NCBI GenBank assembly: GCA_030605835.1
Contig: JAUWHO010000023.1
Coordinates: forward strand, 62,001-126,000
From: Candidatus Zixiibacteriota bacterium
GTDB taxonomy: Bacteria; Zixibacteria; MSB-5A5; DG-27
Length of the DNA stretch: 64,000 bases
Direction of reading: 5' to 3'
The translations under genes and the position numbers were made by a program. Shown piece after piece: positions 1 through 64,000 of this stretch. The stretch's first letter is position 1. Each line of letters begins with the position of its first letter. The notes beneath the pieces were generated by a model. It saw only the letters and a list, made by a program, of their open reading frames with translations. It was not told the origin of the DNA and ran no database searches.

Positions 1-1
1 C

Positions 2-643
2 TACGCCCCCTCGATTAGAATCAATCCAGAAGCAAAGAGGCCAAAGGGGATCGTCAAAGAAGACGAATATGAAAGCTTATGTGCGGAAATCATACAGAAG
101 CTGGGCGACTTCAAAGACCCCTTCACCGGAGAGAAGATCGTAAAGAGAGTCCATCGCCGGGAGAAGCTTTATTCCGGTCCTTTCGTTCCTGAGGCCCCCG
201 ACCTCATAGTGGAGCTGGAGCTGGACAATGGCTATTCGTACTCCTGCTTGAAAACCTCTCCTTCAGAAAATCCTCCTCCGCTCCGAAAGATGGAGAGGCG
301 GGAATACATCGGTGCCAAAGGGAGAAGCATGAACGGCAGTCACCGCCCGGAGGGGATCTTTATCTTAAAGGGGGAGGGGGTGAAATCCGGCTCCTGGCTT
401 GAAGAAGCGGAAATCATTGACATAACTCCCACCCTGTATTATCTTCTTGATGTTGAAATCTTCAAGGATATAGACGGTTCTGTCCTAGTCTCCGCTTTCG
501 AGGAGGAATTCAGAAATCGAAATAGGGTTAAATATGCTGAAATGGCTGGGGGTTTCGGTTTCAAAATCAGGGAACGACCCTATACGGGAAAGGAGGCAAG
601 GGAGGTCGAAGAGCGCCTCCGTGCCCTCGGATACCTGGAGTAA
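2..643 (+). CDS. C-terminal part of an AlkP-superfamily phosphohydrolase/phosphodiesterase-like protein (5' truncated by window edge)
   Basis: Frame 2 is open from the first base (YAPSIRINPEAKRPKGIVKEDEYESL...) into the 144-aa ORF; APDLIVELE, GSHRPEGIFILKGEGVKSG and DITPTLYYLL motifs are typical of type I phosphodiesterase/AlkP proteins. Confidence 0.75.
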   Translation, partial: YAPSIRINPEAKRPKGIVKEDEYESLCAEIIQKLGDFKDPFTGEKIVKRVHRREKLYSGPFVPEAPDLIVELELDNGYSYSCLKTSPSENPPPLRKMERREYIGAKGRSMNGSHRPEGIFILKGEGVKSGSWLEEAEIIDITPTLYYLLDVEIFKDIDGSVLVSAFEEEFRNRNRVKYAEMAGGFGFKIRERPYTGKEAREVEERLRALGYLE

Positions 644-1346
644 AGAAGGGTTGCCTCGTCCCATCAAGCTCTCGGTGATCTTCCCGGCTTACAACGAGGA
701 GCAAAACATCGGGAAGGCTGTCGATTCCGCTCTGCAGGTGCTGGAAAAGATTGCTGACGACTACGAGGTGATAGTTGTCAATGATGGCTCCAGGGACTCT
801 ACCGAGAAGATTGTCCAGCAGATCTATGGCCACAACGGCCTCGTTCGCCTGATCTCTCATCGGCGGAACATCGGTTACGGGGGAAGCCTCCGTTCTGGAT
901 TGGAGGCTGCAAAGTATGACCTCATCTTCTTCACCGACGCCGACCTGCAATTTGACCTCAAGGAAATCTTGAACCTCTTGAGATGGATTCAGGAATACGA
1001 CCTCGTCATCGGTTACCGCCTCAAGCGCTCGGAGGGTTTCAGGAGAAGATTCTACGCCTGGGGCTGGGGACTGCTGATTCGATTGCTTTTCGATCTGAAG
1101 GTAAAAGATATTGACTGTGCGTTTAAGCTTTTCCGGAAGGAGGTATTCGACAAGATTTCTGTAAGCTCTCTGGGGGCCTTTATAAACAGCGAGATTTTGA
1201 TCCGGGCAAAGAAATGCGGGTTCACTGTCAAGGAGGTTCCGGTTTCACACTATCCCAGATTGGCCGGAAAGGGTTCCGGGGCTCGCCTCAGAACAATCTA
1301 CAAAGCGTTCCACGAGCTTTTTAAGCTCTACCGGGAATTGAAATGA
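621..1346 (+). CDS. Glycosyltransferase family 2 (dolichyl-phosphate mannosyltransferase-like)
   Basis: KLSVIFPAYNEEQNIGKAVDSAL, VIVVNDGSRDST, FFTDADLQFDLKE, CAFKLFRKEVF; start ambiguous (GTG 621 or TTG 651). Confidence 0.85.
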   Translation: MPSDTWSKEGLPRPIKLSVIFPAYNEEQNIGKAVDSALQVLEKIADDYEVIVVNDGSRDSTEKIVQQIYGHNGLVRLISHRRNIGYGGSLRSGLEAAKYDLIFFTDADLQFDLKEILNLLRWIQEYDLVIGYRLKRSEGFRRRFYAWGWGLLIRLLFDLKVKDIDCAFKLFRKEVFDKISVSSLGAFINSEILIRAKKCGFTVKEVPVSHYPRLAGKGSGARLRTIYKAFHELFKLYRELK

Positions 1347-1363
1347 CGGTCACTTTCTCGGTG

Positions 1364-1416
1364 CCGTCAGGTGTTACCACCTGACGGTCAGGAGTCAGGG
1401 GGAAACTCCTGACTCC
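1364..1416. repeat. Two adjacent intergenic hairpins
   Basis: CCGTCAGGTG-TTAC-CACCTGACGG (1364-1387) and GGAGTCAGGGG-GAAA-CTCCTGACTCC (1391-1416). Confidence 0.7.
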
Positions 1417-1476
1417 ACTGATAGGAATTATCGCTAACGAACACGCAAATTTCAACCTTAGATTTGGAGGTGTGAA

Positions 1477-4400
1477 ATGAAATCCTTTCTAACAATTATT
1501 TTGGTGCTTTTTGCCAGCGCAGCCCTGGCACAGCCGGTCGAGGAGTGGGTGGCGCGCTACAACGGGCCGGGAAACGACAGGGACTACGCTCTTGCCCTAG
1601 CTTTAGATGCCTCCGGGAACGCCTACGTCACCGGGGTAAGCTACGGCTCTGGCACTAACGACGATTACGCCACCATCAAATATAGCTCCAGCGGCAACCA
1701 GCTCTGGGTGAGGCGTTACAACGGGCCGGGAAACGGCGTGGACTGGGCTCGTGCTCTGGCTTCAGACGCCTCCGGCAACGTCTACGTCACGGGGCAAAGC
1801 GAGGGCTCTGGCACGGACTTCGATTACGCGACCATCAAGTATGGCTCCAGTGGCAGTCAGCTCTGGGTGGCTCGTTACAACGGGCCGGGAAACTACTGGG
1901 ACTACGCTCTTGCCCTAGCTTTGGATGCCTCCGGTAACGTCTACGTCACCGGGGCAAGCTGGGGCTCTCACACTAACGAGGATTACGCCACCATAAAGTA
2001 TGACCCCGAGGGGAACCAGCTCTGGGTAGCTCGATACAACGGTCCCGGAAACTACTGGGACGTAGCTTCTGCTCTGGCTTTAGACGCCTCCGGCAACGTC
2101 TACGTCACCGGGAAGAGCATCGGCTCTGGTAGCTCTGCGGATTACGCCACTATCAAGTATGACTCCGATGGCAACGAGCTCTGGGTGAGGCGTTACAACG
2201 GGCCGGGAAACGACCTGGACGAGGGTTATGCTCTGGCATTAGACGCCTCCAGGAACGTCTACGTCACCGGGTGGAGCTACGGCTCTGCCGGTGAGCGGGA
2301 TTACGCCACCATCAAATATAGCTCCAGCGGCAACCAGCTCTGGGTGAGGCGTTACAACGGGCCGGGAAACGGCGTGGACTGGGCTCGTGCTCTGGCTTCA
2401 GACGCCTCCAGCAACGTCTACGTCACCGGGTGGAGCGAAGGCTCTGGCACGGATGACAATTACGCCACCATCAAGTATGACTCCGATGGCAACCAGCTCT
2501 GGGTGAGCCGTTACAACGGGCCAGGAAACGACCACGACGGAGCTAATGGTCTGGCTTTAGACGCCTCCGGTAACATCTACGTCACCGGGGTGAGCATCGG
2601 CTCTGGCAGCTCTGCGGATTGCGCCACCATCAAGTATGACTCCGGGGGCAACCAGCTCTGGGTGGCGCGATACAACGGGCCGGGAAACTACTGGGACGAG
2701 GCTTATGCTCTGGCTTTAGACGCGTCCAGGAACGTTTACGTCACCGGGAAGAGCATCGGCTCCGGCGCTCACTTGGATTACGCGACGATAAAGTATAGTC
2801 AGGAGGCCCGCGAGTGGTCCGTTTGTAGCTTCATAAACGGAGACAATAACCTCGAGAGGTGCATGGTTCATGATCTTGACGAGATGGAACTTGTGGGTTC
2901 ATCGGAGTCCATGACGATTTATGCAGTACTTGACAGGATACCAGGAGAGTATACTGGCCACAACAACTGGACAGACACAAAGGTCTATGAAGTCCAGCGC
3001 GACAGCAATATGAACGCCATCAACTCCACTATTGTCCGGCAGGACTTCGAGAACGACATGGGGGAGGAGGATTCACTGTCTGCCTTTTTCGCACAAGGAA
3101 TGGCATATTCCCCCGCAAGCCGCTATGCGCTAACGATACACAACCACGGAAGTGGGTGGTATAAGGGCAAAGACGGGGGCCTGATCAACTCCGTCAGTAG
3201 TGACCACACACAGAGAACCTCAATTGGCGTCGTCAATGGAGAGTGGGAAACAGCCATAGGCGCAATAAGGAATACTCTGGGTCGCAAATTAGACCTTCTT
3301 CTTTACGATGCCTGCCTCATGCAGATGTGGGAGGTCGCTTACATAAACAAAGATTATGTACAGGTTCAAGTTGGCTCTGAGGAAGTAGAATGGGCATACC
3401 TTTATAGCGGAGTTGGCGGAGTAGCGAATAATAACTGGCTTGACAGCTTGGCGGCAAACCCTTCTCGATCAGCTGTGTCGCTGGGCAGAGCAGTCGTCCA
3501 AAGCGCACCGTGGAGTGGAGGGACGTTAAACACGCAGTCTGCCTTAGATCTTTCGCAAATTGGGAATCTGAGTGATGCCATTGATGGCTTCGCATTGTCA
3601 CTCCTTGGCGCCTTGCCCGGCTACGTATCAATTATCGAGGCTGATCGCAGCAGTTGTTTGGAGTTCTATTATACCTCTAACATTGACCTCTGGGACTTTG
3701 CCGACAGGATTGCAGGTGATGGTCGATTGCCTGAAGGTCTGCGCAACAACGCAGCCGCAGTAAAAGATGCTGTAAGCAGTGCTGTCATCGAATACTATAA
3801 CAGCGGAGGTTCCTATCAAAGAGCTAGGGGCATTGCCATATACTTTCCAAGAAGAAGCCAGGGATATGACCAGAGGTATAACAATCTCAACTCATCTGCC
3901 TCCACCCACTGGGATGATTTCCTAAGGTCGTTCACAACGATGGCCTCGGACGTGGAGGTGAGCATTCGTCCTCTGCATCCTCCCATCCAGATACCGCCTC
4001 AGGGAGGTAGCTTTTTCTACGAGGCCACTCTTAAGAACAACACCGGTGAGATTCAAGTAGTGGACGCCTGGGCTATGGCTCGCCTGCCTGATTACAATTA
4101 TTACGGACCGGTCAAACTATATGAGAATATCCGGCTGAGACCCTTCCAGTCGCTGACCGCTGACAACATAAGGCAAAACGTGCCCGGAGCCGCCCCTGAG
4201 GGAGAATACCGGTATATTGTGCTTGTTGGCGAGTATCCAGACCTGAAGATGGACTCCAGCTATTTCGACTTTACCAAGCTCGGCACTGTTGGCAGTTACG
4301 CCTCAAAGGTCAGGTCTTGGGAAGTCTTTGGCTTCTTTGAAGAGGTGCCTGCTGAGCCCCTGGTTACAGGCCTCCAGACAGTGTATCCGAACCCCTTCAA

Positions 4401-4623
4401 CACCGAAGCCAGCATTTCCTATTCCATTATCAACCCTTGCTGGGTGCGATTGGAGGTTTTTGACCTTTTAGGTCGGAAGGTGGCAACTCTCGTAGACAGG
4501 GAACAGCCCGCCGGTCGGCATTCGTTCATCTGGGATGCTTCCCGGCAGGCAAGTGGGGTTTACTTTTACAAATTGACTGCCGGCGACTTCACTGAGGTCC
4601 GGAGGATGACGCTGCTGAAGTAA
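1477..4623 (+). CDS. Secreted protein: eight SBBP-like repeats, clostripain-family (C11) peptidase domain, C-terminal PNPFN-type sorting domain
   Basis: Signal peptide MKSFLTIILVLFASAALA; eight RYNGPGN repeats; SFINGDNNLE, TIHNHGSGW, LLLYDACLMQMWEVAY; C-term VYPNPFNTEASISYSI...GVYFYKLTAGDFTEVRRMTLLK. Confidence 0.85.
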   Translation: MKSFLTIILVLFASAALAQPVEEWVARYNGPGNDRDYALALALDASGNAYVTGVSYGSGTNDDYATIKYSSSGNQLWVRRYNGPGNGVDWARALASDASGNVYVTGQSEGSGTDFDYATIKYGSSGSQLWVARYNGPGNYWDYALALALDASGNVYVTGASWGSHTNEDYATIKYDPEGNQLWVARYNGPGNYWDVASALALDASGNVYVTGKSIGSGSSADYATIKYDSDGNELWVRRYNGPGNDLDEGYALALDASRNVYVTGWSYGSAGERDYATIKYSSSGNQLWVRRYNGPGNGVDWARALASDASSNVYVTGWSEGSGTDDNYATIKYDSDGNQLWVSRYNGPGNDHDGANGLALDASGNIYVTGVSIGSGSSADCATIKYDSGGNQLWVARYNGPGNYWDEAYALALDASRNVYVTGKSIGSGAHLDYATIKYSQEAREWSVCSFINGDNNLERCMVHDLDEMELVGSSESMTIYAVLDRIPGEYTGHNNWTDTKVYEVQRDSNMNAINSTIVRQDFENDMGEEDSLSAFFAQGMAYSPASRYALTIHNHGSGWYKGKDGGLINSVSSDHTQRTSIGVVNGEWETAIGAIRNTLGRKLDLLLYDACLMQMWEVAYINKDYVQVQVGSEEVEWAYLYSGVGGVANNNWLDSLAANPSRSAVSLGRAVVQSAPWSGGTLNTQSALDLSQIGNLSDAIDGFALSLLGALPGYVSIIEADRSSCLEFYYTSNIDLWDFADRIAGDGRLPEGLRNNAAAVKDAVSSAVIEYYNSGGSYQRARGIAIYFPRRSQGYDQRYNNLNSSASTHWDDFLRSFTTMASDVEVSIRPLHPPIQIPPQGGSFFYEATLKNNTGEIQVVDAWAMARLPDYNYYGPVKLYENIRLRPFQSLTADNIRQNVPGAAPEGEYRYIVLVGEYPDLKMDSSYFDFTKLGTVGSYASKVRSWEVFGFFEEVPAEPLVTGLQTVYPNPFNTEASISYSIINPCWVRLEVFDLLGRKVATLVDREQPAGRHSFIWDASRQASGVYFYKLTAGDFTEVRRMTLLK
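1555..2790 (+). repeat. Intragenic tandem repeat, 159-bp (53-aa) unit, 8 copies
   Basis: CGYTACAACGGGCCGGGAAAC recurs at 159-bp spacing (for example 1555 and 1714; 1714 and 2350 are 4 x 159 apart). Confidence 0.9.
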
Positions 4624-4693
4624 ATTTCACAGCAGATTAAGCGGCTTGTCCGCCTTTGGCGGGATTAAGCAGACAGGGGCTTGGGTTATAGCT

Positions 4694-4718
4694 CGGGTGG
4701 GAGTTGAACTCCCACCCG
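4694..4718. terminator. 25-nt perfect palindromic hairpin, terminator-like or REP-like
   Basis: CGGGTGGGAGTT-G-AACTCCCACCCG followed by GCTTTTA, between convergent genes. Confidence 0.5.
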
Positions 4719-4728
4719 CTTTTAGTTG

Positions 4729-4753
4729 GGGGCAGGGGTTCAACCCCTGCCCC
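4729..4753. repeat. 25-nt perfect palindromic hairpin
   Basis: GGGGCAGGGGTT-C-AACCCCTGCCCC. Confidence 0.65.
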
Positions 4754-4776
4754 AGCATTGACGGTCAGCTATCTCT

Positions 4777-4799
4777 GGAAACCTGAAGGTTTCCTCTAC
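4777..4799 (-). repeat. REP-like hairpin with GTAG foot
   Basis: GGAAACCT-GA-AGGTTTCC-T-CTAC; same arms as 25101-25118. Confidence 0.55.
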
Positions 4800-4819
4800 C
4801 ATATTTCTCAACGGGGGGT

Positions 4820-6169
4820 TTAACTGTCTTTCGTCGAGGGGCCTTTTGTCTTAGTCTTCAATCTCTGCCAGTATTCCAATCTTTTCTTTATCTCCCTTTC
4901 GAAGCCCCGCGCGTGGGGACGGTAGTATTTTCGTCCTTTTAGCTTGTCTGGCAGATGTTCTTGCTCCACCTGAGCATCCGGGGAATCGTGGGCATATTTG
5001 TAATCCTTGCCGTAGCCCCAGGCTTTCATGTGGGCGGTGGGAGCATTCCGAATATGAAACGGGACCGGCAGAGAGCCATATTCCCTGGCATCTTTTGTGG
5101 CTTCGGAGAAGGCGCTGTAAACCGCATTCGATTTCGGAGCCGTCGCTAAATAGACCGCCGCCTGTGCCAGCGCCAACTCTCCTTCAGGGCTCCCCAGAAA
5201 ATGATATGAATCCTTAGCGGCAACCGCCACCTGCAGGGCTTGAGGGTCGGCATTCCCGATATCCTCGGAGGCGAAGCGGATCATCCGGCGGGCAAGGTAA
5301 AGGGGGTCCTCACCGGCAGCGAGCATCCTCGCCAACCAGTACAGAGCCCCATCGGGATCCGAATCCCTCAGACTTTTGTGCAGAGCGGAAATCAGATTGT
5401 AGTGTTCCTCCCCAGCCTTGTCATAGACCAGGGACTTTTTCTGAACCGCCTCCTCCACATCCTTTATGGTGATAGATTTCGTTCCTTTCACGTCCGGCGA
5501 GATGGTATCGACACAGAATTCCAGAAGCGAGAGTGCCACCCTGCCGTCACCGTCGGCGAGCTGAGAAATAGTCGAAAGAACGCCCTCTTCAAATCTTATC
5601 TCTTGTTTCCCCACCCCTCTGTCCTCATCCGAGAGAGCTCTTTCGAGTATCTGCTCCATTTGTGGCTCGGTCAGGCGCTCCAGAGTATAAACCCGACACC
5701 TGGAAAGAAGTGGAGCCACCACCTCAAAGGAGGGGTTCTCGGTGGTGGCACCGATTAGCACAATTGTCCCTTTCTCCACATGGGGTAGAAAGGCATCCTG
5801 CTGGGCCTTGTTGAAGCGGTGGATTTCGTCAATGAGGAGTATGGTCTTCTGCCCTCTCTGAGAGCGGCGAATATGCGCCGCGGCAACTACCTCCTTTATC
5901 TCCTTCACCCCGGAGGTGACCGCCGAATAGGGAGCGAAGTGAGCCTCAGAATGAGCCGCTATCAAATATGCTACCGTGGTCTTGCCCGAGCCCGGAGGTC
6001 CCCAGAAGATCGTGGAGCCGACCTGGTCTTTTTCGATTGCAGTTCGCAGCGGTTTCTCCGGACCCAGGATATGATCCTGCCCCACAAACTCCTCGAAATT
6101 GCGAGGTCGCATCCGGTCTGCAAGCGGGGTGCCGGCGGCCTTCTTTTTCTCTTTCTCAAATAAGTCCAC
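4820..6169 (-). CDS. rarA: Replication-associated recombination protein A (RarA/MgsA/WRNIP1 AAA+ ATPase)
   Basis: [65 protein letters not shown]. Confidence 0.95.
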
Positions 6170-6427
6170 GAAAAAAAGATAGAGCCAAAGTCAGGCTTTG
6201 TCAAATGCCACAGCAGACTAGGAGCGCAACAGAAAGAGGCTGTTGCCGAGCCCCTACTGGTTTTCTGTTATGGTTGCATCGTTGTCGAAAGGGGATACAA
6301 GTGAATCTAACCTATGGCTGGCACCTGGGTCACGATCTGGAGGAGCCCAGACCGAGGAGAATTCCTGAAGCAAAACGCCCGGCTGCAGTCAACCGGGCGT
6401 TAAGTTAAGCCAACTTATGCAGCTAAA

Positions 6428-8218
6428 TTACCTCAACAGCAGCATCCGCTTCGCAATCGTCCCCTCAGTGCTGCTCAGCTTGTAGTAGTAAACTCCGGAG
6501 GCGACGTTACTGGCATCCCAGGTGACAGCGTGCGCACCCGCGGGCATGACCTTGTTGACCAGAACCTCAACCTTCTCACCCACGAGGTTGTATACTGCAA
6601 GCTCCACCTTCCCGGGAGTCTTGGTGACGTAGTCAATCGTAGTGGAAGCATTGAAGGGGTTGGGGTAGTTCTGCAGCAAGCTGAAGGTCCGAGGCTGCGG
6701 AGCTTCCTCCTCCTCGACTCCTGAGTGGAGGGGATTTAGATAGGCATAGTACATCACCGGGTTCTCGGTATCTACACCCTCGGTCTGGGGAATGCCGCCG
6801 GCGTCCTTATCGTTCATGTAGGTAATGTGGAGGTACTCGTCAACCTCTTCTCCGAGGGTGGACCAGTGGTCGCTGTCGCACTCCATCGGCCAGCAGTCCG
6901 GGGTGGGAGAGTTGGTGATGTTCTCCGGAGGGCTCCAGGCGATGCCACCGTCAATGGAGTAGCTGATGTAGAGCTCCCCGTTGGACCACGCGCCAACAGA
7001 CTTGTCGTCGTCAGTGAACTGAGTCCAGAGGGCAAACAGGTTATTGCCCTGGTCCACTCCCAGTGACATTTTAGAGCTGGAGCGGTTCCAAGCGCCAGGG
7101 GCGGAGGGCCACCAGGTGTTGGCCACTAAGTTCAGGCCCGTTGCTTCGGACCAGTGCCACAACAGACAGGCATCAACGGAGATTAAGCCGTTAGGCTCGT
7201 CGTAAAACGGAGTGTTCCAGAGCAGATGCAGGTTGTCGTTGTAATCGTAGACAGCGTCGCAGTCGGTGTAAGCCCGGAGGGTGTCCATCAACTGGTAGTT
7301 GGTGACGTTCACCATGCCGCCATTGAAATTCCAGGTGACTCCATCGAGAGACTCATAGTAGCAGATGTCGTTGTTGTACTGCGTGGGTTCGACGAGAGTT
7401 CTGGGGTGGGTGAAGACGATCGCGACCTTGTCGGATACCCGGGAAGAGGTGAGAACCTGGGAAATGTCTATCAAGGTATCACACAGCACCGGGTCAGACC
7501 AGGTGTTCCCCTCGTCAGCGGAATTGGTGTAACAAATCTGCTGAGGGTCTCCAGCGGTAGGGGGATTCTCGGTGTCGACGATGTGAATGCGGCCACTGCC
7601 GTCGATGGTCATGTAAGGCCACACATAGTAGAATGCCGATGGACACTCGGGGACGTCAAGCTCGGTGAAAGACCCGAAACCACGCAGAACATCCATTGCG
7701 ATGACGTTGTAGAGATCGTTTCCGACACTGTGGTAGCCGGGCACCGCCCGACCATCTGACATGATGCTTAACTGAGTATAACCGGCTCCCTGGGTGGTGT
7801 TGACCTGGGTGCCTTCACCCGGCCAGGACCAAGTGCCGAATTCGTCTCTGAAGTTGTAGTAAACCCAGCGGTTGCCCGACCAGAAGTCGATCCCGTTCAT
7901 CCAGACGACGTGAACTCCGCCGAGGTCGTCCACAGCTATCCGGTTACCTGTAGAACCGTTGGTCTGGTAATCATAATGAGAGGTGCCAACCAGCTCACCC
8001 GGCGAATCCAGTATCGTTCCCGGCTGATACGGAATCCCCTGGCCGGAAGTGTAAGGCTGGTCAAAGGGGCTCACCAGTTTCTCCAGTTGCATCCCCTGTT
8101 CAATTGTGATTTTGGTCGCCCCCGCCCAGGAGTTATTCCCGGCGAAGAGCGCCAGCGCAAAGAGTGTGATTGCCAAAAGTGATAAGAACTTCTTCGACAT
8201 CTTCTTTCTCCTTCCCAA
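6428..8218 (-). CDS. Secreted sialidase-like protein with C-terminal PNPFN-type sorting domain
   Basis: Signal peptide FLSLLAITLFALALFAGNNSWA; repeated YTNSADEGNTWSDP/YSIDGGIAWSPP Asp-box-like motifs; NYPNPFNASTTIDY...GVYYYKLSSTEGTIAKRMLLLR. Confidence 0.75.
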   Translation of the reverse strand: MGRRKKMSKKFLSLLAITLFALALFAGNNSWAGATKITIEQGMQLEKLVSPFDQPYTSGQGIPYQPGTILDSPGELVGTSHYDYQTNGSTGNRIAVDDLGGVHVVWMNGIDFWSGNRWVYYNFRDEFGTWSWPGEGTQVNTTQGAGYTQLSIMSDGRAVPGYHSVGNDLYNVIAMDVLRGFGSFTELDVPECPSAFYYVWPYMTIDGSGRIHIVDTENPPTAGDPQQICYTNSADEGNTWSDPVLCDTLIDISQVLTSSRVSDKVAIVFTHPRTLVEPTQYNNDICYYESLDGVTWNFNGGMVNVTNYQLMDTLRAYTDCDAVYDYNDNLHLLWNTPFYDEPNGLISVDACLLWHWSEATGLNLVANTWWPSAPGAWNRSSSKMSLGVDQGNNLFALWTQFTDDDKSVGAWSNGELYISYSIDGGIAWSPPENITNSPTPDCWPMECDSDHWSTLGEEVDEYLHITYMNDKDAGGIPQTEGVDTENPVMYYAYLNPLHSGVEEEEAPQPRTFSLLQNYPNPFNASTTIDYVTKTPGKVELAVYNLVGEKVEVLVNKVMPAGAHAVTWDASNVASGVYYYKLSSTEGTIAKRMLLLR

Positions 8219-8361
8219 ACTTTTCCCGAAGCGATTCTTCGGAAAGTAATCTCTATGTCCCCAAGGGCTCTATGAGAGATTCGAACCTCTCTTCAGCGAC
8301 CTAGGGGTTTAATTGCGTAGTACCTTATCTTCTATTATCACCTCCTCGAGATAACGACAGT

Positions 8362-9168
8362 TTAATTGTGACCTCGTGAATTTTCAACAGCAGGATAATA
8401 CCAACTGGAACTTTCGTATTTTCCTCTCTGCAACTGCACTCCCATGCTGAGCTCTTGCGGCTCCAGTTCTGAGTCCACCACCTCGAAGCCCAGAGGGCCG
8501 GAAAAAGCCTCCTTGAGGACCGAGATAACGTCCTCGGCCTCGATTTCTCGATTTAACACTTCCCCCAAATTTGTGGTCTTTCTCCGAAAAGCCTCTCTGA
8601 AAGCAATCCAATTTTCACCGGCGTTGTTCAGAAGTTCGACTACTTCCAGCCCCTTTGGACTTAGAAGGATTGAACCGTGCTGCAAGAATCCTCCCGGCGT
8701 GCCTTTCTGAGCGGAGCCGATCAGCTTCTTTCCGTCAACGCTCACCTCGTATTGCGACATAGAGACAAAGCATGGCTGAAATGGGGACTTGTCGTTTCTT
8801 CTGGCCCCCTTACCGGCTCGACCCAAACCGATCCTCTGTGGTGAAACTCCCAGAAGCTCCAGGCCCCGCTGAAAGACCCTTCCCAGAAGCTGTATCGAGC
8901 TTCTGAAGCCGGCCTCAATCTGCCTCAGACAGGCCCTGGAAATGCAGAAGGCGTAGGTTAACTCTCCGAGATGTAAGACCTCCCGGCCTCCGGTGGGACG
9001 GCGAACAATGTCAATGCCTCTTCTCCTGCATTCAGCCAAGTCGAGTCTGTCAGCGACCTTCTGATGGTAACCGACGCTCACCGTTAGGGGCTTCCAGGCG
9101 TAGAATCTCAAAACCGGAGGCGCTGAATTCTGCACCGTCTTCAGCAGCAAGGCTTCGTCAACCGCCAT
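8362..9168 (-). CDS. Lipoate-protein ligase A-like (BPL/LplA/LipB family)
   Basis: MAVDEALL, RFYAWKPLTVSVGYHQ, DIVRRPTGGREVLHLGELTYAF, KLIGSAQKGTPGGFLQHGSILL. Confidence 0.85.
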   Translation of the reverse strand: MAVDEALLLKTVQNSAPPVLRFYAWKPLTVSVGYHQKVADRLDLAECRRRGIDIVRRPTGGREVLHLGELTYAFCISRACLRQIEAGFRSSIQLLGRVFQRGLELLGVSPQRIGLGRAGKGARRNDKSPFQPCFVSMSQYEVSVDGKKLIGSAQKGTPGGFLQHGSILLSPKGLEVVELLNNAGENWIAFREAFRRKTTNLGEVLNREIEAEDVISVLKEAFSGPLGFEVVDSELEPQELSMGVQLQRGKYESSSWYYPAVENSRGHN

Positions 9169-9291
9169 ATTGTAAGGACCTGAGCGGGGACCCTCGACTA
9201 TTACCCGGAGTCTGGTAATTCCACCACCTCGCGAAACTGACTAAAGTTCAGTTGCCAAAGAACCAGGGACACGAATCCGTGCAAAAATTTC

Positions 9292-9306
9292 GCAAATTTT
9301 GTGCCA
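9292..9306 (-). promoter_or_regulatory. Candidate sigma-54 (-24/-12) promoter upstream of the lplA-like gene
   Basis: Minus strand TGGCAC-AAAAT-TTGC with exact GG-N10-GC spacing. Confidence 0.4.
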
Positions 9307-9577
9307 ATCCCACGCCGGCGCCGAGCATGCGACCTCGGCGGAAAGGGCAGAGCAGCAGAGCGGCCTCTATAAAAGAGACCTGCGACCAAGTCCTTATTTG
9401 ATTTAGAGTTCTCTCCGAGAAATCGATTATGCGGAGCGGTGCTTGACTCTTGTTGTTCTCTATCTTTCTGTGGTTTGCTCGCTCCGGCTGTGAAATCCCT
9501 TACACAATCTCTGCAACCCCTCCGGCTGCCCTCCCGATCTGAATTTAACACAACTCCCTTCAAAGTCAAGCTTTTTC

Positions 9578-10363
9578 CTATATCACCTGCAGTCCTTTGA
9601 GCTTCTCCACCAGCTTTTCGGAGACCTCCTCCGGAGTGCCGGTCAGGATTTCTCCCTTGGGTCTGGGAGGGGGAGGAGACACTTTGAGCGACTTCAAGTT
9701 CGGTTCTCCCCCCGGCAGCTTGGCGATGAACTCGCTCAACTCTGCCTGCGACCACTCGGTTATGGGAGCCTTCCTGGCCCGCATCTTCCTCTTCAGGGAG
9801 GGGAGCCGGGGTTCGTTGATCTCCTTCACTACCGACAGCACCGCCGGGAGGGTCAATTCCACCACATCGTATCCTTCCTCGGTGGTGCGCTCCACTGTCA
9901 GGCTCCCCTCCTTTAGCTCCCTTATCTTCCTAACGAATAAAACCTGGGGAAGGAGCAGGAATTCTGCCAGCGCAGGGGCGACCTGGGCGGAGTCGTCATC
10001 GACCGCCTGTTTCCCGCAGAGGATCAGATCGAACTCCCCCAACTTCTTGATGCCCGCCGCCAGAACTCTCGCGGTTGCGATCGGATCTTCCGTCAAAAAA
10101 CTCTGGTCGTTGAGGAGGATGGCCTCATCAACTCCCAGAGAGAGAGCCTCCCTCAAGGAGGTCTCGTTCTCCTTCGGCCCCACCGATATGGCGGTGACCT
10201 TGCCGCCACTTTTCTCCTTGAGGCGTAGCCCCTCCTCGATGGCATACATATCGAAGGGATTGACCATCTCGGCTCCCGGGGGATGCACCACCTTACCGGA
10301 GGCCTCGTCCACCCTCACCTGCTCGATCTCTGGAACCTGTTTTATGCAGACGATAACGTTCAT
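9578..10363 (-). CDS. etfB: Electron transfer flavoprotein subunit beta
   Basis: MNVIVCIKQVPEIEQVRVDEASGKV, NPFDMYAIEEGLRLKE, LILCGKQAVDDDSAQVAPALAEFL. Confidence 0.92.
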   Translation of the reverse strand: MNVIVCIKQVPEIEQVRVDEASGKVVHPPGAEMVNPFDMYAIEEGLRLKEKSGGKVTAISVGPKENETSLREALSLGVDEAILLNDQSFLTEDPIATARVLAAGIKKLGEFDLILCGKQAVDDDSAQVAPALAEFLLLPQVLFVRKIRELKEGSLTVERTTEEGYDVVELTLPAVLSVVKEINEPRLPSLKRKMRARKAPITEWSQAELSEFIAKLPGGEPNLKSLKVSPPPPRPKGEILTGTPEEVSEKLVEKLKGLQVI

Positions 10364-10476
10364 ATCTCCTCACTCTTTTTGGAAAGAAGGAAATCTTGAC
10401 TTCAATCTTAGGTTGGCACAACGGGTAGTGACCCGTAAAGTGATATCTTGAAAAGGATAGCTCACCGCTAAAGGAA

Positions 10477-11637
10477 TCAGTGCTCCCGTCGGGTGAGACC
10501 TTTTATCAGCTCCAGGGCGATGACGGAACGTTGGATCTGATTGGTGCCTTCGTAGATTTGAGTGATCTTAGCGTCCCGCATCATCTTCTCCACCGGGTAC
10601 TCCTTCATATAACCGTAACCCCCGAAAATTTGTACCGCATCGGTGGTTACCTCCATGGCGACGTCGGAGGCGAAAAGCTTAGCCATCGCCGATATCTTGG
10701 AGAAACTCCTGGCTCCGGAATCGATAAGCCGGGCGGCATGGTGGATCAAGGCCCGGGCGGCCTCCACCTTGGTGGCCATGTCTGCCAACATGAACTGAAT
10801 CCCCTGAAATGATGAGATTTTCTTGCCGAACTGTTCCCGCTGGTGAGCGTATCTTAAGGCCTCCTCCAGTGCCCCCTGCGCGATCCCCACCGCCTGGGCG
10901 GCCACTCCCGGACGGGTGCGGTCAAAGGTCTTCATCGCCACCTGGAAACCCAAACCCTCCTTGCCCAACACGTTCTCTTTTGGAACCCGACAATCCTCGA
11001 AAACGAGCTCCCTGGTGGCAGAAGCTCGGATCCCCATTTTGTTCTCCTTCTTTCCGAAGGAGAACCCCGGGGTGCCCTTCTCGATGATGAAGGCGGTGGC
11101 TCCCCGAGCGCCTCTTTTCCTGTCGGTCATAAGAACGCTGGTGTAGATCTCCGCTTCCCCCCCATTGGTTATCCACTGTTTGGTGCCGTTGAGAACGTAA
11201 TAGTCCCCCTCCTTAACAGCGGTCGATTTGATGGAAGCAGCATCGGAGCCGCTCTCGGCCTCGGTGAGCCCGAAGGCGGCCAGTTTTTTCCCGGAGGCAA
11301 TATCCGGCAGATATTTTCTCTTCTGCGCCTCGGTTCCGTAGAGCAATATCGGGAAAGCCCCTAACCCGGTGGCGGCAAAAGCTAAGGCTACGCCTCCGCA
11401 GATTCGAGAGAGTTCCTCGGTGACGATGACCATCTCCATTACGCCGCCACCCATGCCGCCATACTCCTCCGGGATGTAGACCCCCATCAAATCGGACTGC
11501 CCCAGAATCTTCACTATCTCCCACGGGAATTCCCCGGTCTCATCGCATTCTGCCCTGATCGGGAGGATCTTCTGCTCCGCGATTCTACGAGTGAGGTCAC
11601 GAATCTCCCTCTGCTCTTCGGTGAGAAAATAATCCAT
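10477..11637 (-). CDS. Acyl-CoA dehydrogenase
   Basis: LAAFGLTEAESGSDAASI, YVLNGTKQWITNGG, IQFMLADMATKVEAAR, QIFGGYGYMKEYPVEKMMRDAKITQIYEGTNQIQR. Confidence 0.95.
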   Translation of the reverse strand: MDYFLTEEQREIRDLTRRIAEQKILPIRAECDETGEFPWEIVKILGQSDLMGVYIPEEYGGMGGGVMEMVIVTEELSRICGGVALAFAATGLGAFPILLYGTEAQKRKYLPDIASGKKLAAFGLTEAESGSDAASIKSTAVKEGDYYVLNGTKQWITNGGEAEIYTSVLMTDRKRGARGATAFIIEKGTPGFSFGKKENKMGIRASATRELVFEDCRVPKENVLGKEGLGFQVAMKTFDRTRPGVAAQAVGIAQGALEEALRYAHQREQFGKKISSFQGIQFMLADMATKVEAARALIHHAARLIDSGARSFSKISAMAKLFASDVAMEVTTDAVQIFGGYGYMKEYPVEKMMRDAKITQIYEGTNQIQRSVIALELIKGLTRREH

Positions 11638-12008
11638 CGCTTTTGCTCGTTTTTCTCTTCACATTTTGATTGCAGCAATGATAAAAAACGACAGGGAACG
11701 ACGCAAGGGGAAAATCTGTAGCAAGGTCGTTAGGTCGCCAAGAGAGAGGCGGGCAAATTCCCCTTCGATGGGCACAGTCTCCAGGATCTCGGAGGTGGAA
11801 GGTGAAGCTCTCCGCTACCGGCAACTACTCACCACTCACCAGCTACCAATAATCAATGTGATTTTTTTCACCAAACGATACCGAAATCGGTTGCGGCAGA
11901 AAAGAATATTAGATATAATGACCCGAAAATTAGAGGTCTTCCTGAACAAGGTAATCGGAGGCCTCTTGACCTTTTTGCTATGATAATGAAGGGAAAGGAG
12001 CACGAATT

Positions 12009-13418
12009 ATGAGCCTGACTACTTTACTGATCCTGATTGGTGCGGTAGTTGTCGTCCTGGCGCTGATCGTTTTTGCGCTTGCGAAACAGTACCGCAAGGT
12101 GGGACCTAACGAAGTTCTGATTATCTCCGGAGGTAGAAGACGCACCATAACCCAGCCTGACGGCACCAGGAGGAAAGTAGGTTACCGGATGCACATCGGA
12201 GGGGGAACTTTCGTTCTGCCATTCATAGAGAGTGCCCAGGTCTTGCCACTGGAGGTTTTCACCTTGACGATCGAGGTTCCAGAGTGCTTGACTTCCCGGG
12301 GGATCGCGGTCAAGGCGGTGAGTCAGGGGCAGGTGAAAGTCGGTGGCAACGAGGACATGATTCGCCTGGCGGCCGAACAGTTCTTAAGTAAGGGGGCTGA
12401 AGGGATAAGGGAAATTGGCACTCAAATCTTAGAGGGATACATGCGGGGAGCACTGGGAAGCTCCACGATAGAGGAAGTCTACCAGAACCGGGATACCTTC
12501 TCGGAGACGGTGAGAGGAAACGCCGCCGCCGATTTCGCCCGCCTGGGGCTGGAAATCGTCTCCTTCTCCCTGAAAGATATCGGCGATGATCAGGGTTACA
12601 TCGAAGCCATGGGACGACCTCGCATTGCCCAAGTGAAAGCCGAAGCCGCCATCGCTCAGGCCGAATCGGACAAGGAGGCCACGGTCAAATCCGCTATCGC
12701 CAGGAAGGAGGGGGACGTCGTCAAATTCCAGGCAGAGACCGAAATCGCCCAGGCCAGCCGGGACTATGAGACCAGACGAGCCGAGTTCCAGGCTGTCATC
12801 AACCAGAAGAAGGCTAAATCGGATCTCGCTTACGAGTTAGAACGCCAGCGGATGAACCAGCAGATCCGGGAGGAAGAATACAAGGTCAGGATGATAGAGA
12901 AAGAACACAACATCGAGCTCGAAGAGAAGGAGATCTCAAGAAAAGAGAAAGAGCTGGAATCCACTGTCAAAAAGGCCGCCGATGCCAGGAAATACCAGGT
13001 TCAGGCGGAGGCGGAGGCGGAGCGTTTTCGCATCGAGGCTCTGGCCAGAGCCAACGCTGAGGCCACCAAGTTAGAAGGGACAGCGGAAGCCGAAGCGATG
13101 ATGAAGAAGGCGGAATCCTGGAAAGACTATAACGAAGCCGCCATCTATCAGATGGTGGTGGAGAAGTTACCGGAATTAGCTCGGGCCGTATCTGAGCCGC
13201 TCTCCAAGGTCGACAAGATCGTGCTGGTCAGCAGCGGCGACGGCTCTCTGGGAGCTTCCCGAATCACCGGGCAAGTGGCTGAAATCTTAGCGCAATTGCC
13301 GACCGTTATTGAGTCCTTAAGCGGGGTCGACATCAAGAAGCTTCTGGAGAATCTGCCAGCATTTAAGGGGAAGGGAAAAGCCCCAAGCCCTCCGAGCTCG
13401 GCCAAAGGGGGAAAATAA
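12009..13418 (+). CDS. Flotillin-like SPFH/band-7 membrane protein
   Basis: N-terminal TM; YRKVGPNEVLIISGG, LTIEVPECLTSRGIAVKAVSQGQVKV, long charged coiled coil, AEAERFRIEALARANAEATKLEGTAEAEAMMKKAE. Confidence 0.88.
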   Translation: MSLTTLLILIGAVVVVLALIVFALAKQYRKVGPNEVLIISGGRRRTITQPDGTRRKVGYRMHIGGGTFVLPFIESAQVLPLEVFTLTIEVPECLTSRGIAVKAVSQGQVKVGGNEDMIRLAAEQFLSKGAEGIREIGTQILEGYMRGALGSSTIEEVYQNRDTFSETVRGNAAADFARLGLEIVSFSLKDIGDDQGYIEAMGRPRIAQVKAEAAIAQAESDKEATVKSAIARKEGDVVKFQAETEIAQASRDYETRRAEFQAVINQKKAKSDLAYELERQRMNQQIREEEYKVRMIEKEHNIELEEKEISRKEKELESTVKKAADARKYQVQAEAEAERFRIEALARANAEATKLEGTAEAEAMMKKAESWKDYNEAAIYQMVVEKLPELARAVSEPLSKVDKIVLVSSGDGSLGASRITGQVAEILAQLPTVIESLSGVDIKKLLENLPAFKGKGKAPSPPSSAKGGK

Positions 13419-13450
13419 TTGACCGGAATAGCTTACCTTGAGGCAAGGAC

Positions 13451-15793
13451 ATGTTAGCAGATAGAATTCAGCGGATCGGGTTTTCCCCCACCCTCAAAAT
13501 CACCGCCAAAGCCAAGGCCATGAAGGCAGAGGGGATTGACGTCATCGACTTCTCCGTCGGGGAGCCTGATTTTCCCACCCCGGAAAACGTCAAGGCCGCC
13601 GGCAAGGCCGCCATCGACGAGAATTTTACCAAATACACCGCCAACGACGGCATCCCGGAGCTGAAACGGGCGATTATCAAGAAGTTCAAAGAAGAGAACG
13701 GGCTGGAATACGACCCCTCCGAGATAATCGTCTCCAGCGGGGCGAAGAACTGCATGTACAATCTCTCGGTGGCACTCTTCAATAAAGATGAAGAGTGCAT
13801 CATCCCCGCTCCCTACTGGGTGTCATATCCTCACATGGTGAGCCTGGCAAAGGGCAAATCGGTCATCATCCAGACCAAGGAGGAGAACGGTTTCAGGCTC
13901 ACTCCCAAACAACTGGAAGCCGCTATATCGCCGAGCACAAAGGCCTTGATCATAAACAACCCCTGCAATCCCACCGGGGCTGCTTACTCCGAAGAGGAAT
14001 TGAAAGAGCTGGTCGAGATCGCTGCCGAGGAGGGTCTCGTTATCATAGCGGACGAGATTTACGAGAAGCTGGTATACGATGGTTTCCGATTCGTCAGCGT
14101 TGCCTCTCTGGGCAAGAAGATCAAGGAGAAGACCGTAATCATCAACGGGGTCTCCAAAGCTTATTCCATGACCGGCTGGAGACTTGGTTACGCCGCCGGC
14201 CCCAGAGAGCTGATCGCCGGGATGGACAAAGTGCAAAGCCACAACACCTCCAATGCCTGTTCGATTTCACAGAAGGCAGCCCTGGAGGCGCTGCTGGGTC
14301 CCCAGAGTGAAATCCCCCGCATGGTCTCCGAATTTCAGATGCGGCGCAACCTCATCCTCCAGAAGCTGCGGCTGATTCCGGGGACTTCCTGCATAGAACC
14401 CCGAGGCGCCTTCTATGTTTTCCCGAATTTCAGAAACTACTTCGATAAAGAGTATCAGGGGATGCAAATTCGCAATTCCTACGGTCTGGCATACTACCTT
14501 TTGAAGCAGGCCCGGGTGGCGGTCGTTCCCGGGGACGGCTTTGGAACCGAGGGCTATATCCGCTTCTCCTATGCCACCTCCACCACAAATATCGAAGAGG
14601 GGATGAACCGGGTGATTGAAGCGATGGCGAAGTTGGAGCCCACCCGGAAGGCGAAAGTGATCGCCCTCAATAACACCGTCACCTTGCGCAAGTCCTTTGT
14701 AGAGATAGAGCCGGCTACTAGTATGGAGAGGCGGGGTGCGCTGGTGGCCGAGGCTGAAGACCACCTCACCCACGACAACTACTTCGAGTGGAACGTCAAT
14801 GTTGCCGGAGTGATTCTCCAACTCCGCACGAATCTCTCCCACCTGTATGATTTCTGGATCGAGAACTGGTATCCCGCCCAACTGGAGGCGGACATAGAAC
14901 CGCATGGGATCATCTACGCCGTGGGCTGGATTCCAGGTCGGGAGCCTTACGCCTATTACAATTCTGAGTCTCGGACGGCGGTCTTTTTCAAGTCCGCTTT
15001 CTACGGTCAGCTCCGGAGCCTGGCTTTAGGGATGGTGGCCGACATGACGGAGCGTCTATTCGACCTCCATCCCATCCGCTGTTTTTGCGTCGATGTCGGA
15101 GGCATGGGGGCACTGCTGATTGCCCCTCCGGGGACTGGCAAATCGGCTCACGTGGCGGCTCTGATGCGGATGGAAGAGACCAAGCTGGTGTCAGACGACA
15201 TCGTCTTCGTTCGTTACTGTGGTAGGGAGGCTTTCGCCGACACCCCGGAGAGGAAGTTTTACATGCGCACCGATTTCGTCAAATACTATCCCGATCTAGC
15301 ACCGCTTTTCGACCGCAGCAAGTGCGAGAATGTAGTCACCAAGAAGGAGGAGTGCACCAATTCCAGGTGCATGCAGGAGGACAATTGCAGATTAGATCGC
15401 GGCGCTCCCTTCTGTTACGAGGCTTCGGATAAATCTCGGGCCATGCTCGATCCTTACTGGATTGGGGGACCCGACAAGCATAGCAAGAGGACTTCGGTCA
15501 AATGGGTTTTCATCCTGAAGCGTGACCCCGTCTCTCCCCCGATTGAGAAAGTTGACCCCGATGTTGCCATAAAACATCTGGAGGAGGGCCGAAGCCAGAC
15601 CGCAACCGGTGGCTACAAGAACGAGCCCTTTTTCAACCCCCATCTTTTGGTCAAAACCCAGGAGAGAATCGAGCTGCAGAAGCGCAACTTCGCTCGTCTT
15701 TTCAATATTGCCACTCCATACTTCGTGAACACCAGCGCCGAATCAACCGGAGAGCTGCAGGCGATGATAAGGGGCATCATTGCAGAAAAATAA
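13451..15793 (+). CDS. Fusion protein: class I/II aminotransferase (aa 1-~400) plus HprK/PEPCK-like P-loop domain (aa ~400-780)
   Basis: N-term SVGEPDFPTPENVKAAGKAAI, NNPCNPTGAAYS, NGVSKAYSMTGWRLGY; C-term LLIAPPGTGKSAHVAALMR (Walker A), ETKLVSDDIVFV, Cys-rich SKCENVVTKKEECTNSRCMQEDNCRLDRGAPFC. Confidence 0.8.
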   Translation: MLADRIQRIGFSPTLKITAKAKAMKAEGIDVIDFSVGEPDFPTPENVKAAGKAAIDENFTKYTANDGIPELKRAIIKKFKEENGLEYDPSEIIVSSGAKNCMYNLSVALFNKDEECIIPAPYWVSYPHMVSLAKGKSVIIQTKEENGFRLTPKQLEAAISPSTKALIINNPCNPTGAAYSEEELKELVEIAAEEGLVIIADEIYEKLVYDGFRFVSVASLGKKIKEKTVIINGVSKAYSMTGWRLGYAAGPRELIAGMDKVQSHNTSNACSISQKAALEALLGPQSEIPRMVSEFQMRRNLILQKLRLIPGTSCIEPRGAFYVFPNFRNYFDKEYQGMQIRNSYGLAYYLLKQARVAVVPGDGFGTEGYIRFSYATSTTNIEEGMNRVIEAMAKLEPTRKAKVIALNNTVTLRKSFVEIEPATSMERRGALVAEAEDHLTHDNYFEWNVNVAGVILQLRTNLSHLYDFWIENWYPAQLEADIEPHGIIYAVGWIPGREPYAYYNSESRTAVFFKSAFYGQLRSLALGMVADMTERLFDLHPIRCFCVDVGGMGALLIAPPGTGKSAHVAALMRMEETKLVSDDIVFVRYCGREAFADTPERKFYMRTDFVKYYPDLAPLFDRSKCENVVTKKEECTNSRCMQEDNCRLDRGAPFCYEASDKSRAMLDPYWIGGPDKHSKRTSVKWVFILKRDPVSPPIEKVDPDVAIKHLEEGRSQTATGGYKNEPFFNPHLLVKTQERIELQKRNFARLFNIATPYFVNTSAESTGELQAMIRGIIAEK

Positions 15794-15841
15794 CTTCAAG
15801 TTCCGCTGGGACCAAAGCGCAGCATGTCCCGGCGGCAGTGA

Positions 15842-15930
15842 CGGTCAGAGCATGCTATCGCTTCGGCCCTGACCGAGCTCGTGAGGCACCCCCAGTTCCG
15901 TCAGGACCGAAGTGAAACGAGTCCTGACGG
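15842..15930. repeat. Intergenic hairpin array sharing CCGTCAGG/CCTGACGG arms with 1364-1387
   Basis: CGGTCAG...CTGACCG (15842-15875); CCGTCAGGAC-N13-GTCCTGACGG (15898-15930). Confidence 0.6.
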
Positions 15931-15976
15931 TAGATAAGGGTCAGGATGCGCTATCGCTCCGACCCTCACCTAACTG

Positions 15977-16040
15977 AAAAAGCCCCCGAAGGGGCCCGAT
16001 GACCTGCCGGTCATCCACCTCCACCATCACGTGGATTATT
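15977..16040 (-). ncRNA. Candidate structured small RNA with intrinsic terminator
   Basis: Minus strand: CCAC-GTGATG-GTGG, GATGACC-GGCA-GGTCATC, GCCCC-TTCG-GGGGC-TTTTT; no minus-strand CDS nearby. Confidence 0.35.
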
Positions 16041-16144
16041 TACTAAATATCAAATCCCACTCGGCTTGTCAAGTGTTTTTTGCGGTCTTCGGGCTCCGCA
16101 ACACAGCCGTGAAATGAATCTTCCTGTTGGCACGAGGAGAAAAC

Positions 16145-16888
16145 ATGAGCACTGAATGGCAGAATTACGCAGGTGAAATCGGGGAGCTTCTTGGGCTCAA
16201 AGGCAGCCCGGTTGCGATTACTTATTCGATGGAGCCACCATCGACCTCGGCGGGTGGGAAATATCGTGTCTGTGACGCCTTCCTGCATAGCAGAGACGGC
16301 AAAGTCATCGACCTTACAGCTTCGACATCGGCCTGCAGTGGTGGAACCTGGCATCTGGGTCTCGGGGAGCGTCCGAAAGGGGAGGCAGGCAGGGCCCTCA
16401 AAGATTTTCTTGTAAATGGAGAAAAGCTCTTCTGCTCCATTTCCGCATTCCACCGGGCGATGGTCCTGAGTACGCCACCGCCGTTAGGTCTTGCGGAACA
16501 TATCATTTTCTGTCCTTTGGAGAAGGCGGAGTTCAAGCCGGACATGGTGCTCTTTATCTGCAACGCGGAGCAGGCATGCCGTCTTGTTACCCTCGATGGT
16601 TACGACACCGGCATTCCCCCGAAGCTGGAGATGTCCGGGTCGACCTGTCATCAGGCAGTCGCTTATCCCATCGTCACCGGAGAGCTAAACGTCAGCCTCA
16701 TGGATTACACAAGTCGCCGAATTCGAGGTTACACAGCCGCGGATTTGATCGTCTCAGTCCCTTATCACCGCTTTCACGGAGTCATGCGAAGCATCCCGCA
16801 CTGCACCGCCGGGCGGGCGAAAATGGAGATCCCCGAATCATTCCGCCGTCTTGTTGGGGATGAGGCCTTACAGGATCTGGAAGACTAG
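16145..16888 (+). CDS. DUF169 family protein
   Basis: LGLKGSPVAITYS, CSGGTWHLGLGE, CNAEQACRLVTLDGY, SGSTCHQAVAYPIVTGELNVSLMDYTSRR; GAGGAG precedes ATG 16145. Confidence 0.75.
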   Translation: MSTEWQNYAGEIGELLGLKGSPVAITYSMEPPSTSAGGKYRVCDAFLHSRDGKVIDLTASTSACSGGTWHLGLGERPKGEAGRALKDFLVNGEKLFCSISAFHRAMVLSTPPPLGLAEHIIFCPLEKAEFKPDMVLFICNAEQACRLVTLDGYDTGIPPKLEMSGSTCHQAVAYPIVTGELNVSLMDYTSRRIRGYTAADLIVSVPYHRFHGVMRSIPHCTAGRAKMEIPESFRRLVGDEALQDLED

Positions 16889-16933
16889 CGAAGACAACTG
16901 ACGGTTTTGCTCTGAAGCAGGACATGCATCGCT

Positions 16934-16958
16934 AGGGTGGGAGTTGAACTCCCACCCT
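16934..16958 (+). terminator. Palindromic hairpin followed by a T-rich tract; second copy of the 4694 palindrome
   Basis: AGGGTGGGAGTT-G-AACTCCCACCCT then TTTCTCTTT. Confidence 0.55.
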
Positions 16959-17065
16959 TTTCTCTTTGGGTGCCGAGCTGGAGCTTCCCTTAATCGTTGA
17001 CAAAAACCTGCAAGATAGTTAAGTTCCAATTCGAACATGTTCTCCGAATAGCTGAGGTCTGCTGA

Positions 17066-17722
17066 ATGCAAATCATTGTTGCCCCCTCTCTGCTCTCCTG
17101 TGATTTCAGCCGTCTAAAAGAGGAGGTGGAGGCGGTGGAGGCCGCTGGAGCTGACTGGATTCACCTCGATGTTATGGATGGTCACTTCGTCCCTAACATC
17201 ACCTTCGGTCCCGCTCTGGTTGAGGCAGTGAAACGATGCACCAAATTGCCCCTTGATGTCCACCTTATGATTGACAACCCCGACGAGTATTTGGAGAGGT
17301 TCATCCAGACCGGCGCCGACTGGCTCACCATCCACCAGGAGGTCGCACCTCATCTGCCTCGGACTCTCATAAGGATAAAGGAGCTTGGCGCCAAGGCCGG
17401 CGTATCTCTCAACCCCAGCACTCCCTTTAGCACCGTCATCCCGGTGATGGAGATGACGGACCTGCTTCTGATAATGACCGTGAATCCCGGCTTCGGGGGA
17501 CAGAAGTTCATTCCCAGTGTGCTGCCGAAAATAAGGGAGGCTAAGGCTCACATCGAGGGCAAAGAGCTGAATACCAAGATCGAGGTCGATGGGGGAATCG
17601 GACTTGAAACCTCGCCGCTGGTCAGGGAGGCTGGTGCTGAGGTTTTGGTCTCCGGGGAGGCGCTCTTCAAAAGCGGAGACTACAGAAAAACCATAGAGCA
17701 AATTCGGGGCAGCAAACCTTGA
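17066..17722 (+). CDS. rpe: Ribulose-phosphate 3-epimerase
   Basis: IVAPSLLSCDFSRLKEEV, DWIHLDVMDGHFVPNITFGP, MTVNPGFGGQKFI, EVDGGIGLET. Confidence 0.97.
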   Translation: MQIIVAPSLLSCDFSRLKEEVEAVEAAGADWIHLDVMDGHFVPNITFGPALVEAVKRCTKLPLDVHLMIDNPDEYLERFIQTGADWLTIHQEVAPHLPRTLIRIKELGAKAGVSLNPSTPFSTVIPVMEMTDLLLIMTVNPGFGGQKFIPSVLPKIREAKAHIEGKELNTKIEVDGGIGLETSPLVREAGAEVLVSGEALFKSGDYRKTIEQIRGSKP

Positions 17723-17747
17723 CATACTCTGCTCGGTTTGTTATAGT
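17719..17747 (+). promoter_or_regulatory. Sigma-70-type promoter overlapping the rpe stop codon
   Basis: TTGACA-N17-TATAGT. Confidence 0.65.
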
Positions 17748-17847
17748 TTCCCCGATTTTTTGACGAGAAGATAGAGGTTCCCAGATCCAGAAACTCCTCT
17801 GGACCGCAAGATGTCCGACAAATTCGATCTGAGGCCCGGAAGCCAGC

Positions 17848-18981
17848 GTGAATAGAAGCTCAACATACACCCAGTCCCGCCTGAGGGCTTTGAGAACCCG
17901 AATCAGAGCCAAAAAGCTGGATGCCCTCCTGGTGACGAGCTTGAACAATGTCCGTTACCTGACCGGTTATTCCGGTAGCAACGGGATAGCGGTGGTCTCC
18001 CAGAGAGGGGCTTATTTTCTCACCGACTTCCGTTACAAGACTCAGGCTCAAAAGGAGGTCAAAAACTATCGGATCAGGATCGCCCAGAGACAGCTCTTGC
18101 CGGAACTGAAAAACTTAGCGCCCATCAGACCGGGAGCCAGAGTCGGTTTCGAGGCCGTGAACCTCTCCGTCAAAGTGCTAGGAACTCTAAAGAAGCTCTT
18201 GCCCCAGGTGAAGTTAGTTCCGACGGAGGCTTTGGTCGAATCGATCTCCATTCGAAAAGATAAGGAGGAAATCAGAAAGCTCAGGCGGGCGGCGAGAATC
18301 ACAGACTTGGCCTTCGAGCACGCCCTGAAATTCATTAAGCCAGGTGTGAGGGAGCTCGACATCGCCAGTGAAATCGACTACTTCATGAAGAAAAATGGTC
18401 TCAAGATTCCGGCCCTGGAGAGCGTCCCCCCCTTCCAGTCTCATGCGGTGATGCCCAGCTTTGAGACCATAGTCGCCTCCGGAGTGCGTTCGGCGATGCC
18501 CCACGGGGTTGCCTCCACGAAGAAGATTAAGAAAGGGGAGTTCGTCACCATGGACTTCGGAGGTCAGTATCAGGGATACTCCTCCGACCTGACCCGCACC
18601 GTGGTGGTGGGAAAGGCCACCCCAAAACAGAAAAAGATTTACAATCTGGTCTTAGAGGCTCAACTGCTGGCCCTCTCCGAAGCCAAGGCTGGGATGAAAG
18701 CCAAGGACTTAGACAAGGTCGCCAGGGATGTCATCTCCAGGGCAGGTTACGGGAAAAACTTCGGGCATGGTTTGGGACACGGCTTGGGACTTTTGGTGCA
18801 CGATTCGCCCGCAGTCAGCCCCAGCAGCGAAGCCACCCTGCTTCCAGGGATGGTAATCACCATCGAGCCGGGAATCTACCTTCAAGGCTGGGGCGGGGTG
18901 CGGATCGAAGACGATATCGTCATCACCGAAGGGGGCTGTCAGCTTCTCACCAAGGCAAACAAGGAGTTGGTGGAGCTTTAG
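17848..18981 (+). CDS. Xaa-Pro aminopeptidase/M24B peptidase
   Basis: [76 protein letters not shown]. Confidence 0.93.
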
Positions 18982-19051
18982 CGGCGGTGTCGAAGGATCG
19001 CTTCTGGATCAATTCATTGCCCGACCAAACCGGCGGGCAACAGGTGGGATC

Positions 19052-19525
19052 ATGAAAGAGAAAGAGATCAGGAGATTAATCAAGTTGGTGGAGGAGTCCG
19101 GTGTCGACGAGCTGGAGATCTCCCGCTGGGGACGAAAGATCCGCATCACCAAACGTCTCCCGGTCCCAGCCTCTCAGCCGGTCAACTCTAACAGCGTTAC
19201 CAACCTCATCACCAATCCCAGCCCCGCGATTAGCGGCTCCCCAGTGGCGGAGCCGCTGGAGAAACAGATTGCAGAAGGGTTAGTGGAGATAAAATCTCCG
19301 ATGGTGGGAACCTTCTATCGGGCTCCGGCTCCGGATGCCAAACCGTATGTCGAGGTTGGGGATAGAATCTCGGTGGGACAGGTAGTCTGTGTAATAGAGG
19401 CCATGAAACTGATGAATGAAATCGAAGCCGAGATCTCTGGAACCATGGAGAAAATCCTGGTGGAAAACGCCCAACCGGTGGAGTTTGGACAGGTGCTTTT
19501 CTGGACCCGGCCGGAGAAGAGCTAA
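19052..19525 (+). CDS. accB: Acetyl-CoA carboxylase biotin carboxyl carrier protein
   Basis: [40 protein letters not shown] biotinylation motif. Confidence 0.95.
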
Positions 19526-19644
19526 AGCCTCAGAAATTCGTCTTTGTTGCTTTCCCTTCGAGCTTAAGAAAGGCACCGAACTGTCGATTCTCATCCAATG
19601 AAGATTCAAACTGCGCACCGAACCTGACCGGAGGAGGCTCGACC

Positions 19645-20760
19645 GTGGATCTAGATCAACTGCTCTCCCAGATGCGCTCGCGGGGTGCCTCGGATTTGCA
19701 CCTCCGGGTGGGGATGCCTCCCACCCTGAGGGTGGACGGAGAGCTGGTCACCCTCAAGGAGGAGGTTTTGCACCCGGAGGATCTGGAGGCTGTGACCGAA
19801 AGCATTCTGACTGCGGCGCAGAAAGAGAGGTTCGACAACTACAACGAGCTGGATCTAGCTCTGAGCATACGGGAGCTGGGGAGATATCGGGTCAACCTCT
19901 ATCGCCAGAGGGGAACGGTAGGAATAGCGCTCAGAGCCGTACAGACCGAAGTCCCGGCGTTCGATGAACTCGGTTTGCCGGAGGTGGTGGCCAAACTGAC
20001 AGATGCTAAACGAGGCCTCACAATTGTTACCGGCACCACCGGCTCCGGGAAATCCACCACCCTGGCGGCGATGATCGACCGCATTAACCAGACCAGGAGG
20101 GTCAATATCCTCACCATTGAGGACCCCATCGAATACGTCCACTACAACAAGGAGAGCATGATTGTCCAGAGGGAAATCGGGGCTGACACCGATTCATTTT
20201 CCACCGCTTTGAGGCAGGCTTTTCGGCAGGACCCGGACGTAGTTCTGATCGGCGAGATAAGGGACAGCGAGACCATGGGAATCGCCCTGACGGCGGCCGA
20301 CACCGGACATCTGGTCCTCACCACCCTCCACACCTTAAACGCGATCGAGACCATAAGCCGGATAATCTCCTTCTTCCCACCCCACCAGCACCAGCAGGTG
20401 AGGCTCCTTTTGGCGGGGACCTTGAAGGCCATTATCTCCCAGAGGCTTTTGCCTCGAGCCCAGGGGCAGGGACGGGTTCCGGCGGTGGAGATTCTGGTGA
20501 ACACCGCCGCCGTCAGAGAATGCCTCTTAGACCCCGATAAGACCTTCCAGATTCACGACCTCATCGAGAGCGGTTCCGTCGAGTATGGGATGCAGTCTTT
20601 TGACCAGTCGATGATGAAGCTTTATTCTTCGGGGCTCATCTCCTATGAGGAGGCGACCTCACAGGCGGACAATCCCGAGGATTTCCAATTGCGAGTCAAG
20701 GGGATCGTGGGGGCCGCTGAACGCGGCTGGAGAGAGTTCACCGAGATGGAAGAGAGTTGA
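19645..20760 (+). CDS. pilT: Twitching motility ATPase PilT
   Basis: MRSRGASDLHLRVGMPPTLRVDGEL, TGTTGSGKSTTLAAMID, REIGADTDSFSTALRQAFRQDPDVVLIGEIRDSET; GTG start. Confidence 0.93.
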   Translation: MDLDQLLSQMRSRGASDLHLRVGMPPTLRVDGELVTLKEEVLHPEDLEAVTESILTAAQKERFDNYNELDLALSIRELGRYRVNLYRQRGTVGIALRAVQTEVPAFDELGLPEVVAKLTDAKRGLTIVTGTTGSGKSTTLAAMIDRINQTRRVNILTIEDPIEYVHYNKESMIVQREIGADTDSFSTALRQAFRQDPDVVLIGEIRDSETMGIALTAADTGHLVLTTLHTLNAIETISRIISFFPPHQHQQVRLLLAGTLKAIISQRLLPRAQGQGRVPAVEILVNTAAVRECLLDPDKTFQIHDLIESGSVEYGMQSFDQSMMKLYSSGLISYEEATSQADNPEDFQLRVKGIVGAAERGWREFTEMEES

Positions 20761-20791
20761 GTCTACCTGACCTCGATTTGAAGTTCCTCAG

Positions 20792-22159
20792 ATGTTCACA
20801 AAGATACTAGTTGCCAATCGGGGCGAGATCGCCTTGAGAATTATCCGGGCTTGCAAGGAGATGGCGATTGCCACCGTGGCGATATACTCCGAGGTCGACC
20901 GGGAGTCGCTTCACGTTCGCTTCGCTGACGAAGATATCTGTATCGGCCCCGCCCCTTCCACTCAGAGTTACCTGGATCCAAAACGGATAATCGCCGCCGC
21001 CGAGATCACCGGGTGTGAGGCCATCCATCCCGGCTACGGTTTTCTGGCCGAGAGTGCCTCCTTTGCGGACATGTGCGAATCCAGCGGCTTCAAGTTTATC
21101 GGCCCTCCCCCGGAGGTGATCCGCTCAATGGGGGATAAATCCTTGGCCAAAAGGACCATGCAAGAGGCGGGAGTGCCGATCATCCCCGGAAGCGACGAAG
21201 TGGTGCAAAGCCCCGAGGAGGCCTTGGAGATCTCCGAGGCGATCGGCTATCCGATGATAATCAAAGCCGCCGCCGGAGGTGGGGGCCGGGGGATGCGTTT
21301 GGTTCAATCGCCGGAGGAGTTAGGCCAGCAGTTCGAGACCGCTCGGATGGAGGCCGCCTCCGCCTTCGGCAGCCCGGAGGTTTACATCGAGAAGTTCATC
21401 GAGCGACCTCGACACATCGAGGTTCAAATTCTGGCCGACGAGCACGGGAACATCATCCATCTGGGCGAGAGGGACTGCTCTATCCAGCGTCGTCACCAGA
21501 AGTTGATAGAGGAATCCCCTTCCCCAACCCTCTCACCCGATAAAAGAGAGGCGTTGGGCAAAGCCGCCCTCCGGGGCGCGAAGGAGGCCGGTTATCGCAA
21601 CGCTGGCACCATGGAGTTTCTGTTCGACAGACATGGAAATTTCTATTTCATGGAGATGAACACCAGAATCCAGGTGGAGCATCCAGTCACCGAGGAGGTC
21701 ACCGGCTTCGACTTGGTCAAGGAGCAAATAAGGATCGCCAACGGTGAGAAGTTGGGCTGCTTACAGTCGCAGGTTAATCTTTGTGGTCATGCCATAGAGT
21801 GTCGCATCAATGCCGAGGACCCGGAAAAGAACTTCGCTCCTCATCCGGGACTGATCACCAGCTTCCACGTACCCGGGGGCTCCGGCGTCAGAGTTGATAC
21901 TCATGCCTATGCCGGATATCGTATCCCCCCCAACTACGATTCCCTGATCGCCAAATTGATCGTTAAGGCTCAAAACCGTCAGGAGGCCATTCAGAAGATG
22001 CGTCGGGCCTTAGAGGAGTTCATAGTTGAGGGAGTATCCACAACCATTCCCTTCCACAAATCCCTTCTGCAAGACTCGCTCTTTCTGAGCGGGCACTACG
22101 ACACCGCCTACATCGAGGCGCTCAGCCTCGAGAAGTTGGCACCGTCAGTCAAGACTTGA
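20792..22159 (+). CDS. accC: Acetyl-CoA carboxylase, biotin carboxylase subunit
   Basis: [59 protein letters not shown]. Confidence 0.97.
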
Positions 22160-22223
22160 AAGACTTGCCCTGCCGCGAATACTCCCTATATTAGGGTCTG
22201 TTTTCAACTCATAAGGAGGTCAC

Positions 22224-22610
22224 GTGAACGTCCCAGAAGAATTCAAGTATACTAAAGAACATGAGTGGCTCAAGGCCGAAGAGGGTCTGGCCACGATCGG
22301 AATCACCGACTACGCTCAATCAGAGTTGGGAGATATAGTCTTTGTGGAGCTGCCCCAGGTGGGGGATGCCGTTTCTCAGGGGGAGCCTTTCGGAACCATC
22401 GAGGCCGTGAAGACGGTGGCGGATTTGTTCTCTCCGGTGAGCGGTGAGGTCTCGGAGCTGAACCCCAAGATCGAAGAGGACCCTGCGGTCATGAATAAAG
22501 ACCCCTACGGTGAGGGCTGGATGATGAAGATAAAGATGTCCGAGGCTTCCCAGGCCGATTCCCTGCTCTCGCCGACAGACTACAGAGCTTTGATAGAAAA
22601 AACAGAATAG
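22224..22610 (+). CDS. gcvH: Glycine cleavage system H protein
   Basis: KYTKEHEWLKAEEGLATIGITDYAQSELGDIVFVELP, GTIEAVKTVADLFSPVSGEV; GTG start after AAGGAGG. Confidence 0.96.
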   Translation: MNVPEEFKYTKEHEWLKAEEGLATIGITDYAQSELGDIVFVELPQVGDAVSQGEPFGTIEAVKTVADLFSPVSGEVSELNPKIEEDPAVMNKDPYGEGWMMKIKMSEASQADSLLSPTDYRALIEKTE

Positions 22611-22613
22611 AGC

Positions 22614-23960
22614 ATGGGTTCCAACTACCTCCCCAACACTGAATCCGATCAGAGGGAGATGCTTGAGAAAATCGGGGTGGAAAGCTTCCGGGAGCTTCTG
22701 GAGAGGAGTATGCCCGCCTCGCTGATAAAAGAGGATTCGCTCGACCTGCCCCCACCCCTCTCGGAGATGGAAGTCAGCTCCCTTCTCACCGGGCTTTCTC
22801 GGAAGAATCTGAATCTGGGGGAGGTGACCTCTTTCCTCGGGGGTGGCGTTTACGATCATTTCATACCAGCAGTGATCGACCAGCTTCTTTTGCGGTCGGA
22901 GTTTTACACCGCCTACACCCCTTACCAAGCGGAGGTCAGCCAGGGGACCCTGCAGAGCATTTATGAGTTTCAATCCCTGGTCTGCGAGCTGACCGGAATG
23001 GAGGTGGCGAATGCCTCCATGTATGATGGGGCAACCGCTGCCGCGGAGGCCGCTCTTCTGGCTTGTTCTGAGACCGGGAAAAAACAGGTGTTGGTCGGGG
23101 GTAATGTTCATCCCGACTATCTGCAAGTGATGAGGACTTACTTCTCCGGTCTGGAGGTGGAGCTCTCCGAGATCACCTTCAAAGAGGGACTCTTGGACTT
23201 CGCTGACTTTGAGGGCAAGATATCGGACAAGATTGCAGCGGTGATCATCCAGAGTCCAAATTTCTTCGGGCTGTTGGAGGATATTTCTCTCTTCGAGCCG
23301 GAGGTACACGGAAGCGGTGCCTTACTGGTTCAGATATTCGACCCCATTTCACTCGGCATTCTGAAGACCCCGGGGGAATACAATGTCGACATCGCGGTGG
23401 CAGAGGGACAACCTCTAGGTCTCCCGCTCAGTTACGGCGGTCCCTATCTGGGACTGATGGCCACCAAGAGCTCTCTGGTTCGAAAGCTGCCCGGTCGCCT
23501 CGCCGGTGCCACTGTGGACGACCGTGAAAGGCGCGGTTTCGTTTTGACGCTGCAAACCAGGGAACAGCACATCCGCAGGGAGAAGGCCACCTCCAACATT
23601 TGCACCAATCAAGCCCTTTGCGCCCTGGCGGCCGCCATCTATCTTTCCCTGATGGGGAAGGAAGGGATAAGGGAGGTCGCTGAGCTCTGCCTGGAAAAGA
23701 GCCGCTATGCTCAGGAGGAGATCTGTAAGCTAGACGGTTTCAGGCTGAAGTTCTCTTCTCCTTATTTCAAGGAATTCGTAATTGAGACCCGCCTCAAAGC
23801 GGAGGTTATCGTTGAATCTTTGGGCAGGCAGGGAATCCTTCCGGGGGTGGATTTGGGACGCTATTTCTCGGGAATGGAGAACTGCCTGATGATAGCGGTT
23901 ACGGAGAAGAGAACTAAAGAGGAGATAGATAGACTTGTGGAGGCTCTATCTAGAGTCTAA
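22614..23960 (+). CDS. gcvPA: Glycine dehydrogenase (decarboxylating) subunit 1
   Basis: SFLGGGVYDHFIPAVIDQLLLRSEFYTAYTPYQAEVSQGTLQSIYEFQ, MYDGATAAAEA, TREQHIRREKATSNICTNQALCALAA. Confidence 0.96.
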   Translation: MGSNYLPNTESDQREMLEKIGVESFRELLERSMPASLIKEDSLDLPPPLSEMEVSSLLTGLSRKNLNLGEVTSFLGGGVYDHFIPAVIDQLLLRSEFYTAYTPYQAEVSQGTLQSIYEFQSLVCELTGMEVANASMYDGATAAAEAALLACSETGKKQVLVGGNVHPDYLQVMRTYFSGLEVELSEITFKEGLLDFADFEGKISDKIAAVIIQSPNFFGLLEDISLFEPEVHGSGALLVQIFDPISLGILKTPGEYNVDIAVAEGQPLGLPLSYGGPYLGLMATKSSLVRKLPGRLAGATVDDRERRGFVLTLQTREQHIRREKATSNICTNQALCALAAAIYLSLMGKEGIREVAELCLEKSRYAQEEICKLDGFRLKFSSPYFKEFVIETRLKAEVIVESLGRQGILPGVDLGRYFSGMENCLMIAVTEKRTKEEIDRLVEALSRV

Positions 23961-23965
23961 GAAAA

Positions 23966-23993
23966 CCCCCTGGCAGAGGCCAGGGGGCTACCC
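23966..23993 (-). repeat. REP-like element E1
   Basis: CCCCCTGGC-AGAG-GCCAGGGGG-CTACCC. Confidence 0.7.
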
Positions 23994-24015
23994 TGATACG
24001 TCAATCAACCAACTT

Positions 24016-24043
24016 GGGTAGCCCGGTGGCCTCCGCCACCGGG
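24016..24043 (+). repeat. REP-like element E2
   Basis: GGGTAG-CCCGGTGGC-CTCC-GCCACCGGG. Confidence 0.7.
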
Positions 24044-24144
24044 TATTCTGGCAAACGCTGGTTGGGTATACCCTGCGGTTCCAAGAGGCGTCTTGAGAAA
24101 CGCAAAAACAGAAAAGTGATGTTTGACAGCAAGGTTCGACGGGA

Positions 24145-25011
24145 GTGAATAAGATGGTAAACCTAAGGTTTGGGGTGGCTTTGACTTTATTAGTTCCCCT
24201 TTTCCTTACAGGATGCGCAAAGGAGGAATCACCAACCCAGATCAGCTGGTTTGAAGACTTCGAGCTGGGTCAAAGAAGGGCCCAAAACCTGGGACAGAAT
24301 ATGCTCGTCGACTTTTACACTGATCGGTGCAAGTGGTGCAAGGTCTTAGATGATTCCGTCTATACCGATTCCAAAGTCATCCAGATGTCAACAGAAATGG
24401 TCTTCGTTAAGGTCGATGCCGACAAGGATACACTCAACACAAGGAAATACGGGATCAGCGGTTATCCCACTATTGTTTTAATGAAGCCTGACAGCCAAGA
24501 GATCGACCGCATTTACGGATATCTGCCACTTCCTGACTTCATCAATCAGATCAATCTGTATCTGGAGGGGAAGGAAACCTTGCAGGACTTTCTCGCCCGT
24601 CTGGCGGATAACCCCAATGACCTCGAGGTCAACTTCACCCTAGCGGAGAAATATGAGGCCCGTTCTCAATATGAGAAGTCGGCTTCCTTTTACAGCAAGG
24701 TCTTAGAGTTGGATCCTCAGGACGAAGCGGGGAAATCGGACCAGGCCTTGATGAGCCTGGGATTCTCATATTACAGACAGAAGGAATTTCAGAAAGCAAT
24801 CGACACCAACAGAGAATTTCTCAAGAAGTATCCGGATTCAGAACTCAAGGAGGATGTTATCGTATATATACCCTATTTTTACGCCAAGTGGGGCAACAAA
24901 GAGAGAGCCTTGAGGCTCTATGATCGATACCTGAAGGATTATCCCGAAGGCGAAAACGTGGAATGGGTCAACAAGCAGATAAAGAAACTGACCGAGGAGA
25001 AGGAATTGTAG
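24145..25011 (+). CDS. Thioredoxin-fold lipoprotein with TPR-like C-terminal half
   Basis: Lipobox LFLTGC; MLVDFYTDRCKWCKVLDDSVY, YGISGYPTIVLMKPD; TPR-like YEKSASFYSKVLELDPQDEAGKSDQALMSLG; GTG start. Confidence 0.8.
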   Translation: MNKMVNLRFGVALTLLVPLFLTGCAKEESPTQISWFEDFELGQRRAQNLGQNMLVDFYTDRCKWCKVLDDSVYTDSKVIQMSTEMVFVKVDADKDTLNTRKYGISGYPTIVLMKPDSQEIDRIYGYLPLPDFINQINLYLEGKETLQDFLARLADNPNDLEVNFTLAEKYEARSQYEKSASFYSKVLELDPQDEAGKSDQALMSLGFSYYRQKEFQKAIDTNREFLKKYPDSELKEDVIVYIPYFYAKWGNKERALRLYDRYLKDYPEGENVEWVNKQIKKLTEEKEL

Positions 25012-25032
25012 GGAGGACCTTTATGGTCCTCC
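25008..25032 (+). repeat. REP-like hairpin H1 with GTAG foot, overlapping the CDS stop codon
   Basis: GTAG-GGAGGACC-TTTAT-GGTCCTCC. Confidence 0.55.
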
Positions 25033-25059
25033 GTGGGAGGAGGGGGAGAGGCTTCAAGC

Positions 25060-25084
25060 GGAGGGGGACAAGCCCCCTCCCTAC
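25060..25084 (-). repeat. REP-like hairpin H2 with GTAG foot on the minus strand
   Basis: GGAGGGGG-ACAAG-CCCCCTCC-CTAC. Confidence 0.55.
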
Positions 25085-25095
25085 GGGATTGCGGC

Positions 25096-25118
25096 GTAGC
25101 GGAAACCTTTAGGTTTCC
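25096..25118 (+). repeat. REP-like hairpin H3 with GTAG foot
   Basis: GTAG-C-GGAAACCT-TT-AGGTTTCC; arms identical to 4777-4794. Confidence 0.55.
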
Positions 25119-25149
25119 ATGACTAATTGAATCAGTCAAGCCTGTAAAT

Positions 25150-26610
25150 ATGACCGAGAAACTGATTTTCGAGCTCTCATCCCCCGGCAGGAAAGGGTAT
25201 TCCCTCCCGCAGCTTGATTGCCCCCCAAAAGGGGTGGAGAAGATTCTCCCGAAAGAGTTCTTGAGAGAAAATAGAGCGGAGCTTCCGGAGGTATCGGAAA
25301 ATGATTGCGTCCGTCATTTCACTCGCCTCTCAGTTCTGAACCATCATATCGACAAGGGATTTTATCCTCTGGGCTCTTGCACTATGAAATACAATCCCAA
25401 GCTGAACGAGCAGTTGGCAAGGTTGCCGGGATTCGCAGAGCTGCACCCGTTACAGAGTGAAGAGCAAGTGCAGGGAGCCTTGGAATTGATGTATCACCTC
25501 GGGGAATATCTGTCTGAGATTGCGGGAATGGACAAGGTAACGCTGCAGCCCGCCGCCGGAGCCCACGGAGAGCTCACCGCCCTTCTGATGATCCGTACCT
25601 ATCACAAGAAGAATGGCAATCCCCGCTCGAAGGTGGTAATCCCCGATTCGGCACACGGAACCAATCCCGCTTCAGTCTCTCTGGCGGGCTACAGAACCGT
25701 GCAGATAAGATCGAACGAACAGGGGCTGATTGATCTGTGGGAACTGGAGAAAAACATGGACGAAGAGGTGGCGGCCTTTATGCTCACCAATCCGAACACC
25801 CTGGGGCTTTTCGAGACCAATATTCTAAAGGTCGCCGAAATTGTCCACAGTGTCGGGGCAAAATTCTACATGGATGGAGCGAATTTAAATGCTTTATTAG
25901 GTTATGCCTCGCCAGGGGAGATGGGATTCGATATAGTCCATTTCAATTTCCATAAGACTTTCTCCACACCACACGGTGGCGGTGGGCCCGGTGGGGGTGC
26001 GCTTGGAGTGAAAGAGGAGATGGTCCCTTTTCTGCCCGTTCCCACAGTCGAGAAGAGAGAGGATAGGGGGGAGTTTCACCTTGATTATGAACGTCCCGAT
26101 TCCATCGGTAAAGTCCACTCCTTCTATGGGCACTTCGGTGTGATGGTGCGGGCCTTCGCATATATTCGGAGCCTGGGTGGGGAGGGACTAAGGGAGGTTG
26201 CCAAGAACGCCATCATCAACGCCAACTATTTGAAGGAGCCGTTGAAGGAATTCTACGATCTCCCCTATGATGCAACCTGCATGCACGAATTCGTCCTCTC
26301 CGGGAATCGGCAGAAGAGTTTGGGAGTGAGAACCCTGGATATTGCTAAGAGGCTTTTAGATTACGGTTTTCACGCTCCCACGATTTACTTCCCGCTGATT
26401 GTCCCGGAGGCTTTGATGATCGAGCCGACCGAAAGCGAGAGCAAAGAGATTTTAGATGCCTTCATCGAGGCGATGAAAAAGATCGCGGAGGAGACCAAGA
26501 CTAACCCCGAAATCGTCAAATCCGCGCCGCAGCAGACTCCGGTGGGGAGGCTGGATGAAGCCAAGGCAGCTAAAGAGTTAAATGTGAGGTGGAGTAAGCA
26601 GAGATTCTGA
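25150..26610 (+). CDS. gcvPB: Glycine dehydrogenase (decarboxylating) subunit 2
   Basis: [71 protein letters not shown]. Confidence 0.97.
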
Positions 26611-26624
26611 TTATATTACGAATT

Positions 26625-27815
26625 ATGATTCTTAGACTGCAATCAAACATACAGTTTATTTACGAGCTTGCTCTTGCACGGATGGAATTGAGGTCATTGG
26701 GTGTGAGTTTTAGGGTGAGAAATAGCCTTAGGTCATTCTCTGCTGATGGCACAGCTGATACATCAACGTTGAAGCACCGTTTGGCTTACTGCGAGAAGAT
26801 AGATGATGACTTTACCGACTATTACTTCATCCAGAAGTACAATCAAACCCGTTCCGTCAATCAATACCTGACGCACTGGATTTACCCATACAAAGGCAAA
26901 TATCATCCACAGATGATACGCAGTTTGCTGAATATTATTCGGCTTAAACCGGGTGAAACGGTTTTGGACCCGTTTATCGGAAGCGGAACGACGGCCGTCG
27001 AGGCGCAGCTCTTGGGTATCAACTGTATAGGGATTGATGTTTCTCGTTTGTGTACTTTAATATCCAAGGTCAAAACTGAATCAATATACGCATTCGAAGA
27101 AGTGAAAAGGCTTGCAGGCTCAGTCGCTCCCAGCAATGTTGAGTCGGTGCAATCCGACCTGATGAGAAAGAGAAGTTGGGAGGCTGCAAAAGATGAGAGA
27201 GTCCGTAATTTTTATCAAATGGCCGAGATGATTGCTCATAGCGATCAAGCGAGACGAGGGAAAGACTTTGTCAAGTCCTTCTATGAGAACATTGATAAAA
27301 TGATGGAATCTGTGAATGATTACAGGAATCTCTGCAAAGAACTTGCTCTTAAGCTAGGCAATGTTAACATAATCGAGGGTGATGCTCGACATTTAGATAT
27401 TCCTGCGAATTCCATAGATGGCATCATTACATCCCCTCCCTATTCCATCGCTTTGAACTACGTTGAAAATGACGCACACTCGCTAAAGGCTCTGGGTTAC
27501 GATCTCAACAAGATAAAGCAGGATTTCATTGGTGTTAGAGGTAGTGGATTTGAGAAGTTTAAATTATACAATGAAGATATGCGCATAGCTATAGGCGAAA
27601 TGTATCGAGTTCTGAAACCTGGGAGATTCTGCGTCATTGTGATTGGAAATGTCACCTATAGGAGCGAGGAAGTGCAGACCACCAATATAGTCATTGAAAC
27701 ATGTAAATCTGAAGGGTTTCAGTTGCTAAGGAAGGTAGATAAGATCATCTTTGGGCTATATAATATCATGCAAAAGGAATACATACTGATTTTTAAGAAG
27801 CCGGAGGAGAGATAG
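26625..27815 (+). CDS. DNA methyltransferase (TSPPY type, probable cytosine-N4 or adenine-N6), modification component of a type II R-M system
   Basis: HWIYPYKGKYHPQMIRSLLNII, DPFIGSGTTAVEAQLLG (motif I), DGIITSPPYSIALNYVENDAHSL (motif IV), EMYRVLKPGRFCVIVIGNV. Confidence 0.88.
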   Translation: MILRLQSNIQFIYELALARMELRSLGVSFRVRNSLRSFSADGTADTSTLKHRLAYCEKIDDDFTDYYFIQKYNQTRSVNQYLTHWIYPYKGKYHPQMIRSLLNIIRLKPGETVLDPFIGSGTTAVEAQLLGINCIGIDVSRLCTLISKVKTESIYAFEEVKRLAGSVAPSNVESVQSDLMRKRSWEAAKDERVRNFYQMAEMIAHSDQARRGKDFVKSFYENIDKMMESVNDYRNLCKELALKLGNVNIIEGDARHLDIPANSIDGIITSPPYSIALNYVENDAHSLKALGYDLNKIKQDFIGVRGSGFEKFKLYNEDMRIAIGEMYRVLKPGRFCVIVIGNVTYRSEEVQTTNIVIETCKSEGFQLLRKVDKIIFGLYNIMQKEYILIFKKPEER

Positions 27816-27816
27816 A

Positions 27817-28485
27817 TTGCGGAAGAATGATGAATATATCCGCCAACTGGAAAAAGTAATATCAAAGTTCATGTCACCACTTGATGACATTCCCTTTCCT
27901 GTTGCGATAAAAGCTATTTCAGGCCGTGAGGTGCTCGCTTTTGACAGGAGAGAGAGAAAAGACAGGGAACTGTTGGAAAAGCTAAGCAGAGCTGCGGAAT
28001 TGGCCGGAAACGCAGCCTATAGTAAAGGTATTGAATCTAGGCGCGCAAATGAAGTTGGTAATTATATTGAACCTTATGTAAAGGGAGCCTTGAAGGAGGT
28101 TGGACTTTCCGCAGAAACACCGGTAACTATAACGGGCAAAAGGCAAAGCAGCGGCTACCCCGATATCGAAATCACCGACAGTTATGAGAGAACCACCTAT
28201 TTGGAATGTAAGACATACAATCTCAGAAACATTGGCACTACTCAGAGAGCATTTTATTTCTCACCTTCAAAGAAGGCATGCAAAATCACTAAGGATGCTA
28301 GGCATCTCATTTTAAGTTTTCAGATAGAAACTACCACGAGGAAAGGAAGGAGGGTATACGTACCTGTCCATTGGCGTGTATATGACACAGATACTATGCT
28401 TGTACAGGTTAAGCACGAATTCAATGCAAGCAATATACAGATTTATAGAGAAGATTCTCTTTTAGCTCAAGGTAAAATTAAGTAA
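27817..28485 (+). CDS. Putative type II restriction endonuclease, PD-(D/E)XK superfamily
   Basis: SGYPDIEITDSYERTTYLECKTYN fits PD-x(n)-ExK; starts 1 nt after the MTase stop (TTG start). Confidence 0.7.
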   Translation: MRKNDEYIRQLEKVISKFMSPLDDIPFPVAIKAISGREVLAFDRRERKDRELLEKLSRAAELAGNAAYSKGIESRRANEVGNYIEPYVKGALKEVGLSAETPVTITGKRQSSGYPDIEITDSYERTTYLECKTYNLRNIGTTQRAFYFSPSKKACKITKDARHLILSFQIETTTRKGRRVYVPVHWRVYDTDTMLVQVKHEFNASNIQIYREDSLLAQGKIK

Positions 28486-28491
28486 TTGATA

Positions 28492-29070
28492 ATGTCCAAT
28501 AAACGAGAAGTCAAACCTCAGACGATGCTGATTCCCCTGCCGGCGGTCATGGTGAGCTGTGCTTTACCCGAGGGGAGACCAAACATCATCACCGTCGCCT
28601 GGGTGGGGGTGGCCTGCAGTGAGCCCCCGATGATCTCGATCGGAATCCGGAAGACCCGCTATTCTCACAAGATCATTTCCGAATCCGGCGAGTTCGTGAT
28701 CAACATCGCCAGCGAGGATCAGCTCAAAGCGGTCGATTTCTGTGGAGTGGTCTCTGGTAAAGACCTGGACAAATTCAAGGAGGCCGGGCTCACCCCCTTG
28801 AAGGCCAAGAGGGTCAATGTTCCTCTCATAAAGGAATGCCCCATAAATCTGGAGTGTTCGGTGCGTTACACTTTAGAGCTCGGCAGTCACGACCTCTTCA
28901 TAGGTGAGATCCTAGCGACTCACATGGACGAAGAGGTGCTCGACAACGCCGGAAGGCCCGACATCGCGAAACTGAAACCCTTCGTCTACTGCACCAAAGC
29001 CCACCAGTACTGGGGAGGGTTTTCGAAGATGTTGGCGGAATACGGTTTCACCAGAGGCAAGACCTCCTGA
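28492..29070 (+). CDS. Flavin reductase family protein (FMN-binding split barrel)
   Basis: PLPAVMVSCALPEGRPNIITVAWVGVACSEPPMISIGIRKTRYSHKIISESGEFVINI. Confidence 0.88.
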   Translation: MSNKREVKPQTMLIPLPAVMVSCALPEGRPNIITVAWVGVACSEPPMISIGIRKTRYSHKIISESGEFVINIASEDQLKAVDFCGVVSGKDLDKFKEAGLTPLKAKRVNVPLIKECPINLECSVRYTLELGSHDLFIGEILATHMDEEVLDNAGRPDIAKLKPFVYCTKAHQYWGGFSKMLAEYGFTRGKTS

Positions 29071-29092
29071 AGGGACCATAGAGCTGCTCAAA

Positions 29093-30250
29093 TTGGACCA
29101 CTCTCCAGAAACTTTCAGATTTGAAATCCTCTGTAAGGATGGGGAATCCTCGGCGAGGGTAGGTAGGATCACTACCGCCCACGGGCAGATCCATACTCCC
29201 GCCTTTATGCCCATCGGCACCCAGGGAACGGTGAAGACCTTCGAGGCCGGGGAGTTGGAGGAGTTGGGAGCTCAAATCATTCTGGGAAACACCTATCACC
29301 TCTATCTCCGGCCCGGCCCGGAAGTCATAGAGTCTTGCGGGGGATTGCACCGCTTCATCAGCTGGAGGCGGCCGCTTTTGACCGACTCCGGAGGCTTTCA
29401 ATTTTACAGCCTCAAGGTCTTGAATAAGATCAACGACGAGGGCATAGAGTTTCAATCCCACATAGATGGTTCCCGACACTCTTTCACTCCCGAAAGGGCA
29501 ATTAAAATTCAACATCAGTTAGGGGCTGACATAATAATGGCCCTGGACGAATGTCCCCCGTATGAGGCCGGGCAAAGTTACGTCGCCGTGGCTACCGAGA
29601 GGACCGTGAGGTGGGCCAAGAGGTGTCTCTCCGAACATACGAAGTTAAGCGAGAAGAAGCAGGGCTTGTCTCTCTTCGGAATCCTTCAGGGTGGAGTCTA
29701 CCCGGAGTTGAGGAGGGGCTGTGCCGAGGCTTTACTCAGCTACGATTTCCCCGGCTATGCCATCGGCGGCCTGGCGGTGGGAGAGCCAAGAGAGGCCACC
29801 TTCGAGATCTTGCCGGTGTGCACCGAGTCCCTGCCGGAGGAGAAACCCCGTTACCTGATGGGAGTGGGGACTCCAAGAGACATAGTTGAAGCCGTCGCCG
29901 CCGGGGTGGATCTGTTCGATTGTGTCCTCCCCACCAGGAACGCCCGCAACGGAACGGTGTTCACCCGCCAGGGAAAGATGGTCATCAAGGGGGCCAGCTA
30001 CGCTCGTGATCCCGCCCCCATTGAGGAGGAATGCGGTTGTCTGGCCTGCCATCGTTACAGTCGGGCTTATATCCGCCACCTGCTGTCGGTCGGAGAAATC
30101 TTGGGATTGCGCTTGACAAGTTGGCACAATCTTTATTTCTATCTACAGCTGATGCGGCAAATTCGCGAGGCTGTCTCGGAGGGGAGGTTTAAGAGCTGGA
30201 AAAAGAGCTTTTTGGAATCATACCAGGAAAGGAAAGAAACGGAGGGTTAA
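29093..30250 (+). CDS. tgt: tRNA-guanine (queuine) transglycosylase
   Basis: GRITTAHGQIHTPAFMPIGTQGTVK, ILGNTYHLYLRPGPEVI, LTDSGGFQ, YAIGGLAVGEP, MGVGTPRDIVEAVAAGVDLFDCVLPTRNARNG. Confidence 0.97.
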   Translation: MDHSPETFRFEILCKDGESSARVGRITTAHGQIHTPAFMPIGTQGTVKTFEAGELEELGAQIILGNTYHLYLRPGPEVIESCGGLHRFISWRRPLLTDSGGFQFYSLKVLNKINDEGIEFQSHIDGSRHSFTPERAIKIQHQLGADIIMALDECPPYEAGQSYVAVATERTVRWAKRCLSEHTKLSEKKQGLSLFGILQGGVYPELRRGCAEALLSYDFPGYAIGGLAVGEPREATFEILPVCTESLPEEKPRYLMGVGTPRDIVEAVAAGVDLFDCVLPTRNARNGTVFTRQGKMVIKGASYARDPAPIEEECGCLACHRYSRAYIRHLLSVGEILGLRLTSWHNLYFYLQLMRQIREAVSEGRFKSWKKSFLESYQERKETEG

Positions 30251-30254
30251 GATT

Positions 30255-30575
30255 TTGTTTTCTGTAGCTTACGCCATGGGGACCGGCGGAGGAGGCGAGT
30301 CCGCCGGAGGCGGCGGATTGATGGCCTTTCTCCCATTTGTGCTCATCATCGTGATTTTCTATTTCCTCTTGATACGTCCCCAACAGAAAAAACAGAAAAA
30401 ACATCGAGAGATGCTTGGCACCTTGAGCAAGGGGGACCGGGTGGTGACCAGTGGCGGAATGTTCGGGACTATCGTGGGAATAAGCGACAAAGACAACATC
30501 GTGGTTCTGAGGATCGGAGAGAACACCAAGGTGGAGTTTCTGAGATCCTCGATCGCGGGGAAGGCCGACAAATAA
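30255..30575 (+). CDS. yajC: Preprotein translocase subunit YajC
   Basis: FVLIIVIFYFLLIRPQQKKQKKHREMLGTLSKGDRVVTSGGMFGTI. Confidence 0.95.
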   Translation: MFSVAYAMGTGGGGESAGGGGLMAFLPFVLIIVIFYFLLIRPQQKKQKKHREMLGTLSKGDRVVTSGGMFGTIVGISDKDNIVVLRIGENTKVEFLRSSIAGKADK

Positions 30576-30664
30576 AGAGGGAGGTTGAGCCCCCGAGAAG
30601 CTCCGAGCCCTGGGAATGCTCCAATCTGATCGAGGGCCTCGGGGATCGATAGCAAAGCGGCGGT

Positions 30665-31183
30665 GTGGCCATGGAAGTATTGAGGGTGAGAGTTTACGGC
30701 GACCCCGTCTTGAGGCAGGTGGCCCGAGAGGTGAGAAAGATCAACGGCAAATTGGCAGAGCTGGCCGAGAGCATGCTGCAGACTATGAGGCATAACAAGG
30801 CGGTGGGGCTGGCGGCCAATCAGGTCGGAGAGCTCTATCGCATCTTCGCTCTGGACGCCTCTTTGCAGTCCCCCGAATTCGAGCCGTTCATATTGATTAA
30901 CCCTGAGATCGTGGAGGTCTCGGGAGTGCAGGTGCGGGAGGAGGGGTGTCTGTCGTTTCCGGGGATCTTCGAGAAGATCGAGCGGCCCCAGCGAGTGACT
31001 GTAAAGGGTTTGAACCTGGAGGGCGAGGAGTTGCAGTTTGAAGGCGAGGGCATTGTCGCCAGAGCCATCCTACACGAGCTCGACCATCTGAACGGGAGGC
31101 TCATCATCGACCACGTGGGGTCTATCAAAAAGCAGCTAATCTCGGCTCGGATGAGGAAAATCTCCAAGGGAAACTCTCCTTAG
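30665..31183 (+). CDS. def: Peptide deformylase
   Basis: KAVGLAANQVGELYRIF, EEGCLSFPGI, RAILHELDHLNGRLIIDHV. Confidence 0.97.
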   Translation: MAMEVLRVRVYGDPVLRQVAREVRKINGKLAELAESMLQTMRHNKAVGLAANQVGELYRIFALDASLQSPEFEPFILINPEIVEVSGVQVREEGCLSFPGIFEKIERPQRVTVKGLNLEGEELQFEGEGIVARAILHELDHLNGRLIIDHVGSIKKQLISARMRKISKGNSP

Positions 31184-31238
31184 AGGTCGAGACTCGACGA
31201 CCCAGCTACCCCTGCCGAAGGCGGATGGATGAGGTGGA

Positions 31239-32171
31239 ATGAGAGTACTATTTTGCGGCAATCCGGAATTTGCCCTCCCCAGTTTAGAGGTGATCGTCAG
31301 CGCCAGCTATGAAGTCGCCGCAGTAATTACCTCTCCAGACCGGCCCAAGGGCCGGGGGTTGAAGCTCTCAGCTCCGGCGGTCAAACAGAAAGCATTGGAG
31401 TTGGGACTCCGAGTTTTGCAGCCCTCACAGCTCAAGGAGCAAGGATTCTTAACCGAGGTTAAGTCCTTGAATGCGGAGGTGATGGTGGTAGTTGCCTTCA
31501 GGATTCTGCCCCCGGAGCTGTTCCTGTTGCCCTCCAGGGCTACCTTCAACTTGCATGCCTCTCTGCTTCCCCGCTACCGGGGAGCCGCCCCCATCAACTG
31601 GGCCATCATAAACGGCGAGACCGAGACCGGACTGACCACTTTTTTCCTGAAAAGGAAGGTCGATACTGGCGATACTATCTTACAGAGGCGGGTGGAGATC
31701 GGGGAGGAGGAGACTTTTGGGGAGCTCAGTCAGAGGTTATCGCATCAGGGTGCGGAGCTGGTCCTGGACAGTTTGAAGCTCTTGCAAAGCGGGGAGGTCA
31801 AGACTACCGCCCAAGATGAAAGTATGGCCACCAGAGCACCTAAGATAGAGAAGGAACATTGTCGGATAGATTGGAGTAAGAAAGCTGAGGAGGTTAGAAA
31901 CCTGATTCGAGGGCTCTCCCCCCTGCCGGGGGCATACACCCATTTCCGGGGGAAGACTTTGAAACTCTATCGCTCGCAGCGGAGCGGTGATCTTGAGTTG
32001 AGCGGCCGGCCGGGAGAGGTGCTATTGTCAAGTCCCAAAGAGGGGACGGCAATCGCCTGCGGGGAGGCCTCCCTTTGGCTTCAGGAGTTGCAGCTCGAGG
32101 GGAAAAAAGCGATAACTGGTCAGGAGTTCGTTCGTGGTTATAGAGTTGAGGTCGGCGAGGTCTTAGGATGA
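31239..32171 (+). CDS. fmt: Methionyl-tRNA formyltransferase
   Basis: RVLFCGNPEFALPSLEVI, TSPDRPKGRG, ATFNLHASLLPRYRGAAPINWAIINGETETGLT. Confidence 0.97.
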   Translation: MRVLFCGNPEFALPSLEVIVSASYEVAAVITSPDRPKGRGLKLSAPAVKQKALELGLRVLQPSQLKEQGFLTEVKSLNAEVMVVVAFRILPPELFLLPSRATFNLHASLLPRYRGAAPINWAIINGETETGLTTFFLKRKVDTGDTILQRRVEIGEEETFGELSQRLSHQGAELVLDSLKLLQSGEVKTTAQDESMATRAPKIEKEHCRIDWSKKAEEVRNLIRGLSPLPGAYTHFRGKTLKLYRSQRSGDLELSGRPGEVLLSSPKEGTAIACGEASLWLQELQLEGKKAITGQEFVRGYRVEVGEVLG

Positions 32172-32929
32172 AGAGCAAGTGGATTTTCCTGCGGCTTTCG
32201 ATTCTCTCGCTGGCAATTCTCGTAGTCTCTTTTGCCGCCTTATGGTATTTGATAGCGCCAAGGTTGGAGGAGTTCAATGTCTATCTGGCTTGGGTCATCA
32301 GATTGGCGATGATAGCCTCCCTGGGAACAGTTGCCATCGGGTTGGGTCTCATAGTTCTCTCCTCCGGTACCGAAAGGGATTTCCTCTGGCCCCGCGGGGA
32401 GAAACAGGTTACCGTAAAAGTCCTTTTCCCCCTCAACATCGTTCTGGGAAGACTATTGGGGATCTCCAAAGACACCGTCAGAAGCTCCTTCGTGGAGGTA
32501 AATAACTCCCTGGTCAAAGCCTCTCGAAAGCGCATTGAGGGTCGTCGGGTGTTGATTTTGCTTTCCCAGTGTCTCCAGAATTTCGACTGTCCCCACCGCG
32601 TCACCGCCACCCATCTCAACTGCAAACGTTGTGGGAAGTGTCAGTTGGGCGAGATCATCACTCTGAAGGAGAAATACGAGGCCGAGCTTGCGGTCGCCAC
32701 CGGGGGCACCCTGGCGAGGAAAATCATTGTAGATACCAGACCCAGCGCAATCGTGGCCGTCGCCTGTGAGCGGGACCTGACCAGCGGAATTCAGGACGCC
32801 TATCCCGTTCCGGTCTTCGGGGTTTTGAACAGGCGCCCTTATGGCCCCTGTTACAACACTGAGATTGACCTCGACCGCCTGGAGACAGCAGTGGAGTTTA
32901 TGTCCAATGGTTGTGGCAATGCCAACTAA
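32168..32929 (+). CDS. DUF116 family membrane protein with cysteine motifs
   Basis: Two N-terminal TM helices; LLSQCLQNFDCPHRVTATHLNCKRCGKC, AVACERDLTSGIQD, VFGVLNRRPYGPCYNTEID. Confidence 0.8.
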   Translation: MKSKWIFLRLSILSLAILVVSFAALWYLIAPRLEEFNVYLAWVIRLAMIASLGTVAIGLGLIVLSSGTERDFLWPRGEKQVTVKVLFPLNIVLGRLLGISKDTVRSSFVEVNNSLVKASRKRIEGRRVLILLSQCLQNFDCPHRVTATHLNCKRCGKCQLGEIITLKEKYEAELAVATGGTLARKIIVDTRPSAIVAVACERDLTSGIQDAYPVPVFGVLNRRPYGPCYNTEIDLDRLETAVEFMSNGCGNAN

Positions 32930-34493
32930 CCAGCAAAATATCAAAACAGATATTATCATCAGCGTCTCCGACTACGAGACTCGGATTGCCATCTTGGAGG
33001 ACGAGCGTCTGGTCGAACTTCTAGTGGAAAGGCCGGAGAAGGAGCGGATGGTGGGGGACATCTACAAGGGGAAAATCACCGCGGTTCTTGGCGGCCTGCA
33101 GGCCGCATTCGTCGACATCGGAGGTGCCAAAAGCGCTTTTCTGCATCTTTCCGATGTCGGTGCCTTCGGAGGCGGGACCGATCTTTTATTCGATATGGAG
33201 CTGGACGACGAATCTCTGGCGGAGTTTGCCTCCAAGAGGAAAGGCCCTCGCTCCAGGATCCAGGACATTTTTCAAAGGGGGCAGGAGGTTTTGGTGCAGG
33301 TCATCAAGGAGGCCATCGGGGATAAGGGCCCCAAGGCGACCTCGGAGATCTCGCTGCCGGGACGCTACCTGGTCTTAGTGCCGGGGGCCGAACATGTCGG
33401 CGTCTCCAGAAAGATCACCGGCTGGGACGAGAAAAAGAGACTTAAGCGTTTAGCCAGGGAGCAAAGACCGGATGGCTTCGGGCTTATCGTCCGCACCGTG
33501 GGAGAGGGGAAAACCGAAAAGGAATTCGAAGCCGACATTAAGATGCTCACCAGACTGTGGAGGAAAATCAAAAAGAGGGTGGAACGGCGCACCGCTCCCA
33601 GTCTGCTCCACAAAGATATGGAGGTCACCTCCGGCATAATCCGCGACTTACTCTCGCCGGAGGTTGACCGGGTGGTTATCGACTCCAGGCGAGATTACCG
33701 CAAGATCGTCTCCTATCTGGGGGCAGTCGCCCCCAACTTGCGCTCCAAGGTCGAATACTACAACCAGCTCACGCCGATCTTTGACGATTTCGGAATTGAG
33801 CCCCAGATAGAGCGGATGCTCGACCGGAAGGTCTGGATCAAAAAAGGTGCTTACATCGTGATCGACCAGACGGAGGCCCTGGTGACCATCGACGTCAACA
33901 CCGGGCGCTTCACCGGGAGGGGGAGCCAGGAGGCCACCATTTTGGTGACTAACATCGAGGCCGCCAAGGAGATCGCTCGCCAGATAAGGCTCCGCGACAT
34001 CGGGGGGATTCTCGTCATCGATTTCATCGATATGAGTCTGAAGGAGAACCGCAAGAGGTTGTTCGACGAGTTCAAGGCAGCCTTGAGGCCGGACCGCTCC
34101 AAGACCTTCATCTATCCTCCCAGCGATCTGGGAATAGTCGAGATGACCAGGGAGCGAACCAAGCCCAGCCTGATGCACACCTTCAGCGAACCTTGTCCTC
34201 TCTGTTCCGGGATCGGGAGAGTCCTCTCCAAAGAGACCATCGCGGTTAAAGTGGAAAGATGGTTTGCCCGCGCCAAAGCCGGTTCGGGGTTGAGGAACTA
34301 CCGCCTGGTGCTTCATCCACTGGTGGCGGAGATTCTGGCCGATGGGGGCCAGGACCGCATCAAAAAGCTGTCTAAGCGTTTCGGCTACAAAATCGACCTC
34401 ATCCGCGACGCCAGCATGCATCCGGAGAACTTTAAGGTAATCTCCTCCGAGAGCGATGCCGATATCACCCAGAAGTTCCTGAGTCTGCGCTAG
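32919..34493 (+). CDS. rng: Ribonuclease E/G family
   Basis: GDIYKGKITAVLGGLQAAFVDIGGAKSAFLHLSDV, SLPGRYLVLVPGAEHVGVSRKI, TIDVNTGRFTGRGSQEATILVTNIEAAKEIARQIRLRDIGGILVIDFIDM. Confidence 0.95.
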   Translation: MPTNQQNIKTDIIISVSDYETRIAILEDERLVELLVERPEKERMVGDIYKGKITAVLGGLQAAFVDIGGAKSAFLHLSDVGAFGGGTDLLFDMELDDESLAEFASKRKGPRSRIQDIFQRGQEVLVQVIKEAIGDKGPKATSEISLPGRYLVLVPGAEHVGVSRKITGWDEKKRLKRLAREQRPDGFGLIVRTVGEGKTEKEFEADIKMLTRLWRKIKKRVERRTAPSLLHKDMEVTSGIIRDLLSPEVDRVVIDSRRDYRKIVSYLGAVAPNLRSKVEYYNQLTPIFDDFGIEPQIERMLDRKVWIKKGAYIVIDQTEALVTIDVNTGRFTGRGSQEATILVTNIEAAKEIARQIRLRDIGGILVIDFIDMSLKENRKRLFDEFKAALRPDRSKTFIYPPSDLGIVEMTRERTKPSLMHTFSEPCPLCSGIGRVLSKETIAVKVERWFARAKAGSGLRNYRLVLHPLVAEILADGGQDRIKKLSKRFGYKIDLIRDASMHPENFKVISSESDADITQKFLSLR

Positions 34494-34621
34494 CAACTGT
34501 CAAAAGCAAGAGGGGAACGGGGTTTGAGAGCGAACTCCCGATGGCGAGCAGGGAACAAAGGGGTTGCCCACCTTTCCAATTGTATTATATTGACGCCGTG
34601 ACAAAAGCCAGATAAGCTAAA

Positions 34622-35884
34622 GTGGATAAGTTCGTAATAACTGGTGGACGGAGGTTATCGGGGAGAGTTGAGATTGCCGGCTCCAAGAACGCGGTCTTGC
34701 CGATTTTGGCCGCCACCCTGTTGCCCGAAAAAGGCGAGAGCATAATTCACAACCTCCCCGATCTCAGAGATGTAGATATCTTCATGCAGGTGCTGGAGTA
34801 TCTGGGGGCGAGGGTTAAGAGATACCCTCAAGACAAAACCCTCGCAATCAACAGCGAAAACCTCAAGGGCAACGAAGCCCCTTACCATTTGGTGCGTAAG
34901 ATGCGAGCCTCCTTCCTGGTCTTTGGACCTCTTCTGGCTCGTTTCGGGAGGGCTCAGGTTTCACTGCCCGGGGGGTGTGTGCTGGGCCAGCGCTCGGTAA
35001 ATTTACACCTGTTGGGATTCACCCTCATGGGAGCTAAGATCTCGGAGGAGGGGGGCTACGTCATTGCGGAGGCCGACCGGCTCTCCGGCAGCACCATCCA
35101 TTTCGACCGCCCCACCCACACCGGAACCGAGAACCTCATGTTGGCGGGCAGCTTGGCCCGGGGCACGACCGTCCTGGTCAATGCCGCCTGCGACCCGGAG
35201 GTGGTGGATTTGGCCAATTGTCTAAACCGCATGGGTGCAAATATCTCCGGGGCGGGAACCTCCCAGATAACCATCACCGGTGTCAAAAGGTTACAGGCGG
35301 TGGAATACACCCCCATTCCCGACCGCCTGGAGGCCGGGACCTACATGATGGCGGCCGCCGTCACCGGAGGTCGTCTGGAGCTGGACGGTCCCAAAAGCGA
35401 CCATTTGGGAATAGTGGTGGATAAGCTGTCGACCATGGGAGCAGAGATCCAGGCCGAAGAGAAGCGGATCCGGATTCGGGGTCCTTCCCGACTGAAACCG
35501 ATTAAGGTGACCACCTATCCGTATCCCGGCTTTCCCACCGACTTGCAGAGCTCCATCATGGCGCTGGCCACCGTGGCAGACGGCGTCAGCCACATCCGCG
35601 AGACGGTGTTCGAGAACCGTTTCACTCATGTCATGGAGCTGAATCGCCTGGGAGCCTCGGTGGAGGTGTCCGGAGACGAAGCCACCGTAAATGGTGTGGA
35701 AAGATTGAAGGGGGCAAGTGTGATGGCCTCGGACATAAGGGCCGGAGCGGGACTGGTCTTGGCGGGACTCGCCGCCGAGGGGCAAACCGAGGTATTACGA
35801 GTCTATCACATTGACCGGGGTTACGAGCATATGGAGTCAAAATTAGCCTCCCTGGGAGCCGAGATCGAGAGGAGACCGCAGTAG
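34622..35884 (+). CDS. murA: UDP-N-acetylglucosamine 1-carboxyvinyltransferase
   Basis: GGRRLSGRVEIAGSKNAVLPILAATLL, RAQVSLPGGCVLGQRSVNLHL, PYPGFPTDLQSSIMALATVADGVSHIRETVFENRF. Confidence 0.97.
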   Translation: MDKFVITGGRRLSGRVEIAGSKNAVLPILAATLLPEKGESIIHNLPDLRDVDIFMQVLEYLGARVKRYPQDKTLAINSENLKGNEAPYHLVRKMRASFLVFGPLLARFGRAQVSLPGGCVLGQRSVNLHLLGFTLMGAKISEEGGYVIAEADRLSGSTIHFDRPTHTGTENLMLAGSLARGTTVLVNAACDPEVVDLANCLNRMGANISGAGTSQITITGVKRLQAVEYTPIPDRLEAGTYMMAAAVTGGRLELDGPKSDHLGIVVDKLSTMGAEIQAEEKRIRIRGPSRLKPIKVTTYPYPGFPTDLQSSIMALATVADGVSHIRETVFENRFTHVMELNRLGASVEVSGDEATVNGVERLKGASVMASDIRAGAGLVLAGLAAEGQTEVLRVYHIDRGYEHMESKLASLGAEIERRPQ

Positions 35885-35958
35885 AGCTAAAGAGGGCGGG
35901 AACATGCTTACACTCCAGAAGTTGAACAGAATAGAGTTGTAGAATCGAGGTTTGAACC

Positions 35959-38900
35959 ATGCGCCGGAAATTCCCACATGCTATCATAGTGCTGACTATT
36001 CTGCTGTTTGTCTCTCTTCCCCAGAGTTGGTCCCAGGAGAATCTGTACTTCGGGAAGAACAAAGTCCAATATAAGCAGTTCAAGTGGTATTATCTACAAA
36101 GTAAGCATTTCGACATCTATTTCTACGAGGGAATGGACAGCATCGCCGACTTTGCCACCACCCAGCTGGAAAAAGCTAACGACCTCATAGAAGAGCAGTT
36201 GAATTACGACTTGCAGAGGCGGGTCCCGGTAATCCTTTACAATTCCCAGAACGAGTTTCAACAGACTAATATCATCTACGATCTCATTCCCGAGGGGGTG
36301 GGAGGATTCACGGAGTCGTTCAAGAACCGGATCGTGGTCCCCTTCACCGGCTCGTATGAGGATCTCCGACACGTTCTGCACCACGAGCTCACCCACGCCT
36401 TCACCTACGATATGCTTTACGGGAACGTTCTCGGGTCACTGCTCTCTCGCCAGTATCTCTTCAGGTTACCGCTCTGGTTTGCGGAGGGGTATGCGGAATA
36501 CTCCTCCCGCTATGGTTGGGATTATTACTCCGATATGTTCATACGGGATGCTACTATAAACGGCTATCTGACTCCTTTGGAGTATGTCGGTGGCTTTTTA
36601 GCATACAAGGAGGGGCAATCGGCAATGCTATACATCGCCGAGAAGTATGGAGAAGAGAAAATCGCTGAGATCCTCAACAAGGGTAAGCTCCACCTCTCCA
36701 TGGACAAGGCCCTCAAGGCCTCCATCGGGATCGACACCGAAGAGCTCTCCAAGGAATGGATGAAACATATGCGCAAGGAATACTGGCCCGAGATCGGCAA
36801 CCGCACCGTGGCCGAAGACTTCTCCAAAAGGCTCACCGACCACCGCAAGGACGGCTCCGTCTATAACGAGAAGCCGGCCTTTTCTCCAAAGGGAGACCGC
36901 CTGGCCTTCTTCACCGACCGCTCGAACTACACCGAGATATATTTGATCTCCACTTTAGACGGAAGGATCATCGATAAACTGATCAAGGGGGAGAAATCCG
37001 GCGACATAGAATCGTTTCACTCATTCACCTCCGGAATGGCCTTCTCTCCTGACGGGAGAAACTTGGCCTTCGTCTCCAAGGGCGGCGGCAAGGACCGACT
37101 TTTCCTCTTCAACGTGAAGAAAAAGAAGATCTACCGCAGACTTAGATTCGAATTCGACAACATCTCCGATCCGGATTGGTCCGAGGACGGAAATCTCTTG
37201 GCCTTTTCGGCGACCAAGGACGGAGCCGCCGACATATATGTCTACGATCTGAGAAATGGAAGAACCCAGGCTTTGACTCACGATTTCTATGGCGATTTCG
37301 ACCCCAGTTGGTCTCCGGACGGGAAGTTCCTGGCCTTCAGCTCCGACCGTCCAGTCGTGGCCGGGCTTGATTCGGTCTTCCTGCCGGAGGCGAACGAGCC
37401 CTTGGCGGGCAGATTCTGGGATTACACCCTCTTCAAAATCGAGCTGGAGACCGGAGAGATAACCGCCTTGACCCCCAAAGGGGAGAGGGCCCAATACCCG
37501 GACTGGTCCCCCGACGGTGAGAGGATCTGTTACGTCTCCAACCGAAACGGCATCGACAACCTCTACATCCTGGAGTTGGCAGAAGAGAAAATCTACCCCA
37601 TCACCAATATCCTTTCCGGTTGTATGAGTCCTGCCTGGTCGCCGGATGGGAGCGAAATCGCTTTCTCGGCCTTCCAGGATGGAGGCTTCGACATCTTCCT
37701 CTTAAAAGAGATAAAGCCGGCAGTGGAAGCGGACGCGGAGCTGACCCAAACCCCATTTTTCGCCAGGAAGGAAAAAGGGTTGGGACTAACACCGGTCGAA
37801 AGAGAGCTGGCGGGCGTTCCTGAACAGCTTCCCGCGGAAAAACCCCGAATCGATTACAGCCATTATGTCTTCGAGGCGGAGGGGGATTTCCTTGACACTC
37901 TTGCCCATCCAGTTGAGGACAGCGTTAGCACCGAGGACACTGCCGAAGACACCACCGAATTTGAGCTACCAGAAGGGGAATACGAGAAGAAGACTTACTC
38001 TGTAAAATTCTCACCGGATTTCGTGACCGGAGACTTGAGTTACGATACCTTTTATGGATTCCGGGGACAGTCTTACATCGCGGTGTCGGATATCTTCGGA
38101 AACCACCATTTCTATTTGGCCACTAATCTAGGAAACTTCATCGACCAGTCGCACTTCCAGCTGTTTTACATCTATACTCCGCATCGCATCGACTACGGGG
38201 TGGGGATTTTCCACAATCGGAACTACTACATCGACAACTGGAACCGACTTTTCGCGGACCGAATGTACGGAGCCATCGCCAGCTTCTCCTATCCTTTTAG
38301 CAAATTCACCCGGGTGGAGCTGTCAATTCTGCCCATGACCGTTGACCGGAAATACTACGATTGGCCCTTCGATGATTATCAGAGACGCGCTCTCATGGCG
38401 GACCTATCCTACGTGAACGACACCGTCATCTGGGGATTCACGGGACCGATAAATGGCACCCGCTATATGCTGACCTACGAGCAGTCGTTCCCCTGGCTCA
38501 GCAACAGCCTCGAATACCAGGCGCTGCAATTGGACTATCGGCGATATGTGAGATTCAAACAGAGATACAACTTCGTATTTCGGGTGAGCGGAGGGGTCTC
38601 CGAAGGAAAGGATCCCAAGAGCTATTTCATGGGTGGCACCTCCAGCTGGATAGGACCCCGGCTGAGGAACGAGGAGGACATATACGGGATCGAGGGCCTG
38701 TATTTCGGGACCATGGTGACTCCCCTGAGAGGTTACGATTACTTCGAGTTCAGCGGTGACAGATATGTTTTGTTCAACGTGGAGTTCCGCTATCCGTTTA
38801 TTGACTATCTGAAGATGCGCTTCCCCCTGCCGATGACTTTAGGTTACATCAACGGGGTTTTGTTTTATGATATGGGGGCGGTCTGGTATAAGGACGAGGG

Positions 38901-39072
38901 TTTCCGTGGAGTTATCTCTGACCATTTGCATGACTGGAAGGCCAGCTTTGGATTTGGATCGAGAGCCAACTTAGGCATCTTCGTCTTGAAATTCGATGCT
39001 GCCTGGCGGACCGACTGGGAAACGGTCTCCGGGAAGCCGCGCTATTATTTCTCTCTGGGGGCGGAGTTCTAA
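35959..39072 (+). CDS. Large secreted protein: HExxH gluzincin-like domain, TolB/PD40-type beta-propeller, C-terminal outer-membrane beta-barrel-like region
   Basis: Signal peptide; LRHVLHHELTHAF, LWFAEGYAEY; repeated FSPDGRNLAFVSK/WSPDGKFLAFSSD; aromatic-rich C-terminus ending YYFSLGAEF. Confidence 0.85.
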   Translation: MRRKFPHAIIVLTILLFVSLPQSWSQENLYFGKNKVQYKQFKWYYLQSKHFDIYFYEGMDSIADFATTQLEKANDLIEEQLNYDLQRRVPVILYNSQNEFQQTNIIYDLIPEGVGGFTESFKNRIVVPFTGSYEDLRHVLHHELTHAFTYDMLYGNVLGSLLSRQYLFRLPLWFAEGYAEYSSRYGWDYYSDMFIRDATINGYLTPLEYVGGFLAYKEGQSAMLYIAEKYGEEKIAEILNKGKLHLSMDKALKASIGIDTEELSKEWMKHMRKEYWPEIGNRTVAEDFSKRLTDHRKDGSVYNEKPAFSPKGDRLAFFTDRSNYTEIYLISTLDGRIIDKLIKGEKSGDIESFHSFTSGMAFSPDGRNLAFVSKGGGKDRLFLFNVKKKKIYRRLRFEFDNISDPDWSEDGNLLAFSATKDGAADIYVYDLRNGRTQALTHDFYGDFDPSWSPDGKFLAFSSDRPVVAGLDSVFLPEANEPLAGRFWDYTLFKIELETGEITALTPKGERAQYPDWSPDGERICYVSNRNGIDNLYILELAEEKIYPITNILSGCMSPAWSPDGSEIAFSAFQDGGFDIFLLKEIKPAVEADAELTQTPFFARKEKGLGLTPVERELAGVPEQLPAEKPRIDYSHYVFEAEGDFLDTLAHPVEDSVSTEDTAEDTTEFELPEGEYEKKTYSVKFSPDFVTGDLSYDTFYGFRGQSYIAVSDIFGNHHFYLATNLGNFIDQSHFQLFYIYTPHRIDYGVGIFHNRNYYIDNWNRLFADRMYGAIASFSYPFSKFTRVELSILPMTVDRKYYDWPFDDYQRRALMADLSYVNDTVIWGFTGPINGTRYMLTYEQSFPWLSNSLEYQALQLDYRRYVRFKQRYNFVFRVSGGVSEGKDPKSYFMGGTSSWIGPRLRNEEDIYGIEGLYFGTMVTPLRGYDYFEFSGDRYVLFNVEFRYPFIDYLKMRFPLPMTLGYINGVLFYDMGAVWYKDEGFRGVISDHLHDWKASFGFGSRANLGIFVLKFDAAWRTDWETVSGKPRYYFSLGAEF

Positions 39073-39172
39073 ACCGCGGTAATTTAGAATGAAAAGAAAC
39101 TTGGCCCGTGCCGAATCTAAAACTCCGTTCGGCTGTTAACTGTGCAAAAGGCTGCCCTGTCAGCCGACACTA

Positions 39173-39181
39173 TGGTATAAT
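39173..39181 (+). promoter_or_regulatory. Extended -10 promoter element
   Basis: TGG-TATAAT upstream of 39208; no clear -35. Confidence 0.4.
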
Positions 39182-39207
39182 GAAGAATGAAGATGGAGGT
39201 TATTACC

Positions 39208-39417
39208 ATGAAGCTTGAAGAAGCAAAGACACTGTATAAAGGAGAATGGATTGCCTTTCGAGCCTCTGAGGAAGGTGATAATCCGGAGGGAGAAGTGGTC
39301 TTGCACCATAAAGACCGCCGAACATTTGATAAGGAACTATTGCAACGGGGGTTGACCGAGGTCTATATCACCTTTGCGGGCCCACCTGTCCCTGAAGGTT
39401 ATACGGTGATTTTCTAA
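39208..39417 (+). CDS. Small conserved protein (DUF5678-like)
   Basis: MKLEEAKTLYKGEWIAFRASEEGDNPEGEVVLHHKDRRTFDKELLQRG; GGAGG spaced before ATG 39208. Confidence 0.6.
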   Translation: MKLEEAKTLYKGEWIAFRASEEGDNPEGEVVLHHKDRRTFDKELLQRGLTEVYITFAGPPVPEGYTVIF

Positions 39418-39423
39418 CTGTCG

Positions 39424-39807
39424 ATGTCTGTGCGTTTCCCGATTAGTATCCCCCTGCTGCTGAGAAATGTTAAGATTGTTGGGCCTAAAGGCTTCCTCAC
39501 GGTGGATATGATACTTGACACCGGGGCGGCCCTGACAGCCCTTTCTTGGTCTGACCTCAAAGTAATTGGCTACGATCCAGCAGTCGCCCCTGAGCGCCAG
39601 GAGATTATTACCGCCAATGGTATCATCGAAGTTCCGAAGTTATCGGTAGAGCGTATAGCCGTGGCGGATGCAGAAGCCACAGAGGTAGAAGTCATCTGTC
39701 ACGACATACCTGAATTGGCTGGGGTTCGGGGGCTATTGGGCCTAAGTTTCTTGAAGCACTTTAGAACCGTTATCGACTACGAGCAGGGTTACTTTGAGAT
39801 TTCGTAG
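39424..39807 (+). CDS. Retropepsin-like aspartic protease family protein
   Basis: TVDMILDTGAALTALSWSDL, GVRGLLGLSFLKHFRTVIDYEQGYFEI. Confidence 0.8.
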   Translation: MSVRFPISIPLLLRNVKIVGPKGFLTVDMILDTGAALTALSWSDLKVIGYDPAVAPERQEIITANGIIEVPKLSVERIAVADAEATEVEVICHDIPELAGVRGLLGLSFLKHFRTVIDYEQGYFEIS

Positions 39808-39834
39808 TTGGGGGGCGCGATTGGTTATAGAGGG

Positions 39835-40158
39835 ATGAGCAAATCATTCCACGAAAGAGCGGTAGAAGTGATAAAGAAGATACCGAAAGGCAAGGTAGCC
39901 ACCTACGGGCAGATTGCGGCTTTAGCCGGCAGCCCCCGCGCCGCTCGCATGGTTACTCGCGTTCTGAACACCGCCTGGCAGAAAGAGAACCTCCCCTGGC
40001 ACCGGGTTGTGAACAGCAAAGGCGGCATATCCCTGAAGCCGGGACATGGCTATGAGCTCCAGAAGAAGCTCCTGAAAAAGGAAGGGATAACCTTCAAAGA
40101 GGATGATTGCATCGATTTAAGCCGCTTCCTGTGGGTTTCTGCTGAGTCACCGAACTAG
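39835..40158 (+). CDS. Alkyltransferase-like protein (ATL/MGMT family)
   Basis: RAVEVIKKIPKGKVATYGQIAALAG, LPWHRVVNSKGGISL: PWHR replaces the MGMT active-site PCHR. Confidence 0.88.
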   Translation: MSKSFHERAVEVIKKIPKGKVATYGQIAALAGSPRAARMVTRVLNTAWQKENLPWHRVVNSKGGISLKPGHGYELQKKLLKKEGITFKEDDCIDLSRFLWVSAESPN

Positions 40159-40267
40159 CGTGGGTCGATAGCAGACCAAGCCGCAGTGACGGAGTACTCT
40201 TGCTACTTGAGCTTGAGTGCTTTTCTATCCTTCTCGCCTTTAGCCCTAGGCAGACCCACAAGCGCTG

Positions 40268-41947
40268 TCACACCATTCCCCTGGTTGCAGCGAACTCGAC
40301 CACGGGTTTAACCAGGTCCGGGTATGCCCGGGAAATGTCAGCGAAGTCCTTATCTGCAAGAAGTTCAAGGAGATGGTCAATGTTGTTGTGTTCCTTCTCT
40401 GTCCCCATGGCTGCCTCCAGTGTGGGGCTATACGTGTGAATCGAAGGATAGATCGGGTCGGCAGACCGCACCGCAGCTTCGATCTCCTCATTGCGTTTCT
40501 TGATCTCTGTCTTGCTCTGGTCGTCTTGATCGTGAACGACGTAGAAATTGATACCCAGCCCAGAGCAAAGCTGAACGTAATCTTTGATCTGACCGGCGCC
40601 GCCGCAATTTATAACTGAGATGCTATGAACGTCGGGGTTGATCCCCTTGCGGGCTAGGAGCTCTTGGAGCACCGCCTGATCATCCTGCCCCTCGGTTAAT
40701 ATTGCGTAGTTAGCGAAGGCGAGTTCTTCGTTGCCTAAGTAGGCTATTTTCCTTTTCACCCGCCTGAAGTCGAGATGAGTCGTCTCCGCGATCTGGTCGG
40801 CGACGGTCGACTCCCCAAGCCGGCGGTGAAGTCTTATGATTTCGTGGGCTTCAGCTAAGTCCACGAACTGCGGAGAGTGTGTCGTGTATATGACCTGATG
40901 GCCCCTCTCAGCTAGCCTCCTCAACATCAGGTAGAAGTAGCGCTTCAGATGTACATGCAGATAAGCCTCTGGCTCTTCAACAAGCAGGACAAATGTTCGT
41001 TCGTCCTCCTGAAAATCCAGCAGTGTCTCAAGAACTGCTAACCTTAGTAGGGCTCGATAGCCTGAGCCAAGCCGTTCGATGGGGAGGGGAGGTACGCCCT
41101 TGTGCTCCGATACCTGCAGAGTGACCCAGCGCTCAAATAACTCCCGATGGGAGGGCAGAGAGAACTCCACACGCAAAGGTTGGTCACTCGTTGCTCCCAG
41201 GTATTCTGCCACTCTGGAAGACAATTTGTCCTCGATTTCCGCGAGCTTTGGGGTGCGGAGAATATCTGCAAGCCGTGCGGAGAACTTCTGAAGCGCTTCC
41301 CTCGACGTTAACTCGGTGTCTTTGTCGGCTCGATACACATTGTGGTCGGCCTGAAAGTCATCCCTGTAGATCTCGAATAGACGTCCTAGCGGACTCCACC
41401 CTGTGGTCTTATCAAAGAAACGCTCAAGAGTGGGGGGATCAAGATAGAATAGATGCCCGACTTTCCATGCTTGGTCCCCCACGGCCACCGGTCTTGGCCT
41501 GTTGTCAACGGCGTCAGCCGCTTTGCCTTTCTGGCGGTAAATACGTACGGGCTTGAGCAAATCCTTCCCACCGCTATCGAAGCAATAGTGCTCACTGTGA
41601 AATGAGCCCTTCCGCTCACCACTCTTGTAGCGCCTGACTCGGTACCGAAAACCTGCAATTTCGAATTCCTTTCTGTATACATCGTGTTCGGTGATTGGCG
41701 GGCTAAGGTGGAGCTCAATCAATAGTTCGCCCTCGGGATCACTCATATGAACATCGCTGGGCTCAGGTGAAAACCTGCTAAAGGGATACATACCTAACAC
41801 GATACCTAGAGCCGAGACAATATTCGTCTTGCCCGAGGCGTTGGGTCCAATTACAGCGGCCAAGTTCCGATCCTTGGAGAACGTGATTTCAAGGCCCTCG
41901 GGGCCGATTGAACGGAAGTTCGTTATGGTCAGTTTGCAGAAACGCAT
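40268..41947 (-). CDS. OLD-family ATP-dependent nuclease (AAA ATPase + TOPRIM)
   Basis: MRFCKLTITNFRSIGPEGLEITF, VIGPNASGKTNIV, LLVEEPEAYLHVHLKRYFY, QVIYTTHSPQFVDLAE, AILTEGQDDQAVLQELL, FYVVHDQDD. Confidence 0.87.
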   Translation of the reverse strand: MRFCKLTITNFRSIGPEGLEITFSKDRNLAAVIGPNASGKTNIVSALGIVLGMYPFSRFSPEPSDVHMSDPEGELLIELHLSPPITEHDVYRKEFEIAGFRYRVRRYKSGERKGSFHSEHYCFDSGGKDLLKPVRIYRQKGKAADAVDNRPRPVAVGDQAWKVGHLFYLDPPTLERFFDKTTGWSPLGRLFEIYRDDFQADHNVYRADKDTELTSREALQKFSARLADILRTPKLAEIEDKLSSRVAEYLGATSDQPLRVEFSLPSHRELFERWVTLQVSEHKGVPPLPIERLGSGYRALLRLAVLETLLDFQEDERTFVLLVEEPEAYLHVHLKRYFYLMLRRLAERGHQVIYTTHSPQFVDLAEAHEIIRLHRRLGESTVADQIAETTHLDFRRVKRKIAYLGNEELAFANYAILTEGQDDQAVLQELLARKGINPDVHSISVINCGGAGQIKDYVQLCSGLGINFYVVHDQDDQSKTEIKKRNEEIEAAVRSADPIYPSIHTYSPTLEAAMGTEKEHNNIDHLLELLADKDFADISRAYPDLVKPVVEFAATRGMV

Positions 41948-42141
41948 TGGTTGTTCCCCTGTTTACTCTAAGACGTTGTTAAACCCTGTTGTGGCTACTC
42001 TGGCATTCTCCATAGCACCATCGACTCGATCGCGAAAAGTAATCGAATCGTGCCGCGTTGTCAAGGACAGCAGGAAAACAGCGTCTCCTTGCCGGAAAGG
42101 GGGATACAGAGCTTTAGGCTGTCTCACCACTCGCTCAACAG

Positions 42142-43050
42142 TCAGCCCAGTTTGGACCTTTTTCCCAGATAGGCGAATAGAGCTTTATCGAAGCTGACGG
42201 AAGTATCAATAGCAAAATAGTCGATCATGGATTCGCGGCATTCGCGGCGGAAATCGGTGATGAAATTCCCAAGCCGCTCCTTGTAAGAGCCCCGCACCTG
42301 CCAGGGGTTGGTCAGGATCTCCTCGCCGGTCTCCATGTCTATGAACTTCGCCTCCCGCGAGTAGGAGAAATCCTTCTCGAAGGGGTCGAGAACATGAAAC
42401 ACTATGACCTCGTGCTTCTTGTGCCGGAAATGTTTTAAGCCGACCAGCAGGCGGTCGGGTTCGTCGAAAAGGTCGGAGATGACAATTATCAGGCCTCGGC
42501 GTTTAATCCTCTCCGCCAGCTCGTGAAAAGCACCCCCGACGTCGGTCTTTTCTGAGGCTTCGGCGGAGTCCAGTTCCTTCAATATGATGTTCAAGTGCGA
42601 GCGGGCAGCTTTGGGAGGGATGTATCTTCTAATCCCCTCATCAAAGACTAAAAGCCCCACCGAATCCCGCTGCTTCAGCATCAAGTATGTGAGCGAGGCC
42701 GCCAGATAACGGCTGTATTCTAATTTGCTGATCTTGGAGGAGGTGTATCCCATCGAGGCGGAGGCATCCAGGAGGATGTAAGCCTTCATGTTGGTCTCCT
42801 CCTCGAACTCCTTCACGAAGTAGCGGTCGGACTTGGCGAAAAGCTTCCAGTCAATGTTTTTGATGGGGTCTCCGGGCATATACTGGCGATGCTCCGCAAA
42901 CTCCACCGAGAAGCCATGATACGGCGAACGATGCAGACCGGTGATGAATCCCTCGACCACCAATCGGGCTTTTAGCTCCAAATTGGAGAGCTTGGAGATT
43001 ACTTCGGGCTGTAGAAATCTTCTGTAGTCTTCCTGCATTCTTTCGGCCAT
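42142..43050 (-). CDS. DUF58 family protein (VWA-like fold)
   Basis: VEFAEHRQYMPGDPIKNIDWKLFAKSDRYFVKEFEEETNMKAYILLDASASMGYTS; ATG at 43050 preferred. Confidence 0.9.
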   Translation of the reverse strand: MAERMQEDYRRFLQPEVISKLSNLELKARLVVEGFITGLHRSPYHGFSVEFAEHRQYMPGDPIKNIDWKLFAKSDRYFVKEFEEETNMKAYILLDASASMGYTSSKISKLEYSRYLAASLTYLMLKQRDSVGLLVFDEGIRRYIPPKAARSHLNIILKELDSAEASEKTDVGGAFHELAERIKRRGLIIVISDLFDEPDRLLVGLKHFRHKKHEVIVFHVLDPFEKDFSYSREAKFIDMETGEEILTNPWQVRGSYKERLGNFITDFRRECRESMIDYFAIDTSVSFDKALFAYLGKRSKLG

Positions 43051-43125
43051 CTCTTGTCCTACCGCTGGACAAGATACTTGGTTCCAGGGGGAAAACAAGC
43101 CGATAATCAGGGTAGGAGAAGGAAT

Positions 43126-43153
43126 CCCGGTGGCAGAGGCCACCCGGCTACCC
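43126..43153 (-). repeat. REP-like element F1
   Basis: CCCGGTGGC-AGAG-GCCACCCGG-CTACCC (one mismatch in stem). Confidence 0.65.
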
Positions 43154-43177
43154 GGTTGTGATTCGATGCCCGCATGT

Positions 43178-43204
43178 GGGTAGCCCCCCGGCCTCTGCCG
43201 GGGG
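43178..43204 (+). repeat. REP-like element F2
   Basis: GGGTAG-C-CCCCCGGC-CTCT-GCCGGGGG. Confidence 0.7.
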
Positions 43205-43219
43205 CAGCGGAAAAAACTC

Positions 43220-43248
43220 TTGACATTTATGGTGCAATGCACTATAAT
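43220..43248 (+). promoter_or_regulatory. Perfect-consensus sigma-70 promoter
   Basis: TTGACA-N17-TATAAT immediately before ATG 43259. Confidence 0.85.
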
Positions 43249-43258
43249 GGATATTGAA

Positions 43259-43822
43259 ATGAGGTTGATCAAGAGATATAAGAATCGAAGGCTTTACGAT
43301 ACCGAGCGCAAACAGGTTATCACTCTGGACGAGCTTGGCGACTATATCCACGACGGGGTGAAATTTGTGGTGGTCGACAACTCCTCCGGCGAGGACATAA
43401 CCTTGACCACCCTGACCGCGGCCTTAGGCGACCAACTGAGAAAAGAAAAACAGAGCAAAAACTACGTTCACATAATAAAGGAGTTGGCAGTTAAAGGAGG
43501 TGCAGAGACTGTGGATATTCTGAGGAAATCGGTATTATTCGGCCTGGGGCTTTTCACCCTCTCTAAGGAAAGAGCCGAAGAGATCGTCGATGAGTTAATT
43601 AAAAAAGGAGAGCTTGCCAAGGGAGAAAGAGCAGAAGCGGTCCGCAATCTTGTGGACAAAGCAGAAAAGCGCTCCAAAGAGCTCAAAGACAAAGTCGAGG
43701 AGCAGGTGAAAAAAGCCACCGAGAAATTCAAGAGTCAGACGAAGACTGAACTCCAAAGCCTCAACGAGAAGATCGACAAACTCGCTGAGACGGTGGCGAA
43801 CTTAGAGAAAAAGATCGGATAG
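43259..43822 (+). CDS. PHA/PHB accumulation regulator DNA-binding domain with phasin-like coiled-coil C-terminus
   Basis: RLIKRYKNRRLYDTERKQVITLDELGDYIHDG; C-term helical VEEQVKKATEKFKSQTKTELQSLNEKIDKLAETVANLEKKIG. Confidence 0.87.
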   Translation: MRLIKRYKNRRLYDTERKQVITLDELGDYIHDGVKFVVVDNSSGEDITLTTLTAALGDQLRKEKQSKNYVHIIKELAVKGGAETVDILRKSVLFGLGLFTLSKERAEEIVDELIKKGELAKGERAEAVRNLVDKAEKRSKELKDKVEEQVKKATEKFKSQTKTELQSLNEKIDKLAETVANLEKKIG

Positions 43823-43874
43823 GGAACTCTCAAGCAGGTCTTTTCAGAATCTGTGAGGGGCAGGATCAGGTTTG

Positions 43875-44312
43875 TTATTCTATATAAATGTGGTCGCCAA
43901 TAGTCTCCAATTTCTCGTCGCCAATCCCATTCACCTCTATCAGTTCACCGATGCTCTTGAAGCCCCCGTGCTTTTCTCGATATTCGATGATCCTTCGGGC
44001 CAGGACCGGTCCTATTCCCGGCAAACCTTCCAACTCGTAAGCCCCAGCACTATTAATATCTATCTTAGCTGAGGAGTCTTTTCTGTCCCCGACGCTACCT
44101 TCATTTTCGCCCGCAGGTTTAACGATGCTCCCTTCAGCTTGTCTGTCAAGTGTAGATTTAGGCTTCGACTGAGTTGATTTTTCGATAACGGAAACTATAT
44201 CGACGGACTGATTCGCTCTGGATCGTTTATAGAGCGTCATCCCGCTCCCGACAAGCAATAGGAAAACCAGAAACAGAATCACCCTGATTTCAGTCCGGGA
44301 GAAATCAAACAT
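43875..44312 (-). CDS. ComEA-like helix-hairpin-helix protein, membrane anchored
   Basis: N-terminal TM; KIDINSAGAYELEGLPGIGPVLARRIIEYREKHGGFKSIGELIEVNGIGDEKLETI. Confidence 0.9.
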   Translation of the reverse strand: MFDFSRTEIRVILFLVFLLLVGSGMTLYKRSRANQSVDIVSVIEKSTQSKPKSTLDRQAEGSIVKPAGENEGSVGDRKDSSAKIDINSAGAYELEGLPGIGPVLARRIIEYREKHGGFKSIGELIEVNGIGDEKLETIGDHIYIE

Positions 44313-44327
44313 GGCTTGTGAACTCTT

Positions 44328-44405
44328 CTAATCCCCGATAAACAGATACGCGAGAAACAGAGCGAAGATAAAGATCAGCACAATTACAACTATCTGCAAT
44401 AACAT
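44328..44405 (-). CDS. 25-aa single-pass membrane microprotein
   Basis: MLLQIVVIVLIFIFALFLAYLFIGD; ATG 1 nt after upstream stop, GAGGGG upstream; not in the ORF track. Confidence 0.5.
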   Translation of the reverse strand: MLLQIVVIVLIFIFALFLAYLFIGD

Positions 44406-44406
44406 C

Positions 44407-44649
44407 CTATGCCCCTCTCGTACCTGCTATCTCGCCGATTAGCTTTTTTGCCAGAGGTCTCGAAAGGGGAAGCAATACAACAGAAAGGATCATAAAGATT
44501 AGCGCTTGCAGTGTAACCGAGTCCGTGAAGAAAGCGCTGACTCCCGCGAGAATTGCTCCCAGGGCGAAACAGGCGTAAAAGAAGGAGAAACTCGCAATCT
44601 CGAGGATCAGAAATATGACCGCAATTGCTATCCAGGCCAAGAAAGACAT
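44407..44649 (-). CDS. Short NfeD-like membrane protein
   Basis: LAWIAIAVIFLILEIASFSFFYACFALGAILAGVSAFF resembles NfeD TM region; no C-terminal OB domain. Confidence 0.6.
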   Translation of the reverse strand: MSFLAWIAIAVIFLILEIASFSFFYACFALGAILAGVSAFFTDSVTLQALIFMILSVVLLPLSRPLAKKLIGEIAGTRGA

Positions 44650-44742
44650 CGTTCTCCCCGTACTGCACTCAGAGCATAACGGAGTTTTTCCTTGTTACTC
44701 CTCTTTGTAGCGCCTCACAGTATCTAGCGTAATCCTGAACAG

Positions 44743-47193
44743 CTATTCCATTTCCCCCTGTTTCTCTTCGCTCACCACCCGAGCCACGTCCACCAGTTTG
44801 TCCCCTTTATCAAGATTGATCAGTTTGACGCCCTGGGTAGCGCGCCCGATGGTCGTTATCGATTTAATGCTGATCCTGACGATGATCCCCTTCTGCGTTA
44901 TGAGCATGAGCTCGTCGGGATCCAAGACCTCCTTGATGGCGATCACGGTACCATTTCTCTCGGTGGCTCTGATGTTGATTACCCCCTTCCCACCACGGTT
45001 GGTGACCCGATAGTCGGAGATGGAGGAGCGTTTGCCGTAACCGTTTTCGGTGACGCTCAGGAGAGTTGCCTCCCGCTTGGCGACTACCATTCCGATGACC
45101 TCGTCCCCCTTCTGAAGCGCGACACCCCGCACACCATAAGCGGCCCGACCCATATCTCGCACTTTAGTCTCCGGGAATCTTATCGCCTGACCCCCTTTGG
45201 TCGCCAGGATGATGTCGAAAGAGCCGTTGGTGAGGTCGGTTTCGATCAGAACGTCACCATCAGGGATGTTCATAGCGTTTATGCCCCCGCGACGGGGATT
45301 GCCGAAGGCCGAGAGTACCGTCTTTTTGACAGTTCCGTTGCGGGTTGCCATCATCACGTAGTGCTCATCGTCAAATTCCCGGACGGGAACGAAGGCCGCA
45401 ACTTTCTCGCCCTTGTCGAGGTCGATCAGGTTCACAATCGACTTACCGCGTGCCAATCTCCCCCCCTGTGGGATTTCATGGACCTTCAGCCAGTAACATC
45501 TGCCTCGGTCGGTGAAGAAAAGGATGTAGTTGTGGGTGGAGGCGATAAAGAGGTGCTCGACGAAATCCTCCTCTTTGGTCTCCATTCCGATGACGCCGCG
45601 TCCACCCCTTCTCTGACGGCGATAGGAGGATACCGAAAGCCTCTTTATATAGCCGGAGTGGCTGATGGTGATGACCATATCCTCCTCAGCAATCAAATCC
45701 TCGATGGTGAACTCCGTGGGCGCCTCCGCAATTATCTGGGTGCGCCGTTCGTCACCATATTTTTCCTTCAACCCTAACAGTTCCTCTTTGATGATGTTCA
45801 TCCGCTGGGATTCATTCTCCAGTATTCCCTTCAGGCGGGCGATGAGCTTTATCTTTTCTAAATATTCCTCTTCGATTTTTCCCCTCTCCAGGCCGGTCAG
45901 GCGCTGCAGTCTCATATCCAAAATCGCCTGGGCTTGAATCTCAGTGAGCTTGAATCTCTCCATCAAGCCCTCCCTGGCCTCTTGCGGAGTTTTGGAGCCC
46001 CTGATGAGCTTGATGACCGCATCCAAATTCTCTAAGGCAATCTTCAGACCCTCGAGTATATGTGCTCGCTCTTCAGTTTTTTTGAGCTCGAATTCCGTGC
46101 GTCTGGTGATTACCTGATGGCGGTGGTCTATGAAGTGCTGAATCAGCTCCTTCAAGTTCAAGACCTTTGGTTCACCATTGACCAGCGCCAGCATGATTAT
46201 CCCGAAGGTCACTTGCATCTGGGTGTGTTTGAAAAGCTGATTTAGGACCGCCTCCCTCTGAGCATCCCTTTTCAGCTCGATGACTATCCTCATACCGTCG
46301 CGGTCGGATTCGTCTCGCAAATCTGCAAGCCCCCCTATTGTCTTACGTTGAACGAGTTCGGCAATCCGCTCTAAGAGATTGGACTTGTTGACCTGGTATG
46401 GGATCTCCGAGATGATTATGTTCTCCTTGCCGGATTTTAAGGTTTCGGCGTTGGCTTTGGCACGAAGGGTGATGCGACCGCGACCGCTTTTATAGGCTTC
46501 GGCCAAACCCCATCCGCCGAAGACTATCCCCCCGGTGGGGAAATCGGGTCCTTCGATATGTTTTAACAGATCTTCGACTTCCAGTTCGGGGTTGTCGATT
46601 AAGGCAATGGTAGCATTGACTACCTCACTCAAATTGTGGGGAGGTATGTTGGTGGCCATTCCCACCGCGATTCCTGAGGAACCGTTGCACAGTAAGTTGG
46701 GGAATTTGGCGGGGAGAACCGTCGGCTCGGTGAGGGTTTCATCATAGTTGGGAACAAAATCGACGGTCCCTTTATTCAAGTCCGCCAGCATCTCCATCGC
46801 TACGGGTGAGAGACGCGCCTCGGTGTACCTCATCGCCGCTGCCCCGTCACCGTCAACGGAGCCGAAGTTCCCCTGCCCCTCGACCAGCAGGTAGCGCATA
46901 CTGAAATCCTGCGCCATCCTCACCAGGGTGGGATAGACGACCTGCTCCCCGTGGGGATGGTAGTTTCCTGAAGTATCGCCGGCGATCTTGGCGCATTTGC
47001 GGTGGGGTCTGCCGGGCGATAGATTCAGGTCGTTCATCGCCGTCAGGATTCTTCTGCCGGAGGGTTTTAGACCATCACGGACATCCGGCAGTGCCCGTGC
47101 GGTTATCACCGACATGGAGTAGTCGATGTAAGAGGATTTCATCTCCTCTTCTATCAAAACCGGAATGACTCTTTCACGATCGATTATGGTCAT
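44743..47193 (-). CDS. gyrA: DNA gyrase subunit A
   Basis: SYIDYSMSVITARALPDVRDGLKP, HRKCAKIAGDTSGNYHPHGEQVVYPTLVRMAQDFSMRY, GyrA-box-like RQRRGGRGVIGM. Confidence 0.97.
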   Translation of the reverse strand: MTIIDRERVIPVLIEEEMKSSYIDYSMSVITARALPDVRDGLKPSGRRILTAMNDLNLSPGRPHRKCAKIAGDTSGNYHPHGEQVVYPTLVRMAQDFSMRYLLVEGQGNFGSVDGDGAAAMRYTEARLSPVAMEMLADLNKGTVDFVPNYDETLTEPTVLPAKFPNLLCNGSSGIAVGMATNIPPHNLSEVVNATIALIDNPELEVEDLLKHIEGPDFPTGGIVFGGWGLAEAYKSGRGRITLRAKANAETLKSGKENIIISEIPYQVNKSNLLERIAELVQRKTIGGLADLRDESDRDGMRIVIELKRDAQREAVLNQLFKHTQMQVTFGIIMLALVNGEPKVLNLKELIQHFIDHRHQVITRRTEFELKKTEERAHILEGLKIALENLDAVIKLIRGSKTPQEAREGLMERFKLTEIQAQAILDMRLQRLTGLERGKIEEEYLEKIKLIARLKGILENESQRMNIIKEELLGLKEKYGDERRTQIIAEAPTEFTIEDLIAEEDMVITISHSGYIKRLSVSSYRRQRRGGRGVIGMETKEEDFVEHLFIASTHNYILFFTDRGRCYWLKVHEIPQGGRLARGKSIVNLIDLDKGEKVAAFVPVREFDDEHYVMMATRNGTVKKTVLSAFGNPRRGGINAMNIPDGDVLIETDLTNGSFDIILATKGGQAIRFPETKVRDMGRAAYGVRGVALQKGDEVIGMVVAKREATLLSVTENGYGKRSSISDYRVTNRGGKGVINIRATERNGTVIAIKEVLDPDELMLITQKGIIVRISIKSITTIGRATQGVKLINLDKGDKLVDVARVVSEEKQGEME

Positions 47194-47353
47194 ATCTTCA
47201 CTCCCGGAAGTTCATGCTCAGGAAATCCTCCTCGAGGTTAGGAACTCCGAGCTATGCCTCTCATTGTCATTGAAATAGACAAGGTCATGCACGACAAATG
47301 ATGTTGTCGTGTCTATCCTATATTCCGAGAACTGCCTATTCAAGATCGTAGCA

Positions 47354-47581
47354 TCACTTTTTAAGCTTGTTAAAATACTCAACGTCCCATTCGACATCCC
47401 TCAATATCTTCCTGAGAAGACCCCGCCCAATGTCTTCCCCTTTACGGAACGGGACTATAGTTGTTCGCCCATCTGGGTGTCTATAAAACATGTGACTACC
47501 TTTTCGCCTGACGATCGCGAATCCCTCTCTTTCCAGGATCTTGCAAAGTCTCCGAGACGAAGTGGGAGTCAATCTGGTCAA
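47354..47581 (-). CDS. hicA: HicA-family mRNA interferase toxin
   Basis: SSRRLCKILEREGFAIVRRKGSHMFYRHPDGRTTIVPFRKGEDIGRGLLRKILRD. Confidence 0.9.
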   Translation of the reverse strand: MTRLTPTSSRRLCKILEREGFAIVRRKGSHMFYRHPDGRTTIVPFRKGEDIGRGLLRKILRDVEWDVEYFNKLKK

Positions 47582-47805
47582 ACCGAGACCTCTACTTCCT
47601 GGAGTCCCACAAATTCGCTTTTTCCGATCTCTGGGTGTTCTACTTCCAGATAAAGTTCAATGGCCTCTTTGATTCGCTTCATCAAACCATCAAGAGACCT
47701 CGCCTGGGTGTGACACCCCTTCAATGCGGGAACATCGGCAACATAATAGCCGTCCTCGTCTCTTTCAATGACAACAGCGAAACGGATTTTCTTGCTCTTT
47801 GCCAT
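47578..47805 (-). CDS. hicB: HicB-family antitoxin
   Basis: FAVVIERDEDGYYVADVPALKGCHTQARSLDGLMKRIKEAIELYLE; 4-bp overlap with hicA. Confidence 0.9.
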   Translation of the reverse strand: MAKSKKIRFAVVIERDEDGYYVADVPALKGCHTQARSLDGLMKRIKEAIELYLEVEHPEIGKSEFVGLQEVEVSV

Positions 47806-47856
47806 GACAAATCACCTAATTGTTACTCTCCCTCAAAATCTTCCTCGAGATAGAAA

Positions 47857-47879
47857 CCCCTGCACTGTGCAGGCAGGGG
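47857..47879. repeat. Intergenic hairpin, possible REP-family member
   Basis: CCCCTGC-ACTGTGCAG-GCAGGGG. Confidence 0.4.
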
Positions 47880-47884
47880 AATAA

Positions 47885-48859
47885 TCAATCCAGAAATCCA
47901 TTCTCCCTCATCCAGTCATCGTTATAAAATTTCGACAGATAGCGGTTGCCGGAGTCGGGGAGGATGGTGACTACCTTCTTGCCCGGCCCACCGTCTTTGG
48001 CGACTTTCAAGGAGACTAAAACCGCGGCGCCAGATGAGCCTCCGCAGAATAGGCCCTCCTCTCTCGCCAATCTTCTCGCCATCAGAAAGCACTCTTTGTC
48101 CGTAACCCTATACATATCGTCCACCACGGAGAAGTCCATAGCATCGGCGAGGACATCCTGCCCAATCCCCTCCACCTTGTAAACATGAGGTTCAGTCAAC
48201 TTGCCGGATTTAAAATAATCGTAAAATATTGAACCGACCGGGTCAACAGCGATGGCTTTCAGATGCGGGATTTTCTCCTTCAGATATTTTGCCGTTCCAG
48301 AGAAGGTCCCTCCAGTGCCGATTCCGGCGACGAAATAATCGATCTGGCCATCCATCTGGTCGTAAATCTCGGGGCCGGTGGTCTTGTAATGACATTCGAT
48401 GTTCTCAGGATTGCCGTATTGGTCCATATGGAATGCGTTTGGAGTCTCCCGGGCGATGTTTTTGGCTACCTCGTAATAGGACTCTGGAGAGTCGTGGGGA
48501 ACATCCGTGGGGGTGACGACTACCTCGGCACCGAGGGCTTTCAGGCAATCTATCTTCTCCTGGCTCATCTTGTCCGGGATGGTGAAGATAGCTCTGTAAC
48601 CCTTAAGGGCGGCCACCATGGTGGCTGCCACACCGGTGTTGCCGGAGGTGTTTTCGACGATGGTGCCACCGGGCTTGAGCTGTCCTGCCTTTTCAGCTTC
48701 TTCAATGATGTAGAGAGCGATGCGGTCTTTCACCGAGCTGCCAGGGTTGAGGAACTCCAGTTTGGCATAGATTTCGGCGCTGTCTTGATCAAGCAGGTTG
48801 TTCAGCTTAACCATTGGAGTGTTGCCGATGGTCTCTAAAATGCTCGCTCCTACATCCAT
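47885..48859 (-). CDS. Cysteine synthase/cystathionine beta-synthase-like PLP enzyme
   Basis: ILETIGNTPMVKLNNL, KLEFLNPGSSVKDRIAL, VENTSGNTGVAATM, VAGIGTGGTFSG, GGSSGAA, ILPDSGNRYLSKFYND. Confidence 0.93.
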   Translation of the reverse strand: MDVGASILETIGNTPMVKLNNLLDQDSAEIYAKLEFLNPGSSVKDRIALYIIEEAEKAGQLKPGGTIVENTSGNTGVAATMVAALKGYRAIFTIPDKMSQEKIDCLKALGAEVVVTPTDVPHDSPESYYEVAKNIARETPNAFHMDQYGNPENIECHYKTTGPEIYDQMDGQIDYFVAGIGTGGTFSGTAKYLKEKIPHLKAIAVDPVGSIFYDYFKSGKLTEPHVYKVEGIGQDVLADAMDFSVVDDMYRVTDKECFLMARRLAREEGLFCGGSSGAAVLVSLKVAKDGGPGKKVVTILPDSGNRYLSKFYNDDWMRENGFLD

Positions 48860-48953
48860 TTCTCTCCCCACAAGGTGAAAAACTGGAATTCCTATAACTT
48901 GATGAAATATAATAAAATCCACGCCCAAACGCAAAGCAAATATGACTTCTTTT

Positions 48954-50231
48954 TCAACGGGAGGCGGGTCCACCAAAGAGGCCAATATCGGAGCGGGTGC
49001 CGTCGGGATCGGTCAGAAGGGTGTCGCCGTTGTCTATGAGGGGGGAGTCTTCTGGCAGGCGAAAATCGCTTGGGCCGAGAAACTGGGGGTCGATGGAAAC
49101 GTTACCATATCTACCGGTCAAATCCGACATATCACGATACTGGCCGTCGATATTCCCCCAGACATCGTTAAACATAATCGGGAATTTGAGGCTGTCGCCA
49201 TTCATCCACACCCCCACGCAAGGACAAACCCACTCTTTCCGCCAGCCGTTTTCGACAATGATATTGTTGACCGCCTGACCGTGAGCCTCATCCGACCAGA
49301 CCGCAAAACCGCAGTTGCCGTTACGGGCGATGACGTTATTTGAAGCTTCCATATAAGAGGTGCCGGTGGCGATTATTCCCCAGCCGAGATTTTCGAAGAC
49401 AGCGTTGTTGCGCACCACCGCTCTGGAATCGCCGAAGCTGCCAATCCCCTTCCAGTAGCCTGAGATTCGATTGCGATAGACAGTTGCGACCGCATCCCAG
49501 GTGATGCCGATTCCGGCGCCACGTCCCTTGTCGATGATGTTATCTGCAATGTAGGCGGTGGCGCCACGATAGAGAGCGACGCCGTCCCAACCGTTGTTTA
49601 TGATTTCATTGCCGATGATGAAAAGCTCCGAATTTTCACGACCGAAAACGCCTCCGATCCCCACAACGACCTCCTCCGCTCTGTCCGTGTTGTCAGCAAT
49701 TCGGACGTCTTTAACCGTGACCGTGGAATACTTGGCGACAATTCCAGCATCGGTGGCCATGCCGTCGTGATCACGTTTCCCGCCGGTGATGGTCAATCTT
49801 GTGATGAGCGAGCCACGGCTGTTTTCGAAGAGGACTCCATAGCCAGCCTTGGTTACCAAGATAGTGCTGTCTTTACCGCTGCCGATAATGGTGAGCGCTT
49901 TGTCCTTGATCAAAAAGCCTCGAGAAGCTTCAACCTTGGTCTTATGCTCCTGGCAATTGCCGCAAAGCTCCTCGATGTAGGGAGCAGGAGTAGCTTCGTA
50001 AGTGCCGGGGGCTATGAAAATGGTGTCGCCATCTGAGGCATTGTCAAATGCGAATTGCAGGTCTCGGATAGGATTGCCTTTGTTTCCAGAACCTGTTTGA
50101 CTGCCCTGTAAGTTGTCCACGTAGAGGGTCTCGGAGAAGAGTGTTGAGGCGATCAAAATACTTACGAAGGCTAGCAGGGCTGGGATTGAGCAAGTCAGGG
50201 GTGCTATAAGAAAGCGCTTTCGAGACATCAA
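48954..50231 (-). CDS. Secreted right-handed parallel beta-helix protein
   Basis: Signal peptide; DLQFAFDNASDGDTIFIAPGTYEATPAPYIEEL; repeated VRNNAVFENLGWGIIATGTSYMEASNNVIARNG. Confidence 0.85.
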   Translation of the reverse strand: MMSRKRFLIAPLTCSIPALLAFVSILIASTLFSETLYVDNLQGSQTGSGNKGNPIRDLQFAFDNASDGDTIFIAPGTYEATPAPYIEELCGNCQEHKTKVEASRGFLIKDKALTIIGSGKDSTILVTKAGYGVLFENSRGSLITRLTITGGKRDHDGMATDAGIVAKYSTVTVKDVRIADNTDRAEEVVVGIGGVFGRENSELFIIGNEIINNGWDGVALYRGATAYIADNIIDKGRGAGIGITWDAVATVYRNRISGYWKGIGSFGDSRAVVRNNAVFENLGWGIIATGTSYMEASNNVIARNGNCGFAVWSDEAHGQAVNNIIVENGWRKEWVCPCVGVWMNGDSLKFPIMFNDVWGNIDGQYRDMSDLTGRYGNVSIDPQFLGPSDFRLPEDSPLIDNGDTLLTDPDGTRSDIGLFGGPASR

Positions 50232-50915
50232 CTACCTTTCTACGAATTCTCTAGCTTTGCCGTTCCTTCCTTGAAGCGCGTCGAATTCCTTCTCTATCTT
50301 GTTCATTCCCATGTCAATCAAGTGGAATTGAACTGTGAGTTCACCTTCTAAGACGCTGTGCGTCTTAAATTGCAGTATGACGTAGATTGGTCTTTTTTCC
50401 TTAGGCTGGAAAACGGAGAGATCTATGTCACCTTCCCAATCAAGGTCCCAAAAGAACCGGGCTTTCTCGTCTGAGAGTCTGAAACGCTTCTCATAACCGA
50501 GCGAGTCTGCCCATTGGAAGTTGAACCTCGGGTCACGTTTTGTCCTGATGTGGAGACGTTCGTAGTCTTGCAGGTCTATCGTGTCAATCACTATGTCAGC
50601 GATTGTTGACACATACTCCTTTCTATTCTCGATTAGGAGTTCCAACAATACGTAGGAGTAAATCCCATGTTCATCTATCCATTCCTGGTAGATGACACGT
50701 TGCCCATTCTCGGCCAACTTGTCTGTAGCATACTGAAACCACAGGGACCTCTCCACGCAAACGTCAAAGGTAGGCTTGCTTTTCTGGCAAATGCCCGCTA
50801 TCAGAGTGTAAATCAACAGTCCGAGCACCACGATCCCTTGCACGCTCAGCAGTGCCCTCACATATGGACACTTTACTATGTTTTTTTCTAGCCATAGACC
50901 AACTTTATTTTTCAT
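50232..50915 (-). CDS. Hypothetical protein with N-terminal transmembrane segment
   Basis: ORF from MKNKVGLWLEKN; TM VQGIVVLGLLIYTLIAGI; 1-nt from downstream gene. Confidence 0.6.
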   Translation of the reverse strand: MKNKVGLWLEKNIVKCPYVRALLSVQGIVVLGLLIYTLIAGICQKSKPTFDVCVERSLWFQYATDKLAENGQRVIYQEWIDEHGIYSYVLLELLIENRKEYVSTIADIVIDTIDLQDYERLHIRTKRDPRFNFQWADSLGYEKRFRLSDEKARFFWDLDWEGDIDLSVFQPKEKRPIYVILQFKTHSVLEGELTVQFHLIDMGMNKIEKEFDALQGRNGKAREFVER

Positions 50916-50936
50916 TTTGGGCCGCGCCAGTTTCCA

Positions 50937-50964
50937 GGGTAGCCCAGTGGCCTCCGCCACTGGG
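50937..50964 (+). repeat. REP-like element G1
   Basis: GGGTAG-CCCAGTGGC-CTCC-GCCACTGGG. Confidence 0.7.
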
Positions 50965-51014
50965 ATTCTTGAGAAAATAAACGCCACTCGCGGCTCAAAT
51001 CAAGCCAAATCTCC

Positions 51015-51040
51015 CTCGGGGCAGAGGCCCCGAGCTATCC
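51015..51040 (-). repeat. REP-like element G2
   Basis: CTCGGGGC-AGAG-GCCCCGAG-CTATCC. Confidence 0.65.
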
Positions 51041-51082
51041 GCAGCTGCCTATTGGATAGAAAGCCTTGCAATCGACATCCGA

Positions 51083-51847
51083 TTGGATAAATTGTCAGAA
51101 ATGCAAAACGGAGGTGAAAAGGCAGTCTTTTTTTTCGCAGACGCCCATTTGGATGCTCACTCCAAGGAGAAGGAAGAGGAGAAAAGGAGGAAGCTCTTCC
51201 CCTTCCTTAAGATGGTAAAGGATGAAGGGAGTCATCTCTACATCGTCGGGGATTTATTTGACTTCTGGTTTGAGTATCGGGGCGGTTATCCAAGGAGAGA
51301 CCCGGAGGTCTTGGATGCTTTGCAAGAGGTCACTGACTCGGGGGTGGAGACGACTCTGCTGGGCGGAAATCACGATTGGTGGGCAGGAGAATCTTTTACA
51401 AATCTAACCGGAGTCAAAGTCGCAAAAACCGATTTGGTGGTTCATCACTTCGGCAAGAAGATTTTCATCACCCACGGGGATGGCTTAGCCAAAAAGGACT
51501 GGGGTTATCGGCTCTTGAGAAGAATCTTTCGCAATCCAGTCAATATCTTCCTTTACGGACTGATTCCGCCGGTAATAGGAATTCCTCTGGCGAAAGCCGT
51601 ATCCGGGAAAAGCCGGGAATATACCGACAACCGTGATCTTTCCTACCTGAAAGACTATGAGGAGTTCGCAGAGAAGATGATAGAATCCGGTTATGATGCC
51701 GTCGTCATCGCCCACACCCACAGACCGATTTTGAAGGAGATTGGCAAGGGAGTTTATCTCAATTGCGGGAACTGGATGTATAGCTTCAGCTATGGTAAGT
51801 TGGACGAGAATGGATTCTCACTGAAATTCATAGGAGATAGGGATTAG
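51083..51847 (+). CDS. lpxH: UDP-2,3-diacylglucosamine diphosphatase-like metallophosphoesterase
   Basis: FFFADAHLDAH, LYIVGDLFDFWFEYRGGYP, LLGGNHDWW, FITHGDGL, VVIAHTHRP, YLNCGNWM. Confidence 0.85.
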   Translation: MDKLSEMQNGGEKAVFFFADAHLDAHSKEKEEEKRRKLFPFLKMVKDEGSHLYIVGDLFDFWFEYRGGYPRRDPEVLDALQEVTDSGVETTLLGGNHDWWAGESFTNLTGVKVAKTDLVVHHFGKKIFITHGDGLAKKDWGYRLLRRIFRNPVNIFLYGLIPPVIGIPLAKAVSGKSREYTDNRDLSYLKDYEEFAEKMIESGYDAVVIAHTHRPILKEIGKGVYLNCGNWMYSFSYGKLDENGFSLKFIGDRD

Positions 51848-51943
51848 GAGATAGGATACAGGGAACTCACTCACGCTGTAAAGAGGGCTTGTTCCCCTCC
51901 ATCTTCTCTTGACAGTTGCTGGAAGTTCAGATTACTTAGCGCC

Positions 51944-52570
51944 ATGGTAGTGATTGGCATTGCAGGAGGGATAGCCACCGGGAAGACCGAGGTGGCGAAG
52001 TTGTTTGCTAACAGAGGTGCAATCATCATCTCTGGGGACGAGCTGGGGAGAGAGGTGGTCGAGGAGAATCTCCAGGTCTTAAAAGAGCTTGTGGAGGCTT
52101 TTTCAGAGGAAATCCTGAATGAAAAGGGGGAGCTAAATCGGCGGAAGTTAGCTCAGCTGGCCTTTCATCACCCGACTAGCAAACAGAAGTTAAATGAGAT
52201 AATTCACCCTCATCTGTTGGAGAAACTGAAAGGAAGGCTCACTCGACTCAGGAAGAAAGAAGGAGAGAAATTAGTCGTCGTGGATGCCGCCCTGATCCCG
52301 GATTGGGGAATCAAGGATTGGCTCGATTACCTGGTGATAGTCGATTGCACCTACGAGAATCAACTGCAGAGACTCAAAGAGAGAGGTCTGTCTGAAAAGG
52401 AAGCGAAAGACCGGATTGTCTCTCAGCTATCCTCAGAGAGGAAAAGGGAGTCCGCTGACTATCTCATCGAAAATAATGGAACCTTAGAGGAGCTCCGCCA
52501 GGAATCGGAGAAACTGTATCTCCTTATTCAAGAGAGATTTTCAAAAACTGGTGTTGACAAAGTAGAATAG
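51944..52570 (+). CDS. coaE: Dephospho-CoA kinase
   Basis: VIGIAGGIATGKTEVAKLFANRGAIIISGDELGREV, IIHPHLLEKL, VVDAALIPDWG. Confidence 0.93.
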   Translation: MVVIGIAGGIATGKTEVAKLFANRGAIIISGDELGREVVEENLQVLKELVEAFSEEILNEKGELNRRKLAQLAFHHPTSKQKLNEIIHPHLLEKLKGRLTRLRKKEGEKLVVVDAALIPDWGIKDWLDYLVIVDCTYENQLQRLKERGLSEKEAKDRIVSQLSSERKRESADYLIENNGTLEELRQESEKLYLLIQERFSKTGVDKVE

Positions 52571-52582
52571 ACAGTTTAATAT
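52554..52582 (+). promoter_or_regulatory. Candidate sigma-70 promoter for transketolase gene
   Basis: TTGACA-N17-TAATAT overlapping the coaE 3' end. Confidence 0.5.
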
Positions 52583-52642
52583 AACAATGTTAAAAATTTC
52601 ACAAGAGGATGACTAACGTCTTCTTGGATACCGGAGAATGAT

Positions 52643-54661
52643 ATGCCCATCGTAGATTCAAAAACCGGCAAGATCAGAAAAAATTATACCGCAGAAGAGA
52701 TCGCCGAAAAGGCTCAACTGTTGCGCGGTTACAACCTCGTCTGTCTGGCGGCAGCCGGCTCTGGACACGCTGGCGGCACCCTCTCCGTAATGGATATCGC
52801 CACCGCCTTATATCTTCACGTCGCCAACCACGATCCGGAAGACCCCTCCTGGGAAGACCGCGATCGAATAATCTGGTCCACCGGTCACAAGGCTCCAACT
52901 CTCTATCTCTGTCTGGGAGCCAGCGGCTATTTCGATATTGACGATGTAGCCCGGCTGCGCAAGCTCTATGCTCCATATCAGGGTCATCCTCACTGGCTGA
53001 AACTGCCGGGGGTGGAAGCCTCCACCGGCTCTCTGGGACAGGGGCTTTCGATTGCGGTCGGCATTGCCCAGGCCGCCAAACTGAAGGACAAAGCCTATCA
53101 CGTGTACTCCTTGAACGGCGACGGGGAGCTCCAGGAGGGGCAGATCTGGGAGGCGATAATGGAGGCGGGCCATTTCAAGCTGGACAATCTGACCTCTATT
53201 GTCGATAAGAATCGCCTCCAGATAGACGGCTGGGTAGAAGAGGTGATGAACATCGATCCCCTGGTGGACAAATTCAAAAGCTTCAACTGGGAAGTGATAG
53301 AGATCGACGGCCACAACATACAAGAGATTCTGGAAGCCTTCGAAAAGGCGAAAGACAGCAAGGGGAAACCTACCGCCATAATCGCCCACACTATTAAAGG
53401 TAAGGGAGTCGATTTCATGGAGAATGTGGCCGGCTGGCACGGAAAGTCTCCCAACGTTGAAGAGATGTGGGAAGGGTTGAAGCAGTTGAAGCTGGACAAG
53501 ACGGTGCCGGTCGAAGCCCTCTTCCAGCGAGCCAACAAATATCAGGAAGAGGCCACTGCCAAACTGCAAGCCAAAATCCCCAAGTTCAGTCGGGACTACT
53601 TCTGGAACAAAGGGGAGCGGATGAAGGTGGATATGGCTCCCACTCGCAAGGGCTTCGGCGGAGCCTTAAGCGAGGTCGGGGACGACCCCCGAATAGTCTG
53701 CTACGGAGCCGACATTTCCGATTCCATCACCATCAGTGACTTCTACAAAAAGCATCCCGAGAGGAAACCTCGCTTCATAAGCATGGGGATTGCGGAACAG
53801 AGCATGACCGGCGCCGCCGCGGGGTTGGCCAAGGAGGGTTTCCTGCCGGTGATCGGGACCTACGGTGTTTTCGCCTCCGGGAGGAATCTGGACCAGTTGA
53901 GAACCACCGTCTGTTACGGTGAGTTCAACGTCTTCGTCGCCGGGGCCCACGGTGGGGTATCGGTGGGACCGGATGGAGCCACCCATCAGGCCTTAGAGGA
54001 GCTATTCCAGATGTGCGGCCTGCCCAATATGCGGGTCATCGTGCCCTGCGATATCATCGAGACCAATCGTGCCACCAAGTATGCTCTCTTCGAGATAAAC
54101 GGTCCGAAATATGTCCGCTTTGCAAGAGAGGCCACCCCCATTATCACCACGGAGGAGACCCCTTTCGTCTTCGGAAAAGCTAACGTCATCCGCTACCGTG
54201 GGGAGCAGGACAGATTCATTGAGGCCTTCGAGACGACGTTGGCCTCTGAATATGGGAGTGAAAACGAGGACCTCTCGATCGTCGCCTGTGGACCTTCGGT
54301 GCCGGAGGCGATGCGCGCCGCCTATATCTTGAAAGAGGATTTCGGAATCGAGACCCGGGTTTTGAACCTCCACACCGTAAAGCCCCTGGATAACGACGCT
54401 ATCGCTAAAGCCGCATCCGAGACCGGCATCGTGGTGAGCGCCGAAGAACACCAGGTGGGAGGGTTGGGGAACAGGGTGGCGGCGGCTTTCGCCAGCTCCA
54501 GGGAGCTTTCCGGAAAACCGTGTCTTTTCGATATGATCGGAGTGCAGGATCGCTTCGGGGAATCCGGCAAGCCCTGGGAGCTGATCTATGAGTTCGAGGT
54601 CTCGGCCGAACACATCGCCGCCAAGGCCAAGGAGCTTTACGATCTGAGAAAGAAGAGTTGA
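52643..54661 (+). CDS. tkt: Transketolase
   Basis: SGHAGGTLSVMDIATALYLHV, GSLGQGLSIAVGIAQAAKL, LNGDGELQEGQIWEA, SMGIAEQSMTGAAAGLAKEGFLPV. Confidence 0.95.
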   Translation: MPIVDSKTGKIRKNYTAEEIAEKAQLLRGYNLVCLAAAGSGHAGGTLSVMDIATALYLHVANHDPEDPSWEDRDRIIWSTGHKAPTLYLCLGASGYFDIDDVARLRKLYAPYQGHPHWLKLPGVEASTGSLGQGLSIAVGIAQAAKLKDKAYHVYSLNGDGELQEGQIWEAIMEAGHFKLDNLTSIVDKNRLQIDGWVEEVMNIDPLVDKFKSFNWEVIEIDGHNIQEILEAFEKAKDSKGKPTAIIAHTIKGKGVDFMENVAGWHGKSPNVEEMWEGLKQLKLDKTVPVEALFQRANKYQEEATAKLQAKIPKFSRDYFWNKGERMKVDMAPTRKGFGGALSEVGDDPRIVCYGADISDSITISDFYKKHPERKPRFISMGIAEQSMTGAAAGLAKEGFLPVIGTYGVFASGRNLDQLRTTVCYGEFNVFVAGAHGGVSVGPDGATHQALEELFQMCGLPNMRVIVPCDIIETNRATKYALFEINGPKYVRFAREATPIITTEETPFVFGKANVIRYRGEQDRFIEAFETTLASEYGSENEDLSIVACGPSVPEAMRAAYILKEDFGIETRVLNLHTVKPLDNDAIAKAASETGIVVSAEEHQVGGLGNRVAAAFASSRELSGKPCLFDMIGVQDRFGESGKPWELIYEFEVSAEHIAAKAKELYDLRKKS

Positions 54662-54748
54662 ATTCAATTCGACGATGGTCCAGGCTTTTCGCGGACTCTA
54701 TCTGATAAGGCTTCAGCATTGAATTGATTAAGCTTGTTCGGAGGATAA

Positions 54749-55915
54749 ATGAGATTAGCTAATAGAATGTCCCGTCTGGGCACCGAGACCGCCTTTGTGG
54801 TTTTAGCCAAAGCGAAGGCCCTGGAAGCCAAGGGAAAAGAGATAATCCATCTGGAGATCGGGGAGCCGGATTTCGACACTCCAAGGAACATTGTGGATGC
54901 CGCCATAGAGGCTTTAAACCAGGGGTGGACTCATTATGGTCCCTCCGCCGGTTTGCCGGAGTTCCAGGATGTGATCGCCGAAGAGGTCTCCAAATCCCGA
55001 GGCATCGAGGTCAAGCCCGCTGAGGTCGTGGTCACCCCCGGGGGTAAACCGATAATGTTTTTCTCGATACTGGCGCTGGTGAATGAAGGGGAGGAGGTTA
55101 TCTATCCCAACCCCGGTTTCCCCATTTACGAGTCGGTGATAAATCTCGTCGGCGCCAAAGCAGTGCCGATAGAGCTGCGGGAGAAGAACGAGTTTCGTCT
55201 GGATGTGGGGGAGCTAAAGAGACTCATCACCAAGCGCACCAGGATGATGATAATCAACTCCCCCGCCAACCCCACCGGGGGGGTTCTGACTGAGGAGGAT
55301 TTGAGGGTGATTGCTGAGCTGGCGGTGGAAAATGACACATACGTGCTCTCAGACGAGATTTATTCTCGCATAATCTTCGAGGGGAAACACCACAGCATAA
55401 GCGTATTCCCGGGGATGCGGGAGAGGACTATCATCCTGGATGGCTTCTCAAAAACTTACGCCATGACCGGTTGGAGGTTGGGGTACGGGGTGATGCCGGA
55501 GAAGCTGGCGGAGCAAGTTGCCAAGCTGCAGACCAACGCCAACTCCTGCACTGCCTCCTTCCCTCAGCGGGCCGGGATTGTGGGGCTCACCGGGCCTCAA
55601 GGGGAGGTCGAAAGGATGGTGGCGGAGTTCAAAAGGAGAATAGACGTCATGGTGGAGGGATTGAACCGCATCGAAGGTTTCAAGTGTCTCCTTCCCAGGG
55701 GAGCATTTTATGTCTTTCCCAATGTGAAGGCCTTGGGTTGGAAATCGCTCAAGCTAGAAGATTATTTTCTCAACGAGGCCGGAGTGGCAATGCTCTCCGG
55801 GACCTCCTTCGGGGCTTTCGGTGAGGGGTATATGCGCCTATCTTGTGCCAACTCGGTGGAGAATATCAAGGAGGCCCTGGGGAGAATTGAGGAGGCGGTC
55901 CAGAAGATTGGATAG
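54749..55915 (+). CDS. Class I/II pyridoxal-phosphate aminotransferase
   Basis: EIGEPDFDTPRNIVDAAIEAL, NSPANPTGGVLT, LDGFSKTYAMTGWRLGY. Confidence 0.95.
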   Translation: MRLANRMSRLGTETAFVVLAKAKALEAKGKEIIHLEIGEPDFDTPRNIVDAAIEALNQGWTHYGPSAGLPEFQDVIAEEVSKSRGIEVKPAEVVVTPGGKPIMFFSILALVNEGEEVIYPNPGFPIYESVINLVGAKAVPIELREKNEFRLDVGELKRLITKRTRMMIINSPANPTGGVLTEEDLRVIAELAVENDTYVLSDEIYSRIIFEGKHHSISVFPGMRERTIILDGFSKTYAMTGWRLGYGVMPEKLAEQVAKLQTNANSCTASFPQRAGIVGLTGPQGEVERMVAEFKRRIDVMVEGLNRIEGFKCLLPRGAFYVFPNVKALGWKSLKLEDYFLNEAGVAMLSGTSFGAFGEGYMRLSCANSVENIKEALGRIEEAVQKIG

Positions 55916-55953
55916 CGCTCCGGAAAGAAAATGAAAAAATGTCAACTTTTTTA

Positions 55954-55982
55954 TTGACAGCGAGAAAAAGGGTAGCTATTAT
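55954..55982 (+). promoter_or_regulatory. Sigma-70-type promoter with long downstream leader
   Basis: TTGACA-N17-TATTAT; about 400 nt before the TonB receptor start. Confidence 0.6.
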
Positions 55983-56388
55983 TGATCCGAGTTGTTTCGG
56001 CAAGAGGACTATCTAGATTAAGGAGGAACAATAGCCGATACTTGTTAAAACTTTCCCTTTAAACGCTAAGACTCATCAGAGAGCACTGTCCGGCTACACA
56101 ACTGCGCTCAGTTTTCTTACCGGCAAAAGGGAGTGTCGCTCCTGCAGGACGATGGGAGATAATAAAAGGACAGACAGCCATTTTCGAGAAAACCTGTTAA
56201 AATTATGAACAAGTTTTCCGATAATAAAGCATAACGAAGAACAGTCGATTGCATGCTGCAACAGGATGCAATCCAGAGGAAAGTGAGAATAGACTACTAC
56301 AGTAGATAAAATTGAAAGTTCCGAAGGAGGTGAAGCTAAGCAGGAATTAACCAAAACCCTAACTGTTCTGTTAAGGAGGGAAATAGTC

Positions 56389-59300
56389 TTGAACGTCAAG
56401 AAAATTGCTACGGCTTTTTTAATTTTACTGTTTTTCAGCTCGGCATCTTGGGCCGGGACCACCGGCAAGATTGCCGGGGTGGTGACCGACAGTGAGACCG
56501 GGGAAGCTCTGCCCGGGGTCGCGGTCCAGATACTGGGGACGACTATCGGAGCCGCCACCAACATCTCCGGTGAGTACTTCATAATCAACGTCCCCCCGGG
56601 AAGGTACACAATTAAAGCCTCCCTGGTCGGCTACACTCCGGTGGAGGTCAAAGACGTCAAGGTCAGCTTGGATTTGACCACCACGGTCGACTTCAACTTG
56701 ACCACCCAGACCATCGACATGGGCACCATCACCGTGGAGGCCAAGAGGCCGATTGTCGAGGTCGACATGACCACCTCCCGGACCTACTTCGATGCCCATG
56801 ACTTCGTGAACGTCCCGGTCTCAACCATTCAAGCGGCGGTATCTCTCGCCGCGGGGAGTGTTCAGGGAAGCTTCCGCGGTGGCCGTCGTGGTGAGGGAGA
56901 GACCATTTACTTAGTTGACGGCGTCTCTCTGGCCAACCCTCTGGGCGATTCCCACTCCGGTCAGATGCCGGGGCAGGGTTCCGATGACGGTTTGGCGACC
57001 AACCTCCCCCGGGAGGCGGTTCAGGAGGCGGAGGTTTTGACCGGAGGCTTCACTGCCGAATATCCCTCGGTGCAGTCGGCGATCATAAATATCGTCACCA
57101 AGGAGGGAGGCAGCAAATACCACGGCAAGTTCAAGGCCTCAGCCTCGCCGGAGGTGCTCTTCGGAGGTGCAGGGATCTTCGACGATGAAGGGATGTTGCA
57201 CGACATCGCCAAGGGTTACGAGATCCACGAATACCTGGATAGTCTCGGCTCACCGGTGAGGGAGAGCCTCGATGTTTTGCACGAGAACGATGGGCGCACC
57301 CGCTATTATGACACCCGTCGCTACGAGTTCTCCTTAGGCGGACCGATTCCGATCGAGAAGATGGAGATTCCCGGCAACGCCAGCTTTTACGTCTCCGGGG
57401 ATGTTCACAGCTTCGGTTCCGAAAATCTCCCCTTCGAACCTAACTCCTATGCCTTTTACCGCAACTTCGATGACATCTGGTCGGTCCGGGGGAAGCTCAC
57501 CTGGGATCCTTCGGCTGACAAGAAGTTTGTTTTCACCTTCTTGAAATCGGAGCAGGACCCGAATCGCTGGTCTCATCAATGGACCACCAGGATCACCAGT
57601 GCTGTCTTTGAGCCTGATACAGTGGTCACCGGCAGCGACACCACTTTCGTGCGCTACGTCGAGGGTGACCGTTATCTTACCTGGAACGTCGGTACCAGCT
57701 CTTTCGACACCGTCTATGTCCCCTGGATTTACAATGCCAACGGGACCGATTCCGTCCGAGCGGTCAATCGCAGCATGCTGGAGAACATTCCCAATTATGA
57801 GATGTGGTCGCACGAGGTGAGTCTGTCCTTCACTCACAGCATCAGCCCCAAGACCTTCTACACCTTGCAGGCCAGCAGATTCAAGACCGCCCAGAAACTC
57901 CGCTCCTATGACCCTTATGATGGTCATCCTCTCACTTTCGACGAGATGGGGCAGGAGAGGTTCGACCCGCTGGTCAAGCAATACAACAACTACTGGTACA
58001 TCAATCCCAACTACATCTCCCGGCAGAGGCAGGACGACGAGCAGATCGTATTCACCTTGAAAGGGGATGTGACCAGCCAGATTGACATCCGCAACCTGGT
58101 CAAGGTGGGTTTCCAGTTCAAATCCTATGACCTCCTTCTGGACTATGTCAGCAGAGCCTCAGGAGGCAACAACTACAAGTCGCAATTTGACGTCAAACCG
58201 ATAGGCTTTGGCTGTTACGCCCAGGATAAGATCGAGACCAAGGGGATGGTTCTCTCCTTCGGGGCCAGGTTCGACTACTTCGACCCCAAAACCTGGGTTC
58301 CCTACGACCCCTCTGATGCCTTAAAACAGGAATACAACGACAAGGAGACCGGAGCGGTATTTGATCCCAAGGAGAGATTCAAGAATCCGGTGAGAGCCGA
58401 GAAGAAATACCAGGTCTCTCCGCGTGTGGGAGTCTCCTTCCCGATTACCGAAAAGGACGTGCTGCGCTTCTCCTACGGGCACTACTTCCAGATGCCCATT
58501 CTTGACGATCTCTACAATAACCATGCATACGACCTCTCCGGAGCTCACAAGTACATCGGGAACCCCGACCTGGAGGAGCAGAAGACCGTCGCCTACGAAG
58601 CCGGGGTGGACCACGGCTTCAGCGACTATCTGAGACTGTCGGTGACCGGTTTCTACAAGGACATCTCCGGTCTGGTGAATTTTTACTGGGTCAAGAATCC
58701 GGAAGTGGGAACTTTCTTCAACCGCTACACCAACACCGACTATGCCCGGGTAAAGGGTTTCGAGGTGAGCCTGATGCAGCGTCCCTGGCGAGGGGTGTCG
58801 GGGCAGATCGCCTATACCTATCAGATAGCCACCGGGAAGAGCTCCACCACGAACTCTGGCTTCTTGGACCATTATTATGGTCGCAAGCCGCGCACCGAGG
58901 ATTGGAACCTGGACTGGGATCAGAGGCATACGGTTAACGCCGTCGTCTCTTACGAGATTCCCGAAGACTGGGGTCCGGAGAGTTTTGGAGCACATCTGTT
59001 GGGTGATTGGTATACTAGCGTGATCTTCAATTACGGGAGCGGCATACCGTACTCTTCGGGCACGAATCCGCCCACACCGGAGCTGCCTCCCATCAACGAC
59101 AAGCGCTATCCTGCCTCCTACAACATAGATGCCCGTCTGGAGAAAGGCTTCTCGCTTTTCGGGAATTTGTCTACCTCCTTCTTCGTGGAGGTTTACAATC
59201 TCACCAACGCCAAGAACTTGAAGGACATCAAGGACATCACCCGCTACGTGGACAGCAAGGATTTGGACGATTTTGCTGACGCCAACGGAACCCCCGATCA

Positions 59301-59427
59301 GCAGGATGCCTGGAGCAGGTATGTTCGTGACCACGGAGGCGAGATCAACGCCAACGGGCAGTTCGACGATCCCAGCACCTGGAGCGACCCCCGTCGGTTC
59401 ATTCTGGGAATGCAGGTGGAGTTTTAG
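56389..59427 (+). CDS. TonB-dependent receptor with N-terminal carboxypeptidase-regulatory-like domain
   Basis: Signal peptide; GKIAGVVTDSETGEALPGVAVQILGTTIGAATNISGEYFIINVPPGRYTIKASLVGY; plug-like TIQAAVSLAAGSV; barrel-like C-terminus. Confidence 0.92.
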   Translation: MNVKKIATAFLILLFFSSASWAGTTGKIAGVVTDSETGEALPGVAVQILGTTIGAATNISGEYFIINVPPGRYTIKASLVGYTPVEVKDVKVSLDLTTTVDFNLTTQTIDMGTITVEAKRPIVEVDMTTSRTYFDAHDFVNVPVSTIQAAVSLAAGSVQGSFRGGRRGEGETIYLVDGVSLANPLGDSHSGQMPGQGSDDGLATNLPREAVQEAEVLTGGFTAEYPSVQSAIINIVTKEGGSKYHGKFKASASPEVLFGGAGIFDDEGMLHDIAKGYEIHEYLDSLGSPVRESLDVLHENDGRTRYYDTRRYEFSLGGPIPIEKMEIPGNASFYVSGDVHSFGSENLPFEPNSYAFYRNFDDIWSVRGKLTWDPSADKKFVFTFLKSEQDPNRWSHQWTTRITSAVFEPDTVVTGSDTTFVRYVEGDRYLTWNVGTSSFDTVYVPWIYNANGTDSVRAVNRSMLENIPNYEMWSHEVSLSFTHSISPKTFYTLQASRFKTAQKLRSYDPYDGHPLTFDEMGQERFDPLVKQYNNYWYINPNYISRQRQDDEQIVFTLKGDVTSQIDIRNLVKVGFQFKSYDLLLDYVSRASGGNNYKSQFDVKPIGFGCYAQDKIETKGMVLSFGARFDYFDPKTWVPYDPSDALKQEYNDKETGAVFDPKERFKNPVRAEKKYQVSPRVGVSFPITEKDVLRFSYGHYFQMPILDDLYNNHAYDLSGAHKYIGNPDLEEQKTVAYEAGVDHGFSDYLRLSVTGFYKDISGLVNFYWVKNPEVGTFFNRYTNTDYARVKGFEVSLMQRPWRGVSGQIAYTYQIATGKSSTTNSGFLDHYYGRKPRTEDWNLDWDQRHTVNAVVSYEIPEDWGPESFGAHLLGDWYTSVIFNYGSGIPYSSGTNPPTPELPPINDKRYPASYNIDARLEKGFSLFGNLSTSFFVEVYNLTNAKNLKDIKDITRYVDSKDLDDFADANGTPDQQDAWSRYVRDHGGEINANGQFDDPSTWSDPRRFILGMQVEF

Positions 59428-59437
59428 AATAGGTTGA

Positions 59438-59466
59438 GGGTCGGTCCGCCTCTGGCGGACTGACCC
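59438..59466 (+). repeat. Intergenic 13-bp-stem hairpin
   Basis: GGGTCGGTCCGCC-TCT-GGCGGACTGACCC (one G-T wobble). Confidence 0.6.
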
Positions 59467-59489
59467 CCGTCAATATACGGAGGTATTAG

Positions 59490-61337
59490 ATGATCACACT
59501 AAAGAAACTTCTCTGGATTGCTACCATCTCCATGCTCGCCCTGGTGATGATAACCGCCCCCGGGTGGTGTCGAAAACAGGCGAGCCAGAGCCCTGGTGTC
59601 AATTCAGCCTTGTACAAGCCCGCCCGGGTCGACGAGGTGGTCTGCGAGGTGGGTATGGTCGCAAACCGCATCACCAACAGCACCGTGGAGAAGGTCACCG
59701 GTGACAACAACTACTGTGTCCTGCTGGGAGATGATTCCGCGGAGCTCGCTTCCATGGTCTGGAAGACTCCGGCGGTTTACAGCCAAAACAGCTATCTCTA
59801 CTATGCCAGTTTCCGTCTGGCTTACAACGGAGGCTTGATCGGTTTCACCAGCGATACCTCAGATTCGCTTACGGTCAAGACCAGCGCGGACCCGGGTGCG
59901 ATTTCAGCTTACGATACCTATTTCTCGATAACTGACCGATCAGACCTGGTTGCCGACGATTACGAGCAGCCCGGGGTGAGGATTCACGCTTACACCTATG
60001 CCTGGTCGGAGTCCTACCGTGACGATTTCATAATCTACGATTTCTGGGTCACCAACATATCGGAAACGTCCCTGGACAGTCTGTACGCTGGCTTTCATGC
60101 CGATTTAGACGTTACCACCGCCGAGGGTGGTTCTGGAGCGGGAGCCTTCAACCGTGACGATAAGGTCGGGTATTACCGCGACGATCTCAATCACGAATAC
60201 ATCTCCTACATGTACGACTACGACAACGCCGTCATCGCCGGCGACGACACCGGAGGAAATAAAATCCCGAAGGAGAGTGCCGGCTACTGTGGAACCAGAC
60301 TTCTGTATTGTCCTCCGACGATAGGGTCAACCGAGTCCACGGTGCAGAGCGGTCACGGCTGGTGGGACTGGAATTCCGACCCGGACACCCCGGGGTCTTG
60401 GTATAACCGCATCACCGACGGGCTGTGGCTCTCAGAGCCTCCCTCCCCGCATGATTTCCGTTACCTGCAGAAGTTAGGTCCTTTCACTATTCCGGCTGGT
60501 GATTCCATCCGGATTGTGTACGGTTTCGGAATCGGAGAGGGAGTGGAGGGGCTGCGCGCCAACCTCTACTGGGCGGCTTACCTTTTCGACCACAACTGGG
60601 TGGGACCCAGCGCTCCCCCCTCACCGACAACTACCGTTGAGCCCGGAGATCGGCAAGTCTACCTATCCTGGAACGATGCCCCGGAGTCGGCCTTAGACCC
60701 GGTCAGCGGCTTGGCCGATTTCGAAGGCTACCGTCTGTATAAGAGCTTGGACGGGCTGCTCTGGAGCCTGCAGGGGGATTTCGACATAATCGACAGCGTC
60801 GGCTTGAACACCGGTTTGGTCCACTCCTATACCGATTACGATGTCATCAACAACACCACCTACTATTACGCCGTGACCTCTTACGACAGGGGAGACCCTG
60901 TAGGTGGCATCGAGTCCTTAGAGTCGGGCAAGACCCCGGCTTACACCGCCGTTCCGGGACGGAACATTATCACCCCATCCCAAGAGGTTCACGTAGTCCC
61001 GAATCCATTCATCCCCTATTACTACCTGAAAGATTCGTGGTACTTCGAGATCACTAATGAGTCTGCCTCTGAGGAGCGGATTGCCTTCATCAATCTGCCC
61101 GGCCGGTGTAAGTTGCGCATCTACTCTCTGACCGGGGATTTAATCGAGGAGATGGAGAACACCGATCCCTCTACCAAGGTCCTTGATTGGGATCTGATCT
61201 CCAAGAATCGACAGAAGGTGGTAGCCGGGATATATCTCTTCCACGTGGAGAACATCGACGACGCCGAAGATTACGATGCCGAAGGGAACAAGATCGTGGA
61301 TGACGATACCATCGGCAAGTTCGTCATCATCCGATAG
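59490..61337 (+). CDS. Secreted protein with FN3-like segment and PNPF-type C-terminal region
   Basis: Signal peptide; VYLSWNDAPESALDPVSGLADFEGYRLYKS; VVPNPFIPYYY...AGIYLFHVENIDD. Confidence 0.75.
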   Translation: MITLKKLLWIATISMLALVMITAPGWCRKQASQSPGVNSALYKPARVDEVVCEVGMVANRITNSTVEKVTGDNNYCVLLGDDSAELASMVWKTPAVYSQNSYLYYASFRLAYNGGLIGFTSDTSDSLTVKTSADPGAISAYDTYFSITDRSDLVADDYEQPGVRIHAYTYAWSESYRDDFIIYDFWVTNISETSLDSLYAGFHADLDVTTAEGGSGAGAFNRDDKVGYYRDDLNHEYISYMYDYDNAVIAGDDTGGNKIPKESAGYCGTRLLYCPPTIGSTESTVQSGHGWWDWNSDPDTPGSWYNRITDGLWLSEPPSPHDFRYLQKLGPFTIPAGDSIRIVYGFGIGEGVEGLRANLYWAAYLFDHNWVGPSAPPSPTTTVEPGDRQVYLSWNDAPESALDPVSGLADFEGYRLYKSLDGLLWSLQGDFDIIDSVGLNTGLVHSYTDYDVINNTTYYYAVTSYDRGDPVGGIESLESGKTPAYTAVPGRNIITPSQEVHVVPNPFIPYYYLKDSWYFEITNESASEERIAFINLPGRCKLRIYSLTGDLIEEMENTDPSTKVLDWDLISKNRQKVVAGIYLFHVENIDDAEDYDAEGNKIVDDDTIGKFVIIR

Positions 61338-61360
61338 GAAAGGCTTAAGGAGGACAAAAG

Positions 61361-62392
61361 ATGAGGAAATTAATAAAATATGCAGTGGTGGTGGTCCTGA
61401 CGGCCCTGTGGTGTCTCCCCGGCTATGCAGCCGAAACCAAGGCCGGCACCGTGGGATTCAAGTTCCTGGACATCGGGGTGGGAGCTCGCCCCCTGGCAAT
61501 GGGTGAGACCTTCGTGGCCATCGCCGATGATGCCACCTCCCTGTTCTGGAATCCGGCCGGGATTGCCCAGGTGGAGAAGTTCGAGGCCATCGCCGCTTAC
61601 ACCAGCTGGCCCGCCGACATCCACCTTTATTCCGGTGGCGTCGTGTACAATATGCCCAATTTCGGGGCGGTGGGACTCTCCTTCACCAACCTCTATACCG
61701 GAGAGATGAACATAACCAGCCCGGAATTCCCCGACGGCAGGGGCACCTTCACCGCCGGGGATTGGGCCGCGGGCTTAACTTACGCCCGTTTCCTGACCGA
61801 CCGTTTCAGCTTTGGAGCCACCTTCAAGCTCATCCATGAAACGCTCTGCGATTACGGTGATTACAACGTCAACGGTTGGGCCGCGGACATCGGAACTCAC
61901 TACGACACCGGTTACCGTTCCATCCGGATCGGGATGAGCATAATGAACTTCGGCCCGGATATGCGCTACGAGGTTGACAACGACCAGGACGGTAAGACCA
62001 GCGAGGACAAAATCGATGGTCAGGATAACGACGGTGACGGTTTAGTCGACGAAGACCCCGAGGAGGCCACCTTACCCCTGCCCTTATCCTTCAGGGTTGG
62101 GCTGGCCATGGACGTCCTCGATCTGGAGGCCAACCGGGTTACCCTGTTAGCGGAGCTGATGCATCCTTCTGATAACGAGGAGAGGTATTTGTTTGGAGCC
62201 GAGTACTGGTACAGCGATATGCTGGCTCTGCGAACCGGTTACAAGGTCAACGCCGACGAGGGCGGCCTTACTGCCGGGGCCGGCATAAAGCTTGTCTCCG
62301 AGACATTGGGGTCGGTGAGTTTTGATTACGCCTTCACCGACTTCGGCAGGTTGGACCAGGTTCACCGTGGCTCCTTTAGTATCTCGTTCTGA
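61361..62392 (+). CDS. PorV/PorQ family outer membrane protein with Asp-rich DxDxDG insert
   Basis: FLDIGVGARPLAMGETFVAIADDATSLFWNPAGIAQ; insert DNDQDGKTSEDKIDGQDNDGDGLVDEDPEE; C-terminus SFDYAFTDFGRLDQVHRGSFSISF. Confidence 0.88.
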   Translation: MRKLIKYAVVVVLTALWCLPGYAAETKAGTVGFKFLDIGVGARPLAMGETFVAIADDATSLFWNPAGIAQVEKFEAIAAYTSWPADIHLYSGGVVYNMPNFGAVGLSFTNLYTGEMNITSPEFPDGRGTFTAGDWAAGLTYARFLTDRFSFGATFKLIHETLCDYGDYNVNGWAADIGTHYDTGYRSIRIGMSIMNFGPDMRYEVDNDQDGKTSEDKIDGQDNDGDGLVDEDPEEATLPLPLSFRVGLAMDVLDLEANRVTLLAELMHPSDNEERYLFGAEYWYSDMLALRTGYKVNADEGGLTAGAGIKLVSETLGSVSFDYAFTDFGRLDQVHRGSFSISF

Positions 62393-62428
62393 AGGTAGGA
62401 ATCTGAATTGTAGATAGGAGGCAAAAGG

Positions 62429-64000
62429 ATGAATTTTGCTAAGGCTCATTTGAAACTTATCTTTCTGGGGCTCGTATCCGTGGGGTTGCTTCTCGCGGGT
62501 TGTACCCACGAGACCACCGCCCCTCCAGGGAACCTGGCTCCGGAGACTTACGTCACCAGCTACCGGATCAACACCGATGCGGATTCCGGCAGCTACTATG
62601 GGGTGACGGTGTACTGGAAAGGTTCCGATCCCGACGGGGTGGTAGGCAGCTATCGTTTCCGGGTGACGGATCCGACTAACGCCGACACTGCCAACATCGA
62701 TCCCGATATCATGGATTGGCAGACGACGGGCGTCTCTGAGGTAACCTTCACTCTGCTTTTCTACGCGGAGAGGCAGGGACCGTATCTCTTCGAGGTGGCC
62801 GGCCAGGATAACTGGGGGAATTGGGACACCACCCCGGCATCGGTCAACATCGACCGCGGAAGCTACCAGGAGGGTAATTATCTTCCCACCACCTCTTTCC
62901 TCGCCAGACCTCCGGATGGAGCCCAGACGGGGCAGGGGGTCAGGTTTGTGCTGAAGGGAAGCGACATAGATGGCTCCGTGACGGCCTTCGAATACAGGAT
63001 GGACTACGACACCACCTGGCATTCGGTGGCGGCGGATATGGCCTCCGAGACCGCGGAGATAATCGTCACCGGTGTAACTGCCGGAGGACGCACCTTCGCC
63101 GTCAGGGCCAAGGATAATTTTGGCGGTGTCGATGCAAGTCCGCTGTCGGCCAGCTTCGAGGCACTGACCACCTTTACCCCGGAGTTCGCCTTCCCCTTTG
63201 TGGATGGCTTCTCCTATGTCGCCCCGGAGGATAATCCGGTCCTGGATACTGCCGCCATCGACTTGACCGTCGACGTGGAGTTCTACTACAGCGCCGTCGA
63301 GGAGATCTCCTACATCTTCACCGATACGACCGTGAACGACACCACCACCTGGGTCTCCAACGGCACCAACACCACCATTACGCTCACGAACGTGACCGCC
63401 AAAGATGGCTATCGCTTGTGGGTCAAGATTGAAGACGCGGCCTCAGTGGTCACCAGGCAGAGCGTGGACTTTAACCAGAAGGTTGTGAATTACGACCAGG
63501 GTATCCTCCTGGTGAACGGCGTCGATTGGGCTACATACGGGAGCGAGATTGTCAACATGTACAATGCCGAATCGACAGTCGGCGATCACAATGTTACCTG
63601 GTGGGATGTGTTCACGGTACCACCGGGAGCTGGCTATCCAGATAGCCTTGGCTCACCCTTAGGGATTGGCTCAATTCCGAGCTGGATATTCGACCCGCAG
63701 TATTTCAGCAGCATCGTTTGGATCGGCAACAATTACGCTGGTGATTTCCCGTTCTACGAGGAATCGGCTCCCTATCTGTTAGCGTACGTTGAGAACGGTG
63801 GCAATGTCATCTTAGGTTGCCGCTACGGAGCAAGCTTCTTCGATGAGGACAGCGATGACATCGCGGGGTTGGCGGAGTACTGTGGCACCAGCGATTGGTC
63901 TGGAACTGTTACCATCACCGACGCAAACCCCCTGGTTTCCACTACTTATGCCCCTGACATAGTCGATATAGGGGGCGCCGCCTCTCTAGCACAGATGTGC
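62429..64000 (+). CDS. Large lipoprotein, 3' truncated by window edge
   Basis: MNFAKAHLKLIFLGLVSVGLLLAGC lipobox; frame open to window end; Ig/FN3-like repeats; absent from ORF track because no stop lies in the window. Confidence 0.8.
   Translation, partial: MNFAKAHLKLIFLGLVSVGLLLAGCTHETTAPPGNLAPETYVTSYRINTDADSGSYYGVTVYWKGSDPDGVVGSYRFRVTDPTNADTANIDPDIMDWQTTGVSEVTFTLLFYAERQGPYLFEVAGQDNWGNWDTTPASVNIDRGSYQEGNYLPTTSFLARPPDGAQTGQGVRFVLKGSDIDGSVTAFEYRMDYDTTWHSVAADMASETAEIIVTGVTAGGRTFAVRAKDNFGGVDASPLSASFEALTTFTPEFAFPFVDGFSYVAPEDNPVLDTAAIDLTVDVEFYYSAVEEISYIFTDTTVNDTTTWVSNGTNTTITLTNVTAKDGYRLWVKIEDAASVVTRQSVDFNQKVVNYDQGILLVNGVDWATYGSEIVNMYNAESTVGDHNVTWWDVFTVPPGAGYPDSLGSPLGIGSIPSWIFDPQYFSSIVWIGNNYAGDFPFYEESAPYLLAYVENGGNVILGCRYGASFFDEDSDDIAGLAEYCGTSDWSGTVTITDANPLVSTTYAPDIVDIGGAASLAQMC

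Follow-up and report, generated by a model that had tools for sequence, protein, structure and literature searches.

The window, a stretch of 64,000 nucleotides from a Candidatus Zixiibacteriota genome, contains a gene (13451..15793, forward strand) in which an Iβ aspartate aminotransferase is fused to a shortened domain with the predicted fold of ATP-dependent PEPCK. In the interpretation that we prefer, with a probability of about one half, the aminotransferase is active and its C-terminal extension is a pseudo-PEPCK domain that docks to or regulates a separate partner PEPCK, with an SPFH protein as the scaffold. What shifts the interpretation of the fusion most is a conserved operon together with the second PEPCK. 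The gene context suggests a built-in aspartate-to-PEP relay whose fused partner domain is catalytically dead.

The fusion gene and its aminotransferase half

The reading frame runs from ATG to stop over 780 amino acids without an internal stop, and the in-frame fusion noticed in the preliminary description of this DNA is upheld by its homologues. In a set of 59 near-full-length, non-identical proteins (52-77% identity, from many MAG phyla) all members are fused, with a junction identical to that of the window ORF. When 84,980 genomes were searched with the C-terminal half, 43 loci came up, with record labels including Zixibacteria, KSB1, Aminicenantes, Acidobacteriota, Eisenbacteria, Caldithrix, Ignavibacteria/Bacteroidetes, TA06, Planctomycetota and others. 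Within the class to which the window belongs, the same half was matched in 42 of 133 genomes, 40 of them carrying the fusion family (some represented solely by contig-end pieces) and two a distant relative. Recurring in dozens of genomes, the fusion is far beyond chance; it is ancient and genuine. That a stop codon is missing, or that two contigs were wrongly joined, is practically out of the question: dozens of independent assemblies, single-contig genomes among them, have the identical junction, and we found no support for such an artefact. The preliminary description named, as a finding that would refute it, homologues that are always separate genes together with a missing stop here; the near-full-length homologues are fused instead.

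A single unfused relative of the C-terminal half was found, present in two genomes (G007 and G008) as open frames of 581 and 600 amino acids; counted from its first ATG, the G008 protein has 574. The alignment of this relative with the C-terminal family covers both over their whole length (hhalign E 2.5e-34), and the K, H, GTGKST (P-loop), DD and NTR elements are retained. The G008 copy (L075:920-2644, minus strand), a PEPCK/HprK-like protein with an intact P-loop, adjoins apparent ABC transporter genes.

The N-terminal half (residues 1-395; 13451..14635, forward strand) is an Iβ aspartate aminotransferase, in line with its initial recognition as a complete class I enzyme. The Pfam Aminotran_1_2 model matches residues 30-387 (E 1.4e-77), and the SKAYSMTGWR signature occupies residues 235-244. 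Nearly all catalytic residues (Y62, K99, N173, D201, Y204, the PLP lysine K236, R244 and R371) are kept in 58-59 of the 59 homologues, which points to a catalytically active domain. A lysine of the K99 type is presumably a mark of acidic-substrate specificity in Iβ enzymes, as in Thermus AspAT. The nearest solved structures are the aspartate and prephenate aminotransferases of Rhizobium meliloti (6f35, E 2.9e-111). By offset, T14 and K99 correspond in the Arabidopsis prephenate aminotransferase to T84 and K169, the residues mutated in PDB 5wmi and 5wmk, and prephenate may therefore be an alternative substrate.

A degenerate PEPCK-fold domain

The AlphaFold2 model of the C-terminal 385 residues (residues 396-780; 14636..15790, forward strand), built from an alignment of 34 homologues, has a pLDDT of 90.1. 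When it was searched against the PDB with Foldseek, the best 50 matches listed were all PEPCKs, with the ATP type on top (E 8e-19); the ATP-type matches extend over the whole domain length, at 13-16% identity and with TM scores, relative to the query, of about 0.7-0.76. A profile comparison with the divergent partner PEPCK family described below is also significant, from the P-loop to the C-terminus (hhalign E 1.9e-6). Pfam scans gave no PF01293 match to the fused domain, and the C-terminal half has no match to a curated family above its cut-off. The predicted structure is that of a shortened PEPCK, which agrees with the original assignment to the HprK/PEPCK superfamily and narrows it. We rejected HPr kinase identity: the matches to PF07475 (18.3 bits against a cut-off of 33.3) and TIGR00679 (25.8 against 240) are weak and local, and the predicted fold is that of PEPCK. 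The model of the full-length fusion (pTM 0.52) gave no confident domain arrangement.

Both motifs pointed out previously are present in the window protein: LLIAPPGTGKS at residues 555-565, with the Walker A core APPGTGKS at 558-565 (15122..15145, forward strand), and KLVSDDIVFV at residues 578-587, in which D582-D583 (15194..15199, forward strand) correspond to D268-D269 of E. coli PEPCK. Of the 59 family sequences, 15 have an intact Walker A, 10 have the DD pair (D583 is found in 58, D582 in 10) and four, including the window, have both, so that at least one of the two is missing in 55. Elsewhere Walker A is replaced by forms such as GPKGLKRGS and GPKGTKKT. When sequence motifs were mapped to E. 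coli PEPCK, with the unfused relative as a bridge, the position of K212 was found to be arginine in 59/59 sequences. By sequence-motif mapping only, the position of K213 is mostly serine (S523 in the window), and that of H232, residue 543, is arginine in 46/59 and histidine in 10/59 (R543 in the window); on this mapping the Mn ligands K213 and H232 are absent from the window's fused domain. An R333-like arginine is present in the window protein as R663, and RK, EN, DP and Y518 are invariant in the fused domain.

Over 19 diverse loci the fused domain has a mean identity of 53%; the corresponding values are 65% (aminotransferase half), 64% (partner PEPCK) and 55% (SPFH protein). That the domain is well conserved despite the loss of Walker A and DD in most members fits a selected pseudoenzyme and not a freely decaying relic, and the residue pattern suggests that in most lineages PEPCK competence has been lost. 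Few copies are as little degenerate as that of the window, which may still bind or use ATP, because Walker A, DD and R663 are all kept. The ATP-dependent kinase or carboxykinase chemistry proposed at the outset finds no support as a family-wide function, the P-loop and metal-binding residues being mostly lost; it keeps some footing in the window, where Walker A and DD are in place.

The same domain contains five cysteines, C625, C635, C640, C646 and C655 (15323..15415, forward strand), spaced C625-x9-C635-x4-C640-x5-C646-x8-C655. The cluster is thus real and its spacing is as previously described, except for the first gap, which is x9 and not x7. The cysteines are largely conserved (52, 41, 41, 57 and 56 of 59, respectively) and may form a metal or redox site. 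Sequences that have lost C635 have for the most part lost C640 as well: in 17 of them C635 is replaced by tryptophan and C640 by another residue, while C646 and C655 are mostly kept, as if a metal site had been simplified.

Gene neighborhood and the partner PEPCK

Immediately upstream of the fusion, at a distance of 32 nt, lies a gene for a flotillin-like SPFH protein (12009..13418, forward strand; Band_7 E 1e-26), which is of FloT type and scores below the NCBIfam cut-off. An SPFH gene adjoins the fusion in about 30 of the 43 loci, and also across the window's class, and in 23 of the 43 the fusion has next to it a gene for a divergent ATP-PEPCK, about 614 amino acids long. In a single-contig genome from the phylum of a Caldithrix MAG (L093) the order on one strand is SPFH, fusion, PEPCK, separated by 33 and 29 nt; in another locus (L095) the SPFH and fusion genes are 3 nt apart. 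The distance matrices of all four parts (the two halves of the fusion, the partner PEPCK and the SPFH protein) correlate with r 0.85-0.92. A promoter and terminator scan gave counts near chance. Downstream of the fusion, the window encodes a DUF169 (COG2043) protein (16127-16888), which is outside the conserved neighborhood of the other loci. A role in anti-phage defence was considered and rejected, as PADLOC returned no match for the fusion, the partner or the SPFH protein.

In the genome of the window the partner PEPCK is encoded on another contig, unlinked to the fusion (G000:C31:151475-153319). It is the sole PF01293 match in this genome (77.5 bits against a cut-off of 26.5, which its homologues also exceed), and no GTP-type PEPCK was found there. 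Equivalents of E. coli Y207, G209, K212, K213, H232, K254, D268, D269 and R333 are kept in 23/23 partner sequences, and an invariant arginine one column off R65 is likely its equivalent. The two homologues that were scanned remained below the curated cut-offs of NF006821 (about 295 versus 369 bits) and TIGR00224 (28-36 versus 590 bits). From its residues, the partner is apparently an active enzyme of a divergent ATP-PEPCK subfamily. In the alignment consensus, partner PEPCKs (for example, L077:4476-6323) end, after a variable linker, in a conserved RPRRPGxWRxR-like tail that looks like a candidate short binding motif.

The fusion and the partner co-occur with very few exceptions. Among the 133 genomes of the window's class, 37 have both, three the fusion only, none the partner only and 93 neither (Fisher p 9e-30, shared ancestry ignored); in the phylum of G162 the corresponding numbers are nine, none, one and 30 (Fisher p 4e-8, likewise ignoring shared ancestry). 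Summed over the two phyla, 46 genomes have both, three the fusion only, one the PEPCK only and 123 neither. Of 35 genomes outside the window's class that have the fusion, 29 also have the partner. Within the class, 15 genomes have a GTP-PEPCK, and the partner is absent from all of them (p 0.011, shared ancestry ignored). The three class genomes with the fusion and no partner are G116, G118 and G119; in G116 (L094) an SPFH gene lies upstream of the fusion, and because this is a single-contig genome the absence of the partner is probably real.

Interpretation and relation to known systems

In the reading that we favor, the aminotransferase would convert aspartate and 2-oxoglutarate to oxaloacetate, which the partner PEPCK would convert with ATP to PEP and CO2, or the flux would run in reverse. 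The fused PEPCK-fold domain would serve as a docking or regulatory subunit in physical contact with the divergent partner, acting by channelling or allostery, and the flotillin-like protein would be a membrane scaffold for the module. The fuller version, an SPFH-anchored complex in which the pseudo-PEPCK domain, tied to an oxaloacetate-making enzyme, both recruits and regulates a true PEPCK, is proposed more tentatively, at somewhat worse than even odds. Against this reading count the Walker A, DD and R663 kept by the window copy, the unlinked position of the partner in the window's genome and the three fusion genomes that do not have it.

Three other explanations were weighed. The PEPCK-like domain could be a signaling module, either a sensor of nucleotides or metabolites or a protein kinase resembling HPr kinase, which adjusts the activity of the aminotransferase or acts on the SPFH protein by phosphorylation; the partner would then not be a metabolic PEPCK. 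The weak HPr kinase matches near the P-loop, the adjoining SPFH gene and conserved cysteines that might sense redox state or metal are in its favor. We consider it unlikely, because those matches score far under the cut-offs over a stretch of about 60 residues, ATP-PEPCK heads the Foldseek list, and none of the mappable PEPCK catalytic residues is missing from the partner. A bifunctional enzyme, whose C-terminal domain in the window is itself active, as a PEPCK or a small-molecule kinase, and receives oxaloacetate directly from the aminotransferase, is somewhat less likely still: APPGTGKS, DD and R663 in the window copy and the motifs kept by the unfused relative speak for it, but Walker A and/or DD is missing in 55 of 59 family members, S523 and R543 occupy the K213-like and H232-like positions, and some 130-150 residues of a PEPCK are lacking.

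The least probable of the three is a structural relic that merely helps the aminotransferase to fold or oligomerise, with the neighborhood and co-occurrence signals reflecting one operon inherited or transferred as a whole. The decaying catalytic residues would fit, as would the correlated distance matrices, which are as expected for a unit moving together; however, the specific motifs ERK, SKCENV, DPYWIGG and EPHG are strongly conserved, and the partner is retained even where it is unlinked, as in the window's genome.

The PEP-pyruvate-oxaloacetate node is a main switch of carbon flow. If the docking and regulation reading is true, this node is under pseudoenzyme control in mostly uncultured bacterial phyla, which would use a dedicated protein module to govern how carbon is divided between amino acids and gluconeogenesis. 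A likely cultured carrier, the single-contig genome from the Caldithrix phylum, makes the module testable. The genome paper on Caldithrix abyssi assigns the conversion of oxaloacetate to PEP to an "ATP PEP carboxylase", Cabys_0267 (PMC5317091). Our literature search, confined to freely accessible published papers, found none on an aminotransferase-PEPCK fusion or a PEPCK pseudoenzyme, and no hit tied a bacterial flotillin to PEPCK and aspartate aminotransferase. In searchable papers, then, the fusion architecture, the pseudo-PEPCK domain and the module of three genes appear undescribed.

Neither half of the protein is a new fold. With Iβ aspartate and prephenate aminotransferases (PDB 6f35, 6f77, 5wmh, 1bjw) the N-terminal half shares the fold (TM about 0.9 of the target), the catalytic residues and 39-47% identity, whereas it scores below the NCBIfam equivalog cut-offs and is followed by the additional 385-residue domain. 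That domain has in common with ATP-PEPCK (PF01293; E. coli Pck, PDB 6com and 1oen) the whole-domain fold, the positions of the P-loop and of DD, the ENV motif and, as far as the NT motif, the C-terminal segments; it differs in being about 130-150 residues shorter, in its low identity (13-16%) without a Pfam PEPCK match, and in a P-loop and metal ligands that are degenerate in most members. Likeness to HPr kinase/phosphorylase (PF07475, TIGR00679) and HprK-related kinase A (TIGR04352) is confined to the P-loop and the subsequent acidic motif, about 60 residues, at scores far under the cut-offs, and the overall fold is nearer to PEPCK. Finally, in the SPFH/flotillin operons of the yuaFG type (PMC2636767) a flotillin-like SPFH protein is likewise accompanied by a conserved partner, there an NfeD-like protein; the survey of these operons names neither an aminotransferase nor a carboxykinase (PMC2636767), and in the operon described here the place of NfeD is taken by the aminotransferase-PEPCK fusion.
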